Shown here piece after piece: positions 1 to 64,000 of a stretch of DNA of 64,000 nucleotides. The stretch is taken from positions 1 through 64,000 of the forward strand of contig NZ_JAAOHY010000009.1 of the NCBI RefSeq assembly GCF_011308835.1. Direction: 5' to 3'. Within the stretch, counting starts at the first letter, position 1. Each line of letters opens with the position of its first letter. The notes beneath the pieces are model-generated. The model was not told the DNA's origin. It saw nothing but the letters and a program-made list of their open reading frames with translations, and searched no databases. Made by a program: the position numbers and the translations under genes. The DNA comes from Paracoccus xiamenensis. Lineage in GTDB: Bacteria > Pseudomonadota > Alphaproteobacteria > Rhodobacterales > Rhodobacteraceae.

Positions 1-2
1 GC

Positions 3-92
3 AAACTCGATGGCCAGAACCGTCTGCCGGAGATCATCCAGGGGGTTGAGTTCCGCGACGGCCTCCGCCAACTTCAAGTCGCCGCCTGATCA
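3..92 (+). pseudogene. C-terminal end of a transposase, probably IS256 (Mutator) family; 5' part lies outside the window
   Basis: The third frame from base 3 reads KLDGQNRLPEIIQGV and ends in a TGA at about base 90. The Leu-Asp-Gly-x-Asn-x-Leu-Pro-x-x-Ile-x-Gly-Val pattern followed by Phe-x-Asp-Gly resembles the last residues of IS256/Mutator transposases as I remember them. Only about 29 residues are visible, so the family call is tentative and I cannot tell whether the element is intact to the left. Confidence 0.4.
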
Positions 93-267
93 AGCGTCAC
101 CAACTTTCGCCCATATCTCATGGGTATGGCGGGATTTGTAGTGGTCGCTAGAACACTCGAACCTCAGGCCCCCACACGCCCTGCGGATTGAAGCCGCCCA
201 ATCTGCGCACATCCCGCGAACGAGTTCGCGCGGCCGTTCCGGCTTCACAGCTTTCGTCGAACATAAT

Positions 268-512
268 GCCTGACAGCATTTGCCGATCGAGTGTCAGCTC
301 CGCCACGATCCGCTTCAATCGTGCGTTCTCATCGTCAAGCGCATTCAGTCGACGCATTTCATCCGACAGCAGGCCGCATACTTCTGCTGCCAGACAAAGT
401 GGGTCGATTGTCCAATCCCGGCCTACCGGCAGATCTCGGCAACCGGCGCGCCTTCTTCGCCCTGCTTCAAAGTGAGCGCCTTTTGCGCCTCAATGAGCTT
501 GGATGCCTTCAT
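268..512 (-). pseudogene. Decayed IS3-family orfA (HTH transposase subunit) with stop codon and frameshift
   Basis: Reading the minus strand from an ATG at 512 gives MKASKLIEAQKALTLKQGEE and then PVAEICR, the classic N-terminal HTH of IS3/IS407-type OrfA. The next codon is TAG. The reading continues AGIGQSTHFVWQQKY, then needs a frame change to reach MRRLNALDDENARLKRIVAE followed by LTLDRQML, the OrfA leucine-zipper end. Homology stops near 268, and no OrfB (DDE catalytic) part follows. The copy is inactive: one nonsense codon, at least one frameshift and no orfB. It marks the left border of the low-G+C island at 610-5838. Confidence 0.8.
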
Positions 513-609
513 CCTTCTCAGCGTCCTTCCCAGCCCGGGAAAATCTAGCCGAAAACTCCGGCTTCAGATAATCGAGTTTTCAGCGAGCAGGGCATTGCAG
601 GCCACACTC

Positions 610-2523
610 TCAATCGTTCGTCCACTCGATGATACGCGTTATTCTTTCAGGTGTGATCCGCGTGAATGAATTGTGGGTTGACCATGGCTCCACGATACCG
701 TGACGGCCATTGGTGTGGACGCCAACGATCACGTCGGGTTCCTCAACCGAGGTGACGGCAGACCCGGATGTCCCTCCGAAGGTGTCATTCTGATAGAAGC
801 CCTTCAGCTCCCAAAGATATGCAAGCTTATCTTCGCTGACCCATTGTCGACCGGCAGGCGCACGATCTGCCGCGTAGCCCTGTACACGGGTAGGTATGGA
901 AACCTGATCATCGGCAAGAACGCGGACACCCAGCCAGCCGGTCTTCTCGCCGATGTTACAATCCAGCTTCAACGCGCCGAGATCATAGTATCGCGCTTCC
1001 GCCTGGCTTAGCGCATCTGTCCAGCCGCTCAGAACATAGCCGCGCTTTGCGCCGCATCTTCCATATGGCGCCCTTGCAGTGTTGCGGGCGGGAATGATGC
1101 GGTAATCCACGAAGTAACTGCCGATGACGGTTCCAGAATGAATGCAATGCGCAGCAGTGAGGACGGTGTCAGGCGAAATCATCGTACCCGTGCAAAGAAG
1201 GTCTTTCCCGCCTTTGCGCTGTTTCATCGATATCTGCACAATGGCGCGCGATGGGTAGTTCGTGGGGTCCAGCACGACTTCCCGGTTATCTTCGCCAATG
1301 ACCGAAAAGGGGACGAAGAACTCGCGCTCCACGTCTTTTCCGCCCATTTCGTAGTCGGAATACTGCCCGACCGCCGCCGAAAAGATCGCGCCTTCCTTGG
1401 GCAGAAGCCGCTTGTCGGCCAATTGCTCATTTGTCCCGGTGAAAGGCGCGATTTCTAGAACCGTTGGTTCCGGAGAATCCAAAAACTCGATTACGGCTGT
1501 CTGTTCTCCGTCCCGCTCCTGCACTTGGCCCGCAAGCTCATCCCCTACCGGAAGATGACGCCACTCCATCGGGTCGAGCAGTGCCTGCTCTGTCGCGTCA
1601 TCAAGCTCTCCAGTTTCAGGCAGGCCGCGCTCACGCTGATAGGCCTTCAGCGCGTCGGCGCGGGTTTCTTGCGAAACACTTTCCGTCCCTGCGCTATCCG
1701 GCGTCAGGAACCCGCCACGGACAAGAATGCGGTCGAACAGCAACACATCTTCCGTCAACGTAGATTCGGCCAGTTCGACAGCGCTTTCGAAACCAAGTCC
1801 TTCCTTATGCTGAAAAACCCGGAGCCACGCTTTGTTGAACCATATAACCGATTGTTCAAAACCATGAGCTGCGCGGCCATTGATCAGCACGCGCACCCTC
1901 AGCCTGTCGTGGTCATCCGCAGCCGCATTGATGCTATGTGACGTCCAATATGCGATCGCGGCCTCCAGTCCTCCGGGAACGCGGCGCGCCAGCTCCGGTT
2001 GGTTTTCAAGTGGCAAGCTGATTTCGCGGCCACGCTCGCGAAAGTTCGCCCGCCCTGTCAGTTGGATATAGCCCGAACCGCGATATTCCCATCCGTCGTT
2101 TGTGTGCTGGCCACGGTTTCCGAGCATGTTGCCATAAACCCAATTTGCCACCTCTTGCGGCTTTCCAGCGATTTCACGCGCTTTTGCCTCGGATACACGT
2201 GCGCGGGAGAAGACGCGCATGAGAGCATCGAATGAATAATTCATGTTTTCATCAAGTCGCGTCAGCCCGTCGGTTTCCGTCAGCACCTGTGCCAGGAAAT
2301 GGGCCATGCGCAGCCTTGTGTTTATTCCCGCTTCTTCAAGAAGGTCTTCGCCTTCGATGAGCGCTTGAACGAACTCATCCTTGGCATTGGGGGAAATGAC
2401 CTTGACGTCCTCGAAAGTGATCAGCTTTTCCTGAGCGTTTGCCATCGGCGCAATGACGATAAGCGCGAGAAGGCACGAAACAAGCCGGCCGAAAAGCCCT
2501 TTGACTACCGCGGCGATGCTCAT
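610..2523 (-). CDS. Exported three-domain protein: GH19 chitinase/lysozyme-like + peptidoglycan-binding + trypsin-like serine protease
   Basis: 637 residues. A Sec signal peptide covers about residues 1-30 (hydrophobic LLALIVIAPMANA, cleavage near Ala30). Residues about 45-250 match the GH19 lytic fold of phage-type endolysins: AHFLAQVLTET with Glu83 at the catalytic position, ENMNYS, and YRGSGYIQLTGRANF. Residues about 285-317 look like a PG_binding_1 repeat (ALKAYQRERGLPETG). Residues about 380-637 form a V8/trypsin-like protease with TAAHC (His459), YYDLGAL (Asp514) and GGTSGSAV (Ser586), so the triad is complete. A GGAG lies seven bases before the ATG. It is the last gene of the exported-protein island. 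Acting on murein or chitin outside the cytoplasm is inferred from domains only. I do not know this domain order as a described family. Confidence 0.85.
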   Translation of the reverse strand: MSIAAVVKGLFGRLVSCLLALIVIAPMANAQEKLITFEDVKVISPNAKDEFVQALIEGEDLLEEAGINTRLRMAHFLAQVLTETDGLTRLDENMNYSFDALMRVFSRARVSEAKAREIAGKPQEVANWVYGNMLGNRGQHTNDGWEYRGSGYIQLTGRANFRERGREISLPLENQPELARRVPGGLEAAIAYWTSHSINAAADDHDRLRVRVLINGRAAHGFEQSVIWFNKAWLRVFQHKEGLGFESAVELAESTLTEDVLLFDRILVRGGFLTPDSAGTESVSQETRADALKAYQRERGLPETGELDDATEQALLDPMEWRHLPVGDELAGQVQERDGEQTAVIEFLDSPEPTVLEIAPFTGTNEQLADKRLLPKEGAIFSAAVGQYSDYEMGGKDVEREFFVPFSVIGEDNREVVLDPTNYPSRAIVQISMKQRKGGKDLLCTGTMISPDTVLTAAHCIHSGTVIGSYFVDYRIIPARNTARAPYGRCGAKRGYVLSGWTDALSQAEARYYDLGALKLDCNIGEKTGWLGVRVLADDQVSIPTRVQGYAADRAPAGRQWVSEDKLAYLWELKGFYQNDTFGGTSGSAVTSVEEPDVIVGVHTNGRHGIVEPWSTHNSFTRITPERITRIIEWTND

Positions 2524-2576
2524 CTGACGACTCCTTACTCTCAGTTTGTCTCGTTGGCTTCATGCGCCCGCAACAA

Positions 2577-3389
2577 TCATTCGGGTATCGACTGGATTCG
2601 AAACAGAGCGTCGATCAGGTTATCGTTCTGCCGGCTTGGAATGTGCTTCGCGACAAGCTCTTTCGCGCGACCATCACGAAATAAACCCGCAAGCGCCTTA
2701 TCGACCTCGCGGCGCAGTGAATGGTTGTCCTTATGAAATGCGATCGCATAGGGCTCATAGGTCAGACCGCGCACGCTGATAACGTGGCTCTCGACAAGGT
2801 CCGGGTGATCCGTGAGCATCGCGTTCAGGATGTCGCGATCCGCGATATATCCGTCGATCCCGCCGGAAAGCAGCGCCTCTACTGCGCTTTCATGGCTCTT
2901 GAATGGGGCGGTTTCTACCTTCATCTGCTGGTCGCTCAGAATTCCCCCGGCGGCAATGCTCTTATGGGCGGTGGTTTCGATCAGATAGCCGACGTTCAGC
3001 GGTGGTGCGTCTAAAGGTATTCCGCTCATCAAGCGTCGCGGAAAAAGAAGCGCGGTATCTGTGACAAAGGTAATCAGTGAGAATTCGTATTTGTCGCGCC
3101 TGTCCATGTTGACGGTTGTCGCCTCGCACAACATCGCGCATTTCCGGTTATCTAGCGCGCCGAAACGTGTCTCTACTGTCACGGGAACGATCTCTGGCTC
3201 GCTGATGCCCATTATGTCAGAGATCATCTTGCACAGATCGACGCTGTAGCCGGTGAACTCGCCGCCCTCGATTTGCGAAGAGAACGGCGAGGCGTCTTCA
3301 CGAAAGCAGATCGAAAGGTTTTCGGCCGCCAAAGCTCCCGGAAGAACCAGACCCAGAATGACAGTCGCAGTTCTCAGCATGACGGACAT
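2577..3389 (-). CDS. Periplasmic amino-acid-type solute-binding protein (SBP_bac_3 family)
   Basis: 270 residues from the ATG at 3389, chosen because it opens with a good signal peptide (MSVMLRTATVILGLVLPGAL, then AAE). A longer in-frame start at 3506 would put 39 poorly coding residues before the signal. The mature part shows the family 3 pattern: FREDASPFSS, GGEFTGYSVDLCKMI, a Cys-rich VDRR-type stretch (NRKCAMLCEATTVNMDRRD), and a C-terminal lobe ending in AKELVAKHIPS. Known members bind polar amino acids for ABC import or act as ligand sensors. No permease or ATPase gene is nearby, so a stand-alone sensing or scavenging role within the protease island is more likely. The first codons overlap the end of the Cys-rich ORF 3374-3595. 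Confidence 0.8.
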   Translation of the reverse strand: MSVMLRTATVILGLVLPGALAAENLSICFREDASPFSSQIEGGEFTGYSVDLCKMISDIMGISEPEIVPVTVETRFGALDNRKCAMLCEATTVNMDRRDKYEFSLITFVTDTALLFPRRLMSGIPLDAPPLNVGYLIETTAHKSIAAGGILSDQQMKVETAPFKSHESAVEALLSGGIDGYIADRDILNAMLTDHPDLVESHVISVRGLTYEPYAIAFHKDNHSLRREVDKALAGLFRDGRAKELVAKHIPSRQNDNLIDALFRIQSIPE

Positions 3390-3595
3390 CCGGGGATGGC
3401 TCTGCAATTGATCGCCCAGTTGCAGCAAGATCCGCAGCAGCACCATCTTTGTTCGGGTATTCCGGGCTGAGTTGGCGCAAACTGGGCGATACGGTCTGGT
3501 TGGCACGGCTGCTTATCTGCGAGCTCTGGAACAGAGGTGGCAACGGTGAACGCGGATAAGGTGGTGTAGATGAAGAGTTCAGCGACTAGGGTCAT
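3374..3595 (-). CDS. Small exported or membrane-anchored cysteine-rich peptide (73 residues), translationally coupled
   Basis: The ATG at 3595 overlaps the stop of the upstream protease gene in an ATGA, the usual sign of translational coupling. The end overlaps the start of the solute-binding protein gene by 16 bases. Residues 1-20 are hydrophobic (AELFIYTTLSAFTVATS) and could be a signal peptide or anchor. The C-terminal third carries eight cysteines, including WCCCGSCCNW, NCR and CPSC. I recognise no family. Overlap at both ends and a leader-like N-terminus favour a real gene, but with this length and no homology evidence a chance frame is possible. If expressed, disulfide-bonded or metal-binding chemistry outside the cytoplasm is plausible. 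Confidence 0.5.
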   Translation of the reverse strand: MTLVAELFIYTTLSAFTVATSVPELADKQPCQPDRIAQFAPTQPGIPEQRWCCCGSCCNWAINCRAIPGCPSC

Positions 3596-5838
3596 GACAA
3601 GCAGGTTCCTGTACTGTTAGGCTGATCGGTCAGCAGGCGCACGTCGGTAAAGAACAGAATTGCCAGAATAAGATGGGCAAAGTGCTTTGCCGTGACCTGT
3701 GGCTCAACGCCCAGTCGTGATGTGCTGTATCGGGTGATATTCACGTCTTCCAGCAGGTAATTTTCCAAAGTCGAACGCCATGCGTAGTATTCCGGGTAAT
3801 CACAAATCCGCTCTATGAAACCGTAGTTGAGATGGCTTCGCCCTTCGAAGGATCGGTTCTCGAAAAATTCAAGATATGTATTTTCTATGGCGGTTGCATC
3901 AAGCGAGATCGGCTGTTCGAAAACAGGGTAGAGATGAATCCGTATTTCGCGTGGGCGCACCGGTGTCCCGTTCTCACAATTTATCCGTAGCTCGACGTTT
4001 TGAAACAGCGGGGCATTCGCCAGCGCGTTACTGTTCGAGAATCCACGTGCCGGCCGGTATATTCTGAAATGATAGGTCGATTCACGATCGTCGGCCCAGT
4101 GAAGCCGCTGGGTTTCATTGATGAGACCACCGACACCTATAGTTGCGTCGACTGCCGAGGGCAGGCCAAGAGGCTCATACAGAGCTTGGTCGCCGCAGTC
4201 TATTTTCGCCACGATAGGCTGACTTGGCCGTTCAAGAATGCTTATGGCGCGCACAAGATTTTCGTTTATGTCCGGCTCGATCGTTGCCCACCAGAGCTGT
4301 GAAAACAGCTCTTTCGCCAGGTCGTAGGTAACAACTTTCATGGGGCGTGGTGTCACAAAGTCAACTTCAGCGTCTGGCGGAGGTGTCGTGCAAAAGCTGT
4401 AGTCGACCGGCACCTCGTATTCGGAATTGTTATGCTTCATCCTTGTGTCAAAACGCCGAAACGGCTTATACAGCTGTGCCTGCATCGGGATACATGCAGG
4501 ATCGTCTGCCAGTGACTTCGGGGCGCGCTCAACAAAGGTGGTGGGCAAAAAATTTGTCTGCTCGGAAAATCTGTCGACGATTTTGCGGTTCTCTACGAAG
4601 GTGAGATATTCAGCATAGGCTGCCTCCAGCGCTTCCACATCTGACGTTCTCAGATAGGACGCCCATGGGGTCAGGAATGGCCAATCGGCGACATTGTTGT
4701 TGTAGGGCGGAAGGTTCTCACCCGGATTGCAGTCGGCCGGGTCTTCTGGCCCGCAGAGCTTCAAGGCAAAGGTACCCTCCGGAAAAATATATCCAACGTC
4801 TTCAGTAACCGGTGCGACCGCCTCTGTATCAATCAGGACAAGCAGCCCATATTCGGCCTGAAAGATCGTCCAGGTTTTTTGTTCGCCGGAAACGTCCGCG
4901 ATCTCAATGTCGCGCATCGGTCGAAGCAAAAGGCCCATCGGGAAATAGTGGCTTTTGCGAAGAGTCCCTTCGCTGCAATCAATCCAACGCGCAGGACCGG
5001 TGGTGATCGTTACCCAATACTCGGCAGTGCGCGCCAGCTCATTTCTTGGCTCTGTCGCTGCTGTGCTGGACAATCCCGGCACCTTGTCGGGATATTTCGA
5101 CAGTACCGCCTCACGCAGAAGTTGGCTGCAAACGCCTTTTCCCTGAAGTTGCTCAGACAGAAGTGACAGTTCATGTTGGCGGGCATCCACCTCGGGATTG
5201 CCGCGATACTCGATAACTTTGTCGTAGAACTCATCCGCCGCAAGAACCGCCCATCGCGCAGGAAGACCCAAGCCATCGCTCTCCCCCCTTGAGACTATTC
5301 CGACCAGCACACCATCGGACACGACCGGGCCGCCACTCATCCCGACTGTCGTTAAGGCGCTGGCGCTCACTAGGCCCAAACCATCAATCTCGATGCTCTC
5401 AATTGTCCCGTACCGTCGCTCAAGCAGGTTCTGTTGTGCGGGAAACCCTGCAGCGACTACATTTTTCTGAAGGTAGTCGCTGATGGACTTCGCGACCGCC
5501 ATATTCTGAAAATTATCGTTTTCGCTATCGGAGAACTTCAGAATGGCAAAATCGCGGTAGTCAGAGAGATAGCGCAAGTTGAGATCTCGCTGCGGGGGTT
5601 CGTCGGCACGGCCTATAAGGCCTTTGCAAGTGCTGCCCTCCAGCACGACATGCTTGGCTGTCAGAACGTAGCCTTCATCCGAAAAGATTACGCCGCTTCC
5701 CTTGCTTGTGGTGTTCGATTCGTCAACGCATTCTATATACACAACTACGCTGTCGCTAATCCCCTGCGCGGTTAATTCAACCGCAGGAAATAATACCAAA
5801 AAAGCCGTCAGGGCAGCACTTGAAAAGTAGCACCACAT
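3592..5838 (-). CDS. Exported DegP/S1C-like serine protease with large C-terminal region of unknown function
   Basis: 748 residues with a signal peptide (about residues 1-25, AALTAFLVLFPAVELTAQG). Residues about 28-210 are a trypsin-like domain: GSGVIFSDEGYVLTAKHVV (His63), YRDFAIL (Asp96) and TTVGMSGGPVVSDG (Ser168), so the triad is intact. Residues about 215-725 match nothing I recognise. This part is rich in aromatic residues with scattered cysteines and no PDZ signature, and it ends in a hydrophobic stretch (AHLILAILFF, about 712-724) that could anchor the protein. A CAGGA lies just before the ATG. It is the first gene of the four-gene exported island, and its stop is coupled to the Cys-rich peptide. 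G+C is low: bases 4561-4620 hold 28 G or C of 60 by hand count. Confidence 0.8.
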   Translation of the reverse strand: MWCYFSSAALTAFLVLFPAVELTAQGISDSVVVYIECVDESNTTSKGSGVIFSDEGYVLTAKHVVLEGSTCKGLIGRADEPPQRDLNLRYLSDYRDFAILKFSDSENDNFQNMAVAKSISDYLQKNVVAAGFPAQQNLLERRYGTIESIEIDGLGLVSASALTTVGMSGGPVVSDGVLVGIVSRGESDGLGLPARWAVLAADEFYDKVIEYRGNPEVDARQHELSLLSEQLQGKGVCSQLLREAVLSKYPDKVPGLSSTAATEPRNELARTAEYWVTITTGPARWIDCSEGTLRKSHYFPMGLLLRPMRDIEIADVSGEQKTWTIFQAEYGLLVLIDTEAVAPVTEDVGYIFPEGTFALKLCGPEDPADCNPGENLPPYNNNVADWPFLTPWASYLRTSDVEALEAAYAEYLTFVENRKIVDRFSEQTNFLPTTFVERAPKSLADDPACIPMQAQLYKPFRRFDTRMKHNNSEYEVPVDYSFCTTPPPDAEVDFVTPRPMKVVTYDLAKELFSQLWWATIEPDINENLVRAISILERPSQPIVAKIDCGDQALYEPLGLPSAVDATIGVGGLINETQRLHWADDRESTYHFRIYRPARGFSNSNALANAPLFQNVELRINCENGTPVRPREIRIHLYPVFEQPISLDATAIENTYLEFFENRSFEGRSHLNYGFIERICDYPEYYAWRSTLENYLLEDVNITRYSTSRLGVEPQVTAKHFAHLILAILFFTDVRLLTDQPNSTGTCLS

Positions 5839-5999
5839 AATCCTGTTTCCTGATTTGATAACACGATTAGGTTACCACATTATGGCTTCAAAAACTAGGC
5901 GCTGTTGGCGAGAGGAATTGAATGAAGCCGCTATCGCGGAATTTGGTTTGTGCTGTTTGGGGATTGGTGCACTGTCTGCGAGGATTGGGGATCTTTACA

Positions 6000-6150
6000 C
6001 CCGATCCGGCGGCGCAGGTCATAGCGGCCCTTGCGCATGTTGCGCCACCAATAGCCGTTATTGACCAGATGCCGCCCCCGCAGCACGAACAGCGCGGTGC
6101 CCGCGATCTCATGCGTCAGGTTGCCCAGCCACCAATAGGCAAGCGCCAGC
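6000..6150 (-). pseudogene. Truncated DUF4405-type membrane/cytochrome-like fragment
   Basis: The minus frame downstream of the flavodoxin gene reads LALAYWWLGNLTHEIAGTAL and then RGRHLVNNGYWWRN and RKGRYDLRRRIG. That is the helix-with-histidine plus NGRWW-(N/G)-RKGRY pattern of DUF4405 proteins, which commonly follow this type of exported flavodoxin. About 50 residues survive, with no plausible start codon of its own (the frame opens inside the flavodoxin gene), and the later membrane helices are replaced by unrelated sequence. I read it as the remnant of the natural partner gene, cut near 6000, where the low-G+C island begins. Confidence 0.5.
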
Positions 6151-6720
6151 CTAGAGGTTCTCGCCCAGCCAGGCATTCAGGCTGGCCAGATCGTCGCGTT
6201 CCTGATTGCACTCCAGCACGAAAGGCTCGGTAAATCGGGCATTCGGGGCCAGCGATTGTGCGGTCGCGACCGCATCGCCGATGCCATAGCCGCCATGGGT
6301 GATGATCGGGATCACGGTCTTGCCGGACAGGTCATGGCTTTGCAGAAAGCTGGCCGTCACGGCAGGCAGATCGCCGCCCCAGATCGGATGACACAGGAAC
6401 ACGGTGTCGTAGCCCGCGATGTCCGGCAGATCCCCGGCCAGCGGAACGTTGTTGCCTTGTTCACGCATGGCTGATGCCCAGCCGACCATCTGCTCATAGT
6501 CGGCGGGCCAGGGGTCGCGCGGGCGCAGTTCGATCAGGTCGGCATTGAAGCGGCGCGACAGCGCGCCCGCCAGAACCCGCGTATTGCCCGAGCGCGACAG
6601 ATAGACGATGACGCTGGCAGCGCCAGTTTGCGCCGCTGCGGGCTGTGCGGCCAGCTGCGCGGCAATCAGCGGCAGCAGCACTGCCTTGAAGGTATCGCGG
6701 CGGTTCAAAATTTCAGTCAC
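6151..6720 (-). CDS. Exported flavodoxin-like protein with twin-arginine-type leader
   Basis: 189 residues. The start is GTG at 6720, overlapping the stop of the SDR gene as GTGA. The leader NRRDTFKAVLLPLIAAQ fits a Tat signal (RRDTFK followed by a hydrophobic stretch, end near AAAQT). The mature part is a Flavodoxin_4-type fold: IVYLSRSGNTR is the FMN-phosphate loop, and HPIWGGDLP and THGGYGIGD are the later FMN-contacting loops. It likely carries FMN in the periplasm, passing electrons to or from the oxidoreductases encoded with it. It normally pairs with a DUF4405 protein, which is broken here. It is the last intact gene of the operon read from 9308. Confidence 0.8.
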   Translation of the reverse strand: MTEILNRRDTFKAVLLPLIAAQLAAQPAAAQTGAASVIVYLSRSGNTRVLAGALSRRFNADLIELRPRDPWPADYEQMVGWASAMREQGNNVPLAGDLPDIAGYDTVFLCHPIWGGDLPAVTASFLQSHDLSGKTVIPIITHGGYGIGDAVATAQSLAPNARFTEPFVLECNQERDDLASLNAWLGENL

Positions 6721-7541
6721 GTTTGCATCTCCTCTGGCCCATAGAAGAAATTGGCCGTGGCGCCGCCGTCGATCAGGAAATCGCTGCCGGTGATATAGCC
6801 GCCCTCTGGACCCATGATCAGCGCGGCAAGGGCCGCGACCTCGTCCGGCGTCCCGGCGCGGCCTGCGGGCATTTTCGCCAGCATATCGCGATAGAAATCG
6901 GCGCGCTCGCCGTTCAGTTCGTCATGCGCCAAGGGCGTGATGATGATGCCGGGGCTGATCGAATTGATCCTTGCGCCGCGCTTGCCCCAGCTGATCGCCT
7001 CGCTGCGGACCCGCAGAGAGTTGCAGCGCTTGGACATCTGATAGGCCAGCAATGTGTCATCGACTGCCCTGACGAAATCCAGATCCAGCAACTCCTCGGC
7101 GGGGGTCGTGGCCAGCTGTTCGTCCTGTTCCGCCGTCAGCGCGGGCATGCGATAGCCGGATTGGGATGAGATCACGATGCCCGAACCGCCCGGCGCGATC
7201 ACCTTGCCGAACTCCTCCAGCAGCATCGAGGTGCCGTAGAGGTCGACCTTCAGGATCGTCTCGACCGGCGCCTGAGAAGGCGAAACCCCCGACGCCTGAA
7301 TCAGCGCCTTCACGTCACCGATGCCAGTCGCCAGCTTGACCAGTTCCTGCACCGATTTGCGGTCGGAGACATCAACAGTCGTGGCGGTGTTTTCAAACCC
7401 CGCCAGTTCCAGCGCCTCGGCTGCGCGATCAGCATTTTCCTGCTTCAGATCGGCCAGCACCACATGGCGGCCGCTGCTGACCCGCCGGGCAATGGCCTGC
7501 CCGATCGAGCCTGCGCCGACGACGACTGTCACATCGGTCAT
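6717..7541 (-). CDS. Short-chain dehydrogenase/reductase (SDR)
   Basis: 274 residues. The N-terminal VVVGAGSIGQAIARRV is an NAD(P)-binding glycine motif, with Asp31 (VVLADLKQ) suggesting NAD preference. The substrate region has QASGVSPSQAP, Ser in SSQSGYR, and YQMSKRC, the Tyr-x-x-x-Lys catalytic pair. The C-terminal GPEGGYITGSDFLIDGG is typical of classical SDRs. Substrate unknown. It is coupled by GTGA to the exported flavodoxin gene and follows a zinc alcohol dehydrogenase gene by nine bases, so it belongs to the same operon controlled from near 9308-9403. Confidence 0.85.
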   Translation of the reverse strand: MTDVTVVVGAGSIGQAIARRVSSGRHVVLADLKQENADRAAEALELAGFENTATTVDVSDRKSVQELVKLATGIGDVKALIQASGVSPSQAPVETILKVDLYGTSMLLEEFGKVIAPGGSGIVISSQSGYRMPALTAEQDEQLATTPAEELLDLDFVRAVDDTLLAYQMSKRCNSLRVRSEAISWGKRGARINSISPGIIITPLAHDELNGERADFYRDMLAKMPAGRAGTPDEVAALAALIMGPEGGYITGSDFLIDGGATANFFYGPEEMQT

Positions 7542-7550
7542 TGTGCACCC

Positions 7551-8579
7551 TTACTCCTCGACCCGCAGCATGGTCTTGATGGCGCGGCGCTCGTCCATGG
7601 CCTTGTAGCCCTCGGCCACGTCGGCAATCGGCAGGACCAGATCGAAGACCTTGCCGGGCTGGATCCTGCCGGCCAGAACGCGGTCCATCAGGTCGGGCAG
7701 GAAGCGGCGCACGGGGGCGGGTCCGCCCAGCATGCGCTTTTGTCCGAAGAACAGCTGCTGGCCGTCGAAGCTGACGCCATGCGGAACGCCGACATAGCCG
7801 ATGGTGCCGCCCGGACGGCAGACGCCCATGGCCTGCTGCATGGATTCCTCCATGCCGACGCATTCCAGCACCGATTCCGCGCCGACGCCATTGGTCAGGT
7901 CCATGATGCGGGCGATGCCATCCTCGCCGCGTTCCTCGACGATGTCGGTTGCGCCGTATTCCAGCGCCAGCTTCTGGCGGTCCTTGTGGCGCGACATGAC
8001 GATCACACGGCCGGCACCCATCTGCGACGCCGCGAGCACGCCCATCAGCCCGACCGCACCATCGCCCACGACGACCGCAGTGCCGCCTTCGCGGACCTGC
8101 GCGGCATCGGCGGCGTACCAGCCCGTGCCCAGCACGTCCGAGGTCGCCAGCATATGCGGGATCATGTCCGCATCGGGCATTTCATTCGTCGCGACCAATG
8201 TGCCGTCGGCCAGCGGCACGCGGGCATAGGGAGCCTGCGCGCCGGTCATGAATTCGCGCTGCACGCAGGAGGACTGAAAGCCGAAATCGCAATGCGGGCA
8301 GGTATCGTCGGACAGGACGAAGCTGCCGACGACGAACTGGCCCGGCTTGATGTTGCGGACCTCGCTGCCGACCTCGACCACGGTGCCGCAATATTCGTGG
8401 CCCATATGGACGGGGCCATCCTGTTCCGAAATGCCGCGATAGGGCCACAGATCCGATCCGCAGATGCAGGTTGCGGCAAGCTTGATGATCGCGTCGGTGG
8501 GTTTGAGGATCTTGGGGTCCTCGACCTGTTCATAGCGAACATCGCCGGGGCCATGCATGACGGTTGCATACATTTTCAA
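7551..8579 (-). CDS. Zinc-dependent alcohol dehydrogenase (MDR family)
   Basis: 342 residues. The catalytic zinc region is CGSDLWPYRG and GHEYCGTVVEVG. The structural-zinc loop is CPHCDFGFQSSC, which has three cysteines where four are usual. The cofactor loop VVVGDGAVGLMGVLAA is a variant of GxGxxG. This subgroup (annotated as IMP dehydrogenase-like or glutathione-independent alcohol dehydrogenase) often sits in LysR-controlled stress operons. A GGAAGGAATTGAAA leader gives a good ribosome site. Its substrate is not evident from sequence, but the neighbours (SDR, cupin, flavodoxin) suggest handling of a reactive carbonyl or quinone. Confidence 0.85.
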   Translation of the reverse strand: MKMYATVMHGPGDVRYEQVEDPKILKPTDAIIKLAATCICGSDLWPYRGISEQDGPVHMGHEYCGTVVEVGSEVRNIKPGQFVVGSFVLSDDTCPHCDFGFQSSCVQREFMTGAQAPYARVPLADGTLVATNEMPDADMIPHMLATSDVLGTGWYAADAAQVREGGTAVVVGDGAVGLMGVLAASQMGAGRVIVMSRHKDRQKLALEYGATDIVEERGEDGIARIMDLTNGVGAESVLECVGMEESMQQAMGVCRPGGTIGYVGVPHGVSFDGQQLFFGQKRMLGGPAPVRRFLPDLMDRVLAGRIQPGKVFDLVLPIADVAEGYKAMDERRAIKTMLRVEE

Positions 8580-8596
8580 TTCCTTCCTTGAATACC

Positions 8597-8995
8597 TCAG
8601 GCGCCGTAATCGGCGTCGCTGACCTTTTCCAACCAGGTGACAACGCTGCCGCTTTCGTCGGCCTCGGCGATGGCGATATGGGTCATGGCGGTGTCGGGAG
8701 CCGCCCCGTGCCAGTGCTTTTCGCCGGGCGGAAACCAGACGATGTCGCCGGGGCCGATGTCTTCGACCGGGCCACCTTCACGCTGAACGCGGCCCTTGCC
8801 GCTGGTGACGATAAGCGTCTGACCCAGCGGATGCGTGTGCCATGCCGTGCGCGCGCCGGGTTCGAACGTGACGGTCGCACCGCTGGCCCGCGCCGGGGCC
8901 TCGGTCTTAAATGGCGCGTCAATGCGGACGGTGCCGGTGAAATAATCCTCGGGGCCTTTGGCCGAGGGTTCAGATCCGTTGCGGGTAATTTTCAT
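8597..8995 (-). CDS. Cupin-domain protein
   Basis: 132 residues from the ATG at 8995, preferred because ACGGAG lies just upstream. An ATG five codons earlier (9010) overlaps the stop of the FGE remnant and may be the coupling start. The fold is a single cupin: motif 1 is [18 protein letters not shown] (two His and Gln as metal ligands), and motif 2 is [17 protein letters not shown]. It belongs to the small mononuclear cupins often annotated as quercetinase-like, which accompany SDR, carboxymuconolactone and flavodoxin genes. A metal is likely bound. The reaction is unknown. Confidence 0.85.
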
Positions 8996-9006
8996 GGAAA
9001 TCTCCG

Positions 9007-9308
9007 TCATTCAATGTCGCGAACAAGCCGAAAGCCGATGCTGATGCCGCGATAATCGGGGTCGTAGTCGCGGCGCGAGGCACTGCGCCAGCCATCGCCC
9101 GTCGAATGCCAACTGCCACCGCGCACGACGCGTTCCGCGCCGCTTTCGGGTCACTGCCGGGCGATCCCATCCGAAAGCTGCCGGTAGGGATCTGCACGAA
9201 GTCGATGCCAAGGCTGTTGGTAAACGTCTCGGGCTGCTGTGCCTGCGTCACTGAGCCGGTGAGAAGAAGCGTCGCCGCCAGAATCGTGCGCGTCGAGAGC
9301 ATCGGCAT
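9007..9308 (-). pseudogene. Internally deleted formylglycine-generating-enzyme (SUMF1/FGE-sulfatase) family gene
   Basis: The 5' part, from an ATG at 9308 with a strong AAAGGAGG site, encodes a signal peptide (STRTILAATLLLTGSVTQA) and the FGE start GIDFVQIPTGSFRMGSP. Near 9140-9145 the reading switches frame. The remaining frame gives [20 protein letters not shown] and [13 protein letters not shown], the exact C-terminal signature of the fold. Some 150-200 residues of the middle are missing and the join is out of frame, so no working enzyme can be made. The stop of the C-terminal frame (9007-9009) overlaps an upstream start of the cupin gene. The gene therefore still provides the operon's promoter and first ribosome site. 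Confidence 0.75.
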
Positions 9309-9403
9309 ATCGGCCTCCTTTGTGGTGTTGACCTGAAACTAAGGACTGCTCCGCTGCGTTTGAAATGCTGGATTCCACTTGGGCCTATCTTCAGGAGATA
9401 TGA

Positions 9404-10297
9404 ATGCGGCGTGAGGAAATGGGCGATCTGATGGCCTTTCTGGCCGTGGCCGAAGAACGCAGCTTCACCCGTGCTGCCGCCCGTCTGGGAACCTCGCAAA
9501 GTGCTGTCAGCGCCGTTGTCAGGCGGCTGGAAGAACGGCTGGACGTGCGTCTGCTGACGCGGACGACTCGCTCTGTCTCGCCGACCGAGGCGGGCGAGCG
9601 TCTGGCCCAGACCCTGCGCCCGGCCTTTGACGATATAGAGGCGCAACTGGCCACGCTGGACGAGATGCGCAGCCATCCGGCTGGGACGATCCGCCTGAAT
9701 TCCAGCAGGATGGCTGCGGCGAACCTGCTGATGCCGGTCGCGAACCGGATCATGGCCGACCACCCGGATGTGAAGATCGAAATCAGCGTGGATTCGCGCT
9801 TTACCGATATCGCCAAGGACGGTTTCGACGCGGGCGTGCGCTTGGGTGAAAGCGTTGACAAGGACATGATCGGTGTCCGCATCGGGCCAGAGCTGGAGAT
9901 GGTGGTGGCGGCAACGCCCGACTATTTCCGCGCCTATCCAAAGCCCGAAACCCCCTATGACCTGACCGGCCACAACTGTATCAACCTGCGCCTGCTGACC
10001 CTTGGCGGGCTGTATGTCTGGGAGTTCGAAAAGGACGGCCGCCCGCTGAATGTCCGCGTCGATGGTCAGTTCACCTGCAGCGATTCCGGGTTGGTGCTGG
10101 ATGCGGCGCTTGCCGGGCGTGGGCTGGTCTGTCTGCCCTCGGACCATCTGGGGCCGTATGTCGAGGATGGGCGGCTGATCCGTGTGCTGGCCGACTGGTG
10201 CCCACCCTTCGCAGGCTATTATCTGTATTATCCCAGCAGGCGCCAGGTCACACCCGCGTTCCGCCTGCTGATCGACGCGCTGCGCTGGAAGGATTGA
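9404..10297 (+). CDS. LysR-family transcriptional regulator, divergent from the oxidoreductase operon
   Basis: 297 residues. The N-terminal winged HTH is MAFLAVAEERSFTRAAARLG followed by TSQSAVSAVVRRLEERL. The remaining about 210 residues form the LysR effector domain of the CrgA/AaeR-like group that regulates aldehyde and quinone stress genes. An AGGAGAT lies just before the ATG. It is transcribed away from the FGE-remnant/cupin/dehydrogenase operon across a 95-base gap, the usual arrangement for a regulator acting on the divergent operon. Its stop codon abuts the stop of the convergent LtrA gene with no spacer. Confidence 0.9.
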   Translation: MRREEMGDLMAFLAVAEERSFTRAAARLGTSQSAVSAVVRRLEERLDVRLLTRTTRSVSPTEAGERLAQTLRPAFDDIEAQLATLDEMRSHPAGTIRLNSSRMAAANLLMPVANRIMADHPDVKIEISVDSRFTDIAKDGFDAGVRLGESVDKDMIGVRIGPELEMVVAATPDYFRAYPKPETPYDLTGHNCINLRLLTLGGLYVWEFEKDGRPLNVRVDGQFTCSDSGLVLDAALAGRGLVCLPSDHLGPYVEDGRLIRVLADWCPPFAGYYLYYPSRRQVTPAFRLLIDALRWKD

Positions 10298-11449
10298 TCA
10301 GTTCGAATTCGAAAGATCGGACAGCTTGGTCCGGTCGAACAGCGCGATCAGCACCATGACCGCGCTGACCATTGCCATACCTGTCAGCGCGGGCAGGAAT
10401 ATGGCCAGCAGCCCCGCCGCCACCAGCGCGATGATACCAAGCACATGTCTTTGGGCGCGGAAATCCGGCATCAGCCGCATGAAGGAATAATGCCCGAACA
10501 GAAAGATCACCGGCCCCGCGACCAGCGGCAGCAGGTGAGAGATCGGCGCATCCCCGTAGGTGTCAGAGATCAGGACCTGATTGGCAACGGCGCTGAGGAT
10601 CAGCCCCGCCACCATCAGGATGACGGAATTGACCGCGGCCCGGCCGATGCGCACCTGATCCGTCGCCTTTTCCAGATGCTCTTCGGAAATATCCAGGTTC
10701 ACGCCAAAGATGATCGCCCACATGGCGGTGGTGCCAAGAAAGGCGCACACGCCGGCAAAGATCGTACGCGTGCTCAGCCCCGCCTCTGACAGCGCGAAGC
10801 CGGTGGAGATCACCGTTTCGCCTAGCGCGATCAGCAGAAACAGCGAACAGCGCTCCAGAAAATACTTTGCGTCAAAGGGCATCTGCGCGGAATGCAGGCG
10901 GTTGCCGGGCAGGGGATGGCCGGTCCAGATCCCCGCGAATGCTGTAATGGTGGCGACGCCCCAGAACAACAGCCGCCCGTCTGGCCCAAGCATCGCCCCG
11001 ATGATCCACAAGACAGCGCAGAACAGTGTCCACATCAGCGTCCGCAGGTAATGGTTGCGGTAATCGGAATCCGGCGCGAAGGCGATGGTCCACAGCGTCC
11101 GCCCGACCTCAATCAGCAATAGCGGGATGATGAGGGCCCAGGCATGCTTGTCAAAGGCATGCGCGATGGCTGCGTTCATCATCAGGCCTAGCACCATGAT
11201 CAGCAGCACGGCCAGGGTCGGCCGCGCCCGGTCATCCCGGATGATCGTGGCCGACCAGCTTGTCCCCGACCACACCGTCAGCACCGCGACCAGCATGATC
11301 GCGGTTTCCGCCACCCCGTGCCAGTTCAGATGCGCGGCCAGATGGTGCGAAAGTTGAATAAAGGCAAAGACGAAGACCAGATCGAAGAACAATTCGATCG
11401 GAGCGGCCTCTTCGCGGGTCTCGTCAGTCTTCCGGGCGCGTTCGTTCAT
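10298..11449 (-). CDS. Low-temperature-requirement A (LtrA) family membrane protein
   Basis: 383 residues from the ATG at 11449. Upstream in-frame codons lack membrane character. The N-terminal EEAAPIELFFDLVFVFAFIQ followed by LSHHL is the hallmark of LtrA proteins, and about ten hydrophobic helices follow. Between helices, PFDAKYFLERCSLFLLIALG and GETVI are conserved family positions. The function of LtrA is not established biochemically; the Listeria member is needed for growth in the cold. It ends exactly against the LysR gene stop. Upstream lies the terminator of the aldo/keto reductase operon, so it is probably transcribed on its own. Confidence 0.85.
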   Translation of the reverse strand: MNERARKTDETREEAAPIELFFDLVFVFAFIQLSHHLAAHLNWHGVAETAIMLVAVLTVWSGTSWSATIIRDDRARPTLAVLLIMVLGLMMNAAIAHAFDKHAWALIIPLLLIEVGRTLWTIAFAPDSDYRNHYLRTLMWTLFCAVLWIIGAMLGPDGRLLFWGVATITAFAGIWTGHPLPGNRLHSAQMPFDAKYFLERCSLFLLIALGETVISTGFALSEAGLSTRTIFAGVCAFLGTTAMWAIIFGVNLDISEEHLEKATDQVRIGRAAVNSVILMVAGLILSAVANQVLISDTYGDAPISHLLPLVAGPVIFLFGHYSFMRLMPDFRAQRHVLGIIALVAAGLLAIFLPALTGMAMVSAVMVLIALFDRTKLSDLSNSN

Positions 11450-11484
11450 GGAGGCAGGGAATATGAAAATTCTGCTCAGGTCCA

Positions 11485-11515
11485 CAGGAAAGGGGCCGCG
11501 CGTGACGCGGCCCCC
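11485..11515 (-). terminator. Probable intrinsic terminator of the aldo/keto reductase operon
   Basis: There is a perfect 9-bp stem: GGGGCCGCG at 11492-11500 pairs with CGCGGCCCC at 11506-11514 around a five-base loop. On the minus strand it is followed by TTTCCT, a short and imperfect U-tract. It lies just beyond the stop of the aldo/keto reductase gene (11523) and before the LtrA start (11449). Confidence 0.6.
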
Positions 11516-11522
11516 GATGCGA

Positions 11523-12407
11523 TCAGTCCTCGACCTTGAACGTATAGGTCTCGCGGTCGATGGCTTCCGGGTCAGGGCCGCCACGCGTGCCGGTATCCAG
11601 CGCCTCAATCTGCGCGATTTCGTCATCGGTCAGTTCAAAGCCCTCGACATCGAAATTCTCGGCGATGCGCTTTGGCGTGACCGATTTCGGAATGACCGAA
11701 TGGCCAAGCTGGAGCTGCCAATGCAGCATGATCTGTGCGGGCGTCTTGGCGTATTTTTCGGCGAGCGCGGTGATGACCGGATGGGTCAGCGGGTCGTCCT
11801 CGGGCTTCTTGTCATCGCCCCAGTAACGCTGCACCCCGCCGATGGGCGACCAGGCCTGTGTCAGGATGCCCAGCCTGTCATGGGTCTTGCGCAGCGCGGC
11901 ATTGGTGAAGAACGGGTGCACCTCGACCTGATTGATCGCCGGGACCACATCGGTTTCCGCCATCAGGCGGTTCAGGTGATCTTCGCTGAAATTGCTGACG
12001 CCGATGGCGCGGACGCGGCCGTCGGCCAGCAGCCGCTCGGCAGCCTTATAGGCCTGTATGGTGGCGTTGAAGTCGCTTGGCATCGGTTGGTGCAGCAAAT
12101 AGACATCGACGGTGTCGAAGCCCAGCTTGCGGGCGCTGCGATCAAAGGCGTGCAGCCCGCTGTCAAAGCCGTAATCGCTGATCCACATCTTGGTTTGCAG
12201 CACGATATCATCCCGCGAAACGCCGCTTTGGCGCATCGCCTCGCCCACTTCGGCCTCATTGCCATAGGCAGCCGCCGTGTCGATCAGGCGATAGCCGGTA
12301 TCGAGCGCGGCCTTTACGGCATCGACGGTTTCCTCGGGCGAGCTTTGGAACACGCCGAAGCCCATTGCGGGCAGGGTGACGCCATTGTTCAGGGTCAGGG
12401 TTTTCAT
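11523..12407 (-). CDS. Aldo/keto reductase (2,5-diketo-D-gluconate reductase-like)
   Basis: 294 residues. The catalytic tetrad is visible: Asp and Tyr in LIDTAAAYGNEAEVG, Lys in LQTKMWI, and His in YLLHQPMP. The NADPH-binding loop at the C-terminus is SVIPKSVTPKRIAEN. A terminal extension (about residues 275-294) follows the usual domain. A GGAGAT eight bases before the ATG gives the start. It follows the NmrA-like gene by 12 bases in the same operon. It probably reduces small aldehydes or ketones, perhaps in detoxification. The physiological substrate cannot be told from sequence. Confidence 0.9.
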   Translation of the reverse strand: MKTLTLNNGVTLPAMGFGVFQSSPEETVDAVKAALDTGYRLIDTAAAYGNEAEVGEAMRQSGVSRDDIVLQTKMWISDYGFDSGLHAFDRSARKLGFDTVDVYLLHQPMPSDFNATIQAYKAAERLLADGRVRAIGVSNFSEDHLNRLMAETDVVPAINQVEVHPFFTNAALRKTHDRLGILTQAWSPIGGVQRYWGDDKKPEDDPLTHPVITALAEKYAKTPAQIMLHWQLQLGHSVIPKSVTPKRIAENFDVEGFELTDDEIAQIEALDTGTRGGPDPEAIDRETYTFKVED

Positions 12408-12419
12408 GTGAAATCTCCT

Positions 12420-13013
12420 TTACGAATGATGAACGCCAAGGCTGACGCGGCCCAGTTCGGGCTGTTCCGTCAGCTTGACGATCAGATCAGCGACGCTTCT
12501 GCGCGAGACATAGGCGCCGGGATTGGCAAATTCTTCGCCCTTGGCGGTGGTGCCATAGGCGATCTCGTCCGTGTCATTCAGCCATGCGGGACGGATGACG
12601 GCGTAATCCAGCACCGAGTCTTCGATCACACGGGCTGACTTGCGGTAGGGGTCGAGGATCGCGCCATGGCTTTCGCCCGGAACCTCGTCATAAATCCCCA
12701 TGGAGGAGATGAAGATGACACGCCCAACGTCGGCCTTCTTCATCGCGGCCACGATCGCCTTGGCCGCCGCCTCCATATTGCCGGACAGGTTGGCATAGAC
12801 CAGATCCTGCCCCTGCATGGCCTCGGCCAGCTTCGCCTGATCTGCAGCATCGCCTTCGATGATACGGATGCGGTCGGCATCTTTTCCCAGACGCGCTGCG
12901 CTGCGCGCATACAGCGTCAGCGACGCATCCGTCCGGTCCAGCAATTCCTGCGTGGCGACGCGGGCGATCTGGCCGGCGGCGCCGATGATCAGAATGTTCA
13001 TGTCACGTCTCAT
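12420..13013 (-). CDS. NmrA/atypical SDR-like NAD(P)-binding protein
   Basis: 197 residues from the ATG at 13013, which overlaps the previous stop (ATGA). A start four codons later (MNILIIGAAGQIARVATQEL, at 13001) would place the Rossmann motif nearer the N-terminus. The glycine-rich GAAGQIA is followed by YARSAARLG, consistent with NADPH preference, and by a variant active site. C-terminal LTEQPELGRVSLGVHHS matches the NAD(P)H-binding (PF13460) group. It is a regulator or quinone reductase-like enzyme rather than a classical SDR. It is co-transcribed with the SnoaL-like and aldo/keto reductase genes. Confidence 0.8.
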   Translation of the reverse strand: MRRDMNILIIGAAGQIARVATQELLDRTDASLTLYARSAARLGKDADRIRIIEGDAADQAKLAEAMQGQDLVYANLSGNMEAAAKAIVAAMKKADVGRVIFISSMGIYDEVPGESHGAILDPYRKSARVIEDSVLDYAVIRPAWLNDTDEIAYGTTAKGEEFANPGAYVSRRSVADLIVKLTEQPELGRVSLGVHHS

Positions 13014-13474
13014 GCCGGGTTGAAGGGATGCACGTCACGCCATGTAAAGCGGGCGACGCGCTTCTTGATCAGCCATTCACCGTTCTGGCGGACATAGCTG
13101 TCATTATAGATCACACCGTTCGAGTTGCGGACCTTTCGCCCGTCCTGATCGCCGATCAGTTCGACCGTGCAGTAATGCGTGGCGGTGGCGGTATCGCCAC
13201 AGATCTCGGCCACGAACTGGCCGTTCATGTGATAGACGGTGTCGAAGCTGGCCAGAAACGGCGTCCAGCTGTCCTCGATTTCCTTGCGACCGTTCAGCGG
13301 CGGCAGGGCAGTGTCGCCGAACCATGTCTCGACCACGCCGTCCTCGGTGAACAGGAAGGTCTGTTCACGCACCTTCTTTTCATCGGCGAGGTTCGAGAAC
13401 ACATCGACGATTTTCTTCAGCGCCGCGTGGTCTTCCAGCGCTTGAATGCGGGCGTCCAATGCAGTGTCAGGCAT
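13010..13474 (-). CDS. SnoaL-like / NTF2-fold protein
   Basis: 154 residues. The alpha+beta barrel pattern is clear: a helical start (DARIQALEDHAALKKIVDVF), then TEDGVVETWFGDT, NGRKEIEDSW, YHMNGQFVAEICGDTATATH and a final VRQNGEWLIKKRVARFTWRD. The domain occurs in ketosteroid isomerase-like enzymes, small hydrolases and ligand-binding proteins; none can be chosen here. A GGAGGAAAG site precedes the ATG. It is the first gene of a three-gene minus operon with the NmrA-like protein and the aldo/keto reductase. Confidence 0.8.
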   Translation of the reverse strand: MPDTALDARIQALEDHAALKKIVDVFSNLADEKKVREQTFLFTEDGVVETWFGDTALPPLNGRKEIEDSWTPFLASFDTVYHMNGQFVAEICGDTATATHYCTVELIGDQDGRKVRNSNGVIYNDSYVRQNGEWLIKKRVARFTWRDVHPFNPA

Positions 13475-13938
13475 CGATCTTTCCTCCGGCAGTGTTGCTT
13501 CGATGGCTCGTAGATAGGGGCCACGACGCCAGAGGATAATCCGCTGAAAAGTTCATTCGCTTATATCGGAAACAGATTAATTCCGGGGAACCCCGTTCTT
13601 CCTATCCATCCGGATCTGATATCAAGGCTGGCGCGATACTACGGCAAATCAATATGAAATTGCTTGCTAGATTGGACCCAGCTCAGTCGGCGATGATGCC
13701 TGCCCAAAGCAGGCCTCTGCCGCACCTGCTGCAACGGTTCGGCAATGGTGCCGCACTTCCCCGCTGACTACCGCAGGGATGCAGGGCGTGACCCCCGAGG
13801 ATGCCGGGGCGGCCTCGGCATCGTCGAGGCGCTTGCCTGAGGCTGTTACTTCAACGCCACCTCAACCCTTGCTTTCAGCGATTGCCGGGATGTTCGTCGC
13901 GACTGGCTGGCAGGCAGGCAATCGGATATGTTCCGCCG
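13475..13938. other. 464-base non-coding leader between divergent operons, with several hairpins
   Basis: No convincing gene is seen here. The region separates the minus SnoaL operon from the plus DUF1007-nicO operon. It contains a perfect 6-bp hairpin (GCCTGC at 13698-13703 with GCAGGC at 13709-13714) and a longer imperfect stem (CGAGGATGCCG at 13796-13806 with CGGCATCGTCG at 13816-13826, one mismatch). An A+T-richer patch near 13550-13580 could hold the promoters. The length suggests a structured 5' leader for the metal exporter, but no known riboswitch core could be matched. Confidence 0.4.
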
Positions 13939-14601
13939 ATGCGATCTGTTTCTATCCTGCTGATCTTCTTGTGCCTTTCCGTTTTTGCCCCCGCCGGGGG
14001 GCGGGCGCATCCGCATGAGTTCGTCGATGCGGGTATCACCTTTTACTTTGACGATCAGGGCCGCCTTGGCGCGACCGGGATTGTCTGGGTCTGGGATGAA
14101 TTTACCTCGATGCTGATCCTGGAGGATCTGGGCCTGGACGGCGATGGGGATGGGGTTTTGACCGGGGCTGAACGCCAGACGGCAGTCGAGCGATTCAACG
14201 ACTGGCCAGAAGGTTTCGAAGGCGATCTCTACCTCAGGTCGAATGGTGCGCCGGTCGAACTCAGCGGACCGCTGGATCTCAAGGTGGACTATCGGGACAA
14301 CCGTCTGATCGTCAGCTTTCTGCGCCCCCTGCCACAGCGGATCGACCCGGGCAGCGCGCCGGTCACGCTTCAGGTCTATGATCCAACCTACTATGTCTTC
14401 TACGATCTGGCGGGTGCGCCGAAGCTTGCGGGGCGCGAGGGGTGCGAGATCGCCATACATGAGGCCGATACCGCAGCAGCACAGAAGCTTTATGAAGAAC
14501 TGCTGGGCGATTTGACCGACGAAGAAATCCTTGAGGAGGGCAAGTCCCCCGAGGTCGGCGGAGCCTTTGCGGATGAAGTGGTCCTGACATGCGGAAACTG
14601 A
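13939..14601 (+). CDS. DUF1007 exported protein, partner of the NicO nickel/cobalt exporter
   Basis: 220 residues from the ATG at 13939, the codon that starts the signal peptide (SVSILLIFLCLSVFAPAGG). After cleavage the mature protein begins close to AHPHEFVDA, a His-rich N-terminus typical of DUF1007 and a plausible metal ligand. Residues about 65-80 (GLDGDGDGVLTGAE) look like an EF-hand-type calcium loop. The rest is a beta-rich domain. DUF1007 genes sit next to nicO/rcnA-type exporters in many proteobacteria, and the protein is thought to assist periplasmic handling of Ni/Co. It overlaps nicO by 13 bases. Confidence 0.85.
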   Translation: MRSVSILLIFLCLSVFAPAGGRAHPHEFVDAGITFYFDDQGRLGATGIVWVWDEFTSMLILEDLGLDGDGDGVLTGAERQTAVERFNDWPEGFEGDLYLRSNGAPVELSGPLDLKVDYRDNRLIVSFLRPLPQRIDPGSAPVTLQVYDPTYYVFYDLAGAPKLAGREGCEIAIHEADTAAAQKLYEELLGDLTDEEILEEGKSPEVGGAFADEVVLTCGN

Positions 14602-15497
14602 CACCGATCTGCATTGCGCTTGTGGCGCTGATCGCTGCCGCCTTGGCCTACGGCGGATTTCAGGATTGGCTTGCCGGCAATGCAATTGCCTGGCAACGCG
14701 ATGCGCAGAACGCATTGGCGGGCGCATTGCGCGCCCTGCGTGGCGGCCAGCCCGGCGCGGTCACGGGGTTTCTGGCGCTGTGCTTCACGCATGGCTTTCT
14801 GCATGCGCTTGGCCCCGGTCATGGCAAGGCGGTGATCGCGGCCTATGCGGCGGCCTCGCCATCCTCACTGCGTCGGCTGATCGGGCTTGCCGCAGTGACG
14901 AGCCTTGCGCAGGCGGCCGTGGCGGTGGTGCTGGTCTATGCCGCAATATGGCTGATTGACGGTGCGCGGGACCGGGTCGAGGGTCTGGCGGGCATGATCG
15001 AGCCGCTGTCCTTCGCCATGATCGCGGTCCTCGGTGTGATGTTGTTCTGGCGCGGCGCGCGCCGGCTTCGCGGCACATGGCGCAGCACCGCCGCCGCAGC
15101 AAATATCGGCCCTGACCACAACCACGGACCACATTGCGGTTGCGGCCACAGCCACGCACCCGAGCCCGAGGCGCTGGCCAAAACGAGGGATTGGCGCGAG
15201 GCAGCGGCCCTGATCCTTGGCGTGGCTTTGCGGCCCTGCACCAGTGCGCTTTTCCTGCTGATCCTGACATGGCGGCTCGATCTCGATCTTCTTGGCATCC
15301 TCGGGGCCTTTGTCATGGGGATCGGGACGATGATGGTCACCGCCTCGGCAGGGCTGATCGCGGCGCTGATGCGCCGGGGCGTATTTCTGGCCTTGCCGGG
15401 CGGGCGGTCTCTGGTGCCGGCCGTGGCCATGTTCGAACTGATGCTGGGTGCGTCGATTGCGGCTCTGGCAGGTGTCACGGCTTTGCGGCTGGTATAA
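14589..15497 (+). CDS. NicO/RcnA-type nickel-cobalt membrane transporter
   Basis: 302 residues, about six transmembrane helices. Signature HGFLHALGPGHGKAVI (HAxGPGHGK) lies in the second membrane region, and RPCTSALFLLIL matches the later conserved RPC motif. A cytoplasmic His-rich loop at about residues 175-195 (DHNHGPHCGCGHSHAPE) is the usual Ni/Co-binding segment. Such proteins expel or take up Ni2+/Co2+ across the inner membrane; the RcnA-like architecture with a His loop and DUF1007 partner favours efflux. The overlapping start implies translational coupling to the DUF1007 gene. Confidence 0.9.
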   Translation: MRKLTPICIALVALIAAALAYGGFQDWLAGNAIAWQRDAQNALAGALRALRGGQPGAVTGFLALCFTHGFLHALGPGHGKAVIAAYAAASPSSLRRLIGLAAVTSLAQAAVAVVLVYAAIWLIDGARDRVEGLAGMIEPLSFAMIAVLGVMLFWRGARRLRGTWRSTAAAANIGPDHNHGPHCGCGHSHAPEPEALAKTRDWREAAALILGVALRPCTSALFLLILTWRLDLDLLGILGAFVMGIGTMMVTASAGLIAALMRRGVFLALPGGRSLVPAVAMFELMLGASIAALAGVTALRLV

Positions 15498-15604
15498 GGC
15501 TGCATCGGCGACCGTGCCGACAGATCCCGGTCTGCGCCACCGTCGCAACACATTCATCAGCATGACACAAAAGCGCCAAGCAAGGATCCTACAGGGAAGT
15601 GCCA

Positions 15605-17518
15605 ATGCCGATCAGCCTCGGCACCCTGTCAGACGATCCAGCCATGGAGCCAGATATGGATATCAAATCCACCGTCCGCCTTTCCTTCGATGAACTTGAC
15701 GAGTTGCGCGACCCGCGTCCCGCCGGAAGCGATTTCGACCGTGTTGTCGAAGCCGCAATTTCGCGACGCGGGTTTCTTGGTGGCACGCTGGCCTTTGGAT
15801 CGGGCGCCATGGTCTTCGGTTCGGGCATGCTTGGTTCCGCCGGCACTGCCCGCGCTCAGGCCGCGGCCTTCGCCTTCGCGCCGATCGGAATCGCGACGGA
15901 TTTCGACATCCACGTGCCGCAGGGCTATCGCTGGCAGCCGCTGGTGAAATGGGGGCAGGCGCTGTTTTCGGACGCCGAAGCCGCATGGTCGCCGGAAACC
16001 GGCGTGCCGCTGGACATGTCGGACCGGGTCTTCGGCGAGAATACCGACGGCATGGAGACCTATGAACATGACGGCCATGTGCTGCTAGCGGTCAATTCCG
16101 AATATGTGAACTCCGAGGTCAACCTGCCCGCCGAGGCGGAGGGCATTCCGCGCAACGCCGACGAGGTCACGCTGCTGAAGAACATGCAGGGCGTCACCGT
16201 GATGGAGATTGCGCAGGGCGAAAACGGCTGGCAGGTCGTGCTGGACAGCCCCTATAACCGCCGCATCACCCATGAAACGCAGATGGTCATGGACGGGCCT
16301 GCCGCCGGCTCTGATCTGGTGCGGACCAATGCCGACGCTGACGGCATGTCGCCCAAGGGGACGATGAACAATTGCGGTGCTGGCAAGACGCTCTGGGGCA
16401 CCTATCTGACCTGCGAGGAGAATTTTAACACCTATTTCGGCGCCACCGGCCCGTTCGAGGAAACCGAAGGTCTCGTGCGCTATGGTATCGGCGGCGAGGG
16501 GCGCTATGCCTACGAGAAATTCGACCCGCGTTTCGACCTGTCGCAGGAACCGAATGAGCCGAACCGCCATGGTTGGGTCACCGAAATCGACCCGACCGAC
16601 CCCGACAGCACGCCGGTCAAACATACCGCGCTTGGCCGCTTCAAGCATGAAAATGCCGAAATGGTGCAGGCGGCTGATGGCCGGATCGTCGTCTATATGG
16701 GCGATGACGAAAGGGGCGAGTTCCTGTATCGCTATGTCTCGAACGGCACGTGGGCCGAGGGCCAGCCGACCGATGGGCTGCTGTCGGATGGCACGCTTTA
16801 CGTCGCGAAATTCAATGACGACATGAGCGGCGAATGGCTGGCGCTGACGCCGGAAACCACCGGCATGTCGATCGAGGAGATTCTGGTTCACGCGCGGCTG
16901 GCCGGCTCCAAGGTCGGCGCGACCTCGATGGACCGGCCGGAATGGGTTGCGGCGAACCCGCTGCGGGTCGAGGTCTATTGTGCGCTGACCAACAACTCCA
17001 AACGCGGCGGCGACAAGATGCCGGTCAACGCGCCCAACCCGCGTGAGACCAACGAATACGGTCAGATCGTCCGCTGGCGTCCGGCGGATGAGGATCACGG
17101 CGCCGATGGCTTCACCTGGGATCTCTATGTGATGGCCGGCAATCCCGAGGTTTACGAAAATGTCTATGGCGGTTCGGACAATGTGACGGCGGGCAATATG
17201 TTCAACTCGCCCGACGGGATGGCCTTCTCGTCTGACGGGATGCTGTGGATCCAGACCGATGGCGATGACAGCAACGAGGGCGATTTTGCCGGCATGGGCA
17301 ACAACCAGATGCTGATCGGCAATCCCGAAACCGGCGAGATCGCGCGCTTCCTGACCGCCCCGAACGGGGCCGAGGTGACCGGTCTCACCTGGTCGCCCGA
17401 TCGTAAGGTCGCCTTTGTCGGCATCCAGCATCCGGGCGGATCCTGGCCCGATGGCGCGGGAAAGCCGCGCTCCTCGGTGATCGCCGTCTGGCGCGAAGAT
17501 GGCGCCACCATCGGGTAA
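15605..17518 (+). CDS. phoX: PhoX-family (DUF839) alkaline phosphatase, Tat-exported
   Basis: 637 residues from the ATG at 15605, which has AGGGAAG at proper distance. A GTG at 15599 is less likely. A Tat signal sits unusually far in (ISRRGFLGGTLAFG at about residues 52-66, after a cytoplasmic N-terminus), as in many PhoX proteins. The catalytic-core signature NNCGAGKTLWGTYLTCEENF is present, as are GWVTEIDPTDP, DDERGEFLYRYV and FNSPDGMAFSSDG of the beta-propeller. PhoX enzymes use Fe-Ca clusters to hydrolyse phosphomonoesters in the periplasm. No clear Pho box was seen upstream. Transcribed alone. Confidence 0.85.
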   Translation: MPISLGTLSDDPAMEPDMDIKSTVRLSFDELDELRDPRPAGSDFDRVVEAAISRRGFLGGTLAFGSGAMVFGSGMLGSAGTARAQAAAFAFAPIGIATDFDIHVPQGYRWQPLVKWGQALFSDAEAAWSPETGVPLDMSDRVFGENTDGMETYEHDGHVLLAVNSEYVNSEVNLPAEAEGIPRNADEVTLLKNMQGVTVMEIAQGENGWQVVLDSPYNRRITHETQMVMDGPAAGSDLVRTNADADGMSPKGTMNNCGAGKTLWGTYLTCEENFNTYFGATGPFEETEGLVRYGIGGEGRYAYEKFDPRFDLSQEPNEPNRHGWVTEIDPTDPDSTPVKHTALGRFKHENAEMVQAADGRIVVYMGDDERGEFLYRYVSNGTWAEGQPTDGLLSDGTLYVAKFNDDMSGEWLALTPETTGMSIEEILVHARLAGSKVGATSMDRPEWVAANPLRVEVYCALTNNSKRGGDKMPVNAPNPRETNEYGQIVRWRPADEDHGADGFTWDLYVMAGNPEVYENVYGGSDNVTAGNMFNSPDGMAFSSDGMLWIQTDGDDSNEGDFAGMGNNQMLIGNPETGEIARFLTAPNGAEVTGLTWSPDRKVAFVGIQHPGGSWPDGAGKPRSSVIAVWREDGATIG

Positions 17519-17538
17519 GCGCCCGCAGATGCAAAAGA

Positions 17539-17566
17539 CCCGGTGCCGCGAATACGCGGGGCCGGG
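17539..17566. terminator. GC-rich hairpin between convergent phoX and flavin reductase genes
   Basis: CCCGGTGCCGCG (17539-17550) pairs with CGCGGGGCCGGG (17555-17566) apart from two central positions, around an AATA loop. There is no U-tract, so its role as a bidirectional terminator is inferred from its position between two converging genes. Confidence 0.35.
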
Positions 17567-17633
17567 CACGCGGCGGATCTGCGCCAGCCAATGTGGCGAG
17601 GGGTGTTAGAGCCGCCACATCCGACGGCTGTTT

Positions 17634-18137
17634 CTACGTGCTGGCTGGCGCGGCAAGGCCGCCAAATTGGCCCGCGTGGTAAAGAAGCGGCGAAGCAGCC
17701 GGGTCACGGTCCAGATGCCGGACATGACCAAGAAAAAGGATGTGATCCCCTGCTTCGATCTGCTCTGCAACGTCCGCAATGATCAGTGCCGCGGCGCCGG
17801 GCAGCACGGGCAGTCCGTGGCGGCTCTGAAACGGCTCGGTCAGCGTTCCGTCGCCCCGACCGGCGAAGTGCAGCGCATGCCCGCGCATCCCCTCGGGCAG
17901 GACGTTCACCGCATATCGCCCCGATTCTCGGATCTTATCCAGCATGTTCGCGCTTCGGCTTACCGAAATGCAGATCAGCGGCGGGTCGAGCGAGACCGAC
18001 ATGAACGCACTGGCCGTCATGCCGTGATCGCCTTCGTCAGTGCGCGTGGTGATGACGTTGACGCCGGTGGCGAAACGACCGCAGCAATCGCGCAGGTCGC
18101 GCGGGTCGATGGCGTCAAGGACGGTGCTGTCATACAT
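17634..18137 (-). CDS. Flavin reductase (HpaC/SsuE-like flavin-binding split-barrel protein)
   Basis: 167 residues. The motif order fits the flavin-reductase-like split barrel: CGRFATGVNVITTRTDEGDH, then GMTASAFMSVSLDPPLICIS, then AVNVLPEGMRGHALHFAGRG and HILFLGHVRHLD. Such proteins reduce FMN or FAD with NAD(P)H and hand the flavin to a partner oxygenase. It follows mesD by 108 bases, in the same direction. Since MesX (DUF1852) is oxygen-dependent, a supply of reduced flavin to the methionine synthase system is a reasonable inference. A long inverted repeat lies between the two genes. Confidence 0.85.
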   Translation of the reverse strand: MYDSTVLDAIDPRDLRDCCGRFATGVNVITTRTDEGDHGMTASAFMSVSLDPPLICISVSRSANMLDKIRESGRYAVNVLPEGMRGHALHFAGRGDGTLTEPFQSRHGLPVLPGAAALIIADVAEQIEAGDHILFLGHVRHLDRDPAASPLLYHAGQFGGLAAPAST

Positions 18138-18190
18138 CAGGATCTATTCCTTTGACGGGCAGGCCGGCGGAGCCGAGGCCCGGAGGCAGA

Positions 18191-18225
18191 TCCGGTTTGC
18201 GGGCATCGATGTCCCGCAAACCGGA
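18191..18225. repeat. Perfect 13-bp inverted repeat between mesD and the flavin reductase gene
   Basis: TCCGGTTTGCGGG (18191-18203) is the exact reverse complement of CCCGCAAACCGGA (18213-18225), with a 9-base spacer. No U-tract follows on either strand. In the mRNA it would form a stable hairpin about 20 bases after the mesD stop and about 50 bases before the flavin reductase start. It could be an attenuator, a processing site or an operator. Confidence 0.75.
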
Positions 18226-18245
18226 AACGGGTTCATGCGCAGCTT

Positions 18246-19274
18246 TCAGGCCGAGAGTTCCTGACGGACGATCTCGGCGCCCGCGCCAAGCGCGGCCAGC
18301 TTGCCGCGTGCGACATGTCGCGGCAGCGGCGCCATGCCGCAATTGGTGCAGGGATACAGCTTGTCGGCATCCACGAACCGAAGCGCCTTGCGCAGGGTGT
18401 CGGCGACCTGTTCCGGCGTCTCAACGGTGGCGCTCGCCACATCGATGGCCCCGACCATGACCTTCTTGCCCCGGATCAGCTCGATCAGGTCCATGGGCAC
18501 ATGCGAGTTCTGGCATTCCAGCGACACCAGATCGATATTCGAGGCCTGAAGCTTGGGGAACACCTTCTCGTATTGCCGCCACTCGTTGCCGAGCGTCTTT
18601 TTCCAATCGGTGTTGGCCTTGATGCCGTAGCCATAGCAGATATGAACGGCCGTTTCGCAGTTCAGCCCTTCGATGGCCCTTTCAAGCGTGGCGATGCCCC
18701 AATCGTTCACCTCGTCGAAGAAGACGTTGAAGGCCGGCTCGTCGAACTGGATGATATCTACGCCAGCCGCTTGAAGTTCCTTCGCTTCCTCGTTCAGGAT
18801 TTTGGCGAATTCCCAGGCGAGTTTTTCGCGGCTTTTGTAATGGGCATCATACAGCGTGTCGATCATGGTCATCGGGCCAGGCAGCGCCCATTTGATCGGG
18901 GCATCGGTCTGGGCGCGCAGGAACTTCGCATCCTCGACAAAGACCGGCTTTTCGCGGGATACAGCGCCCACAACCGTGGGCACGCTGGCATCATAGCGAT
19001 CCCGGATCCTGACAGTTTCGCGTTTGTCGAAATCGACGCCGGTCAGGTGCTCGATAAAGGTCGTCACGAAATGCTGGCGGGTCTGTTCGCCATCACTGAC
19101 GATGTCGATGCCGGCACGCTGTTGTTCAGACAAGGAAACGCGCAGCGCGTCCTGCTTGGCCTCGATCAGTTCGTCACCCTGCAATTTCCAGGGCGACCAG
19201 AGTTTCTCGGGTTCGGCAAGCCAGACGGGTTTCGGCAGGCTGCCGGCGGTTGCGGTGGGAAGCAGTTTATTCAT
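18246..19274 (-). CDS. mesD: Core-MetE methionine synthase, MesD-type
   Basis: 342 residues, the size of the catalytic half of MetE alone. The folate-binding N-terminal half is absent. Zinc/homocysteine-site residues are in place: His211 and Cys213 (HICYGYG), Glu253 (SLECQNSH) and Cys312 (CTNCGMAPL). DGEQTRQHF and IIQFDEPAF are other core motifs. Of the folate-independent core methionine synthases (MesA-D), the one adjacent to DUF1852 is MesD, which needs MesX and oxygen to make methionine from homocysteine. The DUF1852 gene lies 30 bases upstream. It is cytoplasmic, and probably controlled by the MetR-like regulator at 20478. Confidence 0.88.
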   Translation of the reverse strand: MNKLLPTATAGSLPKPVWLAEPEKLWSPWKLQGDELIEAKQDALRVSLSEQQRAGIDIVSDGEQTRQHFVTTFIEHLTGVDFDKRETVRIRDRYDASVPTVVGAVSREKPVFVEDAKFLRAQTDAPIKWALPGPMTMIDTLYDAHYKSREKLAWEFAKILNEEAKELQAAGVDIIQFDEPAFNVFFDEVNDWGIATLERAIEGLNCETAVHICYGYGIKANTDWKKTLGNEWRQYEKVFPKLQASNIDLVSLECQNSHVPMDLIELIRGKKVMVGAIDVASATVETPEQVADTLRKALRFVDADKLYPCTNCGMAPLPRHVARGKLAALGAGAEIVRQELSA

Positions 19275-19304
19275 GTCAGTTCACTTCGTAGCAGTTCGTA
19301 TCGT

Positions 19305-20276
19305 TCACACAGCGACTTTCGCCGACCAGGCGTCAAGCATGGCGCGGCGCGGCTTGATAAAGTGTTCTTCGGCATACTTTCCCTGTTCGATCGCAAGCCG
19401 GCTGCGTTCCTCGCGGTCATAGGTGACGCGGGTCAGCGAATAGTCCTGATGCTTCAGGCTTGGCCGATAGCTTTCGCCGGCCACGGAATTGGCGTTGTAG
19501 ATCTCTGGGCGGTAGATCTTCTGGAACGCTTCCATGGTGCTGATCGTGCCGATCAGTTCCAGATTGCTGTAATCGTTCAGCAGATCGCCGAAGAAGAAGA
19601 AGGCCAGCGGCGCGACGCTGCGCGGCGGCATGAAGTAACGCACCTGCAGCCCCATCTTCTGGAAATACCGCTCGGTCAACGAGGATTCGTTCGGCGTGTA
19701 TTCCACGCCCAGAACCGGATGGCTGTTCGCCGTCCGCTGGTAGGTCTTGTTGTCCGAGACGCTGAGGCAGATGACCGGCGGTTTGTGAAAATGCGTCCTG
19801 AACGCCTCCGACGCGACGAAATCCTTGAAGATCCGACCGTGCAGCTCGCCGAAATCCTCGGGCACGCTGAAGCCATCGCGGCCCTTGTTGTGTTCGGGCA
19901 GGCGCACGCTGAAATCGTAGTCGCGGACATAGGACGAGAAGTTGTTACCGACGAGGCCATCAATTCGCGCACCCGTCTTGCGGTCCAGAATCGTCGGCTT
20001 CAGGATTTCAATCGCCGGGAAGGTCTCGCCGCTGCCATCAACGTCCATCTCGACTGAAATGATATCCAGCTCGACGCCATAGCGGTCGCCCTTAGGGTTA
20101 TCCCATCGCGCCAGATCGTTGAAACGATTGTCGATCATCTTCAACGCATTGGCCAGATTTTCCTGCCGCCGTTCGCCGCGAGCGAGGTTCGCGAAATTCG
20201 TCGTCAGCCGGGTGCTGTCGGCGGGCGCATAGGTCTCGTCGAAACGAAGGCCCTTGATGGTGAAAGTCTCAGTCAT
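19305..20276 (-). CDS. mesX: DUF1852 protein MesX, partner of MesD
   Basis: 323 residues from the ATG at 20276 (MTETFTIKGLRFDETYAPAD). An in-frame start 13 codons earlier has no better ribosome site. The protein is one full-length DUF1852 domain: TRLTTNFANLARGERRQENL, RFNDLARWDNPKGDRYGVEL, PFLVPEH-type and LIGTISTMEAFQKIYRPEIY stretches. Family members are required for MesD activity and for its oxygen dependence, although the chemistry is not settled. It begins the mesX-mesD-flavin reductase run. A dyad about 130 bases upstream could be the regulator's site. Confidence 0.88.
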   Translation of the reverse strand: MTETFTIKGLRFDETYAPADSTRLTTNFANLARGERRQENLANALKMIDNRFNDLARWDNPKGDRYGVELDIISVEMDVDGSGETFPAIEILKPTILDRKTGARIDGLVGNNFSSYVRDYDFSVRLPEHNKGRDGFSVPEDFGELHGRIFKDFVASEAFRTHFHKPPVICLSVSDNKTYQRTANSHPVLGVEYTPNESSLTERYFQKMGLQVRYFMPPRSVAPLAFFFFGDLLNDYSNLELIGTISTMEAFQKIYRPEIYNANSVAGESYRPSLKHQDYSLTRVTYDREERSRLAIEQGKYAEEHFIKPRRAMLDAWSAKVAV

Positions 20277-20406
20277 CGTGATCCGGTGTCCAATTGGTAT
20301 TCTTCGGTCTTTCACACCGCGATCTTCATGCCGTAGCGCGTTGCGAGCGAGCTCCCTGTATGGGCAAAGCGGGACATGAAGAAAAATGACATTTTCTCGG
20401 AAACAT

Positions 20407-20421
20407 ATGACTAAAACTCAT
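20407..20421. promoter_or_regulatory. Candidate operator in the mesX promoter region
   Basis: ATGA (20407-20410) and TCAT (20418-20421) form a short dyad with a 7-base A-rich spacer, in the only A+T-rich stretch of the gap between the regulator stop and mesX. Its form resembles the TGAA-N5-TTCA sites of MetR but is not an exact match. The assignment rests on position and symmetry only. Confidence 0.3.
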
Positions 20422-20477
20422 GTTTTGGATGCCGGTGCCAAGGCGCCCGCAGATGCGACGCGGGCGGGACGGGAGGT

Positions 20478-21350
20478 TCAGATCTGCACCCTCGCGGCCA
20501 GGTTTATGAAGCCGTCCAGATAGCTGGCCGTCTTGCCCGAGCGATAGCCCAAGTGGATGGATTTGGGGATCCCTTCGCCGATCCGCACCCCCGTCACGCC
20601 TTTGACGCCCCGAAGCAGCCAGTCGGGTGTCGCGCTGACGGCACGGCCCGACGCCACCAGACGCAGCATCAGGTCGGTGGTTTCGACCGTCCGGTGCCGG
20701 CGCGGCAGCGCATGGGCCGGAACCAGAAACCGCGTATAGATGTCCAGCCTCTCGCGGGCGACGGGATAGGTGATCAGGGTCTCGCTGGCCATATCCCCGG
20801 GGTCGACATGCCGCTTTTGCGCCAGCGGGTGGTGGTCGGCCACGGCGAGCACCAATTCGTAATCGAAGACCGGCCGATATTCGAGGCCGGGCCGCTCGAT
20901 CGGGTCGGGGGTGACGAGAATGTCGATTTCATGGTTCAAGAGTGCGGCGAGCCCACCGAACTGGAAGGCCGTGGTCACATCCAGCTCGATATCCGGCCAT
21001 TCCATCAGAAACGGATCGACGACCCGCATCAGCCAATCCTGGCAGGGATGACATTCCATCCCCACCCGGATCGCGCCGCGTCGCCCGCGCGCGTAATCTT
21101 CAAGCACCGCAGCCCCATGTTCGAGTTGCGGCAAAATCCGCTGCGCCAGTCCCAGAAGATACTCCCCCGCAGGCGTCAGGCGCAGCTTGCGGCCCTCGCG
21201 CTCCCAAAGTTTCACCTCATGGCGCTCCTCGAACCGGCGGACCGCGTGACTGACCGCCGATTGTGTCAGGCAAAGCTGATCGGCGGCCTCGGTCAGGCTG
21301 CCCGTCCGGTCGATCTCGCGCAGAATGGCCAATGGTTGGATGTCGATCAT
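20478..21350 (-). CDS. MetR-like LysR-family regulator
   Basis: 290 residues from the ATG at 21350 (MIDIQPLAILREIDRTGSLT). Upstream in-frame codons to 21431 do not look coding. The winged HTH ADQLCLTQSAVSHAVRRFEE is close to MetR. The effector domain carries MECHPCQDWLMRVVDPFL, a MetR hallmark, followed by LDVTTAFQFGGLAALL. MetR uses homocysteine as co-inducer for methionine synthase genes, which fits the adjacent mesX-mesD. A 5-bp inverted repeat directly abuts the start codon and may serve autoregulation. Confidence 0.85.
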   Translation of the reverse strand: MIDIQPLAILREIDRTGSLTEAADQLCLTQSAVSHAVRRFEERHEVKLWEREGRKLRLTPAGEYLLGLAQRILPQLEHGAAVLEDYARGRRGAIRVGMECHPCQDWLMRVVDPFLMEWPDIELDVTTAFQFGGLAALLNHEIDILVTPDPIERPGLEYRPVFDYELVLAVADHHPLAQKRHVDPGDMASETLITYPVARERLDIYTRFLVPAHALPRRHRTVETTDLMLRLVASGRAVSATPDWLLRGVKGVTGVRIGEGIPKSIHLGYRSGKTASYLDGFINLAARVQI

Positions 21351-21369
21351 TGATAGTGACCTGTTATCA
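21351..21369. promoter_or_regulatory. Inverted repeat abutting the start of the MetR-like gene
   Basis: TGATA (21351-21355) and TATCA (21365-21369) are perfectly complementary across nine bases and touch the start codon (21348-21350). LysR-type regulators often repress themselves from such sites. The assignment rests on symmetry and place only. Confidence 0.35.
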
Positions 21370-21738
21370 AGCGGATATGGTTTGGTGCGTTGTCGCGTCA
21401 TGTTCCGCGATGGGCAATAGTTATATAACACATGCAGCTTGACCTGCCCCTTCTTTGGTCTTCAGCGGCGCCTGGATGCGTGAGGTTCTTCTTGCATCCC
21501 ACATGAGGCTCGGCCTCTCGCGCATGGCAGGTCATGCATTGGCCCCAGATCCGCAGGGACGCGGAAGCTGGCGGAAGTCCGGCGATGTCGCGCCGGTCCC
21601 TGCTTTTGCCGGGATCGCATCGGATCGAACGCCCATGCTGGGCCGATCCGTCAGGCGGCATCCGGTTCTGTTCATCCGGTCCTGAACCGGGTATAAGCAG
21701 CCTTGATTTGTAGTTTATGTTTTTAAGTCGGAGGTGCG
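21370..21738. other. Intergenic region upstream of metR-like gene and vgrG
   Basis: No gene is supported here. The region holds the self-complementary GTTATATAAC (21420-21429), the most A+T-rich point and a likely promoter for the minus regulator. It also holds a perfect 7-bp inverted repeat (CCGGTTC 21662-21668 with GAACCGG 21684-21690) beside GTATAAGC, and a GGAGGT (21731-21736) that is the ribosome site of vgrG. A small GAGGC-TCG-GCCTC hairpin lies near 21505-21517. Confidence 0.4.
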
Positions 21739-23802
21739 ATGAACGCCCCTTTCAAGCAGGCCGAGCGGCTGGGTCGGTTGACGACAGAGCTCGGGCCGGA
21801 CGTTCTGGCTCTGCTGCGCTTTGACGGTACGGATCACCTGAACGATCTTTTTGAGTATCGCGTCGAAGCGCTGGCCACCCGCGACAATCTGGATTTCGAC
21901 GCGCTTGTCGGCACCCATGCCACCGTCGAGATCGAGGCGCATGAGGAAATGCGTCCCTTTGACGGCATCGTCACCTCGGCCCGTTGGGCAGGTGTGGGCG
22001 AGAACGGGCACCGCTATGATCTGACGCTCAGGCCATGGTTCTGGCTGGCGGGCAGGCGGCGCAACCAGCGGATTTTCCACAACAAGACGGTCATCGAGAT
22101 CCTGCAGGAATTGCTGTCGGACTATGCCGGTCTCGGCGATCCGGCGCTGCAAATCAGCCTGTCCAAGGACTATCCGACCCTCGAATACACGGTGCAATAC
22201 CGTGAATCCGATCTCGACTTCGCGCGTCGGCAGATGGAGCGGCACGGGATCAGTTTCCATTTCAAACATGCCATCGGCAGCCACACGCTGGTTCTGACCG
22301 ACGACGTGCTGGCGCATGAGAAGATCGGGCCGCGTCCGTTCAAGCGCTATGACGGCCATCACCAGTATGAGCAGGAGCATTTCTGGGACTGGGCGCCGGA
22401 ACGGAACATCACCACCGGCGCGGTTCGACTGACGGATTACAACTTCAAGAAGCCCAATCAGGCGATGGAGGTCGACCGGCTGGGCGATGCGCAGCACGCG
22501 CAGGGCCAGATCGAGAGTTTTGATTATCCGGGCGACTATCTGGCGCAAGATGTGGGCAAGCTGGTGGCTGGGCTTCGGACCGAACAGGAACGTGGCGCGG
22601 ACCGCCGCAACCGGGCCGTGGGGGATTGCGTCAGCCTTGGTGCGGGCAAGCGGATGACCTTGTCGGGCGACCAGGTGCCGGGGCTTGGCGAAACGTTTCT
22701 GTGCCTGTCGGCCAGCCATCACTTTGTCAGCGAAGCCTACGGCACGGGCGGTCAGGGCAGCGACGGCTATTCCTTCACCGGCAGCTATGTGCTGATGCCC
22801 GACACCGCGCCCATGGCCCCGCCGAAGCGGACGCCGCTGGCCGTGGTGCAGGGACCGCAAACGGCCGAGGTGGTCGGCGAGGGAGAGATCGACTGCGACG
22901 AATACGGCCGCATTCTGGTGCGGTTCCATTGGGATCTGGCGAACGCCTATTCGATGCGCTGCCGGGTGTCGCAGAACTGGGCAGGCGCAGGCTGGGGCGG
23001 CATGGTCATCCCGCGGATCGGTATGGAGGTCGTCGTCGAATTTCTTGAAGGCGACCCGGACAAGCCGCTGGTCACCGGCAACGTGTTCAACGGGGCAAAT
23101 GACGCGCCCTATCCGCTGCCGGCGCATAAGACGCGCAGCACCTTCCGGACCAACAGCCATGATGGCAAGCGGACCGGCAGGGGATTTAACGAATTGAGGT
23201 TCGAGGACCAGCAGGGCGAGGAAGAGATTTACCTCCACGCCCAAAAGGACCGGAACGAGAAAACCCTGAACAATCACAGCGAGCGGATCGACAATAACTG
23301 GATGCAATCGGTCGGGCACAACAAGAAGATCGAAGTCTCCGGTAGCCATAACGAGGCAGTGGCCGGCAACATGTCGTTGACCGTTGGCCCGTCCGCACTA
23401 GCTGGGTTTATCGGCAGTGCAATCAGCCGCGCGACTGACGGAGTTGGCGCGGCTGCGAAAGCCCTCGGCTTTCCCGGCATGATGAACCCCGGCGAGGGCA
23501 ACTACCTTGTGACAGTCGAAAAGACCAAGGCGGAAACCGTCGGACTCGCATCTGTCGAAACGGTGGGCCTGACGAAGGAAGTCATCGCCGGCGCAAGCTA
23601 TTCCGTCAATGTCGGCAAGATGTGCAATGTCAGCAGTGGCGAGACTGTGGACATCGAGGCGGCCGAACGAATTGTCTTCTCCTGCGGTGCCTCATCCATC
23701 GTCATGGAAGCCAATGGGATAATTACGTTTTATGGAACCGAGGCGCGGTTCCGCATGGTCGACCTGTTTGCCGTCAAGACCGACCGGATCGAGATGAACT
23801 GA
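21739..23802 (+). CDS. vgrG: Type VI secretion spike protein VgrG
   Basis: 687 residues. The gp27-like part (about 1-370) begins LTTELGPDVLALLRFDGTDH and includes VEYR-type and SDLDFARRQMERHGISFHFK motifs. The gp5 OB-fold (about 380-455) includes GRILVRFHWD and RVSQNWAGAGWGGMVIPRIG. FNELRFEDQQGEEEIYLHAQ starts the needle, whose beta-helix continues through NNHSERIDNNW. The tail (about 545-687) has an Ala/Gly-rich insert and further beta-strand repeats. VgrG trimers cap the Hcp tube and carry effectors. No tss genes are in the window, so this is a satellite module. The stop overlaps the next gene (TGATG). Confidence 0.92.
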   Translation: MNAPFKQAERLGRLTTELGPDVLALLRFDGTDHLNDLFEYRVEALATRDNLDFDALVGTHATVEIEAHEEMRPFDGIVTSARWAGVGENGHRYDLTLRPWFWLAGRRRNQRIFHNKTVIEILQELLSDYAGLGDPALQISLSKDYPTLEYTVQYRESDLDFARRQMERHGISFHFKHAIGSHTLVLTDDVLAHEKIGPRPFKRYDGHHQYEQEHFWDWAPERNITTGAVRLTDYNFKKPNQAMEVDRLGDAQHAQGQIESFDYPGDYLAQDVGKLVAGLRTEQERGADRRNRAVGDCVSLGAGKRMTLSGDQVPGLGETFLCLSASHHFVSEAYGTGGQGSDGYSFTGSYVLMPDTAPMAPPKRTPLAVVQGPQTAEVVGEGEIDCDEYGRILVRFHWDLANAYSMRCRVSQNWAGAGWGGMVIPRIGMEVVVEFLEGDPDKPLVTGNVFNGANDAPYPLPAHKTRSTFRTNSHDGKRTGRGFNELRFEDQQGEEEIYLHAQKDRNEKTLNNHSERIDNNWMQSVGHNKKIEVSGSHNEAVAGNMSLTVGPSALAGFIGSAISRATDGVGAAAKALGFPGMMNPGEGNYLVTVEKTKAETVGLASVETVGLTKEVIAGASYSVNVGKMCNVSSGETVDIEAAERIVFSCGASSIVMEANGIITFYGTEARFRMVDLFAVKTDRIEMN

Positions 23803-24512
23803 TGGATGACAGCGCAACGCGCATTCTTGCGCGCATCTTCTGGGATCTTGGAACCGAATCCGCAAAGAATGCGCGGGGCCGGCTGACGCATTACCGTCCA
23901 TGGGAAGGGCGCGACGCGCTTGGCAACAAGGACGATCCTAACGATGACAAGGCATTCGAACGCACGGTCAAGGAAACCATGCGGAACCAGGTCAAGTCGC
24001 ATTCGCCCAGTCAGGCAATCGTCCAGCGATATGGCGCGGCCGGGTTAAAGGCGCTGCAATCGGCAGGCTTTTCGACGGGTCAGCTTGCAGCGGTCGGCAA
24101 GACGATCAGGCACCTGCGCGGGGCAACGCGAGGGATGCAGCAGGTGTGGGGCGTCTATGACCAGATGACCACGCTTTACGCGTTTACCTATAGTGATCGT
24201 GTCGTCGTGACCAAGTATCGCCGGATCCTCAATACGCGCGCAGGCAGGTCGGGGTTTGAAGAATATGCCGCCTATAGCGAAAAGGTAGAGCCCTTCTTCC
24301 GCACCGTGGTGGAATTCATGACCATGCTCGGCATGTCGATCGAGGCAATGCCGACACCGGAGCTGGACCGCTACGCCATCGAGGCCGCCTTTCAAGAGCA
24401 TGGCATTCCGCAATCTGACGATCTGAAACGCCTGTTCGGTATCGAGGTTCCTGACCCGGTCCTGAGCGGGATCGAGGACGAGGCCCAGGAACAGATTGAG
24501 GTTCCCGAATGA
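23802..24512 (+). CDS. Unknown protein of the vgrG operon (candidate effector or adaptor)
   Basis: 236 residues. The ATG at 23802 shares its A with the vgrG stop (TGATG), so translation is coupled. No signal peptide or membrane helix is seen. The sequence is mainly helical with many charges: an N-terminal LARIFWDLGTESAKNARGRL, a central QRYGAAGLKALQSAGFSTGQ and an acidic end (SGIEDEAQEQIEVPE). I recognise no domain. Its place immediately after vgrG, before an exported partner-like gene, makes it either a VgrG-loaded effector or a loading factor. Those alternatives cannot be separated from sequence. Confidence 0.75.
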   Translation: MDDSATRILARIFWDLGTESAKNARGRLTHYRPWEGRDALGNKDDPNDDKAFERTVKETMRNQVKSHSPSQAIVQRYGAAGLKALQSAGFSTGQLAAVGKTIRHLRGATRGMQQVWGVYDQMTTLYAFTYSDRVVVTKYRRILNTRAGRSGFEEYAAYSEKVEPFFRTVVEFMTMLGMSIEAMPTPELDRYAIEAAFQEHGIPQSDDLKRLFGIEVPDPVLSGIEDEAQEQIEVPE

Positions 24513-25441
24513 GTTTTGCAGGGATCTGGCGGGGCAGGGTGGCCGCACTTGCGACCGTATTGGTTTGCGCGATGTTCGGCGGCGCGCTTGCCGACGATGC
24601 CGCGCAGACACCGGCCGACTCGGTCCTGCCGACGATGCTGGACCAGTCTTTTGAAGAGGTCGTGTCGGGCGCGCTTGCTGATGGGCTGGATGAAATGCCG
24701 CCCTTCGACGCCCTCTGGCTGCTGATGCAAAGCGGCCAGCTGGATGCGCTGCGTCAGCCCTATATCGCTTCGTTGCTCGGCGATTATCAACTGAAGACGC
24801 GGCCCTTTGATCTGATGCTTTGGGCTTACGTCATCTTCGCGGGCGACGAGGAAGGGATAGGCCTCTACTGTCAGCGGCTTGCCGAGCAGACCGGGAAGGC
24901 CTTTCAGGATGCAGATGCCTGTCTTGCCAGCGTCGCAGATGTTTTTCTGGATCGCCGCGGGAACAAGTATCTGCCGGACGAGGTGTTTACGCCCGGCCTT
25001 CTGGATCTGCTATATCGAGCCAGATCCGACGAAAGGGCTGTTCTGATCGGAAACTTCGGCGAATTTTCCGACTTGCGGCTGCTGCAGGCGGCAATCCTGG
25101 GCGATGACGCAGTCCTGGCCGAAAACAGCGTCGTGCTGGGCAATACAATGCCATGTTCGACAGATAGCGCGCGGATCGCGTCGCTTGATGTCTTGCGCCC
25201 GCTATGCACCGCCGACCCCCAAAGCGCCGAGCTTCCCACGATAGAGGAGCTCGCACCGTATCGCCTCTTATCCGCTGTTGTGGCGCTTTGTGCTGATACC
25301 GACCGCCCCCAGTTGTGTCGTCGCGATCTGATCGCGCTTCACCAGGCCGGCATGTGCCGTGAACCGCTGCATCTCGCGCCGATGGAAGGCTATTACCAGT
25401 CGCGTTTGTTCAGAACCTGCATGGAGGATTACAAGCCATGA
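24509..25441 (+). CDS. Unknown exported protein of the vgrG operon
   Basis: 310 residues, start coupled to the previous stop by ATGA. A clear Sec signal peptide (GRVAALATVLVCAMFGGALA, cleavage near ALA-DD) predicts a periplasmic protein. The mature part is helical, rich in Leu/Asp/Glu, with paired cysteines (YCQRL, DACLAS, MPCSTD, RPLCT, LCADTD, LCRRD, MCREP, RTCMED) that could form disulfides. I recognise no family. In vgrG modules a Sec-exported soluble protein is often the immunity factor for a periplasm-acting effector, so it may protect against the product of 23802-24512. This is inference from position. Confidence 0.75.
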   Translation: MSFAGIWRGRVAALATVLVCAMFGGALADDAAQTPADSVLPTMLDQSFEEVVSGALADGLDEMPPFDALWLLMQSGQLDALRQPYIASLLGDYQLKTRPFDLMLWAYVIFAGDEEGIGLYCQRLAEQTGKAFQDADACLASVADVFLDRRGNKYLPDEVFTPGLLDLLYRARSDERAVLIGNFGEFSDLRLLQAAILGDDAVLAENSVVLGNTMPCSTDSARIASLDVLRPLCTADPQSAELPTIEELAPYRLLSAVVALCADTDRPQLCRRDLIALHQAGMCREPLHLAPMEGYYQSRLFRTCMEDYKP

Positions 25442-25701
25442 GCAAGATCGACACTACGCTCGGCCAGATTGACGCCGATGAGGTTGTCGCGCCGCTTTCA
25501 TCGGCGGAAGTCCTTCAGCTTCGGAGGTTGCTGGCCGTCGCACACTATGACGAAGGGCGGAAAGGTTTTGTCATTGATACGGGACGCGCCAAGCTGCTGG
25601 TTCGCGATGATGGAACGGTCCGGATCGAGGGGGATAACCTGACCGTCATGACCGACGGGCTGATCACGCTGAACGGGGCGGCTATCGGGCTGAATTCATG
25701 A
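25438..25701 (+). CDS. Small VgrG-tail-like beta-repeat protein
   Basis: 87 residues, coupled by ATGA at both ends. The second half (DTGRAKLLVRDDGTVRIEGD, then NLTVMTDGLITLNGAAIGLN) has the alternating strand-turn pattern of the gp5/VgrG needle tip, as in the final part of the VgrG encoded upstream (SSIVMEANGIITFYG). The first half is helical. It may extend the spike tip or link VgrG to the DUF4150 PAAR-like effector encoded immediately downstream. I know no named family for the stand-alone form. Confidence 0.7.
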   Translation: MSKIDTTLGQIDADEVVAPLSSAEVLQLRRLLAVAHYDEGRKGFVIDTGRAKLLVRDDGTVRIEGDNLTVMTDGLITLNGAAIGLNS

Positions 25702-26759
25702 CCATCTCGGTCAATGTTAACGGGCTGTCCCTTTGCCACAAGGGCTCGGAAGGCTTCGTTCGCTCGACCCTGCCGGATATCTGCCTGACACCGGGAAAGG
25801 GGGGGTATCCCGTTCCCTACTTGAATATTGCCTATTCGCGGGATCTGGCGAAGGGGACTGTCAGCGTTTTTGCCGATGGCGGCCATAGTTGCGCCATCAA
25901 GCCGTCCGAATTTCGTATTTCTTTCGGTGACGAGCCCGGCAAGGGCGGCGGCATCAAGTCCGGGGTGAACCAGGATCGCGCGACCTGGTTATCGTGGTCG
26001 CCCGACGTTTTCCTTGAAGGGCAACCAGCCTGCCGCCTGACAGACAAGATGTTGCTGAACAGGGGAAACACCGTGTCCATCGGGGGCGAGCAACAGCCGC
26101 CGCTGGATATGGATGACTGGCTCAAGGAGCTTTGCGAGATTGCCTGCGAATGCAAGCATGCGATCTACTTTCAGCGGTGCATGTCGCAGAAACTGCAAGA
26201 GAAATATTATACCGGCGACTATCCGGATGCGGACAGTCCGTATTGGCGTGAAGTCTCGATGCAGCGGGGTGAGGACGGTTGGGACATCATCAGAAATCGG
26301 GCAGGCGACGCGCCAACCAGCAACCCGATCACGCCGGCTGGCGGCATTCGGCCGGATGTCGTCACCACTGACGGTCGCGGGAACCCGACCCGTATCGTCG
26401 AAGTAAAATTCCCCGGCGACAGCCCGAATGCCAACCAGCTTCCGGGGGGCAAATATTCCGCCGCCGCAAACGATCTGGGGATCGACTATGACCTGATCGA
26501 CGTCGCAGTTGAATGCGCCTTCTGCTGGTTCCCGCCGCCGCCCCCGCCATCGGCACCGGCGCCCGTGACCGATCCTGTGCCCGTGCCTGCGGCGGAACCG
26601 GAATCGGAAACACCCTGGGGCTGGATTATAGGGGGTGTGGTGGCAGTGGGTACGGGCATTGCCATCACCGCCTGCATTATTGCAGAGCCTTGCGGCGCTG
26701 CCGCCGCTGCGGCTGCTGCCGCGCTTGGCGGCGGTGCGGTATTGGCAACCTCGGGCTGA
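25698..26759 (+). CDS. T6SS effector: DUF4150 PAAR-like domain + PD-(D/E)xK nuclease (VRR-NUC/TseV-like), hydrophobic tail
   Basis: 353 residues, ATGA-coupled start. Residues about 1-130 are a DUF4150 PAAR-like tip (LCHKGSEGFVRSTLPDICLT, then GGYPVPYLNIAYS). Residues about 140-275 hold a restriction-type nuclease: RPDVV (Asp220) and IVEVKF (Glu235, Lys237) form the PD-(D/E)xK core, placed as in VRR-NUC effectors such as TseV. A Pro-rich linker (about 278-300) leads to a Gly/Ala-rich hydrophobic end (about 307-350, WGWIIGGVVAVGTGIAITA). Target-cell DNA cleavage is inferred. The hydrophobic end after the toxin domain is unusual, since such segments normally precede the toxin. The DUF3396 gene downstream fits as immunity. 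Confidence 0.82.
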   Translation: MTISVNVNGLSLCHKGSEGFVRSTLPDICLTPGKGGYPVPYLNIAYSRDLAKGTVSVFADGGHSCAIKPSEFRISFGDEPGKGGGIKSGVNQDRATWLSWSPDVFLEGQPACRLTDKMLLNRGNTVSIGGEQQPPLDMDDWLKELCEIACECKHAIYFQRCMSQKLQEKYYTGDYPDADSPYWREVSMQRGEDGWDIIRNRAGDAPTSNPITPAGGIRPDVVTTDGRGNPTRIVEVKFPGDSPNANQLPGGKYSAAANDLGIDYDLIDVAVECAFCWFPPPPPPSAPAPVTDPVPVPAAEPESETPWGWIIGGVVAVGTGIAITACIIAEPCGAAAAAAAAALGGGAVLATSG

Positions 26760-26777
26760 GAGTGAAAGAGCGATAAG

Positions 26778-27770
26778 ATGGATCAGAAGACGGACTACGA
26801 GCGGCTGGACGGCCTGATCATAAAGGACGGCAACAGCGGAACCCCGATCCTGCGCGTCGGCGTCCAGGCCCAGCTTTTCGTGCGGAACGGGTTTGACAGC
26901 GCAGCGCGCGCCGCAAGCGTCGAGGCATTGGCCGCTTATGCCCGTCTGGCTGGGGACAAGGTGACGCGGCTGCTGCCATCGGGTGCCAAGCGCATGCAGG
27001 CGATCGGCGGGGCTGACTTTCCGCACAGACAGCGCGAGGACGCCGCCAAATCCGCGCCCGACGACGTGTTCGGGATCACCATCACCGACGATGAGGCACC
27101 GCCTCGCTGGCGGGCAACGGCGCAGATGATCGGCAATTATGCACCTGATTGGCCGTCTTATTTCTATACCGCTGTCCCGCCCTCGTTCATGAAGTCGGAT
27201 CCGGATCGCTATGTTCGGGCGGTTGTCGAATGGGCGTCACTCCTCCGGCCGGATTATGGAACAGCCGGCTTCGCGCTGGTCCTGGAGGCCGGGATGGAAT
27301 TCCAGTACCCGAAGGAAACCTGGCCCTTCCACGCGCGCTTTTCCGGGCTGGACATGCTTGGGGCATTCAATTTCAAGATCGGACCCGGCAAGATCCAGAC
27401 GGTGAACTGGCTGACCGTCCTTAGCGACAAGGTCCTGGCAGAGATCGGCGGTCGTGCAGAACTGACCGAGCGTCTGAAAGAGGCGTGGTCAATTCATTTC
27501 GGCGCGGCCCCCGGCGACAGCCTGCCGCCCGAATTCAGCCTGCATGATTATGACGGCGGAACAGTGCTGCGCGCGGGGCAATATCCGCAGATGGGCGACG
27601 TCAATATCGGCGGGCCGCCGGAAACCTATCTGGTCGCAAATGATGCGCTTCGTTCCGTCCGTTTCATGAAGTACGAACAGCGTCCCGGCGACCTGATACG
27701 CGTTCCGGCGCCGCTGGATCGGTACGAGACGACGCTGGAATGGATCACGCGGTTTGATGCGAGGTCCTGA
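26778..27770 (+). CDS. DUF3396 / TsiV-type immunity protein
   Basis: 330 residues, no signal peptide. The DUF3396 pattern is evident: YFYTAVPPSFMKSDPDRYVR followed by AVVEWASLLRPDYGTAGFAL, then GPGKIQTVNWLTVLSDKVLA and EIGGRAEL. DUF3396 proteins are the known antagonists (TsiV) of VRR-NUC T6SS nucleases, and this gene follows such a nuclease gene by 18 bases. It should bind and block the nuclease in the cytoplasm of the producer. The C-terminal VRFMKYEQRPGDLIRVPAPL is also family-like. Confidence 0.82.
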   Translation: MDQKTDYERLDGLIIKDGNSGTPILRVGVQAQLFVRNGFDSAARAASVEALAAYARLAGDKVTRLLPSGAKRMQAIGGADFPHRQREDAAKSAPDDVFGITITDDEAPPRWRATAQMIGNYAPDWPSYFYTAVPPSFMKSDPDRYVRAVVEWASLLRPDYGTAGFALVLEAGMEFQYPKETWPFHARFSGLDMLGAFNFKIGPGKIQTVNWLTVLSDKVLAEIGGRAELTERLKEAWSIHFGAAPGDSLPPEFSLHDYDGGTVLRAGQYPQMGDVNIGGPPETYLVANDALRSVRFMKYEQRPGDLIRVPAPLDRYETTLEWITRFDARS

Positions 27771-27773
27771 CGA

Positions 27774-28343
27774 ATGTCCGAACCTGCCTCGCTGTATCTG
27801 ACCTGCCCTATCCCGCGCGAAAGTCTGGCGGTGGCGCTGACCCAACCCGCCCCACAGGCAGGGATGTGGCACGACTGGGAGCGGATCGGATGGGAACTTT
27901 CCCCGTTGGATCATGAGGCGTTGGCGCGTCTTACCGGGCGGAACCTCGGCGATTTCCTGCGCGAATTGCGCAATACGGCAGAATCGCCGGCGGACTGGCT
28001 GTTTCGTTACGATAACGGCTACGGCCGGCTGGAACTCGGGCAGGTGCTTTGTACCGACCAGCCGCGAAGCATTCTGGTCATCCTCGCCTATCTTCGCCGA
28101 CTTGGTAGCTTCGTGAGCGGTCCGGGCTTCGCGGTTTTGCAGGATACGGTCTTTGGCAACCCCTCCCCCTTGCCAGCGCTTCGATTTGACCATGGCAACA
28201 CCGAGCTGGTGCCGGGAACGGCCGTCCGACCCGAATGGTCTGCCGCCGTCGCCCCCGCCCTGTCGGAGGTCCGCGCGGCCGTTATCGCGGGCGCGGACCG
28301 TCCCGTCCACGATGACCTCGACACCCTGACAGCGGAGCCCTGA
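27774..28343 (+). CDS. Unknown protein of the vgrG module
   Basis: 189 residues, starting three bases after the DUF3396 stop and ending two bases before the DUF2169 start. There is no signal peptide or membrane helix. The sequence has a Trp-rich N-terminal third (GMWHDWERIGWELSPLDHEA), a middle with FVSGPGFAVLQDTVFGN and an acidic end. I recognise no domain. Between an immunity gene and a loading adaptor, it could be a second immunity protein or part of the DUF2169/thiolase loading complex. Confidence 0.7.
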   Translation: MSEPASLYLTCPIPRESLAVALTQPAPQAGMWHDWERIGWELSPLDHEALARLTGRNLGDFLRELRNTAESPADWLFRYDNGYGRLELGQVLCTDQPRSILVILAYLRRLGSFVSGPGFAVLQDTVFGNPSPLPALRFDHGNTELVPGTAVRPEWSAAVAPALSEVRAAVIAGADRPVHDDLDTLTAEP

Positions 28344-28345
28344 CT

Positions 28346-29368
28346 TTGTGGCAGGTCGCGAATAGGACACCTTTTCAGGCCGGTGGCACGTTCATCCGGG
28401 ATGCCCACGGGCATGAGCATTGGTGCGTCGCGATCCGCGCGACATTCACCGCCGATGCCGCGGGGCGGGTGCATATCGCGCAAGAGCAGATGCCGGTAAA
28501 TTTCGTGGCCCGCTATGGTGGAAGCGAAAATGAGGTGCTGCTGGCAGAGGATGACTTTGTCCCATTCGCACCGGCGGGCGACATCCTGCTTCACGGTGAA
28601 TTGCAGCCAGCGGTGTCCGATGACCGTCCAACGCCGCTGACGTTCAAGGTCGGCGCCGTCAGCAAACAGGCAATCTTGCACCCGCCACGCCGTGCCCGTC
28701 TTGTCGGGCGGAAATGGAAGCTTTCGGACCAGGGCCGGCACGACCGCCTGTCCCTTGGCTGGCAAAGCAGTTTCGGCGGCAGCCTGCCACAGCCCCTTGA
28801 TGATGGCCCACCGGAAAATCCGCTTGGCTATGGTGAATGGCTGCGCGCGCCGCATCAGTTCAGCCCGAATACGGAAACGATCCTGCCAAGGATCGAAGCC
28901 GTGGGCTGTGACTGCATGCGTGACCCGCAACAAAGCCGTGTTCTTGGATTTGGCCCGATCCCGCGCTGGTGGCGCCCAAGGCTGCAACTTGCGGGGACCT
29001 TCGACGATGCCTGGCGACGCGCCCGCTCTCCGCTGATGCCCGTGGATCACGATCCGCGCTTTGCATGCGCGGCACCGGCAGATCAGTGGTCAGAGAAGTA
29101 CCTGAAAGGCGGAGAGCCAGTTTTTCTGGATGGCTTCACCGGCGCGGTGCCCTGGCAGTTCCGTCTGCCGCAGGCGCTATTTCAGGTCGAGACGAAGATG
29201 CGGACCGGTACCGTTCCAAGCAAAGCCCATATTGCCCGGCTTGATCTGTTTCCTGCCGAGTCCCGGTTTTCGGTTCTGTGGCTTTCCACCTTGCCCTGCG
29301 ACGGGCGCGATCACGAAATCCAGGTAACCCGTGTTGCGCTGCGCCAGCTAGCCGGAGTTGAAAGGTGA
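28346..29368 (+). CDS. DUF2169 T6SS adaptor/chaperone
   Basis: 340 residues with a TTG start at 28346, chosen because MWQVANRTPFQAGGTFIRDA matches the canonical DUF2169 N-terminus and no ATG is available. Family motifs include EHWCVAIRATFTADAAG, LQPAVSDDRPTPLTFKVGAV and SLGWQSSFGG. DUF2169 proteins help load DUF4150/PAAR-type effectors onto their cognate VgrG, which fits the genes upstream. A rare start codon implies low, coupled expression. The stop overlaps the next start (GTGA). Confidence 0.85.
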   Translation: MWQVANRTPFQAGGTFIRDAHGHEHWCVAIRATFTADAAGRVHIAQEQMPVNFVARYGGSENEVLLAEDDFVPFAPAGDILLHGELQPAVSDDRPTPLTFKVGAVSKQAILHPPRRARLVGRKWKLSDQGRHDRLSLGWQSSFGGSLPQPLDDGPPENPLGYGEWLRAPHQFSPNTETILPRIEAVGCDCMRDPQQSRVLGFGPIPRWWRPRLQLAGTFDDAWRRARSPLMPVDHDPRFACAAPADQWSEKYLKGGEPVFLDGFTGAVPWQFRLPQALFQVETKMRTGTVPSKAHIARLDLFPAESRFSVLWLSTLPCDGRDHEIQVTRVALRQLAGVER

Positions 29369-30396
29369 CCAGGCAGACACCCAGGGCAGTCGCTATTCTG
29401 GCCTATGGCATGATGACGCCCGCGACGGGTGGGCGCGACGAACAGGTCAGCGCGCTGCTTGCCGGGCGGCCGCTGTTCCGGCGCCATCCGCGCTGGGTCG
29501 GGGTGGACGGGATGCGTCAGGTGATGAGCTATGTCGCCGCGATTGGCGATAACGGCAGCTTCCCCGACCGGCTGGCCCATTTGTTGCAGCGCGCTTATCA
29601 CGATTGCCGCGCAAACCAGTTGGAGCGCTTCGGCCGGATATATCATGCGCCCATGATTCTGGCGCTGCCCGAGATCCTGCAAACAGCCGGATTGTACGAA
29701 ACTTTCCGTGCCGTAGCGGCCGGGTTGGACTTTGACGGAGTGACGCAGCTTCACCTTGTCTTCGGCGATGATTGCGGCGCGATGCGCGGGCTTGCGCAGG
29801 CATTTCAGGTGATCGAGGGCAGTCCGCAGCCATTGGTCTATCTTGCGGCTGCTGACAGTCTGGTCACGCCCTTTATGATGGATCTGCGCAGCACGACCGG
29901 GCTGGCGCGTTCATCCCAGCACCCTTGGAACCCGATCCCTTCAGAGGCTGCCATTTGCACGCTTTTGGGCAGCGCCGATAACACCCCCTCGGCCGTCCTG
30001 TTCCCGCCAAGCCAGACAGTTGAGTCGCAGAACTGGCGCGACCCGGGCCGTGGTCTGCTGGGCGGGGGGTTGCGCGCCGCAATCGAGGATCAGCTTTCTG
30101 GTCACGAGCGCCCGTTGCATGCCTTCAGCGATGCGCATGCTGAACGTTGGCGGGCCGAAGAACTCGGGGTCATCCGATCAGAGCTTACCGCGCTGCTGCC
30201 CGATGAAAGTGGCTGGCACTTTATCTCGCAGGCTGTCGGGGATCTGGGCGCAGCTGGGCCTTTGACTGCGGCAATCGCAGCCGCAAGCTTGCCGGGCCAT
30301 TCGTTGATACTCAGCAGCAGCCGCACCGGTAGCCGGTCGGCAATGCTGGTGAACGGGAACCCCTTGCCCACGCTGGACGGCCAATCACCTCGCTAG
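29365..30396 (+). CDS. Thiolase/beta-ketoacyl-synthase-fold protein of the vgrG module
   Basis: 343 residues, GTG start overlapping the DUF2169 stop. The sequence shows the thiolase-like layout without clear enzyme triads: AVAILAYGMMTPATGG at the start, VYLAAADSLVTPFMMD (the position of the condensing-enzyme core, with no catalytic Cys visible) and GWHFISQAVGDLGAAGPLTA (a GDxGAAG loop as in KAS enzymes). Thiolase-fold proteins of this kind are regularly encoded beside DUF2169 in T6SS effector modules and are thought to act in effector loading rather than catalysis. It is the last gene of the module. Confidence 0.75.
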   Translation: MTRQTPRAVAILAYGMMTPATGGRDEQVSALLAGRPLFRRHPRWVGVDGMRQVMSYVAAIGDNGSFPDRLAHLLQRAYHDCRANQLERFGRIYHAPMILALPEILQTAGLYETFRAVAAGLDFDGVTQLHLVFGDDCGAMRGLAQAFQVIEGSPQPLVYLAAADSLVTPFMMDLRSTTGLARSSQHPWNPIPSEAAICTLLGSADNTPSAVLFPPSQTVESQNWRDPGRGLLGGGLRAAIEDQLSGHERPLHAFSDAHAERWRAEELGVIRSELTALLPDESGWHFISQAVGDLGAAGPLTAAIAAASLPGHSLILSSSRTGSRSAMLVNGNPLPTLDGQSPR

Positions 30397-30488
30397 ACTG
30401 GGCACAGCTTGACTGGGTGTCGTCACTGCTGTTCGCGGGCGTGACGGGCCATGTGGGCTCGCCCTCGGTCGTGTACGCACAACGCAAG

Positions 30489-31373
30489 TCAATGCGCGTG
30501 TACGCCATACACGCCGCTGACATCCGCCAGTTGTTCATGCAGTTCATCGATCAGCTGCGCGCGCGGACCCTCGGGGCGCTTCAACAGGCCGATCTGACGA
30601 AAGACCGGCGGTTCCCCGAATGGAAGCCGCAGCAGGTCCACCTTGCCCTCGATAGCGGCGAAATGAGGGACAATCGAAACGCCAAGCCCATTCGCCACAC
30701 AAGCGGTCACGGCCGCGACGGTATCCATTTCGGCAATATCGTTCAAAGTCAGGTTCATGCGGCCTAACTCTGCTTCGATCATCAGCGCCAGCGGAACATT
30801 GCTGCGGAAGCGCACGAAGGGATGCGACTCCAGCAGTGTTGCCGCATCCGTCATCGGCGTTCCGGGCGGCGCAATGATGTAAAGCGGCTCGCGGATGAAG
30901 GGCTGCCAGTTCAGCTCTCGCAGGGAGACGCTGTTGTCGGCGATGATCGCGGCATCCAGCCGCCCGGCCGCCACGTCCTGCACGAGATCCGCGGAATTGC
31001 CGACCCGAAGCTTGACCTTCAGCCCCGGATGCAAGGCGACCATGCGCGAGATCGCCTTGGGCAGCAGCGCGATTGCGCTTGAACGGACAGAGCCGATCGC
31101 AAATGTTCCGACGACGCGCTTGCCCGAGATCGCATCAAGTGCGTTCTCGGTCGCCCGAACCAGCTCGCGTGCTGCCTCGACCATCTGGTGGCCGGCAGTG
31201 GTCAGCGTTGGCGGGCGGTTGTCGCGGTTGAAAAGGCTGGCGCGCACCTCGCTTTCAAGCGCCTGAATTTGCTGACTTACCGCCGAAGGCGTCAGCGCCA
31301 CCTTATCGGCGGCGCGCGCGAAGCTGCCGGTTTCCACGATGGCAAGCAGCGTCCTGAGCTGTCTGGTATCCAT
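30489..31373 (-). CDS. LysR-family regulator, divergent from the hydroxyacid/TctCBA operon
   Basis: 294 residues. HTH: LLAIVETGSFARAADKVALT followed by PSAVSQQIQALESEV. The effector domain follows with the typical VKLRVGNSADLVQDVAAGRL. It is divergent across a 106-base gap from the dehydrogenase-RraA-tctCBA operon, whose inducer-responsive regulator it most likely is. The inducer is unknown but should be the carboxylate handled by that operon. The gap is A+T-rich and suits a shared promoter region. Confidence 0.9.
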   Translation of the reverse strand: MDTRQLRTLLAIVETGSFARAADKVALTPSAVSQQIQALESEVRASLFNRDNRPPTLTTAGHQMVEAARELVRATENALDAISGKRVVGTFAIGSVRSSAIALLPKAISRMVALHPGLKVKLRVGNSADLVQDVAAGRLDAAIIADNSVSLRELNWQPFIREPLYIIAPPGTPMTDAATLLESHPFVRFRSNVPLALMIEAELGRMNLTLNDIAEMDTVAAVTACVANGLGVSIVPHFAAIEGKVDLLRLPFGEPPVFRQIGLLKRPEGPRAQLIDELHEQLADVSGVYGVHAH

Positions 31374-31479
31374 TATGTCCAGTTTTGCTTAATTTATGAA
31401 ATAGAATTACGCGCTTTCATTCAGCGTAGCAACTTTTATGAACGTGGGGAGGGTTCTGAGATCGTCAGAAGGTGGGGAG

Positions 31480-32478
31480 ATGACCAAGAATATTCTGATC
31501 ACGGGGCCAAGCCTTGCGCCCGAGGCGGACGCGGTCCTGAAAGCTGCCGGCTATGCGCCCGTCTATCTGCCCCCCTATACCGAGGGGGAGGGGCTGCTGA
31601 ACATCGTCCGTGACACGCAACCGGCGGGAATCCTGGTTCGGATGGGCCGTGTGGACGATGCCATTTTCGCCGCGGCGCCGGATCTGCGGGTAATCTCGAA
31701 ACACGGGGTTGGCGTCGACAATATCGACGTCGATGCCGCGACCCGGCGCAATATCCCGGTTGTGGTCGCCTCGGGTGCCAATTCCGTCTCGGTCGCTGAA
31801 CACGCCTTTGCGTTGTTGCTTGCCGTTGCCAAGAAAATCGTGCCGCTGGATCGCGGAATGCGTGAAGGCCGTTGGGAAAAGCCGGGCTTTCAGGGGCGCG
31901 AACTGGCGGGATCGACCATCGGTCTGGTGGCCTTTGGCGCGATTGCGCGCCAGACCGCGCGATATGCCAAGGCATTCGGTATGCAGGTGATCGCCTATGA
32001 TCCCTTTTGCGACGACGAGGTTTTCCTTCAGGAGGGCGTGACGCGGGCGAGTGACCTTCAGGCGCTGCTGCGCGACAGCGATATTGTCAGCCTGCACAGC
32101 CCGCTGACGCCGCAAACGCGCCATATCATCAACGCCGATAGCCTTGCGATGATGAAGCCCAATGCGATCATCATCAACACGGCGCGCGGCGGCCTGATCG
32201 ACGAAGCGGCATTGCTGGATGCGCTGCAATCCGGGCGGATCGCGGGGGCCGGGCTGGACAGCTTTGCCAAAGAGCCCACTGGCTCCGATCATCCCTTCTG
32301 GGCCGAGCCGCGACTGGTGGTAACGCCCCATATCGGCGGGGTCACCACGGCCGCGAACCTGCGCGTCGGTGTCGATGCCGCGCAAGCCATTGTGGACGTG
32401 CTGGGCGGTGTCGACCTGCCCAAGTCCCGCATCATCAACCACAAGAACCTGTCCGCCGCCGCGCCGGCCGCAAGCTGA
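31480..32478 (+). CDS. D-2-hydroxyacid dehydrogenase (phosphoglycerate dehydrogenase-like)
   Basis: 332 residues from the ATG at 31480, preceded by AAGGTGGGG. Core residues are present: catalytic Arg in NTARGGLIDEAALL, Glu in SFAKEPTGSDHPFW, and His in VTPHIGGVTTAA. The NAD loop, IGLVAFGAIARQTARY, replaces the usual third glycine of GxGxxG with alanine. The family oxidises or reduces 2-hydroxy/2-oxo acids. Co-transcription with an RraA-like lyase and a tricarboxylate importer suggests catabolism of a hydroxylated di- or tricarboxylate rather than serine synthesis. Confidence 0.85.
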   Translation: MTKNILITGPSLAPEADAVLKAAGYAPVYLPPYTEGEGLLNIVRDTQPAGILVRMGRVDDAIFAAAPDLRVISKHGVGVDNIDVDAATRRNIPVVVASGANSVSVAEHAFALLLAVAKKIVPLDRGMREGRWEKPGFQGRELAGSTIGLVAFGAIARQTARYAKAFGMQVIAYDPFCDDEVFLQEGVTRASDLQALLRDSDIVSLHSPLTPQTRHIINADSLAMMKPNAIIINTARGGLIDEAALLDALQSGRIAGAGLDSFAKEPTGSDHPFWAEPRLVVTPHIGGVTTAANLRVGVDAAQAIVDVLGGVDLPKSRIINHKNLSAAAPAAS

Positions 32479-32488
32479 GGAGCTTTCA

Positions 32489-33166
32489 ATGCCAATCGGG
32501 TTTCGCATCCTTGAACGCAAGCGCTCGGCCCCGGCCGACATTGTGGCCAAATACGCAAAGCTGCCGGTCGCGAATGTCAGCGACAGCATGGCGCGGCTGA
32601 CGGCAGGCGGTGATCGCTTGCGCAAGATGCACCGCGACGGATCGCTGGCGGGGCCGGCATTGACGGTCAAGGCCCGTCCGGGCGACAACCTGATGCTGCA
32701 CAAGGCCATCGACATGGCCCAGCCCGGCGACGTGATCGTCTGCGACGCGGGCGGCGACGTGACCAACTCGCTGATGGGCGAGCTGATGCTGGCCTATGCG
32801 ATCAAGCGCGGCGTTGCGGGTTTCATCCTGAACGGCGCGATCCGCGACGTCGATAACTTCGTCAGCACCAACCTACCGGTCTGGGCTGCGGGCGTGACTC
32901 ATCGTGGCCCCTACAAGGACGGCCCCGGCGAGATCAATGTCCCCATTGCCATTGACGGCATGGTGATCGAGCCGGGCGACCTGATCGTCGCCGACAGCGA
33001 CGGCGTGCTGTGCGTTCCCTTCGACCAGCTTGATGACGTCTATGACAAAACCGTCGCCAAGCAGGACGCCGAGACCCGCCAGATGGCGGCGATCGAGGCG
33101 GGGACGAATGATCGTGCATGGGTCGATGCGGCGCTGCGCCGTCTCGGCTGCGAATTTCCGGGCTGA
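32489..33166 (+). CDS. RraA-like / HMG aldolase family protein
   Basis: 225 residues from the ATG at 32489, with a GAGGAG site. The RraA-like swivel fold is shown by VANVSDSMARL, LAGPALTVKARPGDNLMLHK, the central GDVIVCDAGGDVTNSLMGEL (substrate loop) and NGAIRDVDNF (Arg-Asp for substrate and Mg2+). Catabolic members are 4-hydroxy-4-methyl-2-oxoglutarate/4-carboxy-4-hydroxy-2-oxoadipate aldolases or oxaloacetate decarboxylases. The operon context with a hydroxyacid dehydrogenase and TctCBA favours a catabolic lyase over an RNase E regulator. Confidence 0.85.
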   Translation: MPIGFRILERKRSAPADIVAKYAKLPVANVSDSMARLTAGGDRLRKMHRDGSLAGPALTVKARPGDNLMLHKAIDMAQPGDVIVCDAGGDVTNSLMGELMLAYAIKRGVAGFILNGAIRDVDNFVSTNLPVWAAGVTHRGPYKDGPGEINVPIAIDGMVIEPGDLIVADSDGVLCVPFDQLDDVYDKTVAKQDAETRQMAAIEAGTNDRAWVDAALRRLGCEFPG

Positions 33167-33223
33167 GGCCGGATTGAACGGCAGGCGGTGAGGAGCCGTC
33201 CCGCCAATAAATGGGAGGAAGAC

Positions 33224-34180
33224 ATGAAAACCATCTATGCACTGCCGCTGGCAGCCGCGATTTCGACCCTCGGCGCCACTGCGGCGCTTGCCGATTGGCC
33301 GACGGATCGCCCGATTGAAATGATCGTGGCTTTCGCGCCCGGCGGTGGCACCGATATCATGCTGCGCACGCTCGCGCCCTATATCGAGGCCGACCTTGCG
33401 ACCCAGATCCCGGTGCTGAATCGCCCTGGTGCCTCGGGCGAGATCGCCTATACCGCGCTGGCGCAAGCCAAGCCCGACGGCTATACCATCTCGTCGCTGA
33501 ACACGCCCGGCTTTCTGACCATGCGCATCGACCGCGAACTGCGCTTTGATCCCGCAGCAATCTGCCCGATTGCCCGTATTGTCGAGGATCCGGGCATGTT
33601 CGTCGTTCAGGAAGGCTCGCCCTATAACACGCTTGAAGAACTGGTGTCCTTCGCCAAGGAAAACCCCGGCGCGGTGTCCATCGGCACAACTGGCGTGGGC
33701 ACGGACGAGCATCTGGCCATGCTGCAGCTGGAAGAATCGGCCGGCGTCGATATGACGGCCGTCCCCTTCGGTGGCGCGAATGAGGCCAAGACCGCGCTTC
33801 TGGGTGGGCATGTCACCGTGATCGGTCTGAATGTCGGCGAATATGCAGGCTCTGAGCCCGGCCAGATCAAGGGGCTGGCACAGTTCACCGAAGAACGCTC
33901 TATCCTGGCGCCCGACCTGCCGACCGCGAAGGAGCAGGGCTTTGACGTGCTGATGTCGTCGGAACGCGGCATCGCCGCACCATGCGCCGTCCCCGAAGAG
34001 GTTCGTGCGCGGCTGGCCGAGGCGGTCGACAAGGCCGTGGCCAACCCCGAATTCCAGGAAAAGGCCAAGCAGCAGGGCCTCGCGCTGTCCTATCAGTCGG
34101 GTGCCGATTGGGCCGCCGCCATGCCAGAGCGCCTCGCCCGGTATGAGGAGATCATCAAGATGGTCAAGGAAGGTCAGTGA
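33224..34180 (+). CDS. tctC: Tripartite tricarboxylate transporter substrate-binding protein (TctC)
   Basis: 318 residues. The signal peptide MKTIYALPLAAAISTLGATA ends near ALA-DWPT and fixes the start at 33224 (GGAGGAAG upstream). Mature start PTDRPIEMIVAFAPGGGTDI is the TctC/Bug signature for carboxylate binding, and further on come NRPGASGEIAYTALAQAKPD and GTTGVGTDEHLAML. It captures a carboxylate in the periplasm for TctAB, encoded next. TGATG overlap with tctB. Confidence 0.9.
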   Translation: MKTIYALPLAAAISTLGATAALADWPTDRPIEMIVAFAPGGGTDIMLRTLAPYIEADLATQIPVLNRPGASGEIAYTALAQAKPDGYTISSLNTPGFLTMRIDRELRFDPAAICPIARIVEDPGMFVVQEGSPYNTLEELVSFAKENPGAVSIGTTGVGTDEHLAMLQLEESAGVDMTAVPFGGANEAKTALLGGHVTVIGLNVGEYAGSEPGQIKGLAQFTEERSILAPDLPTAKEQGFDVLMSSERGIAAPCAVPEEVRARLAEAVDKAVANPEFQEKAKQQGLALSYQSGADWAAAMPERLARYEEIIKMVKEGQ

Positions 34181-34641
34181 TGGCCGGGCCAGCAGCATCA
34201 GGCAAAGGCGACCGTCCCGACCTGTTGACGGCGGCGATATTCGTGGGTTTCGGCGTGATTGGCCTGTGGCAGACGCGGGTGCTGGATGGCGGAACGCTGG
34301 CGCAGATGGGGCCGGGCTATCTGCCCCGTGTCGTCTGCGGGCTGCTGATCCTGCTGGGTCTGGTGATCGGCATCGCGGCCATGCGCCGCGATGCCGCCCC
34401 AATAGAGCCGATCAAGCTGCGCCCGCTGCTTGTCATCACCCTGTCCATCGTGGGCTTTGCCTTTGCGGTTACCCATCTGGGTTTCGTGATCGCTTCGATG
34501 TTCCTGATCTTGGCAGGCTCTCTGGCCGATCCGGGCAGCAACTGGCGCACGACGCTTTTGCTGGCGGCAGGGCTGACCGCCTTCGGGGCCATTGTCTTCG
34601 TCTACGGGCTGGGCGTGCAAGTGCCGCTTTGGCCGCAGTGA
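34180..34641 (+). CDS. tctB: Tripartite tricarboxylate transporter small membrane subunit (TctB)
   Basis: 153 residues from the ATG at 34180, sharing its A with the tctC stop. Four hydrophobic segments (LLTAAIFVGFGVIGL, YLPRVVCGLLILLGLVIGIA, PLLVITLSIVGFAFAV, LLAAGLTAFGAIVFVYGLG) match the small subunit. It is poorly conserved in sequence, so the call rests on size, topology and position between tctC and tctA. Confidence 0.85.
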   Translation: MAGPAASGKGDRPDLLTAAIFVGFGVIGLWQTRVLDGGTLAQMGPGYLPRVVCGLLILLGLVIGIAAMRRDAAPIEPIKLRPLLVITLSIVGFAFAVTHLGFVIASMFLILAGSLADPGSNWRTTLLLAAGLTAFGAIVFVYGLGVQVPLWPQ

Positions 34642-34665
34642 TCATCCGCGCCGGGGGAGGGCGAC

Positions 34666-36174
34666 ATGGATTTCATCAACCTACTCATGCTCGGATTTGG
34701 TGAGGCGATCACGCCGGCCAATCTCAGCTTCTGCCTTCTGGGCGCATTGCTGGGCACGCTGATCGGGGTGCTTCCGGGCATCGGGCCGACGGCGACCATC
34801 GCGGTGCTGCTGCCGATCACCTTCTTCCTGCCGCCGCTGGCCGGCATCATCATGCTGGCCGGGATCTATTACGGCGCGCAATATGGCGGCTCGACTACCG
34901 CCATCCTTGTGAACCTGCCGGGCGAGGCCTCCGCCGTGGTCACCACTCTGGACGGCTATCAGATGGCGCGGCAAGGTCGGGCGGGGGCGGCGCTTGCAGT
35001 GGCGGCGCTGGGGTCGTTCTTCGCGGGCACCGTCGCAACCTTCGCAATCGCCATTGCCGGGCCGATGCTGTCGCAATTCGCGCTGTCCTTCGGGCCGGCC
35101 GAATATGTCGCACTGATGCTGTTCGGCCTGCTGGCCGCGACCATCCTGGCCAGCGGGCCGGTGCTGAAGGCCATCGGCATGATCCTGATCGGGCTTTTGC
35201 TGGGCATGGTCGGCACCGATCAGGCCACCGGCGCCGAACGCCTGACCTTCGGCGCGGTCGAACTGTTCGACGGCATCGACTTTATCGTCATCGCCATCGG
35301 CTTGTTCGGCTTTTCGGAAATCATCACCAATCTGGAACGCAGCGGCTCGGCCGGTGTGACCGTCGCGCCGCTGACCCGTCTGTGGCCCACGCGCGAGGAC
35401 TTCCGCCAGTCATGGGCCGCAGTGCTGCGCGGAACCGGTCTGGGCACGATGCTGGGCCTGTTGCCCGGCGGCGGTGCCACGCTGGCATCCTTCAGCGCCT
35501 ATTCGCTGGAAAAGAAGGTCTCAAAAAACCCGCAGAAATTCGGGACCGGCGTCGTCGAAGGGGTGGCCGCGCCCGAGGCCGCGAACAACGCCGCCGCACA
35601 ATCCTCGTTCATTCCGCTGCTGACGCTGGGGATCCCGTCCAACAACATGATGGCGATGATGCTGTCGGCCTTCATGATCCATGGCATCACCCCCGGCCCC
35701 TCGGTGCTGACCAATCAGCCGGAAATCTTCTGGGGGCTGGTCGCGAGCATGTGGATCGGCAACCTGCTGCTGGTCGTCATCAACCTGCCGATGATCGGGC
35801 TTTGGGTGCGCCTGCTGACGGTCCCTTACCGGCTGCTGTACCCGGCAATCCTGCTGTTCTGCTGCATCGGCGTCTACAGCATGAATAACCGCATCTTCGA
35901 CGTGGTTCTGGCCGCCGGCTTCGGTCTGCTGGGTTACGTCTTCCGCAAGGCCAATTGCGAACCGGGGCCGCTGCTGCTGGGCTTTGTCCTTGGCCCGCTG
36001 CTAGAGGCCAACCTGCGCCGCACCCTGCTGATTACCCAGGGCGATCCCGGCATCTTCGTCGAACGCCCGATCAGCCTTGTCATGCTGATCGCAACGGTTG
36101 CGCTGCTGGCGCTGATGATTTTCCCCGCCTTCCGCAAGAAGCGTGAGGAGGCATTCCAGGAAGAAGAAGCCTGA
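34666..36174 (+). CDS. tctA: Tripartite tricarboxylate transporter large membrane subunit (TctA)
   Basis: 502 residues, about twelve membrane segments. Family signatures are GVLPGIGPTATIAVLLPITF, YYGAQYGGSTTAILVNLPGE and LPGGGATLASFSAYSLEKKV. The C-terminal part holds MNNRIFDVVLAAGFGLLGYV. It is the sodium- or proton-driven channel subunit of the tripartite system, co-expressed with tctCB. A GGAGGG site precedes the ATG. A strong terminator follows the stop. Confidence 0.92.
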   Translation: MDFINLLMLGFGEAITPANLSFCLLGALLGTLIGVLPGIGPTATIAVLLPITFFLPPLAGIIMLAGIYYGAQYGGSTTAILVNLPGEASAVVTTLDGYQMARQGRAGAALAVAALGSFFAGTVATFAIAIAGPMLSQFALSFGPAEYVALMLFGLLAATILASGPVLKAIGMILIGLLLGMVGTDQATGAERLTFGAVELFDGIDFIVIAIGLFGFSEIITNLERSGSAGVTVAPLTRLWPTREDFRQSWAAVLRGTGLGTMLGLLPGGGATLASFSAYSLEKKVSKNPQKFGTGVVEGVAAPEAANNAAAQSSFIPLLTLGIPSNNMMAMMLSAFMIHGITPGPSVLTNQPEIFWGLVASMWIGNLLLVVINLPMIGLWVRLLTVPYRLLYPAILLFCCIGVYSMNNRIFDVVLAAGFGLLGYVFRKANCEPGPLLLGFVLGPLLEANLRRTLLITQGDPGIFVERPISLVMLIATVALLALMIFPAFRKKREEAFQEEEA

Positions 36175-36204
36175 GCGCGATCAGGCAGCCAATCTTCCTG
36201 CGGA

Positions 36205-36238
36205 CCTGCCCGGCAATGCCGGGCGGGTTTCGTTTTTT
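36205..36238 (+). terminator. Intrinsic terminator of the tctCBA operon
   Basis: GCCCGGC (36208-36214) pairs with GCCGGGC (36218-36224) around an AAT loop. The downstream sequence ends in a run of six T (36233-36238). It lies 30 bases past the tctA stop and also insulates the convergent kdgK gene. Confidence 0.85.
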
Positions 36239-36245
36239 GAACGGC

Positions 36246-37145
36246 TCAGCGGACCAAGGCACCGTGCTGGCTGATGACGCGCAGGCTGACCTCATGCGCC
36301 TTGCGGATCGCGCCGGCAACATCATCGCCCGCGATCCGGGCCGCCAGATAGCCGGCATTGAAGCTGTCCCCGGCCGAGGTCGTGTCGACCGGCACCGCCA
36401 GCGCCAGCCCGTCGACCAGGCCCGCGCCCTCGGCGCCGCCATAATGGATCGCCTTGCCGCCGGCCTTGACCACCACCTGTCCTGAACCGCAGCCGAGATA
36501 GCGGGCAATCGTCGCCTGTGGGTCGGCATCGCCGAAAAAGGCGGCCTCGTCGTCGAAGCTGGGCAGGATCAGGTCCGATATGGCGGCAGCGGCCTCGACC
36601 GCATCGCACATGGCCGCGTTTGAGGACCATAGCCTCGGGCGCAGGTTCGGATCGAACACGACCTGTGTGCCGGCCCGGCGCGCCGTTTGCAGTGCCGCCA
36701 GCAGGGCGGCGCGCCCGGCCTCTGGCAGGATGCCAAGGGTGATGCCGGAAAAATAGGCGATGCCGACCCCTTGCAGGGCCTGCGCCAGCGCTTCGGGATC
36801 ATCGGCCAGCCCCTTCGCGGCGGAAGTGTCGCGCCAATAGGTGAAGCTGCGCTCACCATCCTTCAGCGAGATGGCGTAAAGCGCGATCTCGCGCTGGGGG
36901 TCGCGGCCGATATGGGCGGTGTCGATGCCTTCCGCGTTCAGGAAGTCGATCATCTTCTGCGAGAACTCGCCCAGGCCCACCCGGCTGAAATAGGCGACCT
37001 GCCAATCTAGCGGCAGCTGGCGGCGCAGATACCAGGCGGTGTTCAGCGTATCCCCGGCGATCCCCAGCCGCCACAGCTCTGGCTGGCCTGCGGTGGAAAG
37101 TTCGACCATCGCCTCGCCGATGGAAAGGATGCTGGTTGCGGTCAT
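36246..37145 (-). CDS. kdgK: 2-keto-3-deoxygluconate kinase (PfkB family)
   Basis: 299 residues. PfkB features are ILSIGEAMVELSTAGQPELW at the start, the GDTLNT sugar-binding loop, and PVDTTSAGDSFNAGYLAARI with the catalytic Asp and anion hole near the C-terminus. It phosphorylates KDG to KDPG in hexuronate use. Placement after uxuA and uxuB in one operon supports KDG as substrate. No KDPG aldolase gene (eda) is in the operon, so that step must be encoded elsewhere. Last gene of the operon from 45574. Confidence 0.88.
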   Translation of the reverse strand: MTATSILSIGEAMVELSTAGQPELWRLGIAGDTLNTAWYLRRQLPLDWQVAYFSRVGLGEFSQKMIDFLNAEGIDTAHIGRDPQREIALYAISLKDGERSFTYWRDTSAAKGLADDPEALAQALQGVGIAYFSGITLGILPEAGRAALLAALQTARRAGTQVVFDPNLRPRLWSSNAAMCDAVEAAAAISDLILPSFDDEAAFFGDADPQATIARYLGCGSGQVVVKAGGKAIHYGGAEGAGLVDGLALAVPVDTTSAGDSFNAGYLAARIAGDDVAGAIRKAHEVSLRVISQHGALVR

Positions 37146-37147
37146 CG

Positions 37148-38599
37148 TCAGTCCCCGGATGTGATTGCCCGCCTGATACCGTCCCTGAAGATGGTTGTCA
37201 GCGCCCGAGTGACCGCGCCGGTGAAGATCTGGCTTTCCACAAGTGCTGCCGGGGCCAGACCGGGCAGCGACAGGACCGCAATCGGCAGGCGGGCCGCGTC
37301 CATCCCGGCGTCGTGCAGCCGCGCCATCAGCGCATCCGCGCGTGGGTCGTCGGGGCGGGTGCCGGCCTGCTGCATGCGGCAGAGCCAGGCCAGCCAGATG
37401 GCGGTGGCAAGCGCAAAGCGCCGCGCATCGCCACCCGTCGACAGCAGCTCTGCCGCCGGGGCGAACCAGCGCTGAGGCAGCTTCTCGGTCCCGTCCATGG
37501 CGATCTGCAGCGTCCTGTGCGCGATGCCGGGATTGGCAAAGCGTGCCATCAGCGCGCGGCCATAGCTGTCGCTGTCCAGCCCGGCACCGCGCGGAAGCGT
37601 CGCGGCGGCCGCCGCCATATGGCGGCGCACCAGCGCCGAGAGGTCGGCATCGCCGACTGCGTCGCGCACCAGTTCCAACCCCATCAGCTGGCCGGCATAA
37701 GCCATCAGTGAATGGCTGCCGTTCAGCATTCGCAGCTTCATCGCCTCATACGGGCCGACATCGCGGACGAATTCGGCCCCGCCGGCTTCCCATGCCGGAC
37801 GGCCCTGCGGGAAATGATCCTCAATCACCCATTGGCGAAAGGGCTCTGTCTCGACGCCGGCGGGATCGTGGCGGCCGGTCAGGGCCTCGATGTCCGCAAG
37901 CGTACGGTCGGTGGTGGCGGGGGTGATCCGGTCGACCATGGTGGCGGGGAAGGCGACCTCTGCCTCGATCCAGCGGGCCAGATCGGGGTCGGTGCGGCGC
38001 GCGAAACCCATCACGCCCGCCCCCAGCAGGGGGCCGTTATCGGGCAGGTTGTCGCAAGACAGCACGGTGAAGGGCGCGACGCCTGCCGCACGCCGCGCGG
38101 ACAACGCGGTCACGATCAGGCCCAGCAGTCCCTGCGGCGCCTGCGGCTGGCTCAGGTCGCGCGCAACAGCGGGGTGCGCTTCGTCGATGTCCATTGCTGC
38201 CCGGTCGATGCCATAGGCCTTTTCGGACAGGCTCAGCGACAGGATGCGGATCGCCGGATCGGTCGCCGCGCGCAGGATGGCGGCGGGATCGCCGCCGATG
38301 GCCGGGCCATGCGCGCCGATGATGCGGGCGCGGTCGGTTTCGCCCCGTTCCAGCACGGTGAACAGGCCGTTCTGCGCGTTCAGCGCATCGGGAATGTCAT
38401 GGCTGCGCAGGTTGGCGCCCATAATGCGCCAATCGCCGCCCGCGGCGGCAAGCGCATCGTCGGTATAGACCGCCTGATGGGCGCGGTGAAACGCGCCCAG
38501 ACCCAGATGCAGGATGCCGATGCCATGCGCCGCCCGGTCATAGGACGGGACGGCGACGCCCGCGGGCAGGCCGGCCAGATCGCTCAGGCGCGGGCTCAT
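37148..38599 (-). CDS. uxuB: Fructuronate reductase / mannitol dehydrogenase family (UxuB-like)
   Basis: 483 residues, ATG overlapping the uxuA stop (ATGA). It is a polyol-specific long-chain dehydrogenase: GIGILHLGLGAFHRAHQAVY at the NAD-binding start, the mid motif GPYEAMKLRMLNGSHSLMAY with Lys-x-x-x-x-Asn-x-x-His of the active site, and GRALMARFANPGIAHRTLQI later. In a uxuA-kdgK operon the natural role is D-fructuronate to D-mannonate with NADH, the step before UxuA. The family also contains mannitol and altronate dehydrogenases. Confidence 0.85.
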   Translation of the reverse strand: MSPRLSDLAGLPAGVAVPSYDRAAHGIGILHLGLGAFHRAHQAVYTDDALAAAGGDWRIMGANLRSHDIPDALNAQNGLFTVLERGETDRARIIGAHGPAIGGDPAAILRAATDPAIRILSLSLSEKAYGIDRAAMDIDEAHPAVARDLSQPQAPQGLLGLIVTALSARRAAGVAPFTVLSCDNLPDNGPLLGAGVMGFARRTDPDLARWIEAEVAFPATMVDRITPATTDRTLADIEALTGRHDPAGVETEPFRQWVIEDHFPQGRPAWEAGGAEFVRDVGPYEAMKLRMLNGSHSLMAYAGQLMGLELVRDAVGDADLSALVRRHMAAAAATLPRGAGLDSDSYGRALMARFANPGIAHRTLQIAMDGTEKLPQRWFAPAAELLSTGGDARRFALATAIWLAWLCRMQQAGTRPDDPRADALMARLHDAGMDAARLPIAVLSLPGLAPAALVESQIFTGAVTRALTTIFRDGIRRAITSGD

Positions 38600-39804
38600 G
38601 CGGAAACAGAGTGGTTAAGCGCGGTCTCGACCCCGCGCAGTTCCGCAAGCCCCTTCAGCCGGCCGATGGCGGGATAGCCGGGCTGGCCGCCGCGTCCGAT
38701 ATCGTCAAGGATGTCCTGCCCGTGATCGGGGCGCATCGGGATCGCGGCATCGGCGCGCCCGGCGTCGCGGCGGCGCGCTTCCTCGCGCAGCACGGCAGCG
38801 ACAAGCGCCACCATGTCGGTCTGCCCGCCCAGATGTTCATCCTCGAAGAAGGAACCGCGGATCGCGTCGCCTTCGCGCCGGACATTGCGCAGATGCAGGA
38901 AATGCACGCGATCACCCAGCCGGTCCATCATCCCCGGCAGATCGTTATCGGGCCGCGCCCCAAGCGAGCCGGAGCAGAGCGTGATCCCGTTCGCGGCCAG
39001 ATCGACGGCGGCGCTGCGTTCGGCGAAATCGGCCTCGGTCGACATGATCCGGGGCAGGCCCAGAAGGCCGAAAGGCGGGTCGTCGGGGTGGCAGCACAGC
39101 CGCATACCGATTTCCTGCGCGACCGGGGCGACCTGTTCCAGAAAGTCGTGGAAATGCCGCCGCAAGACGGCGTCCGTCACCGGCGCATAGCTTTCCAGCA
39201 GCGCGCGCACATCTTCCATCGAGAAACGCTCGGCCGCGCCCGGCAGGCCGAAGACGACATTGCCGGCAAGCTGTTCCTTGCGGGCGTCGTCCATGGCGGC
39301 GAAGCGGCGGGCGGCCTCGTCGCGGATATCTTCGGGGAAATCCTCGGCTGCGCCCTTGCGGTTCAGGATGTGAATGTCGAAGGCGGCGAAATCGGTGAAG
39401 TCGAAGCGCATGCAGGTGGCCCCGTTCGGTCGCCTCCACGCCAGATCGGTGCGGGTCCAGTCCAGCACCGGCATGAAATTGTAACAGATCACCTCGATCC
39501 CGGCCGCGCGCAGGTTGCGCATCGAGGCGATCCAGTTGTCGATATGGGCGCGCCAGTCGCCGGTCTGGGTCTTGATCGCCTCGCTGACCGGCAGGCTTTC
39601 GACGACCTCCCATTTCAGGCCCGAGGGCGCGCCGTCCTTCATTGCCGCGATCACGGCCTGCCGTTTGGCGATTTCCTCGGGCGACCAGACGGTGCCGGTG
39701 GGGATGTGGTGCAGGGCGGTGACGACGCCCTGAACGCCCGCCTGCATCATGTCGTCGATGGAAACCCGGTCATTGGGGCCGAACCAGCGCCATGTATGTC
39801 GCAT
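38596..39804 (-). CDS. uxuA: Mannonate dehydratase
   Basis: 402 residues. The ATG at 39804 shares its A with the previous stop (TGATG). The codon before it is TTG and is less likely to be used. Motifs: MRHTWRWFGPNDRVSIDDMM, VVTALHHIPTGTVWSPEEI, and ICYNFMPVLDWTRTDL. CCHPDDPPFGLLGLPRIMST contains metal-binding residues, and PDHGQDILDD is near the end. It dehydrates D-mannonate to KDG with Fe2+/Mn2+. Full length for the family. Confidence 0.93.
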   Translation of the reverse strand: MRHTWRWFGPNDRVSIDDMMQAGVQGVVTALHHIPTGTVWSPEEIAKRQAVIAAMKDGAPSGLKWEVVESLPVSEAIKTQTGDWRAHIDNWIASMRNLRAAGIEVICYNFMPVLDWTRTDLAWRRPNGATCMRFDFTDFAAFDIHILNRKGAAEDFPEDIRDEAARRFAAMDDARKEQLAGNVVFGLPGAAERFSMEDVRALLESYAPVTDAVLRRHFHDFLEQVAPVAQEIGMRLCCHPDDPPFGLLGLPRIMSTEADFAERSAAVDLAANGITLCSGSLGARPDNDLPGMMDRLGDRVHFLHLRNVRREGDAIRGSFFEDEHLGGQTDMVALVAAVLREEARRRDAGRADAAIPMRPDHGQDILDDIGRGGQPGYPAIGRLKGLAELRGVETALNHSVSA

Positions 39805-40976
39805 CAATCGCTTCCTTGTTGTTGCGCCGCCGCGCGGTCATCCGACCACAGGCAGTCCGGCCCGAAATCGCCGATATTGTTGACGCCACACAGCGCCATG
39901 GTGATGTCCATCTCGCGCCGGATGATCTCCAGCGCGGTCGCGACACCCTGTTGCCCCATCGCCCCCAACCCATAGGTGAAGGCGCGACCGATAAAGACGC
40001 CATTCGCCCCGCGCGCCATGGCCTTCAGTGCTGCCTGCCCGGACTGGATGCCGCCGTCGAGGTAAAGCGGATAATCCGGCCCGACCGCGCGCCGGATCGC
40101 AGGCAGCGCCCGGATGGTCGAGGGCGCGCCGTCCAGCTGCCGGCCGCCATGGTTCGACACAAGGATCGCCTGCGCGCCCGTATCCAGCGCCCGGCGCGCG
40201 TCCTCGGGGTCGTTGATACCCTTGAGGATCACCGGGCCGCCCCATTTGCGGATGATGTCTTCGACCCGCGCCCAGTCCAGCCGCTGATCGAACTGACGCC
40301 CGGTCCATTCCATCAGGTCGCCCATATTGGTGACCCCGCGGGCATGGCCGATGATATTGGCAAAACCGCGCCGCTTCGTGCCCAGCATCCCAAGCGCCCA
40401 ACGCGGATGCAGGGCGATGTTCAGCAGATTGGCCGGGGTCAGCCGCGGCGGGGCGGTCATGCGGTTCTTCAGGTCCTTGTGGCGCTGCCCCTGAATGGTC
40501 AGGTCCAGCGTCAGGACCAGCACGGTGACGCCCGCACGCCGCGCCCGGTCGAGGATATTGTCCAGAAACTCCTCGTCCCGCAGCGTATAAAGCTGGAACC
40601 AGAACGGCGCGCCGGTGGCCTCGGCGATATCTTCCAGCGAGCAGATGGACATGGTGGACAGGGTAAATGGCACGCCCGCCGCCTTTGCCGCCCGCGCGGC
40701 ATGGATTTCGCCGTCCGGGTGTTGCATTCCCAAAAGCCCAACCGGCGCCAGCGCCACCGGCATGGATACCGGCTGCCCCATCATGGTGGTGGCAAGGCTG
40801 CGATCCTGAATATTGCGGGCGACGCGCTGGCGCAGCAGGATCCGGTCGAAATCGTCGCGATTGGCGCGATAGGTGCTGCCGGTCCATGCGCCGACATCGA
40901 CATAGTCATAGAACATGCGCGGAACGCGGCGTTGATGCAGCCGGCGCAGGTCCTCGATTTCGGTGATGACCGCCAT
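39804..40976 (-). CDS. FMN-dependent alpha-hydroxy-acid oxidase/dehydrogenase (LldD-like)
   Basis: 390 residues from the ATG at 40976; in-frame codons further upstream lie inside the previous gene. Motifs: RVPRMFYDYVDVGAWT, VSMPVALAPVGLLGMQHPDG, FWFQLYTLRDEEF, ILKGINDPEDARRALDTGAQ, and the catalytic SNHGGRQLDGAPSTIRALP with its His. LYLDGGIQSGQ is the FMN phosphate loop. It oxidises L-lactate or a related 2-hydroxy acid. It lies inside the hexuronate operon with an idonate-type dehydrogenase. A sugar-acid or aldonate-derived hydroxyacid is possible, since lactate has no obvious place here. Confidence 0.88.
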   Translation of the reverse strand: MAVITEIEDLRRLHQRRVPRMFYDYVDVGAWTGSTYRANRDDFDRILLRQRVARNIQDRSLATTMMGQPVSMPVALAPVGLLGMQHPDGEIHAARAAKAAGVPFTLSTMSICSLEDIAEATGAPFWFQLYTLRDEEFLDNILDRARRAGVTVLVLTLDLTIQGQRHKDLKNRMTAPPRLTPANLLNIALHPRWALGMLGTKRRGFANIIGHARGVTNMGDLMEWTGRQFDQRLDWARVEDIIRKWGGPVILKGINDPEDARRALDTGAQAILVSNHGGRQLDGAPSTIRALPAIRRAVGPDYPLYLDGGIQSGQAALKAMARGANGVFIGRAFTYGLGAMGQQGVATALEIIRREMDITMALCGVNNIGDFGPDCLWSDDRAAAQQQGSD

Positions 40977-40980
40977 CCGC

Positions 40981-42024
40981 TCAGCCCGCAAAGTCCAGCT
41001 GCACCTTGACCGCCTGCGTCCGGTCCCCGGCCAGATCAAAGGCGCGCTGCGCCTCGCTCGCGGGGATGACCTGCGTGACCATGGGCGACAGGTCGATTTC
41101 GCCTGCGCCGATCATGCGCACGGCCTCGGCGAATTCGCTGTCGAAGCGGTGGGTGCCATGAAAGCGGATTTCCTTGCTGACGATCAGGTTCAGGGGCAGG
41201 GGCAGCGTGCCGCCCACGCCGATCTGGACCAGCGTGCCCTGCGGGCGGGTGATGGCGATGGCCTGAGCGATGGCATGGGCATTGGCCGAACATTCCAGCA
41301 CCACGTCGATCCGGCCTTTGCCGGCCGCGTATTCGGCCAGCCCGTCCGGGTCGCTGGCCACGTTGACGGTGCGGTCTGCGCCCATCTGCCGCGCGATCCC
41401 AAGTGTATAGTCCTGCACATCCGTCACAATGATCTCTGCCGCGCCGTGCAGCCGCGCCAGCGCCGTGCAGATCGCGCCGATGGGGCCGGCCCCGGTGATC
41501 AGCACCCGCTGATCCTTCAAGGGTGGCGCCATGGTCAGCGCGTGCAGGCAGACGGCCAGCGGCTCTGCCCCGGCGGCTGCGGCGGCGCTGATGCCATCGG
41601 GCAGGGGCAGGCATTGCCCGGCGGGATGGGCGATGCGGCCTCGGAAGAAACCCTGTTCATGCGGCATCCGCATGGCCGATCCGTTGAAGCGCATGTTCAG
41701 GCAGTGGCGTGGCTGACCGGCGGCGCAGAATTCGCATTCCCCGCAAGGACGCGAGGGCGACAGCGCCACCAACTGCCCGACCGTCAGACCAGAGCCTTCC
41801 GGCGCGGCCTCGACAAAGCCGGCGGCTTCGTGGCCGAGGATAATCGGTTGCTGCACCCGGATCGGGCCGAAGCCGCCATCGTGATAATAATGCAGGTCCG
41901 ATCCGCAGATCCCGCCGCGCGCAACGCGGATGACGGCGCTGTCCGCACTGCTCAGCGCCTCGGGCGCGGGTTCGACCCGCAGGTCGTGGGCGGCGTAAAG
42001 ACGGCAGGCGATGTCTTGGGTCAT
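40981..42024 (-). CDS. L-idonate 5-dehydrogenase-like zinc alcohol dehydrogenase
   Basis: 347 residues. Catalytic zinc region: GGICGSDLHYYHDGGFGPIR and GHEAAGFVEA. Structural zinc: four cysteines in RPCGECEFCAAGQPRHC. NAD loop: VLITGAGPIGAICTALARLH. The HYYHDGGFG signature is typical of L-idonate 5-dehydrogenases, which interconvert idonate and 5-ketogluconate. It sits between dctM and the FMN oxidase gene, four bases from the latter. It points to the operon feeding aldonates such as idonate or gulonate besides hexuronates. Confidence 0.85.
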   Translation of the reverse strand: MTQDIACRLYAAHDLRVEPAPEALSSADSAVIRVARGGICGSDLHYYHDGGFGPIRVQQPIILGHEAAGFVEAAPEGSGLTVGQLVALSPSRPCGECEFCAAGQPRHCLNMRFNGSAMRMPHEQGFFRGRIAHPAGQCLPLPDGISAAAAAGAEPLAVCLHALTMAPPLKDQRVLITGAGPIGAICTALARLHGAAEIIVTDVQDYTLGIARQMGADRTVNVASDPDGLAEYAAGKGRIDVVLECSANAHAIAQAIAITRPQGTLVQIGVGGTLPLPLNLIVSKEIRFHGTHRFDSEFAEAVRMIGAGEIDLSPMVTQVIPASEAQRAFDLAGDRTQAVKVQLDFAG

Positions 42025-42025
42025 C

Positions 42026-43303
42026 TCAGTTGTCCATCAGCGAAGGAAGCCAGGTGCTGATCCACGGGATATAGGACACCAGCAGAAGCACGACGATATT
42101 GGTTATCAGGTAAGGCACCAGCGCGCGGATCACCGGGCCAAGCGGCAGCCGGGCGATATTGGCGCAGATGAACATGCAGACCCCGACCGGCGGCGTGGTC
42201 AGCCCGATCATCAGGTTCAGCACCGCGAAGACGGCGAAATGCAGCGGCTCGATCCCCACACCCTGCGCGAGTGTCATCAGCGGCACGAACAGGATGATCA
42301 GCGCGGCGATGGTTTCCATGAACATCCCCACGATCAGCAGGACGATGTTGATCAGCAGGATGACCAGAAACTTGTTGTCAGTGACCGACAGGACGGAATC
42401 AGCGATCATCTGCGGGATCCGCTCGCTGACGAGGATCCAGCCGAAGACGTTGGCGGTGCCGACAAGGGCCAGAATGCCCGCAGAAGACACCGCGCTGTCG
42501 ACGAGGATGGCAGGCACCCGCGCCAGCGGCAGCTCGCGATAGATGAAGGCACCCACGAGGATGGCATAGATCGACGCCACGACAGCGGTTTCGGTCGGGG
42601 TGACAACACCCGACAGCATGCCGCCCACGATCAGGACGGTCATCGCCAGCGCCCAGAAGGCGCCCAGGAAGGCAGATCCCAGCTCGGACCAGCCCTGCCA
42701 AGGTTGGCGCGGAAAGTCGCGCCGGACCGAGATGATGTAAGTGGTGACCATCATCGCCACGCCCAGAAGCAGGCCGGGCAGGGCGCCCGCGATGAACATC
42801 TTACCGACCGAGATCCCAGCCAGCGAACCGACGATGATCATCGGAACCGAGGGCGGAATGATCGGCCCGACGGTCGAAGACGCGGCGGTCACGGCGGCCG
42901 AAAAATCGGCCGGATAGCCCGCCTTCTTCATGCCGGGGATCATCATCCCCCCGATCGAGGCCGCATCAGCGACCGCCGTCCCGGAAATGCCGCCGAACAG
43001 CATGGACGAGGCGACGTTGGTCTGTGCCAGCCCGCCCCGGATCCAGCCGACAAGCGCCTGCGCAAAGCGGATGATGCGCCCGGTGATGCCGCCGCCATTC
43101 ATCAGGTTCCCGGCCAGGATGAAGCCGGGGATACACAGCAGCACAAAGCTGTCCATGCCCGCATACATCTTCTGCGGAATGACGACCAAGGGGATCCCCT
43201 GATACAGCAGATAGGCCACAGATGACACGCCCAGCGTGATTGCCACCGGCATGCCGATGATCAGGCCAAAGGCAAAGACCAGTCCAAGGATTGCGAGGCT
43301 CAT
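42026..43303 (-). CDS. dctM: TRAP transporter large permease (DctM)
   Basis: 425 residues from the ATG at 43303, which overlaps the dctQ stop. About 12 membrane segments with the DctM pattern: LAILGLVFAFGLIIGMPVAI, FILAGNLMNGGGITGRIIRF, SMLFGGISGTAVADAASIGG and SSTVGPIIPPSVPMIIVG. It is the sodium/solute symport channel of the TRAP system with DctQ and DctP. The operon suggests hexuronate or related sugar acid as cargo. Confidence 0.92.
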   Translation of the reverse strand: MSLAILGLVFAFGLIIGMPVAITLGVSSVAYLLYQGIPLVVIPQKMYAGMDSFVLLCIPGFILAGNLMNGGGITGRIIRFAQALVGWIRGGLAQTNVASSMLFGGISGTAVADAASIGGMMIPGMKKAGYPADFSAAVTAASSTVGPIIPPSVPMIIVGSLAGISVGKMFIAGALPGLLLGVAMMVTTYIISVRRDFPRQPWQGWSELGSAFLGAFWALAMTVLIVGGMLSGVVTPTETAVVASIYAILVGAFIYRELPLARVPAILVDSAVSSAGILALVGTANVFGWILVSERIPQMIADSVLSVTDNKFLVILLINIVLLIVGMFMETIAALIILFVPLMTLAQGVGIEPLHFAVFAVLNLMIGLTTPPVGVCMFICANIARLPLGPVIRALVPYLITNIVVLLLVSYIPWISTWLPSLMDN

Positions 43304-43803
43304 TCCACTTCCCCCAGCAAATGCTCTGGCCGGCCATCGGTTGCGCCGGTCAGCATGCCCGCCACCCGCAGAAGGGCGGCAAGCGCGAGTGTCGCCACCA
43401 GCAGCAATATGCTGCCATGGGCATAATTCATCGGCATCGCCATGGCGGGCGAGGTCTGCATCGCGCCGATCTGGGTAAAGCGCCAGGCGGGGGCGATCAG
43501 AAGGGCCGCGAAAAGCAGCACCAGAATGGCCGACAGGAAGCGCAACGCCCATGATTTGCGGGGCGACAGGCTTTCGCTGACCAGATCGACATTGACGAGA
43601 TCACCCGACAGCAGCGCCAGCCCGGTCCCGAAACCCGCAAGGTAAAGCAGTGCGAAACGGGTCAATTCCTCGGTCCAGACCGGGGAACTGCCGACAAAGC
43701 TGCGACCGATCACCTGCACGGTCACGGCCCCGATCAGCACCAGGAACGAAATCCCGACACCGATGCGCAGCACCGCCCGTACCCATCCTGTGAATGTAGA
43801 CAT
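43300..43803 (-). CDS. dctQ: TRAP transporter small permease (DctQ)
   Basis: 167 residues with four membrane segments, and motifs GVGISFLVLIGAVTVQVIGR and SPVWTEELTRFALLYLAGFG (the conserved W-x-E-E-x-x-R). A GAGGAGGTGAG site five bases before the ATG is strong. It is separated from dctP by an 80-base gap with a perfect stem-loop, and overlaps dctM by ATGA. Confidence 0.92.
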   Translation of the reverse strand: MSTFTGWVRAVLRIGVGISFLVLIGAVTVQVIGRSFVGSSPVWTEELTRFALLYLAGFGTGLALLSGDLVNVDLVSESLSPRKSWALRFLSAILVLLFAALLIAPAWRFTQIGAMQTSPAMAMPMNYAHGSILLLVATLALAALLRVAGMLTGATDGRPEHLLGEVE

Positions 43804-43847
43804 CTCACCTCCTCATGCCGACATGGGCACAATCCCGTTGCGGGGCT

Positions 43848-43872
43848 GGCAGCCGGGGCCTGCCCGGCTGCC
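43848..43872 (-). other. Stem-loop between dctP and dctQM
   Basis: GGCAGCCGGG (43848-43857) and CCCGGCTGCC (43863-43872) form a perfect 10-bp stem with a 5-base loop just after the dctP stop. No U-tract follows. Such structures 3' of binding-protein genes usually protect the upstream mRNA and lower expression of the permeases. Confidence 0.7.
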
Positions 43873-43883
43873 AAGGGTCGCGA

Positions 43884-44867
43884 TCAGTTCTGGTTTGCGA
43901 ACAGCTGTTCGACCACCGGCTTGATGTCGTCGCTGACATTGGCCAGTACGGCATCCTTGGCCTTGGCCGCAAAGGCGGCCTTGTCGCTGTCGACGAAGGT
44001 CATGCCCTTTTCCTGCAGGGCGGTCACAAGGCGCTCTTCGTCCGCCAGGAACAGCTCACGCTCGTAAGCCTGCGCGTTCTGCGCCGCCTGCAGAACGGCC
44101 TGCTGGTCGGCCTCGGACAGTTTGCCCCAGCTGAGTTCCGAGATGGTCAGATAGATCCAGGACCGGACGTGCTCGGTCTTGTTGACGAATTTCTGCACCT
44201 CGTTGAAATTCGCCGATTCGATCAGCGCCAGCGGGTTTTCCTGCGCGTCGATGGTGCCGTTCTGCAGCGAAGTGAAGACTTCGCTGAAGGCCATGGGCGT
44301 GGGTGCCGCGCCAAGCGTCTGCCAGGTGTTGACGAACAGCGGCACGTTCGGCACGCGCAGTTTCAGCCCGCCCAGGTCGTCCGGCGTCATGATTTCCTTG
44401 TTCGAGGTCAGATTGCGCGGACCGCGCGCGAAATAGGCGATGGGGCGGATCTGGGCGCGGGCGATGATCTCGGCCTCGATCTGCTTGCCGATATCGCCCG
44501 AGGCGACCTCGTCCATCTGTTCCAACGAGGAATAGGCATAGGGCACGGCCAGCAGCGCCGCCATCGGGGCCCAGTTCTGCAGGCTTTCACCGGTGATGGT
44601 CATATCGGCGGTGCCAAGCTGCATGCCGTTGATCAGGTCGATTTCCTTGCCCAGCGATTCATTCGGGAAGACCTGCACCTCGACCCGTCCCTCGGTCAGG
44701 CTGGCGACGTCCTCGGCGAATTTCAGCGCGGCCTTGTGCCAGCTGTTCTGTTCATTGGCCAGATGGCCAAGCTTCAGCGTGACTTCTGCGGCCGATGCCC
44801 CAAGGGCTGGCAAGGACAGAAAGGCGGCTGCGGCGAGGGCAGTAAAATTACGGCGATTGAGTTTCAT
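43884..44867 (-). CDS. dctP: TRAP transporter substrate-binding protein (DctP)
   Basis: 327 residues. Three consecutive ATG codons exist at 44873, 44870 and 44867. The AGGAGG ends directly before the first, so spacing favours the third (MKLNRRNFTALAAAAFLSLP). The leader has a twin-arginine look (NRRNFTA plus hydrophobic stretch, end near ASAAE). DctP motifs: LKLGHLANEQNSWHKAALKF, RVEVQVFPNESLGKEIDLI, and the conserved Arg region LRVPNVPLFVNTWQTLGAAP that binds the carboxylate. Most abundant product expected of the operon. Confidence 0.92.
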   Translation of the reverse strand: MKLNRRNFTALAAAAFLSLPALGASAAEVTLKLGHLANEQNSWHKAALKFAEDVASLTEGRVEVQVFPNESLGKEIDLINGMQLGTADMTITGESLQNWAPMAALLAVPYAYSSLEQMDEVASGDIGKQIEAEIIARAQIRPIAYFARGPRNLTSNKEIMTPDDLGGLKLRVPNVPLFVNTWQTLGAAPTPMAFSEVFTSLQNGTIDAQENPLALIESANFNEVQKFVNKTEHVRSWIYLTISELSWGKLSEADQQAVLQAAQNAQAYERELFLADEERLVTALQEKGMTFVDSDKAAFAAKAKDAVLANVSDDIKPVVEQLFANQN

Positions 44868-44893
44868 CATCATCCTCCTGTTGATGGGTCGTT

Positions 44894-45574
44894 CTATGGA
44901 ATGAACAGCTCGGGCCGGGACCGGGTGACCTCGGGCAGGTCGTCAAGAAGCTGGTTCAGATGCCGGCGCATGGCCTGTTCGGCCTGCGCTGCGTCACCGG
45001 CGCGCAGCCCCTCCACGATCTCGACATGCTGGTCGATGAGCTTCTGGATATCGAAGGTTCTGGCGGTGATGTGGCGCAGCCTGTTCATCTGCGATTTCAG
45101 GCCCTCCAGCACGTTCCATACGCTTTCATGTCCGGCCGCTTCGGCCAGCATGCGGTGAAACCGGTCGTCGAGCCGGACGAACAGATCTGAATCCCCCTGC
45201 GCCAGCGCCTGCCGCTGCTGCTGGATTTCCGCATCGAGGCGCGGCAGTAGGGCCGGATCTGCCTTTGCCGCAACCATGCGGATCAGGTCGCCCTCGACCG
45301 CCTCGCGGATCAGCCGGGCCGACAGCACGTCAGAGATCGAGATCTTGCGGATATAGGTGCCGCGCTGCGGGCGAACCTCGGCCAGCCCATCCGAGGCGAG
45401 GTGAATGAACGCTTCGCGCACCGGCTGGCGACTGATCCCCATCAGCTTGGCGACTTCGCTTTCGCTCAGCCGATCGCCGGGGACGAGCGCGCCGCGCAGG
45501 ATGGCCCGGCGCAGCCTGTCATAAACTTGCGGTGCAGCGGATGCGGTCAGGTCGATCGCTGGCAATTCCAACAT
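44894..45574 (-). CDS. GntR-family regulator (FadR subfamily) of the hexuronate operon
   Basis: 226 residues. The winged HTH is VYDRLRRAILRGALVPGDRL and SESEVAKLMGISRQPVREAF. The C-terminal all-helical FCD domain has the metal-binding positions Asp (RLDDRFHRMLAEAAGH) and His residues (RMRH-type HITAR, DQHVEIVEGL). It is the first gene of the dctPQM-uxuAB-kdgK operon, 20 bases upstream of dctP, so it controls its own operon. An 18-base near-palindrome 25 bases before its start is a candidate operator. Likely effector: a hexuronate or its catabolite, as for UxuR/ExuR. Confidence 0.9.
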   Translation of the reverse strand: MLELPAIDLTASAAPQVYDRLRRAILRGALVPGDRLSESEVAKLMGISRQPVREAFIHLASDGLAEVRPQRGTYIRKISISDVLSARLIREAVEGDLIRMVAAKADPALLPRLDAEIQQQRQALAQGDSDLFVRLDDRFHRMLAEAAGHESVWNVLEGLKSQMNRLRHITARTFDIQKLIDQHVEIVEGLRAGDAAQAEQAMRRHLNQLLDDLPEVTRSRPELFIP

Positions 45575-45598
45575 GATTCCTCCCCCGGTGACTGTTTA

Positions 45599-45616
45599 TT
45601 GCATACTTCCATACAA
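45599..45616. promoter_or_regulatory. Candidate GntR operator upstream of the hexuronate operon
   Basis: The 18 bases have the symmetric ends TTG-x-AT ... AT-x-CAA with a 6-base centre, similar to UxuR/ExuR-type half sites. It is located 25 bases upstream of the GntR start, where autoregulation would act. The assignment rests on symmetry and place. Confidence 0.4.
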
Positions 45617-45839
45617 GAAAGCAATCCATTTGATTCTGATGTCGATTGGACGAGGCCGCCTTGGAGAATATCATAGCTATCAGCGCCTTGACGGCGCCCG
45701 GTCTCTGCGTTGGCGTCTGGCGGCCTGTATGCCGGCGAAATGCACCGTAGGCGCGGACTGCCAGCCATCTCACATGCGACAAGAAATCACTTAGAAAGCG
45801 CCGCCTTCCTGCTATCGTGTTGCGGGGGAGTAGGGAATC

Positions 45840-46784
45840 ATGGCGCGGAAATCCCATGCCGATATCGTCGCCGAGCAGTCGCAATCGGGCAGCGCCGCCT
45901 CGGCGCTGGTGACATCTTGGCGGCGGTCGATGCTGAAATACGGCCTCGACCCCAGCGAGCCGCTGCTGCCGGGGCGGCTGTCGGATGAGGCCCTGAACCA
46001 GCGGCGCGCGGCCATGGACCTGTTGATCCATGTGGCCGGGCCGCCGCTTGACCAGCTTTATGAACTGGTCGGGCTGTCGGGCTGCAACGTTCTGCTGACA
46101 GATGCCGAGGGCGTCGTGCTGGCGCAGCGTATGCGTGCGGGCGACGCCGCGCAGTTTCGCGAATGGGGACTGGCCGAAGGCTTCGATTGGTCCGAGGCCA
46201 TTCAGGGCACCAATGGCATCGGCACCTGCCTTGCCGAAGGCCGCCCCCTGACCATCAGCCGGGACGAACATTTTCACACCCGCAATACCGGCATGACCTG
46301 TATGGATGCGCCGATCTGGGGACCGGATGGCCGACTGATCGCAGCGCTTGACGTCAGCGCCGCCCGCAGCGACGGTGCCGCCCATATCCGCCTGATCGAG
46401 GCGCAGGTCGCGCAGGCAGCCGCTGCGATCGAGGCGACGCTGTTCCGGGCCACCTTCCCCAAGGCGCGTATCGTCATCGCCGCCGAAGAACGCGGCGCGG
46501 CCGCCCTGATCGCGGTCGATCACGACGACCTGACCGTTGGCGCCACCCGCGCCGCACGCCGCGCGCTGGGCCTGCCGCGCGAAGGCGATATCCGGCCGCG
46601 CCCGGCGGCCGACCTGCTGCAACGCGACGACCAGATGCGCGGCTTTGACAAGGGCGAACGCGCCGCCATCGCGCGGGCGCTGGCGCGGTCCGAAGGCAAC
46701 GTTTCCAAGGCGGCACGCGCGCTCGGAATTGGACGGGCGACGCTGTATCGCCGCATGTCGCGGCTTGGGCTGGATCAGAAATAG
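45840..46784 (+). CDS. AcoR-type regulator with GAF and Fis HTH but no AAA+ domain
   Basis: 314 residues. Region about 20-110 (ALVTSWRRSMLKYGLDP and YELVGLSGCNVLLTDAEGVV) and the GAF about 90-205 (GFDWSEAIQGTNGIGTCLAE, GMTCMDAPIWGPDGRLIAAL) are as in AcoR. The C-terminus (about 268-312, RAIARALARSEGNVSKAARA with LGIGRATLYRRM) is the Fis-type HTH. The sigma-54-activating AAA+ module normally between them (GAFTGA loop, Walker A) is missing, with a short linker instead, so it should act with a sigma-70 promoter. It is directly upstream of the aldehyde/alcohol dehydrogenase genes it probably controls. Confidence 0.85.
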   Translation: MARKSHADIVAEQSQSGSAASALVTSWRRSMLKYGLDPSEPLLPGRLSDEALNQRRAAMDLLIHVAGPPLDQLYELVGLSGCNVLLTDAEGVVLAQRMRAGDAAQFREWGLAEGFDWSEAIQGTNGIGTCLAEGRPLTISRDEHFHTRNTGMTCMDAPIWGPDGRLIAALDVSAARSDGAAHIRLIEAQVAQAAAAIEATLFRATFPKARIVIAAEERGAAALIAVDHDDLTVGATRAARRALGLPREGDIRPRPAADLLQRDDQMRGFDKGERAAIARALARSEGNVSKAARALGIGRATLYRRMSRLGLDQK

Positions 46785-46791
46785 GCCCCGG

Positions 46792-46821
46792 CTGTCTCAC
46801 CAGCGAGACAGGTCCGCTGGT
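46792..46821. promoter_or_regulatory. Two overlapping perfect inverted repeats in the promoter region of the aldehyde dehydrogenase operon
   Basis: CTGTCTC (46792-46798) pairs with GAGACAG (46805-46811). ACCAGCG (46799-46805) pairs with CGCTGGT (46815-46821). Both are perfect 7-bp repeats, and they interlock so only one could form as RNA at a time. They begin eight bases after the regulator stop and about 95 bases before the dehydrogenase start, a natural operator position for the Fis-type regulator. Confidence 0.6.
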
Positions 46822-46916
46822 GACTTCTTCACGACGGGTTGAGCGAATCCCGCCCCATCCCGATCCTTCCATTCATGCCCGGTCGCCAATCCGGGATCTC
46901 AGGAGGAGAAGAGAAC

Positions 46917-48443
46917 ATGGCAAATGACCAACCAAAGGGAATGTCCGGCATCAGCGCGAACCCGTTCGCCAGCCGTTACGACAATTTCATCGGCGGCAAA
47001 TGGGTCGCCCCGCGCGACGGCCGCTATTTCAACAACGTGACCCCGATCACCGGCGGCGAGGTGGGTGAAATCGCGCGTTCCAGCGCGGAAGACATCGAAG
47101 CCGCGTTGGACGCAGCCCATGCCGCCAAGGATGCCTGGGGCGACGCCTCCAGCACCGAACGCGCCAATGCGCTGCTGAAGATCGCCGACCGGATGGAGGC
47201 CAACCTGGAACGTCTCGCCATTGCCGAGACTTGGGATAACGGCAAGCCGATCCGCGAAACCATGGCCGCCGATGTACCGCTGGCCATCGACCATTTCCGT
47301 TACTTTGCCGGCGTGTTGCGGGCGCAGGAAGGCTCGATTTCCGAAATCGACCACGACACCATCGCCTATCACTTCCACGAACCGCTGGGTGTGGTGGGCC
47401 AGATCATTCCGTGGAACTTTCCGCTGCTGATGGCCTGCTGGAAGCTGGCGCCCGCACTGGCTGCCGGCAATTGCGTGGTGCTGAAACCGGCCGAACAGAC
47501 CCCCGCCAGCATCATGGTTCTGGCTGACCTGATCGCCGATATCCTGCCGCCGGGCGTGCTGAACATCGTCAACGGCTTCGGGCTGGAGGCCGGCAAGCCG
47601 CTGGCATCGAACCCGCGCATCGCCAAGATCGCGTTCACGGGCGAGACGACGACGGGCCGTCTCATAATGCAGTACGCGGCCGAAAACCTGATCCCGGTGA
47701 CGCTGGAACTGGGCGGCAAATCTCCGAATATCTTCTTCGAGGATGTCGCCCGCGAAGATGATGACTTCTTCGACAAGGCGCTGGAAGGCTTCACCATGTT
47801 CGCGCTGAATCAGGGCGAGGTCTGCACATGTCCTTCGCGCGCGCTGATCCAGGAATCGATCTATGACCGCTTCATGGAACGCGCCGTCAAACGGGTCGAG
47901 GCGATCAAGCAGGGCGACCCCCGCGCCGCCGACACCATGATCGGCGCGCAGGCATCAAGCGAGCAGAAGGAAAAGATCCTCAGCTATGTCGATATCGGCA
48001 AGAAGGAAGGCGCCGAGGTTCTGACCGGGGGCGATGCCGCCGATCTTGGGGGCGAGTTGTCCAGCGGCTATTACGTCAAGCCCACCGTGTTCCGTGGCGA
48101 CAACAAGATGCGCATCTTTCAGGAAGAAATCTTCGGCCCGGTGGTGTCCGTCACCACCTTCAAGACCAAGGAAGAAGCCATCGAGATCGCCAATGACACG
48201 CTTTACGGTCTGGGCGCAGGGGTGTGGAGCCGCGAGGCCAACACCTGCTACCGCGCCGGCCGGGCAATCAAGGCGGGCCGGGTCTGGACCAACTGCTATC
48301 ACGCCTATCCGGCCCATGCGGCCTTTGGCGGATACAAGCAGTCGGGCATCGGGCGCGAAAACCACAAGATGATGCTGGACCACTATCAGCAGACCAAGAA
48401 CCTGCTGGTCAGCTATGCGCCGAAGAAGCTGGGCTTCTTCTAA
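46917..48443 (+). CDS. Acetaldehyde-type NAD+ aldehyde dehydrogenase (AcoD/ExaC-like)
   Basis: 508 residues from the ATG at 46917, with AGGAGGAG upstream. Motifs: [20 protein letters not shown], the NAD site [37 protein letters not shown] with the general base Glu, and [15 protein letters not shown] with the catalytic Cys303. It ends [20 protein letters not shown]. The Cys-x-Cys around the nucleophile is typical of AcoD/ExaC acetaldehyde dehydrogenases. It oxidises acetaldehyde to acetate with the alcohol dehydrogenase encoded next. Confidence 0.92.
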
Positions 48444-48467
48444 GCGCTCGCCGTCAAAGCAACGAAC

Positions 48468-48489
48468 GGGGGTGGCGCGGTCCGCCCCC
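48468..48489 (+). other. Stem-loop between aldehyde and alcohol dehydrogenase genes
   Basis: GGGGGTGG (48468-48475) can pair with CCGCCCCC (48482-48489) with one mismatch and a 6-base loop. There is no U-tract. It is likely an intercistronic mRNA structure. Confidence 0.45.
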
Positions 48490-48532
48490 GCCTTTCAACG
48501 CTTGGGAACGCGATTTCAGAAGGAGTGATTTC

Positions 48533-49561
48533 ATGGCAAAGATGATGAAGGCCGCCGTTGTGCGCGAATTCGGCAAGCCGCTCTATATCGAGGACGCACC
48601 CGTCCCCGAACCCGGCCCCGGCCAGATTCAGGTCAAGATCGGGGCCTGTGGCGTCTGCCATACCGATCTGCATGCCGCTCATGGTGACTGGCCGGTCAAG
48701 CCAAACCCGCCCTTCATTCCGGGGCATGAAGGCGTGGGCTTCGTTTCAGGCGTGGGTGCGGGCGTCAAGAACGTGCGTGAAGGCGACCGCGTGGGCGTGC
48801 CGTGGCTGTATACCGCCTGCGGCCATTGCGAACATTGCCTTGGTGGCTGGGAAACGCTGTGCGAAAGCCAGCAGAATACCGGCTATTCGGTGAATGGCGG
48901 CTTTGCGGACTATGTCGTCGCCGATCCCAACTATGTCGGACATCTGCCGGAAAAGATCGGCTTCGTGGAAATCGCGCCGGTGCTGTGCGCAGGCGTCACG
49001 GTCTATAAGGGCCTGAAGGTGACCGATGCAAAGCCCGGCGATTGGGTGGCGATTTCGGGCATTGGCGGGCTGGGGCACATGGCGGTGCAATATGCCAAGG
49101 CCATGGGAATGCGGGTGGCGGCGGTCGACATCGACCCGGCCAAGCTGAAACTGGCGCAGGAACTGGGGGCGGATCTGACCGTCAACGCGATGGAACAGGA
49201 CCCCGGCGAATATCTGAAGAATGAGGTCGGCGGCATGCATGGCGTGCTGGTCACTGCCGTATCGCGCCCGGCCTTCGCGCAGGCGCTTGGCATGGCGCGG
49301 CGCGGCGGGACGATTTCGCTGAACGGGCTGCCGCCGGGCGATTTCCCGCTGCCGATCTTCGGCACCGTCCTGAACGGCCTGACCATTCGTGGCTCCATCG
49401 TCGGCACCCGGCTGGATCTTCAGGAATCGCTGGACTTCGCCGCCGCTGGGCTGGTCCATGCCCACACCGCGGCAGAGCCGCTGGACAACATCAACGACAT
49501 CTTCGCACGGATGGAAAAGGGCCAGATCGACGGCCGCATCGTGCTTGACTTGTCGGCGTGA
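48533..49561 (+). CDS. adhP: Zinc alcohol dehydrogenase (AdhP/AdhA type)
   Basis: 342 residues, start set by AAGGAGTG eight bases before the ATG. Catalytic zinc: [15 protein letters not shown] and [10 protein letters not shown]. Structural zinc: four cysteines in [20 protein letters not shown] loop: [20 protein letters not shown]-terminal [20 protein letters not shown] is typical of the AdhP ethanol dehydrogenases. Encoded with acetaldehyde dehydrogenase, it completes an ethanol-to-acetate route or removes aldehydes in the reverse sense. Confidence 0.92.
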
Positions 49562-49568
49562 TATGATG

Positions 49569-49596
49569 GGCTGCGGCGGGGTGCCTCGCCGCAGCC
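49569..49596 (+). other. Perfect 10-bp stem-loop between adhP and the DUF779 gene
   Basis: GGCTGCGGCG (49569-49578) pairs with CGCCGCAGCC (49587-49596) around an 8-base loop. The ribosome site of the next gene (GGGAAGGGGAAG) follows immediately, so the hairpin may tune DUF779 expression relative to adhP or act as a weak terminator. Confidence 0.65.
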
Positions 49597-49614
49597 TTCA
49601 GGGAAGGGGAAGCC

Positions 49615-49956
49615 ATGTCTACTGTTACCGCCACGGATGCCGCACTTGAACTGATTGCCGAGATCGCCGCCGATCACGGGCCTGTCCTGTTCCATCAGTC
49701 AGGCGGCTGTTGCGACGGGTCGTCGCCGATGTGCTATCCGCAGAATGACTTCAGGATCAGCGAGCGTGACGTGAAACTGGGAGAGATCGGCGGCGCGCCG
49801 TTCTATATCTCGGCCAGCCAATACGAGACCTGGAAGCATACCGATCTGATCATCGACGTGGTGCCGGGCCGGGGCGGCATGTTCAGCCTGGATAACGGCC
49901 GCGAAAAGCGCTTTCTGACCCGGTCCGAGATCTGCGCGGTCCCACCCGCCAGCTGA
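49615..49956 (+). CDS. DUF779 protein
   Basis: 113 residues. The family pattern is complete: ELIAEIAADHGPVLFHQSGG and CCDGSSPMCYPQNDF with three cysteines, then GEIGGAPFYISASQYETWKH and FSLDNGREKRFLTRSEIC. Members are nearly always next to an acetaldehyde-type aldehyde dehydrogenase, as here. Function is unknown. The conserved Cys cluster suggests metal binding or redox help to the dehydrogenase. Confidence 0.9.
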   Translation: MSTVTATDAALELIAEIAADHGPVLFHQSGGCCDGSSPMCYPQNDFRISERDVKLGEIGGAPFYISASQYETWKHTDLIIDVVPGRGGMFSLDNGREKRFLTRSEICAVPPAS

Positions 49957-50114
49957 GCTTGCGGCGCAGGGCCGGTTATCAGCGGTCATCGCCGCGGGTG
50001 CTTGACCCGGCAAGTCGGCGGGCATAGGCACGGGGGCAGGGCATATGCCCGGATCACCCCCTTCCAGACAGGCCGAAGATGAACGCGCCCGTTTAAAGCC
50101 CGCTTCGCGGCATC

Positions 50115-51026
50115 ATGCTGAAATGTCTCAGCGTAACGGTCTTCACCATCATGGCGGCGATCGTAAAGGCGACCTCGGACGGGGGCACGGGTGTGCCCGC
50201 GGGCCAGCAGGTCTTCTTCCGGTCCTTCTTCGCAATTCCGGTGATCCTTTTGTGGCTGGTCTGGCGGGGCGAGCTGTCGGTCGGCCTGCGCACTTTTCGC
50301 CCGATGGGGCATTTTTATCGCGGCATCATCGGCACCGCTGCGATGGGGCTGGGATTCTGGGGGCTGTCGCTGCTGCCTTTCCCCGAAGTGGTCGCCATCG
50401 GCTATGCCGCGCCGCTGCTGGTGGTGATCTTCGCGGCGATGTTTCTGGGCGAAAACGTGCGGCTGTTCCGGCTGTCCATGGTGGTGCTGGGGCTGCTGGG
50501 CGTGCTGATCGTGCTGTCGCCGCAGCTGGGGCTGGGCGGATCAGGCACCCCCGATTATCAGCGCACACTGGGCGCGGTGGTCACGCTGGGCGGGGCCTGC
50601 TGCGCGGCGCTGGCGCAGATCTTCGTGCGCAAGCTGGTCCAGCAGGAACGCACCTCGGCCATCGTCTTCTGGTTTTCCGTCACTTCGACCGTGCTGGGGC
50701 TGCTGACGCTGCCCTTCGGCTGGGTGATGCCGGATGCGGGGACGCTGGCGCTGCTGATTACCATCGGGATCCTGGGCGGGATCGGGCAGATCTTCCTGAC
50801 CTCGGCCTATCGGTTTGGCGAGGCCTCGCTGGTGGCGCCCTTCGAATATGTCTCGATGGTGCTGTCGGTGGCGATCGGCTGGTACCTGTTCGGCGAGGCG
50901 GCGACGACGACCATGCTGTTCGGTGCCTCGCTGGTGATCCTCGCCGGGATCCTGATCATCTGGCGAGAGCGTCAGCTGGGGCTGGAACGCAGCCGGCAGC
51001 GCAAGGCAATGACGCCGCAGGGCTAG
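50115..51026 (+). CDS. EamA/DMT-family membrane exporter, probably re-started after an upstream stop
   Basis: 303 residues with ten hydrophobic segments in the two-repeat EamA pattern: VFFRSFFAIPVILLWLVWRG, GLGFWGLSLLPFPEVVAIGY and AAPLLVVIFAAMFLGENV, and in repeat two SLVAPFEYVSMVLSVAIGWY. The ATG at 50115 lacks a clear ribosome site. Thirty-six bases upstream, in frame, ATG at 50079 opens M-N-A-P-V and then meets TAA (50094-50096), followed by SPLRGI before the present start. The ancestral N-terminus therefore seems to have been cut by a nonsense change. DMT proteins export amino acids or metabolites. Substrate unknown. Confidence 0.8.
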   Translation: MLKCLSVTVFTIMAAIVKATSDGGTGVPAGQQVFFRSFFAIPVILLWLVWRGELSVGLRTFRPMGHFYRGIIGTAAMGLGFWGLSLLPFPEVVAIGYAAPLLVVIFAAMFLGENVRLFRLSMVVLGLLGVLIVLSPQLGLGGSGTPDYQRTLGAVVTLGGACCAALAQIFVRKLVQQERTSAIVFWFSVTSTVLGLLTLPFGWVMPDAGTLALLITIGILGGIGQIFLTSAYRFGEASLVAPFEYVSMVLSVAIGWYLFGEAATTTMLFGASLVILAGILIIWRERQLGLERSRQRKAMTPQG

Positions 51027-51027
51027 A

Positions 51028-51633
51028 CTAGCCCCGCGCGCGATCCCACAGCGCGACCAGTTCGGCCGCGCGGGCGGCGACGGTATCGGGCGCGTCTCCG
51101 GGGCGATAAAGGCCCGAACCCACGCCGATCCCCGATGCGCCCGCCGCCAGCCAGTCCGGCAGCGTCTGCGCGTTCACACCGCCCACGGCGTAGCAGGGCA
51201 GATCCGGCGGCAGCACCGCGCGCATGGCCTTCAGCCCGACCGGGCCGACCAGCTCGCCCGGGAACAGCTTGATGCCGGTGGCGCCGGCGTCGATGGCGGC
51301 GAAGGCCTCGGTCGGGGTCATCACGCCGGGAAAGCTGTCCAGCCCGGCCTTGCGGGTGGCGCGGATCACCTCGGGCGCGCAATTGGGCGAGACGATCAGC
51401 CGCCCGCCAAGGGCTGCCACGGCCTCGACTTCGGCCACGCGCAGGACGGTGCCGGCGCCGATCTGCGCCTGATCGCCAAAGGCCTCAATCATTGCGCCGA
51501 TGCTGGTCATCGCCTCGGGCGAATTCAGCGGCACCTCGATCAGGGTGATGCCGGCCCCGATCAGGGCGCGGGCGGTGGGGACGGCCTCGGGCGGGGTGAT
51601 GCCGCGCAGGATGGCGATGATGGGGCGGGTCAT
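51028..51633 (-). CDS. dgoA: 2-dehydro-3-deoxy-6-phosphogalactonate aldolase
   Basis: 201 residues from the ATG at 51633 ([20 protein letters not shown]), overlapping the dgoK stop. It is a class I KDPG/KDPGal aldolase: Glu in [34 protein letters not shown] and the Schiff-base Lys in [32 protein letters not shown] is phosphate-binding. It splits KDPGal into pyruvate and glyceraldehyde 3-phosphate, the last step of oxidative galactose use. Last gene of the operon. Confidence 0.92.
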
Positions 51634-52526
51634 GAGAGGTCCTTTCGGAAGGCTTGCCAGGCGGACCACAGGCCCGCACGCGTGGCGGCATCGGCATCGC
51701 CGATCACCGGGGCGGCACCCTGCTGGCGCAGGGCGGCATCGTAAAGTGCGGCCAGCCGCGGCGCGCCGACGATCAGCACCTGCTGACCCAGCCAATTGGC
51801 GCGGGCGGCCCCCAGATCCAGCCCGATCAGCGTCCCCGACAGCCGGTCAGTCGCCTGCGCGGGGTCGGGCTGGTCCACCAGCCCCGCCGCACGAAGCTGG
51901 AACAGCTTGGCCCAGGCCAGATGCGGCTGCGACAGCGACGTTGCCAGCGCGTCCTGAAAACCGGGCGATTCCGGGTCGACTTGGGTGTCGGACAGGCCAA
52001 AGCGCAGCACCGACTGGCGCGACAGCAGGGCATAGATCTCGCCCGTCATCACGGTCTGGAAGTTGACGATCTCGCCGGCAGAGATTCGCGCCCATTTCGT
52101 ATGCGTGCCGGGCAGGCAGATGATGCCGTCGAAATCGGGCTGGGCGGCCAGAATGCCGGCGATCTGGGTTTCTTCGCCGCGCATCACCTCGGGCGGGTGC
52201 TGCTGCATGACGCCGCCGGCGATCAGCACCGGGCGGCCGCCGGGATCGTCCGGCACCGGCGTCAGTGTCGGCGTGGCCGGGCAGGGGACGGTGCGGTATG
52301 GCACCTCGACCCAGCCCTGACGCGCACCGACCATGCCGCAGGCGATGACCGGCAGCGGGGCCCAGCCTTCGGTCATGCGGGTCAGTTCCGCGGCGAAATC
52401 CTCTGGCCCGGTCATCGCGCCCATGCCCCGGTCAGAGCTGCGCATCTCGACCACATCCATCCCCGCCATCGCCCAAAGCCGCAGGTTCGAGGTGCCCCAA
52501 TCGGCGGCGATCCAGTCGGCGCTCAT
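51630..52526 (-). CDS. dgoK: 2-dehydro-3-deoxygalactonokinase
   Basis: 298 residues, ATGA overlap with galM upstream. DgoK motifs: [15 protein letters not shown] at the ATP-binding start, [40 protein letters not shown] (phosphate-2 loop) and [15 protein letters not shown]. It phosphorylates 2-keto-3-deoxygalactonate at C6 for DgoA, which follows. The pair fixes the operon as a galactose (or galactonate) route. Confidence 0.92.
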
Positions 52527-53512
52527 GCCGGCACCGGGGCGAAGCGGTAATGGGTTTCGGCGGTCCAGATCTGGCCGGGGCGCAGGATGCTGTCGGGGAA
52601 ATCGGGGCGGTTCGGCGCGTCGGGCCAGCCTTGGGTTTCCAGTGCCACCCCCGCAAAGGGTCCGTATCGCCGCCCGTCCAGCCCGCCAAGATCGCTCATT
52701 CCTGCCCCGTCATAGAATTGCAGCCCGCAGGCCGTTGTCGCGACTGTCATCGCAATGCCGGCGCTTCCGGTCAACCTTGCGATGTCGCGCAAAGGGGCTA
52801 AGCCGTCGGAAAGGCAGAAATTATGGTCATAGCCGCCCGGGCCGATCAGACGCGGCCGGCGGAAATCGAAGGCAGTGCCGGCCACCGGCGCGGGCGGACC
52901 GGCGGGGATCAGGTCGTCATCAATCGGCAGGTAATGGTCCGCCGCGATTTCCAGTTGGTGGCCGCGAATATCGCCGCGCCCGTCCAGGTCGAAATAGCCG
53001 TGATGGGCAAGGCTGCACGGTGTCGGCGCATCGGTTTCGGCGCGCAGCGACAGGCGCAGTGCGCGCTTGCCAAGGCTGATCCGTACGGTGATGCGCAGAT
53101 TGCCGGGAAAGCCCATATGGCCATCGGGCAGGTCCAACACCAGCAGGACCGCATCGGCCCGCTGCGCCGCGACCTGCCAGATCTGCGCATGGGTGCCCTC
53201 GGTTCCGCCATGCAGCGTATGGCGGCCCCGGAAATTTGCATCGGTCCGATACTCGCGCCCGTCCAGCGTAAAGCCCGCGCCCCCGATCCGGTTGGCGAAG
53301 CGTCCGACAAGCGCGCCGAAATAACAGCCCTCGGCCAGATAGGGCGCGAGGTCGTCAAATCCCAGCACCAGCGGATGATCCACGCCTTCCATCCGCAGGT
53401 CCTGCACGGTGGCGCCCAGCGTCAGCACCCGCGCCGTCAGCCCGCCGCCGGTCAGGGTCAGGGCGTGGACGGTGCGGCCATCGGGCAGGGTGCCGAATGG
53501 CGTTGGCGTCAT
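52523..53512 (-). CDS. galM: Aldose 1-epimerase (mutarotase)
   Basis: 329 residues from the ATG at 53512, ATGA-coupled to the lactonase gene. Active-site residues are visible: His in CSLAHHGYFDLDG and the base Glu in GVALETQGWPDAPNRPDFPD. GALVGRFANRIGGAGFTLDG and GYDHNFCLSD are other GalM motifs. It equilibrates alpha and beta anomers so that galactose 1-dehydrogenase receives the right one. Confidence 0.92.
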   Translation of the reverse strand: MTPTPFGTLPDGRTVHALTLTGGGLTARVLTLGATVQDLRMEGVDHPLVLGFDDLAPYLAEGCYFGALVGRFANRIGGAGFTLDGREYRTDANFRGRHTLHGGTEGTHAQIWQVAAQRADAVLLVLDLPDGHMGFPGNLRITVRISLGKRALRLSLRAETDAPTPCSLAHHGYFDLDGRGDIRGHQLEIAADHYLPIDDDLIPAGPPAPVAGTAFDFRRPRLIGPGGYDHNFCLSDGLAPLRDIARLTGSAGIAMTVATTACGLQFYDGAGMSDLGGLDGRRYGPFAGVALETQGWPDAPNRPDFPDSILRPGQIWTAETHYRFAPVPA

Positions 53513-54351
53513 AACAGGATCCGGGGTTCCGGCAGCCCCGGTGCTGGGGCCGGGACCAGCCAGGTCTGGCCCTGTGCGGGATCGGGATGGTCGATCCCCT
53601 CGCGCGCGGTGGTGACCAGAAGCTCGGCAAGATCCGGGCCACCAAGCGCCGGGCAACTGGCATGGCTGCCGCCGACGGCGGTACGGTCCAGCAGCTTTCC
53701 CTCGGGGTCGAAACGCAGCACCGCGCCATCGCCCCAGCAGGCCACGCAAAAGGCGCCGCTGCTGTCGATCACCGCGCCATCGGGACTGAGCCCCTGCGGC
53801 GCGAGGTCGAGATACAGCGCGCGTTCACCCTCGGGCCAGCCCTCTGGGTCGAGCGGTTGGCGCCAGACCTTGGCGGTCGGCGTGTCGGTATAGAAGGCCG
53901 TGCGGCCATCGGCGGCAAAGCAGATGGCGTTGGGGATGGTGATGTCCTCGACCAGGGCGCGCAGCGTTCCGCGATACCAGCGCCAGATGGTGCCGGCGTG
54001 AGGCCGGGCCGTCTTGTCCATGGTCCCGACCCAGAACCCGCCCTGTCGGTCGGCGCGGCCGTCATTGGACCGGGTGGCGAAATTCTCGGCCTCGATTTCC
54101 ACCAACGGTTCCTCGGTGCCGCTGGTCAGGTCCAGAACCGTCAGCCCGGTTTCGGTGGCGACCAGCAGGCGGTTTTCGTCGACCCAGCCGGCGGCCGAGG
54201 CGATGCGGCCCAGCCGCCATTCCAGCGGACCCGAGGCATCCCGCGACAGCAGCCGGCCCTCCAGCACGTCGAACCAGAAGAACTGCTGGCGCAGCGGGTG
54301 CCAGAATGCGCCCTCGCCCAGAAAACAACTTCGATCATCGAAAGGCGTCAT
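53509..54351 (-). CDS. SMP-30/gluconolactonase-like sugar lactonase
   Basis: 280 residues from the ATG at 54351, coupled to both neighbours. Six-bladed propeller features: FLGEGAFWHPLRQQFFWFDV with the metal Glu, VATETGLTVLDLTSG, RQGGFWVGTMDKTARPHAG, and PDGAVIDSSGAFCVACWGDG with a metal Asp. It opens the lactone made by galactose 1-dehydrogenase (galactonolactone) to galactonate. A role on arabinonolactone is also possible. Confidence 0.9.
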   Translation of the reverse strand: MTPFDDRSCFLGEGAFWHPLRQQFFWFDVLEGRLLSRDASGPLEWRLGRIASAAGWVDENRLLVATETGLTVLDLTSGTEEPLVEIEAENFATRSNDGRADRQGGFWVGTMDKTARPHAGTIWRWYRGTLRALVEDITIPNAICFAADGRTAFYTDTPTAKVWRQPLDPEGWPEGERALYLDLAPQGLSPDGAVIDSSGAFCVACWGDGAVLRFDPEGKLLDRTAVGGSHASCPALGGPDLAELLVTTAREGIDHPDPAQGQTWLVPAPAPGLPEPRILL

Positions 54352-55322
54352 GCGGCGTCTCCGGCAAGGCGGGATCGTGACAGCTTCACCAGCCCATTCT
54401 GCAACAGGATGAACAACAGCAGAAGTACGCCGATCACGATTTTTGTCCACCAGCTGGACAGCGTGCCGTCAAAGACGATGTAGGTCTGGATCAGCCCCAT
54501 GGTCAGGACGCCCACCAGCGTGCCGAAGACATACCCGGCGCCGCCCGTCAGCAGCGTCCCCCCGATCACCACGGCGGCGATGGCGGTCAGTTCCGTCCCC
54601 ACCGTCGCCAGCGAATAGCCAGAGCCGGTATAGACCGAGAAGACGATCCCCGACAGCCCCGCCATCAGCCCTGAAAAGGCATAGACGAGCATGGTCGTGC
54701 GCCCCTGCCGCACCCCCATCAGCCGCGCCGTCGCCTCGCCCCCGCCAAGGGCGTAAAGGCTGGTGCCAAAGCGGGTCCGGTGGGCCAGGATCATCCCGGC
54801 CAGCACGGTTGCCAGCATGGTGACGCCGATCAGCGTCAGCCGTCCCTTGCCCGGCATCAGCCAATAGGCCCGCTGCAGGGTTTCATAGAACGGGTGCTGG
54901 ATCGGCACGGAATCGATCGACAGCATATAGGCCGCGCCGCGCGCCAGAAACATCCCGGCCAACGTGACGATAAAGGCGGGCATGGCCAGCCGGTCGATCA
55001 GAAATCCCATCGCCGCGCCGAAGGTGGTGGTCAGTGCCAGCAGCAGCGCAAAGACCACCAGCGGATGCAGCGAGGTGTCGCGCAGCAGCACGGCGATGAA
55101 GACCCCGGAAAAGGCGATGACACTGCCGACTGACAGGTCGATCCCGCCCGACAGGATCACCAGCGTCATCCCGACCGCGACGATGCCCAGATACGCGTTG
55201 TCGGTCAGCAGGTTGCCGATCACCCGCGTCGACAGGATGTTCGGAAATTGCAGCCAGCACAGCAGGTAAGCCACCAGAAAGATGGCGATGGTGGCGTAAA
55301 GGGGCAGGGCGCGGGCGTTCAC
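54348..55322 (-). CDS. Sugar ABC transporter permease (YjfF-like)
   Basis: 324 residues with a GTG start at 55322 that overlaps the previous permease stop (GTGA); no ATG stands nearby. There are eight to ten helices with the BPD_transp_2 signature GMTLVILSGGIDLSVGSVIA and later LGGGEATARLMGVRQGRTTM, VVIGGTLLTGGAGYVFGTL. It pairs with the second permease (55319-56329) as YtfT/YjfF do for galactofuranose. Confidence 0.9.
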   Translation of the reverse strand: MNARALPLYATIAIFLVAYLLCWLQFPNILSTRVIGNLLTDNAYLGIVAVGMTLVILSGGIDLSVGSVIAFSGVFIAVLLRDTSLHPLVVFALLLALTTTFGAAMGFLIDRLAMPAFIVTLAGMFLARGAAYMLSIDSVPIQHPFYETLQRAYWLMPGKGRLTLIGVTMLATVLAGMILAHRTRFGTSLYALGGGEATARLMGVRQGRTTMLVYAFSGLMAGLSGIVFSVYTGSGYSLATVGTELTAIAAVVIGGTLLTGGAGYVFGTLVGVLTMGLIQTYIVFDGTLSSWWTKIVIGVLLLLFILLQNGLVKLSRSRLAGDAA

Positions 55323-56329
55323 GGGCGGGCTCCGGCTGCGGGTTGCGGGGCGGTGCGGGTGTCGCGCCAGACGCGCCACTCGGCGGCGATGCGGGGCGAT
55401 TGCAGGATCAGGATGACCAGCACCAGCCCGGCCTTGATGACAAGGTTGTATTCCGACGGAAACCCGGCCAGCAGGATGCCGGTGTCGATGGTCTGGATGA
55501 TCAGCGCCCCCAGCAGCGAGGCGAGGATGGAGAACCGCCCGCCCAGCAGCGAATTGCCGCCGATCACCACCGCAAGGATGGCGTCCAGTTCCAGCCACAG
55601 CCCGGCATTATTGGCATCGGCGCCGCGAATATCGGCGGTGACGACGATCCCCGCCAGCGCCGCGCACAGCCCCGAGGCGATATAGACCGCGATCAGCAGC
55701 ACGGTGGCGTTGACGCCGGCAAGCGCGCTGGCGCGGCGGTTGATGCCGATGGCCTCGATCAGCAGGCCAAGCGCTGTGCGCCGCATCAGCAGCGCCGCTC
55801 CGATCCCGGTCGCCAGCCACAGCCATGCCGGGAACGGCAGGCCCAGAAACGTGCCAGAGCCGAAAAAGGCGAACCCTGGATTGGTGAAGGTCAGGATGCG
55901 CCCTTCGGTAATCAGCTGGGCGATGCCGCGGCCCATTGTCATCAGGATCAGCGTGGCCACAAAGGGCTGGATGCCCACCACCGCCACCAGCGCGCCGTTC
56001 CACAGCCCGGCAAGCGCGCCCGCACCAAGCGCCAGCAACAGCGCCGGGACCAGCCCCCAGCCGCCGGCGATGGCCCAGGCAGCGAACGCGCCGCAGATCG
56101 CCATGATGGTGCCGACCGACAGGTCGATGCCGCGCGTGGCGATCACCAGCGTCATGCCGGTCGCCAGCAGCGCCACCGGGGCCACGCGTTTCAGCACGTC
56201 GATCACCGGCCCGACCAGACGGCCGTCATTGACCGAGATGTTCAGAAAGCCCGGAAAAACCAGCGTCACCAGCAGCGCCAGCGCCGCCAGCGCGATCAGT
56301 TGCGGGGCAAGCCGTTTCAACAGCGGCAT
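55319..56329 (-). CDS. Sugar ABC transporter permease (YtfT-like)
   Basis: 336 residues. BPD_transp_2 family: GMTLVIATRGIDLSVGTIMA early, EAIGINRRASALAGVNATVL, and VVIGGNSLLGGRFSILASLL late. The ATG shares its A with the ATPase stop (TGATG). The duplicated permease in one operon matches the YtfQRT-YjfF importer design. Confidence 0.9.
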   Translation of the reverse strand: MPLLKRLAPQLIALAALALLVTLVFPGFLNISVNDGRLVGPVIDVLKRVAPVALLATGMTLVIATRGIDLSVGTIMAICGAFAAWAIAGGWGLVPALLLALGAGALAGLWNGALVAVVGIQPFVATLILMTMGRGIAQLITEGRILTFTNPGFAFFGSGTFLGLPFPAWLWLATGIGAALLMRRTALGLLIEAIGINRRASALAGVNATVLLIAVYIASGLCAALAGIVVTADIRGADANNAGLWLELDAILAVVIGGNSLLGGRFSILASLLGALIIQTIDTGILLAGFPSEYNLVIKAGLVLVILILQSPRIAAEWRVWRDTRTAPQPAAGARP

Positions 56330-57825
56330 CAGGCGGCCTCCTCTGGGGTTGCGATGGCGCGCATGATCGCATCTGCGGTGACGCGGGGGCCGGTCAGTTC
56401 GGCCACATGGCGGCGGTCACGCACCACGATGACTCGGTCGGCCACGGCGACCAGCTCGTCGATTTCGCTGCTGATGACCAGAAGCGACATGCCGGCATCG
56501 GTCAGGTCGTGGATCAGGCGCAGGATCTCGGCATGGGCGCCGACATCGATGCCTCGGGTCGGTTCGTCAAGGATCAGAAAGCGCGGATTCATCGCCAGCC
56601 AGCGCGCCAGCACCGCCTTTTGCTGGTTGCCGCCCGAAAGCTCGCCAATCGGCTTTTCCCGGCCCGAGGTGCGGATGTCCAGCCGCCGGATGAAGTCATC
56701 GGCCAGCCGGTTCTGTTCGGCGCGCGGGATCGGCCGCGCCCAGCCTTGGCGCGCCTGAAGCCCGAGGATGATGTTCTCGCGGATGGACAGATCGGCGATG
56801 ATGCCGTCGGTCTTGCGGTCCTCGGGGACGAAACCAAAGCCCGCCGCGATGGCGGCGCGCGGACTGTGCAGGTCCAGCGGGCCGCTGCCGTCGCGCGCCG
56901 TGCCGTCCTGTGCGGGCGGAGTGCCGAACATCAGCTGGGCGCTTTCGGTGCGCCCGGCACCCAGAAGGCCGGCCAGACCCACGACCTCGCCCGCGCCGAT
57001 CTTCAGATCGAAGGGGGCGATCATGCCATTGCGGCCAAACCCCTGAAATTCCAGCAGCGGCGCGTGTTCCGCCGCGGCCTCGGGCGCGGGATGCAGGATC
57101 TCGTCTTCCAGCGCGCGGCCCAGCATATGTTCGATCAGCGCCATCCGGTCCAGGTCGGCGGTGCGTTCGGTGGTGATCTTGCGGCCATTGCGCAGAACGG
57201 TGATGCGGTCCGAAAGCTCGAACACCTGATCGAGGAAATGGGACACAAAGATGATCCCCAACCCGCGCGCACGCAGGCCGCGCACGACCTCGAAGACCAT
57301 CTGCACCTCGCGCGCATCAAGGCTGGCTGTGGGCTCGTCCAGGATCAGTACTTTGCCCGACAGGGCCACGGCGCGGGCGATGGCGATGATCTGCTGGATG
57401 GCGACCGAATAGCTGCCGAGATCGCGGCTGACGTCGATGTCCAGCCCGTATTGGGCCAGCATGGCGCGGGCCTCGGCGCGCATGGCGCGGTTGTCGATCA
57501 GCCCGAAGCGGCGCGGCTCGCGCCCGAAGATCAGGTTCTGCGCCACGGTCAGGTTGGGCAGCAGGTTGACCTCTTGATAGACGGTGCCGATGCCCAGATC
57601 CTGCGCCTCGACGGTTGATTTCGGGTCGATCGGCGCCGCATCCAGCGTGATCGTGCCGCCGTCGCGCAGATAGGCGCCGGTCAGGCATTTGATCAGTGTC
57701 GACTTGCCTGCGCCGTTTTCGCCCAGCAGGGCGTGGACCTCGCCCGCCGCCAGATCGAAATCCACGGCGTCAAGGGCGCGGGTGCCCGGGAATGTCTTGG
57801 TCAGGGACCGGATGGACAGAAGCAT
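56329..57825 (-). CDS. Sugar ABC transporter ATPase with two nucleotide-binding domains (YtfR-like)
   Basis: 498 residues from the ATG at 57825 with AGGAGG seven bases upstream. First domain: Walker A GENGAGKSTLIKCLTG and Walker B VLILDEPTASLD. Second domain: the Walker A counterpart is degenerate (GLLGAGRTESAQL), signature ELSGGNQQKAVLARWLA and Walker B FLILDEPTRGID. This is normal for RbsA/MglA/YtfR-type importers. It powers uptake through the two permeases that follow. Confidence 0.93.
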   Translation of the reverse strand: MLLSIRSLTKTFPGTRALDAVDFDLAAGEVHALLGENGAGKSTLIKCLTGAYLRDGGTITLDAAPIDPKSTVEAQDLGIGTVYQEVNLLPNLTVAQNLIFGREPRRFGLIDNRAMRAEARAMLAQYGLDIDVSRDLGSYSVAIQQIIAIARAVALSGKVLILDEPTASLDAREVQMVFEVVRGLRARGLGIIFVSHFLDQVFELSDRITVLRNGRKITTERTADLDRMALIEHMLGRALEDEILHPAPEAAAEHAPLLEFQGFGRNGMIAPFDLKIGAGEVVGLAGLLGAGRTESAQLMFGTPPAQDGTARDGSGPLDLHSPRAAIAAGFGFVPEDRKTDGIIADLSIRENIILGLQARQGWARPIPRAEQNRLADDFIRRLDIRTSGREKPIGELSGGNQQKAVLARWLAMNPRFLILDEPTRGIDVGAHAEILRLIHDLTDAGMSLLVISSEIDELVAVADRVIVVRDRRHVAELTGPRVTADAIMRAIATPEEAA

Positions 57826-57842
57826 CGCCGCCTCCTGTTGGG

Positions 57843-57867
57843 GCCGGGCCGCGCGGGGCGGCCCGGC
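57843..57867 (-). other. GC-rich stem-loop between the binding protein and ATPase genes
   Basis: GCCGGGCCGC (57843-57852) can pair with GGCGGCCCGGC (57857-57867) apart from a one-base bulge. It sits nine bases after the binding-protein stop, with no U-tract. The placement is the usual one for raising binding-protein output over the membrane subunits. Confidence 0.65.
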
Positions 57868-57875
57868 GGCGGATA

Positions 57876-58835
57876 TCAGTAACCCAGACCCTTGCGGCGT
57901 TCGTATTCGCCGGCCGGATCGTCGGCCTGGGTGAACAGCTTCGATTCCGTCTGGATGAACTTCGCCGGCTCGGTGCCATCCGCCCAATAGGCCGCCAGCG
58001 CGTCGAAGGCGGGCCCGGCCATGTTGGGCGTCAGTTCGACCGTGGCATTCGCCTCGCCCGCAGCCATCGCCTGGAACAGGTCCGGCACCCCGTCGATGGA
58101 CACGATCAGGATATCCTCGCCCGGCTTCAGCCCGGCCTCCTTGATGGCCTGAATGGCACCGACGGCCATGTCATCATTATGGGCGTAAAGCGCGCAGATA
58201 TCCTTGCCGCCGTTTTCGGCCTGCAGGAAGCTTTCCATCACCTCCTTGCCCTGGGCGCGGGTGAAATCGCCGGTCTGGCTGCGCACGATTTCCAGATTGT
58301 CGTGGCCCGAGATGGCGTTTTCAAAGCCGGTCTTGCGGTCGATGGCCGGGCTGGATCCGGTGGTGCCCTGCAATTCGACGATGCGGCATTCCGCATCGCC
58401 CACAGTGCCCGCCAGCCATTCGCCTGCAACCTCGCCCTCATGCACAAGGTTCGACCCTACCGCGGTCAGATACAGATCGTCGGCGCTGTCGACCTGACGG
58501 TCCAGAAGGACGACCGGGATCTCGGCTTCCTTGGCTTCTTCCAGCACCGAATCCCAGCCGGTGGCGACAACGGGCGCCAGCAGGATCGCATCCACCCCTT
58601 GCGCGATAAAGGACCGGATCGCGGCAATCTGGTTTTCCTGCTTTTGCTGGGCATCGGCGAATTGCAGTTGCAGGCCGCGCTCCTCGGCCTGTTGCCGGGT
58701 CAGCGTGGTTTCGGCCGCGCGCCAACCGGATTCCGATCCGATCTGCGAAAAGCCGACGGTTTCGCCCTCTGCCAGCGCGGCCGAGGCCGAAATCGCCAGC
58801 GCGGCTGCGGTGGTCATCAGAAACTTGGTGGTCAT
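57876..58835 (-). CDS. Sugar ABC transporter substrate-binding protein (YtfQ-like)
   Basis: 319 residues. Signal peptide MTTKFLMTTAAALAISASAA (end near ALA-EG), GGAGG six bases before the ATG. Ligand-binding motifs as in YtfQ: VGFSQIGSESGWRAAETTLT, DAQQKQENQIAAIRSFIAQG, ALYAHNDDMAVGAIQAIKEA and VSIDGVPDLFQAMAAGEANA. In E. coli YtfQ binds galactofuranose and galactopyranose, which suits the operon. Confidence 0.9.
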   Translation of the reverse strand: MTTKFLMTTAAALAISASAALAEGETVGFSQIGSESGWRAAETTLTRQQAEERGLQLQFADAQQKQENQIAAIRSFIAQGVDAILLAPVVATGWDSVLEEAKEAEIPVVLLDRQVDSADDLYLTAVGSNLVHEGEVAGEWLAGTVGDAECRIVELQGTTGSSPAIDRKTGFENAISGHDNLEIVRSQTGDFTRAQGKEVMESFLQAENGGKDICALYAHNDDMAVGAIQAIKEAGLKPGEDILIVSIDGVPDLFQAMAAGEANATVELTPNMAGPAFDALAAYWADGTEPAKFIQTESKLFTQADDPAGEYERRKGLGY

Positions 58836-58890
58836 GGTCTTCCTCCCTTGGTTTTATTCACTGGTCTGGTCGATTGGCCGGACCCCCCGC

Positions 58891-59802
58891 CTAAAAGGCA
58901 AAGGGCGCGACGGTATTGCGGTGCCCCAGCGTGAAGGCGTCGGCAGTCAGCACCATCGGCGACAGGTCCACGTCCGAGGTCCCCGCCTGCACCAGTTCCG
59001 CCATGCGGGCGTAAAGTGCCGGATATTCGCCGGTGATGTCATTGCTGCCGGTGACGGGCGCGCCGTCGATTTCCAGCAGGTTCCCCCCCATGCGCAGGGC
59101 CATCGCCCCGGCATCGGTGTCGATCTCGATGTCCCAGGTCTGCGGCCCCGACTGGCGAAAGTCGAAATCGGCGCTGATATTGCCCGACATCTGCAGCCGC
59201 GCCGCAATCGGGGCTTGCCGGTTGTCGGGAATGTCCAGCTCGGCCCCGGTGACGCGGACGGGCTGGGGCAGGATCTCGGTCAGGATCGACAGGGCGTTGA
59301 CGCCGGGATCGAAGACGCCCATGCCTCCCGCCGCGAAAATCCACTCCTGTCCGGGATGCCAGCGCCGCACATCCTCGCGCCAGACGATGCGGCCGGCGCG
59401 GACGGTCTTGCCGGTCAGCCAGGCCTTGGCCGGTGCGACCGCATGGGCCATGCGCGAGTGCCAGCTGGCGAAGATGCTGAGGCCCCGCGCCTGCGCCATG
59501 TCGGCCAGGATATGCACCTCTGCCAGGGTCGCGCCGGGCGGCTTTTCCAGCATCAGGTTACGGCCCGCGGCAAGCACGGCGGCGGCGACCTGAAAGCGCG
59601 GCACCGGCGGCAGGCACAGGCTGACCGTGCCGATATCGGGGCGTGCGGCCAGCATCTCGTCGATGTCGGTGAAACCCTCAACCCCCGGCACGGTGCCGTG
59701 GCGCGAGACGGTGGCGGCCAGTTCCCAATCCGGGCTGGCCGCAATCGCCGGCACATGCTGGGCGCGGGCGATTTCACCGATGCCGACAAGCGCGAGTTTC
59801 AT
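58891..59802 (-). CDS. gal: D-galactose 1-dehydrogenase (Gfo/Idh/MocA family)
   Basis: 303 residues from the ATG at 59802, coupled to the dehydratase gene. NAD(P) domain: KLALVGIGEIARAQHVPAIA. Catalytic EKPPGATLAEV (Glu-Lys-Pro) and WHSRMAHAVAPAKAWL are as in bacterial galactose dehydrogenases, followed by FDPGVNALSILTEILPQP. It oxidises D-galactose (perhaps also L-arabinose or D-fucose) to the 1,4/1,5-lactone with NAD(P)+. Confidence 0.9.
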   Translation of the reverse strand: MKLALVGIGEIARAQHVPAIAASPDWELAATVSRHGTVPGVEGFTDIDEMLAARPDIGTVSLCLPPVPRFQVAAAVLAAGRNLMLEKPPGATLAEVHILADMAQARGLSIFASWHSRMAHAVAPAKAWLTGKTVRAGRIVWREDVRRWHPGQEWIFAAGGMGVFDPGVNALSILTEILPQPVRVTGAELDIPDNRQAPIAARLQMSGNISADFDFRQSGPQTWDIEIDTDAGAMALRMGGNLLEIDGAPVTGSNDITGEYPALYARMAELVQAGTSDVDLSPMVLTADAFTLGHRNTVAPFAF

Positions 59803-61550
59803 CAATGGCTGTCCTTTCCGACCGGGTTGCCGCGGCACCCTTTCAAAAAGTCCAGATCCGCACCAGTATCGGCCCCTTCCACATGGGCCTGATGCAGCCA
59901 GGCATAGCCGCTTTCGGGCCGTTCATGCCGGGGCTGCCATGCGGCAAGCCGGGCGGCCAGTTCGGCATCGGAAATGTCCAGATGCAGGCGGCGGTTCGGC
60001 ACGTCCAATTCGATCATGTCACCGTCGCGGACCACCGCCAGCGGGCCGCCCGCCGCGGCCTCGGGCGCGGTATGCAGCACCACGGTGCCGTAAGCCGTCC
60101 CCGACATGCGCGCATCCGAGATCCGCACCATGTCGGTGATACCCTTGCGCAGCACCTTGGCCGGCAGGCCCATATTGCCGACCTCGGCCATGCCCGGATA
60201 ACCCTTTGGGCCGCAATTCTTCAGCACCATGACGCAGGTCTCATCAATATCCAGCGTCTCATCCTCGATCCGGGCCTTGTAGTCGTCGATATCCTCGAAC
60301 ACGACGGCCCGGCCGCGATGGCTCAGCAGATGCGGGCTGGCGGCCGAGGGCTTCAGCACCGCCCCCTTCGGCGCCAGATTGCCGCGCAGCACCGCGATGC
60401 CGCCCTGCCGGGTCAAGGCGAGGTCCAGCGGCAGGATCACATCCTCATTGTGGTTCTGAACGTCCTTGACCTCGTCCCAGATCGTCCCGCCGCTGACGGT
60501 CAGCGCGTCCTTGTGCAGCTGCCCGGCCTCGCCCAGCCGTTTCAGCACCACCGGCAGGCCGCCCGCATAAAAGAACTCTTCCATCAGGTACTTGCCCGAG
60601 GGCATCAGGTTCACGATGGTCGCCACGTCGCGCCCGCAGCGGTCCCAGTCGTCCAGCGTCACATCGACGCCCACGCGGCCGGCGATGGCCAGCAGATGCA
60701 CCACTGCATTGGTCGATCCGCCGATGGCGCCATTGGTGCGGATGGCGTTTTCGAACGCCGCCTTGGTCAGAATGTCCGAGGGCTTCAGATCGTCCTTGAC
60801 CATCTGCACGATCCGCCGCCCGGTCAGCTGGGCCATCACCCGACGGCGGCTGTCGACGGCGGGGATCGCCGCATTGCCCGACAGCGCCATTCCCAAAGCT
60901 TCCGCCATCGACGCCATGGTCGAGGCCGTGCCCATGGTGTTGCAGGTGCCCGAGGACCGGCTCATCGACTGCTCGGCTTCCAGAAACTCGTCCTGCGTCA
61001 TCTCGCCAGCCTTCACGGCCTCGGAAAACTTCCACAGATGCGTGCCTGACCCCACGCGTTCGCCCCGGAAATAGCCATTCAGCATCGGCCCGCCAGTCAC
61101 GACGATTGACGGGATATCGGTCGAGGCCGCCGCCATCAGCAGGCTGGGCGTGGTCTTGTCGCAACCGACCAGCAGCACCGCGCCGTCGATGGGCTGGCCG
61201 CGCATCTGTTCCTCGATGGACAGCGCGGCGAGGTTGCGGAACATCATGGCCGTCGGCCGAAAGGTGTTTTCACTGGCAGAAAACACCGGCACCTCGACCG
61301 GGAAGCCGCCGGCCTCCCACACGCCGGCCTTCACCTTCTCGGCCAGTTCGCGCAGATGGCCGTTGCAGGGGGTCAGGTCGGACCATGTGTTCAGGATGCC
61401 GATGATCGGACGGCCGTCGAACAGGTCATGCGGCCAGCCCTGATTTTTCATCCAGCCCCGGTGATAGATGGTGTCGCGCGAATTGCCGCCATACCAATGC
61501 TGCGAGCGCAGCTGGCGCGGCCATGGCGCGGGGGTGAATGGCCTGCTCAT
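59802..61550 (-). CDS. IlvD/Edd-family sugar-acid dehydratase (galactonate/arabinonate type)
   Basis: 582 residues from the ATG at 61550. Fe-S cluster cysteines are present: Cys62 (LTPCNGHLRE), Cys130 (LLVGCDKTTPS) and Cys203 (SSGTCNTMGTAST). The opening RSQHWYGGNSRDTIYHRGWM matches L-arabinonate/D-fuconate/D-galactonate dehydratases rather than IlvD. The family uses a [2Fe-2S] cluster and Mg2+. Here it should turn galactonate (or arabinonate) into the 2-keto-3-deoxy acid, taking the place of the enolase-type DgoD. ATGA overlap with both neighbours. Confidence 0.9.
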   Translation of the reverse strand: MSRPFTPAPWPRQLRSQHWYGGNSRDTIYHRGWMKNQGWPHDLFDGRPIIGILNTWSDLTPCNGHLRELAEKVKAGVWEAGGFPVEVPVFSASENTFRPTAMMFRNLAALSIEEQMRGQPIDGAVLLVGCDKTTPSLLMAAASTDIPSIVVTGGPMLNGYFRGERVGSGTHLWKFSEAVKAGEMTQDEFLEAEQSMSRSSGTCNTMGTASTMASMAEALGMALSGNAAIPAVDSRRRVMAQLTGRRIVQMVKDDLKPSDILTKAAFENAIRTNGAIGGSTNAVVHLLAIAGRVGVDVTLDDWDRCGRDVATIVNLMPSGKYLMEEFFYAGGLPVVLKRLGEAGQLHKDALTVSGGTIWDEVKDVQNHNEDVILPLDLALTRQGGIAVLRGNLAPKGAVLKPSAASPHLLSHRGRAVVFEDIDDYKARIEDETLDIDETCVMVLKNCGPKGYPGMAEVGNMGLPAKVLRKGITDMVRISDARMSGTAYGTVVLHTAPEAAAGGPLAVVRDGDMIELDVPNRRLHLDISDAELAARLAAWQPRHERPESGYAWLHQAHVEGADTGADLDFLKGCRGNPVGKDSH

Positions 61551-62539
61551 AGCGCCATCACCCGCACCGGGTCGGCGCTGCTGTCGGGGCGGTGGCGGAC
61601 CGGGTTCTGCAACGGCAGGCCAAAGGGCTCGGCGGCGATCTCGAAGGCGTCGCCGTCCTGAATGCGGATGCCATCGGCAAAGGACAGGGTGGCCGTGCCG
61701 AAGAAATGCACATGCACGTCGCCCGGCTGGCGGAACAGGTCGTATTTGAAATGGTGATGTTCCAGATTGGCCAGCGAATGGGACATGTTCGCCTCGCCCG
61801 ACAGGAAGGGCTTTTCCCAGATCACCGCGCCGTCGCGGCGCACGCGGGACTGGCCTTCGACATGGGCGGGCAGATCGCCCACCAGCATTTCCGGGCCAAA
61901 GCTGGCCGGGCGCAGTTTCGAATGGGCCAGCCACAGGTAGTTCCCGCGCTCGGTCACGTGATCGGAAAACTCATTGCCAAGCGCAAAGCCCAGCCGGATG
62001 GGCTGGCCTTCGGGGCCGATCAGGTAAAGCCCGGCGATTTCAGGTTCTTCGCCGGCATCCAGCGCGAAGCCGGGGGCGCTCAGCTGGGCGCCGGGGGCCA
62101 CCGCCGCATGTCCGTTGCCCTTGTAGAACCATTCCGGCTGCGCGCCGGTGCCGGTGTCGGGCTTGCCGCCTTCCAGCCCCATGCGGAACATCTTCATGCT
62201 GTCGGTCAGCGTGCCCTCATCCGCCTGATGCATCGCGTCGCGGGCCGAGGCCGAACCCAGATGCGTCAGCCCGGTGCCCGTCAGGTGCAGATGGGCCGGG
62301 TCTGGGTGATCCAGCGGCAGCAGCACCCGACCTTTGGTCAGGGCTGCGGCCAGATCGACCGGGGCGCCTTGGCCACGCGCGGCGATCTCATCCGCCAGCC
62401 CGCGCCCGGCGGCAAGGGCCGCCAGCGCCAGCTCGCGGGTCGAGGTGGCGCCGGGCACCAGAAAGGCCGCGCCGTCTTGCCGGGCCACGACCGCGCGGCT
62501 GCCATCTTCCAGCTTCAGTTGCGACAGATGGATCGGCAT
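61547..62539 (-). CDS. AraD1/GguC-family protein (FAH-like fold)
   Basis: 330 residues, first gene of the operon. C-terminal FAH-like core: YLIGPEGQPIRLGFALGNEF, NYLWLAHSKLRPASFGPEML and HHFKYDLFRQPGDVHVHFFG followed by TATLSFADG. This matches the AraD1/GguC group found with ChvE/GguAB sugar importers. GguC was long unassigned; AraD1-type members handle 2-keto-3-deoxy-pentonates, so the operon may also use L-arabinose. A plausible FAH-family metal site is formed by the Glu and Asp residues of the core. Confidence 0.85.
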   Translation of the reverse strand: MPIHLSQLKLEDGSRAVVARQDGAAFLVPGATSTRELALAALAAGRGLADEIAARGQGAPVDLAAALTKGRVLLPLDHPDPAHLHLTGTGLTHLGSASARDAMHQADEGTLTDSMKMFRMGLEGGKPDTGTGAQPEWFYKGNGHAAVAPGAQLSAPGFALDAGEEPEIAGLYLIGPEGQPIRLGFALGNEFSDHVTERGNYLWLAHSKLRPASFGPEMLVGDLPAHVEGQSRVRRDGAVIWEKPFLSGEANMSHSLANLEHHHFKYDLFRQPGDVHVHFFGTATLSFADGIRIQDGDAFEIAAEPFGLPLQNPVRHRPDSSADPVRVMAL

Positions 62540-62636
62540 GGGCGCTCCTGCAGTTCGGACCTTCTGAAAAAGATGTAACAGCCGGTCTGGATAATGGTAA
62601 AATGCCGTTTCAGGCGATCTGCATAACGGAAATGCT
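62540..62636. promoter_or_regulatory. Divergent promoter region of the galactose operon and its LysR regulator
   Basis: The 97-base gap is A+T-rich around 62567-62610 (GAAAAAGATG and GGATAATGGTAAAATG). It contains GCAT (62621-62624) facing ATGC (62632-62635) and a CCGTT/AACGG pair (62605-62609 and 62625-62629). These are candidate half sites for the LysR protein encoded to the right. No exact promoter hexamers can be fixed. Confidence 0.35.
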
Positions 62637-63584
62637 ATGTCAAATCCTCCGGCCCGTATGGCGCTGAAACCCGCGCAGCTGCGTCTGCTGGCCGCGCTTG
62701 GCGATCACGGCCAGCTGCAACTCGCGGCAGAGGCCTGCGCCATCACCCAGCCCGCCGCCTCGCGCATGCTGGCGGAAATCGAGCGTCTGCTGGGCGCGGT
62801 CCTGTTTCTGCGTCAACCCAAGGGGCTGGCCCCGACCGAGGCGGGCCGCCTTGTCCTGCGCCGCAGCGCGCTGATCCTGCGCGAGATGAACCGCATGGGG
62901 GCCGAGGTCGCCGCCATGCGCGAAGGCGATGCCGGGACGGTGCGGGTGGGGGCGGTCACGGGGCCGGCGGTCAGCTATCTGGTCGCGGCCATCCGCGAGG
63001 TGAAGGCGCAGGCCCCGACGGCGGATATCACTGTCGAGGTGCTGCCCTCCAGCGACCTGCTGCGCCACCTTGCGGCGAGCGAGCTGGACTTTGCCGTCGG
63101 GCGGATCCTGCCTGAATATGACGCCAATGACTTCGACATCCTGCCGATGCGCGACGAACGGGTCAGCTTTCTGGTCCGCGCCAGTCACCCGCTGGCCCAT
63201 GCGCCGCTGGTGACGCTGACCGAACTGGTCGGGGCCGAATGGATCATGCAGCAGCGCGGCGCCCCGATCCGCGAAACCACGCTTCAGGCCTTTGCCGCCA
63301 TCGGCCTGCCGGAACCGGCGAATATCGTGAACACGCCCTCGCTGCTGTTCACTATCGCCTATCTGGCGCAATCCGACGCCGTGGCGCCCATGTCCGAGGA
63401 GGTGGCCGATCTGTTGATCCACCCGCCGGTCGCGGCCGGGCTGCGGCGGCTGACGGTGCCGGGGACGGTGCTGGTCTCGCCCTATTACCTGCTCAGCCTG
63501 CGCCGGCGGCCGCTCTCGCCGCTGGCGCAGCGACTGCGCGCCGCGCTGATCGCGCATTCGGATCGGGCGGCATTGCTGGTTTAG
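62637..63584 (+). CDS. LysR-family regulator of the galactose operon (GbpR/GguR-like)
   Basis: 315 residues. HTH: LAALGDHGQLQLAAEACAIT followed by QPAASRMLAEIERLL. The Q-P-A-A-S-R-M-L recognition helix is typical of the GbpR group that controls galactose/arabinose binding-protein operons. Effector domain: VRVGAVTGPAVSYLVAAIRE and VEVLPSSDLLRHLAASELDF. It is divergent from the eleven-gene operon. Confidence 0.9.
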   Translation: MSNPPARMALKPAQLRLLAALGDHGQLQLAAEACAITQPAASRMLAEIERLLGAVLFLRQPKGLAPTEAGRLVLRRSALILREMNRMGAEVAAMREGDAGTVRVGAVTGPAVSYLVAAIREVKAQAPTADITVEVLPSSDLLRHLAASELDFAVGRILPEYDANDFDILPMRDERVSFLVRASHPLAHAPLVTLTELVGAEWIMQQRGAPIRETTLQAFAAIGLPEPANIVNTPSLLFTIAYLAQSDAVAPMSEEVADLLIHPPVAAGLRRLTVPGTVLVSPYYLLSLRRRPLSPLAQRLRAALIAHSDRAALLV

Positions 63585-63602
63585 GGCGGCGGGCGCGCAA
63601 CG

Positions 63603-64000
63603 CTAGGGCAGGAAGATCCGGCCTTCCATGAACGTCACGGCTTGCCCGGTCAGGATCACCCGGTCGCCGGCCAGTTCGCAGCCCAGCCAGCCGCCGCGGG
63701 CCGAGGCCTGAAAGGCGGTCAGCCGGTCGCGTCCCAGCCGCTCGGCCCAATACGGCACCAGCGTCGAATGGATCGAGCCGGTAACCGGGTCTTCGGGGAT
63801 ACCGGCGCCGGGGACGAAATAGCGTGATATGAAATCGGCGCGATCCTCGCCCCGCGCGGTGATGACCAGCCCCTCACGGCCCAGCCCGGACAGCGCCGCC
63901 AAATCGGGCTGGAAGCTGCGGATGGCATCGGCGCTGTCCAGCTCGGCAAACAGGTTCTCGAAATTGCGAAAGATCCGGCGCGGCGGGGTGGCAAAGCTGC
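63603..64000 (-). CDS. PhzF-family isomerase (C-terminal part; runs off the window)
   Basis: The last about 130 residues of the gene are visible and the start lies beyond base 64000. PhzF/diaminopimelate-epimerase-like fold signatures: FISRYFVPGAGIPEDPVTGS followed by IHSTLVPYWAERLG, the conserved GxxEDPxTGSAH-like substrate loop, and a C-terminal ARGGWLGCELAGDRVILTGQ. The function of most members is unknown. It converges with the LysR gene across 18 bases. Confidence 0.85.
   Translation of the reverse strand, partial: SFATPPRRIFRNFENLFAELDSADAIRSFQPDLAALSGLGREGLVITARGEDRADFISRYFVPGAGIPEDPVTGSIHSTLVPYWAERLGRDRLTAFQASARGGWLGCELAGDRVILTGQAVTFMEGRIFLP

Follow-up and report, generated by a model that had tools for sequence, protein, structure and literature searches.

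Near one end of a 64,000-nt stretch of Paracoccus xiamenensis DNA (hereafter the window), four adjacent genes encode proteases, an endolysin-type domain, a Cys-rich peptide and a binding protein. Do these genes form a genuine unit, and what could they do together?

Gene layout and base composition of the island

Four ORFs were found at the positions proposed by a previous reading of this DNA made from the sequence alone (the sequence-only reading). The features discussed below are the following:

610-5838, (-), four ORFs
610..2523, (-), gene 4, predicted exported fusion of GH19, PG-binding and protease domains (PHROG endolysin, 3e-53; PG_binding_1, 8.2e-6)
from about 1302 to 613, (-), glutamyl-endopeptidase-type domain of gene 4 (1p3c match, 9.5e-18)
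2577..3380, (-), gene 3, orphan family-3 solute-binding protein or SBP (SBP_bac_3, 8.4e-21)
3374..3595, (-), gene 2, 73-aa Cys-rich precursor, predicted exported (five orthologues with a fixed-length core)
3445-3377, (-), conserved tail of gene 2, W plus 22 residues, 8 Cys (orthologue comparison)
3592..5838, (-), gene 1, predicted exported Trypsin_2 serine protease plus T530 (Pfam Trypsin_2, 2.6e-15)
residues ~47-190 of gene 1, (-), trypsin-like domain (Pfam Trypsin_2)
5226-3595, about residue 205 to the end of gene 1, (-), T530 domain, ~530 aa (relatives in 8 other loci)
about 130..594, strand not given, IS3-family transposase remnant just past the 3' end of gene 4 (blastn)

The layout is as first described, with all genes in one direction and tightly spaced: genes 1 and 2 overlap through ATGA, the stop of gene 2 lies inside the start of gene 3 (ATGCTGA) and a gap of ~53 nt separates gene 3 from gene 4. 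A signal-like N-terminal stretch was recognised by eye in each product, as the sequence-only reading had also noticed, which points to the export of all four. We confirmed that the G+C-content of the island is lower than that of the remaining DNA (respectively, 0.548 in 610-5838 and 0.641 in 6001-64000); the lowest 5,229-nt stretch outside the island reaches 0.599 (scan in 50-nt steps). Across four hosts, the G+C-content of the module is 0.544-0.562 and that of its flanks 0.575-0.641, and the gap is small in L072 (0.03) and L073 (0.02). The IS3 scar suspected at the left edge is indeed an IS3-family remnant: the plasmid records that cover it best are 72-76% identical, some of them annotated as IS3 family transposase (blastn). 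Position 1 of the window is the end of the contig. The reported lack of transporter, holin, phage and secretion genes agrees with the window translations, where inspection by eye showed the four genes to have no transporter, holin or tail gene beside them.

Recurrence of the gene set in other genomes

We kept 80 of 195 relatives and studied the 15 closest as members. L074 and L078, which were looked at in part, and 63 more distant relatives stand outside this member set, apart from a peptide pattern scan. The same four genes are also found in Paracoccus aestuariivivens, Litoreibacter arenae and an uncultured Sulfitobacter, which brings the complete set to four genomes of three genera, and no flanking gene common to the four loci was found. 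The genes are not scattered across genomes, the outcome that the sequence-only reading had named as refuting its proposal, though their order is circularly permuted in two forms; the proposed transfer of the island as a module thus gains support. T530, the peptide and the SBP also occur, without gene 4, in a fifth genome (G695). Across the five window-type loci, mean identity is 68% for the fixed-length peptide core, 23% for its leader, 46% for the SBP and 35% for T530. We conclude with strong confidence that the island is a real, conserved unit.

The profile of the gene-4 protease passes E 0.001 in 321 of 394 genomes of the family, these being generic trypsin matches, and reaches E 1e-100 or better in only four, the window included. 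In a tree of gene 4 built from its last 290 residues (17 rows), the window-type loci do not form one clade, L072 and L073 being deeply split from the window and L060. It is therefore possible that the four-gene set was assembled or re-shuffled more than once. A viral origin was rejected, as no relative of T530 was found in viral contigs. The protease domain of gene 4 has only five weak relatives in viral contigs and five in phage records (<60% identity), and the full peptide-core motif occurs in none of 120 stretches among the matches listed for the DNA pattern in viral contigs. The sequence-only reading knew no named system of this composition, and we met none in Pfam, NCBIfam, PHROGs, PADLOC, PDB or the literature searched, where titles and abstract openings yielded no description of the four-gene set.

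A predicted glutamyl endopeptidase fused to an endolysin-type domain

The island had been credited with two proteases and a GH19 enzyme. Two protease domains and a candidate GH19 domain are present, but the latter is not separate from the second protease: both belong to one fused protein, the product of gene 4. Its N-terminal part strongly matches endolysin profiles and is related to the PWe1 endolysin (3e-26); the Pfam GH19 score is 14 bits, under the cut-off of 25.5. A candidate catalytic Glu was located by eye in TETDG in the window and in TETGG in most relatives. Gene 4 resembles the GH19-type endolysins of phages and prophages in this N-terminal domain, and differs from them by the protease fusion, the signal-like N-terminus and the absence of any holin seen nearby. 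The sequence-only reading proposed, as putative roles, ligand sensing and an attack on murein, chitin or protein. Four of the 17 relatives have lost or lack the GH19 core, whereas the His and Ser motifs of the protease persist in every one of the 17; attacking murein is thus improbable as the essential function.

Residue 408 of gene 4, at VIG, aligns with chain residue 2 of the endopeptidase BIGEP (1p3c). A zymogen-type site, [PQE][FY][STG], precedes VIG.D in 17/17 gene-4 proteins (16 by pattern, L072 by eye). The His of the HTN motif is likewise present in all 17, although in the window the pattern picked up an earlier HTN and the true one was read from the alignment, and the Asp pattern was found in 14 (it missed L061, L066 and L072). 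Judged by its sequence, gene 4 would belong with the V8/BIGEP glutamyl endopeptidases, with which it shares a homologous protease domain, the N-terminal VIG motif, the catalytic His and Ser and the HTN His. Unlike them, it has a pro-region in which a murein-binding domain accompanies an endolysin-type GH19, and it is followed in relatives by a second protease gene. According to passages of PMC5508998, the new N-terminus of V8/BIGEP enzymes builds the S1 site only after the propeptide has been removed.

At 16 of the 17 loci the gene immediately after gene 4 encodes this trypsin-like protease (14/14 in one set, MC1862 and, from a partial view, L069), the window being the exception. Where the second protease would be expected, the window has the IS3 remnant next to the contig end, and it is probably at this remnant that the cassette lost a fifth gene.

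The T530 domain, the Cys-rich peptide and the orphan binding protein

Gene 1 combines a trypsin-like domain, with His, Asp and Ser motifs recognised by eye, and a large domain that we labelled T530 for this analysis. Its description as DegP-like did not hold, and DegP/HtrA was rejected: the degP_htrA_DO model scores 19.6 bits (cut-off 416.2), and no PDZ was detected with Pfam. Nor does the island contain two different protease folds, given that both protease domains match Trypsin / Trypsin_2. Gene 1 matches four PADLOC models, only over residues ~27-187 (the trypsin domain), and genes 2-4 match no anti-phage model of PADLOC; membership in a defence system was rejected, a shared trypsin domain being the sole resemblance. 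Seven Cys are invariant across 8 T530 proteins. No match to the T530 profile was found in PDB at E up to 10, lone T530 proteins have no match in NCBIfam or Pfam, and the AlphaFold model is unusable (pLDDT 38.6 with 4 sequences).

In 9/9 loci the gene immediately after T530 encodes a Cys-rich peptide, and this includes 5/5 lone T530 genes. No trypsin-like gene was seen near these five lone pairs in the stretches examined, so that at these loci a different enzyme would have to mature the peptide. Profile comparisons relate the large partner proteins of type B to those of type C (E 7e-14), and A to E (E 5e-19); a single family uniting T530 with types B and C was rejected as unsupported (E 0.02-0.8). 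Gene 2 itself has no match in Pfam, PHROGs or NCBIfam, and AlphaFold gave a weak model (pLDDT 61.4). Cleavage by a Glu-specific protease might require a Glu shortly before the Cys core, and one lies within the five preceding residues in 9 of the 17 peptides tested, which does not favor the maturation model below: 3/5 window-type, 5/5 Rhodovulum type B, 0/4 Paracoccus type C and 1/3 lone-T530 type E (L069, a near repeat of MC1862, was omitted and L290 not included). In the 13 peptides with a linker Glu, shuffled linkers place one before the core with a chance of 0.16-0.73. Beside the window-type loci, no RiPP-type modification enzyme was recognised by eye; T530 could in principle be a peptide-modifying enzyme.

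The gene 3 product had been read as a binding protein without permease. Gene lists inspected by eye bear this out, with no permease or ATPase beside the SBP in the window, L060, L072, L073 or L165, and gene 3 thus lacks the adjoining permease/ATPase that marks binding proteins of ABC importers. Its orthologues share four invariant Cys (25, 50, 81, 85) and a common C-terminal motif (5/5).

Two known systems recall parts of this arrangement. The GRR system has an orphan SBP (GrrP) adjoining a small peptide gene, and the window pairs the same two elements. The window-type sets differ in their Cys-dense peptide and in having proteases, and membership in GRR was rejected: the match to TIGR04262 is weak (21.5 bits, cut-off 190) and no radical SAM maturase was seen by eye. 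MltF joins an SBP domain to a lytic transglycosylase (GH23); the window likewise combines a family-3 SBP with a putative murein hydrolase, as separate proteins, with GH19 instead of GH23, and with a protease and a peptide in addition.

Contractile-tail genes near related protease modules

Genes for sheath, tube or baseplate proteins lie within ~10 kb of cousin protease modules in 7 of 17 loci. In this the cousin modules recall loci of extracellular contractile injection systems; no tail cluster lies near the four window-type gene-4 loci. The sheath family PF04984 has no match in the window, Litoreibacter and Sulfitobacter genomes, and membership of the island in such a system was rejected on the window's result; P. 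aestuariivivens has one PF04984 match, on a different contig. Passages of PMC8213781 describe toxins associated with these systems (eCIS) whose predicted functions include peptidase and, flagged by a question mark, chitinase. The position of the related modules beside contractile-tail clusters leads us to propose a possible extracellular antagonism, a link borrowed from cousins since the window-type loci have no tail cluster and the window genome no sheath match.

A putative extracellular maturation cassette and its alternatives

We tentatively favor, at somewhat short of an even chance, a mobile cassette whose core would be T530, a Cys-dense peptide precursor and an orphan SBP, with a two-protease cascade attached and the peptide matured outside the cell. 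In gene 4, the glutamyl endopeptidase would at first be inactive and anchored to the cell wall through the endolysin-type and murein-binding domains. Its activation would come from a cut before VIG, made by another protease (either gene 1 or, in relatives, the gene after gene 4), and the proteases would then trim the gene 2 leader, freeing the ~22-residue, 8-Cys core. T530 might be the carrier, scaffold or target of this core, and the SBP might sense or capture a ligand such as an amino acid, the peptide itself or a muropeptide. The cassette would probably act outside the cell, for example by inhibiting competitors.

Other explanations account for parts of these observations. The peptide could be an inhibitor or regulator, stabilised by disulfides, that acts on the adjacent trypsin-like proteases and protects the producer, rather than being their product. 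In 14 of the 17 gene-4 loci a small exported Cys-rich protein does adjoin exported serine proteases, but all three type D loci carry the proteases without such a peptide, and no trypsin-like gene was seen around the five lone T530-peptide pairs in the stretches examined; we hold this reading to be unlikely. Chance association of unlinked accessory genes in a transferred low-G+C island would fit the base composition and the IS remnant. It is very improbable, being already contradicted by the recurrence of the set in three other genomes, where the frames overlap or lie close together and the flanks are unrelated.

The abundance of Cys suggests another role, a periplasmic thiol/metal module: the peptide would be a metal binder or a redox buffer, and T530 and the SBP would handle the peptide or cystine. 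The 8 Cys per 22 residues of the peptide, the invariant Cys of T530 and of the SBPs, and the weak likeness of gene 3 to a cystine-binding protein model (45 bits, cut-off 312) are consistent with it. Conserved Cys of exported proteins, however, mostly reflect structural disulfides, the conserved set has no metal transporter, regulator or oxidoreductase (by eye), and two proteases and a putative murein hydrolase would be left unexplained; we regard this role as quite improbable. A sensor of cell-wall turnover or envelope stress, with a separate MltF-like SBP sensing muropeptides and controlling the GH19/protease fusion, would make use of the endolysin and murein-binding domains, and gene 3 matches, among others, an MltF-named entry (6hqh, 6.7e-6). 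Amino-acid SBPs nevertheless score better, gene 4 has no SBP next to it at 13 of the 17 loci, the SBP of G695 occurs without gene 4, and the GH19 part is missing in 4 of 17 relatives, all of which makes such a sensor rather improbable.

Our preferred reading, the cassette with its protease cascade, leads to a broader and slightly less likely suggestion: an undescribed class of secreted peptides. Their precursor would consist of signal, leader and a fixed 22-residue 8-Cys core, matured outside the cytoplasm by a dedicated serine-protease cascade that a murein-binding pro-region keeps at the wall; with the large T530 partner and an orphan receptor-like SBP, it would spread on a cassette in Rhodobacteraceae, with cousins at contractile-tail loci. 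If true, it would bring two families absent from the protein libraries searched, one of peptides and one of a large domain, together with a bacterial extracytoplasmic zymogen cascade whose logic resembles that of animal protease cascades. The cassette is compact, with four to five genes.

Organization and composition of the island

The window covers the initial 64 kb of one contig of the 3.64-Mb genome, and its position 1 is the contig end. The island is composed of four genes oriented in the same direction:

5838 to 610, minus strand: genes 1-4, encoding a trypsin-T530 protein (T530 denotes its C-terminal part), a Cys-rich peptide, a family-3 solute-binding protein (SBP) and a multidomain fusion

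The sequence-only reading had described these genes as tightly coupled and lower in G+C than their surroundings, and both observations were confirmed: genes 1 and 2 overlap through ATGA, genes 2 and 3 overlap through ATGCTGA, genes 3 and 4 are about 53 nt apart, and the G+C-content is 0.548 relative to 0.641 in the remaining window. Local AT skew is strong at two places in the window's right half (0.29 at 42001-43000 and -0.27 at 50001-51000).

An IS3-family remnant is located at positions ~130-594. The locus of Litoreibacter arenae (L060) presents the gene order of the window plus a fifth gene, encoding a trypsin-like protease, after gene 4; when searched against the window genome, this fifth protein matched only gene 1. 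These results suggest that the island was probably truncated at its left side, beside the contig end.

Conservation and types of loci

We scanned genomes with the protease domain of gene 4 and retained the best 80 of 195 relatives. The 15 closest among these best 80 of 195 (all Rhodobacterales by title), together with the window and a plasmid of Paracoccus sp. MC1862, yielded 17 loci that were sorted into four types based on their partner genes. Two relatives, MC1862 and P. aestuariivivens, belong to the same genus as the window.

Table. Types of loci and loci with a Cys-rich peptide gene
Type A: window, P. aestuariivivens (L073), Litoreibacter arenae (L060), uncultured Sulfitobacter (L072); trypsin-T530, peptide, SBP, gene 4; peptide in 4/4
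Type B: five Rhodovulum (L061-L064, L075); peptide in 5/5
Type C: five Paracoccus (L068-L071, MC1862); peptide in 5/5
Type D: two Frigidibacter and strain DSL-40 (L065-L067); peptide in 0/3

The peptide gene was therefore found in 14 of the 17 loci, and a looser search of the type D loci identified only ORFs without the Cys pattern. In types B and C, the peptide presents the form CC-x-CC-x-GCxC and the large neighbouring proteins differ from those of type A. Profile comparison indicated a relationship between the large partner proteins of type B and those of type C; T530 was also considered as a relative of these proteins, and the same approach revealed no relation.

Within type A, the window and L060 both run trypsin-T530, peptide, SBP, gene 4; in L072 and L073, gene 4 comes first and is followed by trypsin-T530, peptide and SBP. 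No flanking gene was shared between the four loci at E 1e-5 (26 kb of the window and 16-21 kb for each of the others). The module presents a G+C-content of 0.544-0.562 in the four hosts and the flanks of 0.575-0.641, the gap narrowing to 0.02-0.03 in L073 and L072. For the type B-D loci, ten of which were measured, the module lies within 0.05 of its flanks, either higher or lower. The earlier proposal of a transferred module is supported by a set that stays together in four genomes, with no common flanking gene and a G+C-content below that of the flanks, which fits the transfer of the type A set as a unit. The four type A loci are not united in the gene-4 tree, suggesting that some genes of the set may have been exchanged.

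Several other genes were observed at these loci. A conserved protein of ~270 aa with no assigned family (D270) precedes gene 4 in all five Rhodovulum loci (L061, L063, L064, L075 and L047). By eye, the first proteins of type C and a type D protein (L006:4864-6444, L068:5289-7043 and L046:3837-5051) resemble trypsin folds whose catalytic residues were lost (putative pseudoproteases). An astacin/matrixin-type metalloprotease gene (L007:2593-3516, plus strand) lies upstream of the P. aestuariivivens cassette. Two genes flank a Frigidibacter module:

L048:5713-8319: amidase-trypsin-nuclease fusion of 868 aa
L048:4586-5695: trypsin protein with an N-terminal domain, which we take to resemble an effector-associated domain

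T530, the peptide and the solute-binding protein

The product of gene 1 (748 aa) consists of a Trypsin_2 domain (Pfam 2.6e-15) followed by the ~530 residues of T530. Contrary to the earlier DegP-like reading, NCBIfam profile comparison showed that it is not DegP. The catalytic His, Asp and Ser were recognized by eye in all four window-type proteins. T530 itself has no Pfam match, lone T530 proteins found none in NCBIfam (L049) or Pfam (L165), and a profile of eight T530 proteins, across which 7 Cys are invariant, had no hit among solved structures up to E 10. T530 is rare: it was detected in 4/394 genomes of the family, 4/390 of the order and 2/289 of the class (both in the same family), counts that each include the window genome and derive from overlapping samples, with G662 of the order set identical in sequence to L060.

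Five loci encode T530 without a protease domain (G309, G226, G325, a Salipiger plasmid and G695), and the ORFs of these stretches did not match reference proteases beyond T530 itself. The peptide gene lies directly downstream in all five, although that of Salipiger is missing from the record's gene table, which is incomplete by design. Four of them (type E: G309, G226, G325 and Salipiger) carry the CC-x-CC-x-GCxC form and no SBP was seen; G695 retains the window-type peptide core and the SBP, and gene 4 is matched there only by weak generic trypsin similarity. Overall, T530 and the peptide are paired in 9/9 loci, and the SBP accompanies the window-type core in 5/5. In G695, T530-peptide-SBP has a divergent neighbour (L165:8794-12141, plus strand), a possible partner, whose 1,115-aa product is hydrophobic at its ends and reached the cut-off of no family. 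In G325, a small aspartyl protease recognized by eye (L051:5910-6536, plus strand), presumably retropepsin-like, is convergent to the T530-peptide pair.

Gene 2 encodes 73 aa. In the five window-type loci (the four of type A and L165 of G695), the peptide ends with Trp and exactly 22 residues containing 8 Cys. Mean pairwise identity reaches 68% in this tail (51% without the Cys positions) and 23% in the leader, relative to 46% for the SBP and 35% for T530. With a fixed, conserved tail and a variable leader, gene 2 looks like a processed peptide precursor.

No permease adjoins the SBP gene. The five SBP orthologues have four Cys and a C-terminal motif in common. Among solved structures, the closest to the gene 3 product are amino-acid binding proteins and ancestral reconstructions of such proteins, with an entry named MltF lower in the list.

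Gene 4 and a possible protease cascade

Gene 4 encodes a single fused protein with an endolysin-type GH19 domain, a murein-binding domain and a glutamyl-endopeptidase domain. The N-terminal domain matched a PHROG endolysin (3e-53) and the PWe1 endolysin (3e-26), the Pfam GH19 match being below cut-off. The P. aestuariivivens protein lacks the GH19 core, and three Rhodovulum proteins have no GH19 domain, whereas the protease His and Ser motifs are retained in all 17 proteins, indicating that the GH19 part is dispensable.

In the protease domain, Val408 aligns with residue 2 of the glutamyl endopeptidase BIGEP (1p3c). According to passages of PMC5508998, the S1 site of V8-like enzymes is built by the new N-terminus, such that they are active only once the propeptide is removed. 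The motif [PQE][FY][STG] precedes VIG in 17/17 family members (16 by pattern and L072 by eye). The residue right before the presumed cut is aromatic rather than Glu, which suggests that another protease may cleave the protein here. A trypsin-like protease gene directly follows gene 4 in 16/17 loci (14/14 in one test, MC1862, and L069, where it is partial and cut by the contig end); it is trypsin-T530 itself in L072 and L073, and the window is the sole locus lacking it.

The loci compared support a unit in which the recurring element is an exported, Cys-dense peptide together with its large partner, and to which most forms add serine proteases. In the simplest case, the mechanism would be a two-step protease cascade at the cell wall: the murein-anchored glutamyl endopeptidase would be activated by another protease, and the peptide leader would then be removed. 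As a check of the substrate side, a Glu just before the Cys tail was looked for; it occurs in 9 of the 17 peptides tested. In agreement with the earlier statement that no named system has this composition, the set is nameless in every library used, and a literature search at the level of listed entries returned no description of it. Taken singly, the trypsin part of gene 1 and genes 3 and 4 belong to known fold families; T530 and the peptide are the exceptions.

Association with contractile-tail genes

In 7/17 loci, sheath, tube, baseplate or PASTA genes were found within ~10 kb of gene 4, the contigs being too short to tell for L067, L069 and the left side of the window. These seven are the MC1862 locus, four of the five Rhodovulum loci and the two Frigidibacter loci, and their sheaths are of two distinct types. 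PF04984 matched 13/20 genomes of the wider set (9/20 above the family cut-off) versus 26/101 in the genus (21/101 above). Among type A genomes, only P. aestuariivivens presented a match, on a different contig. The contractile-tail link belongs to types B-D and not to type A.
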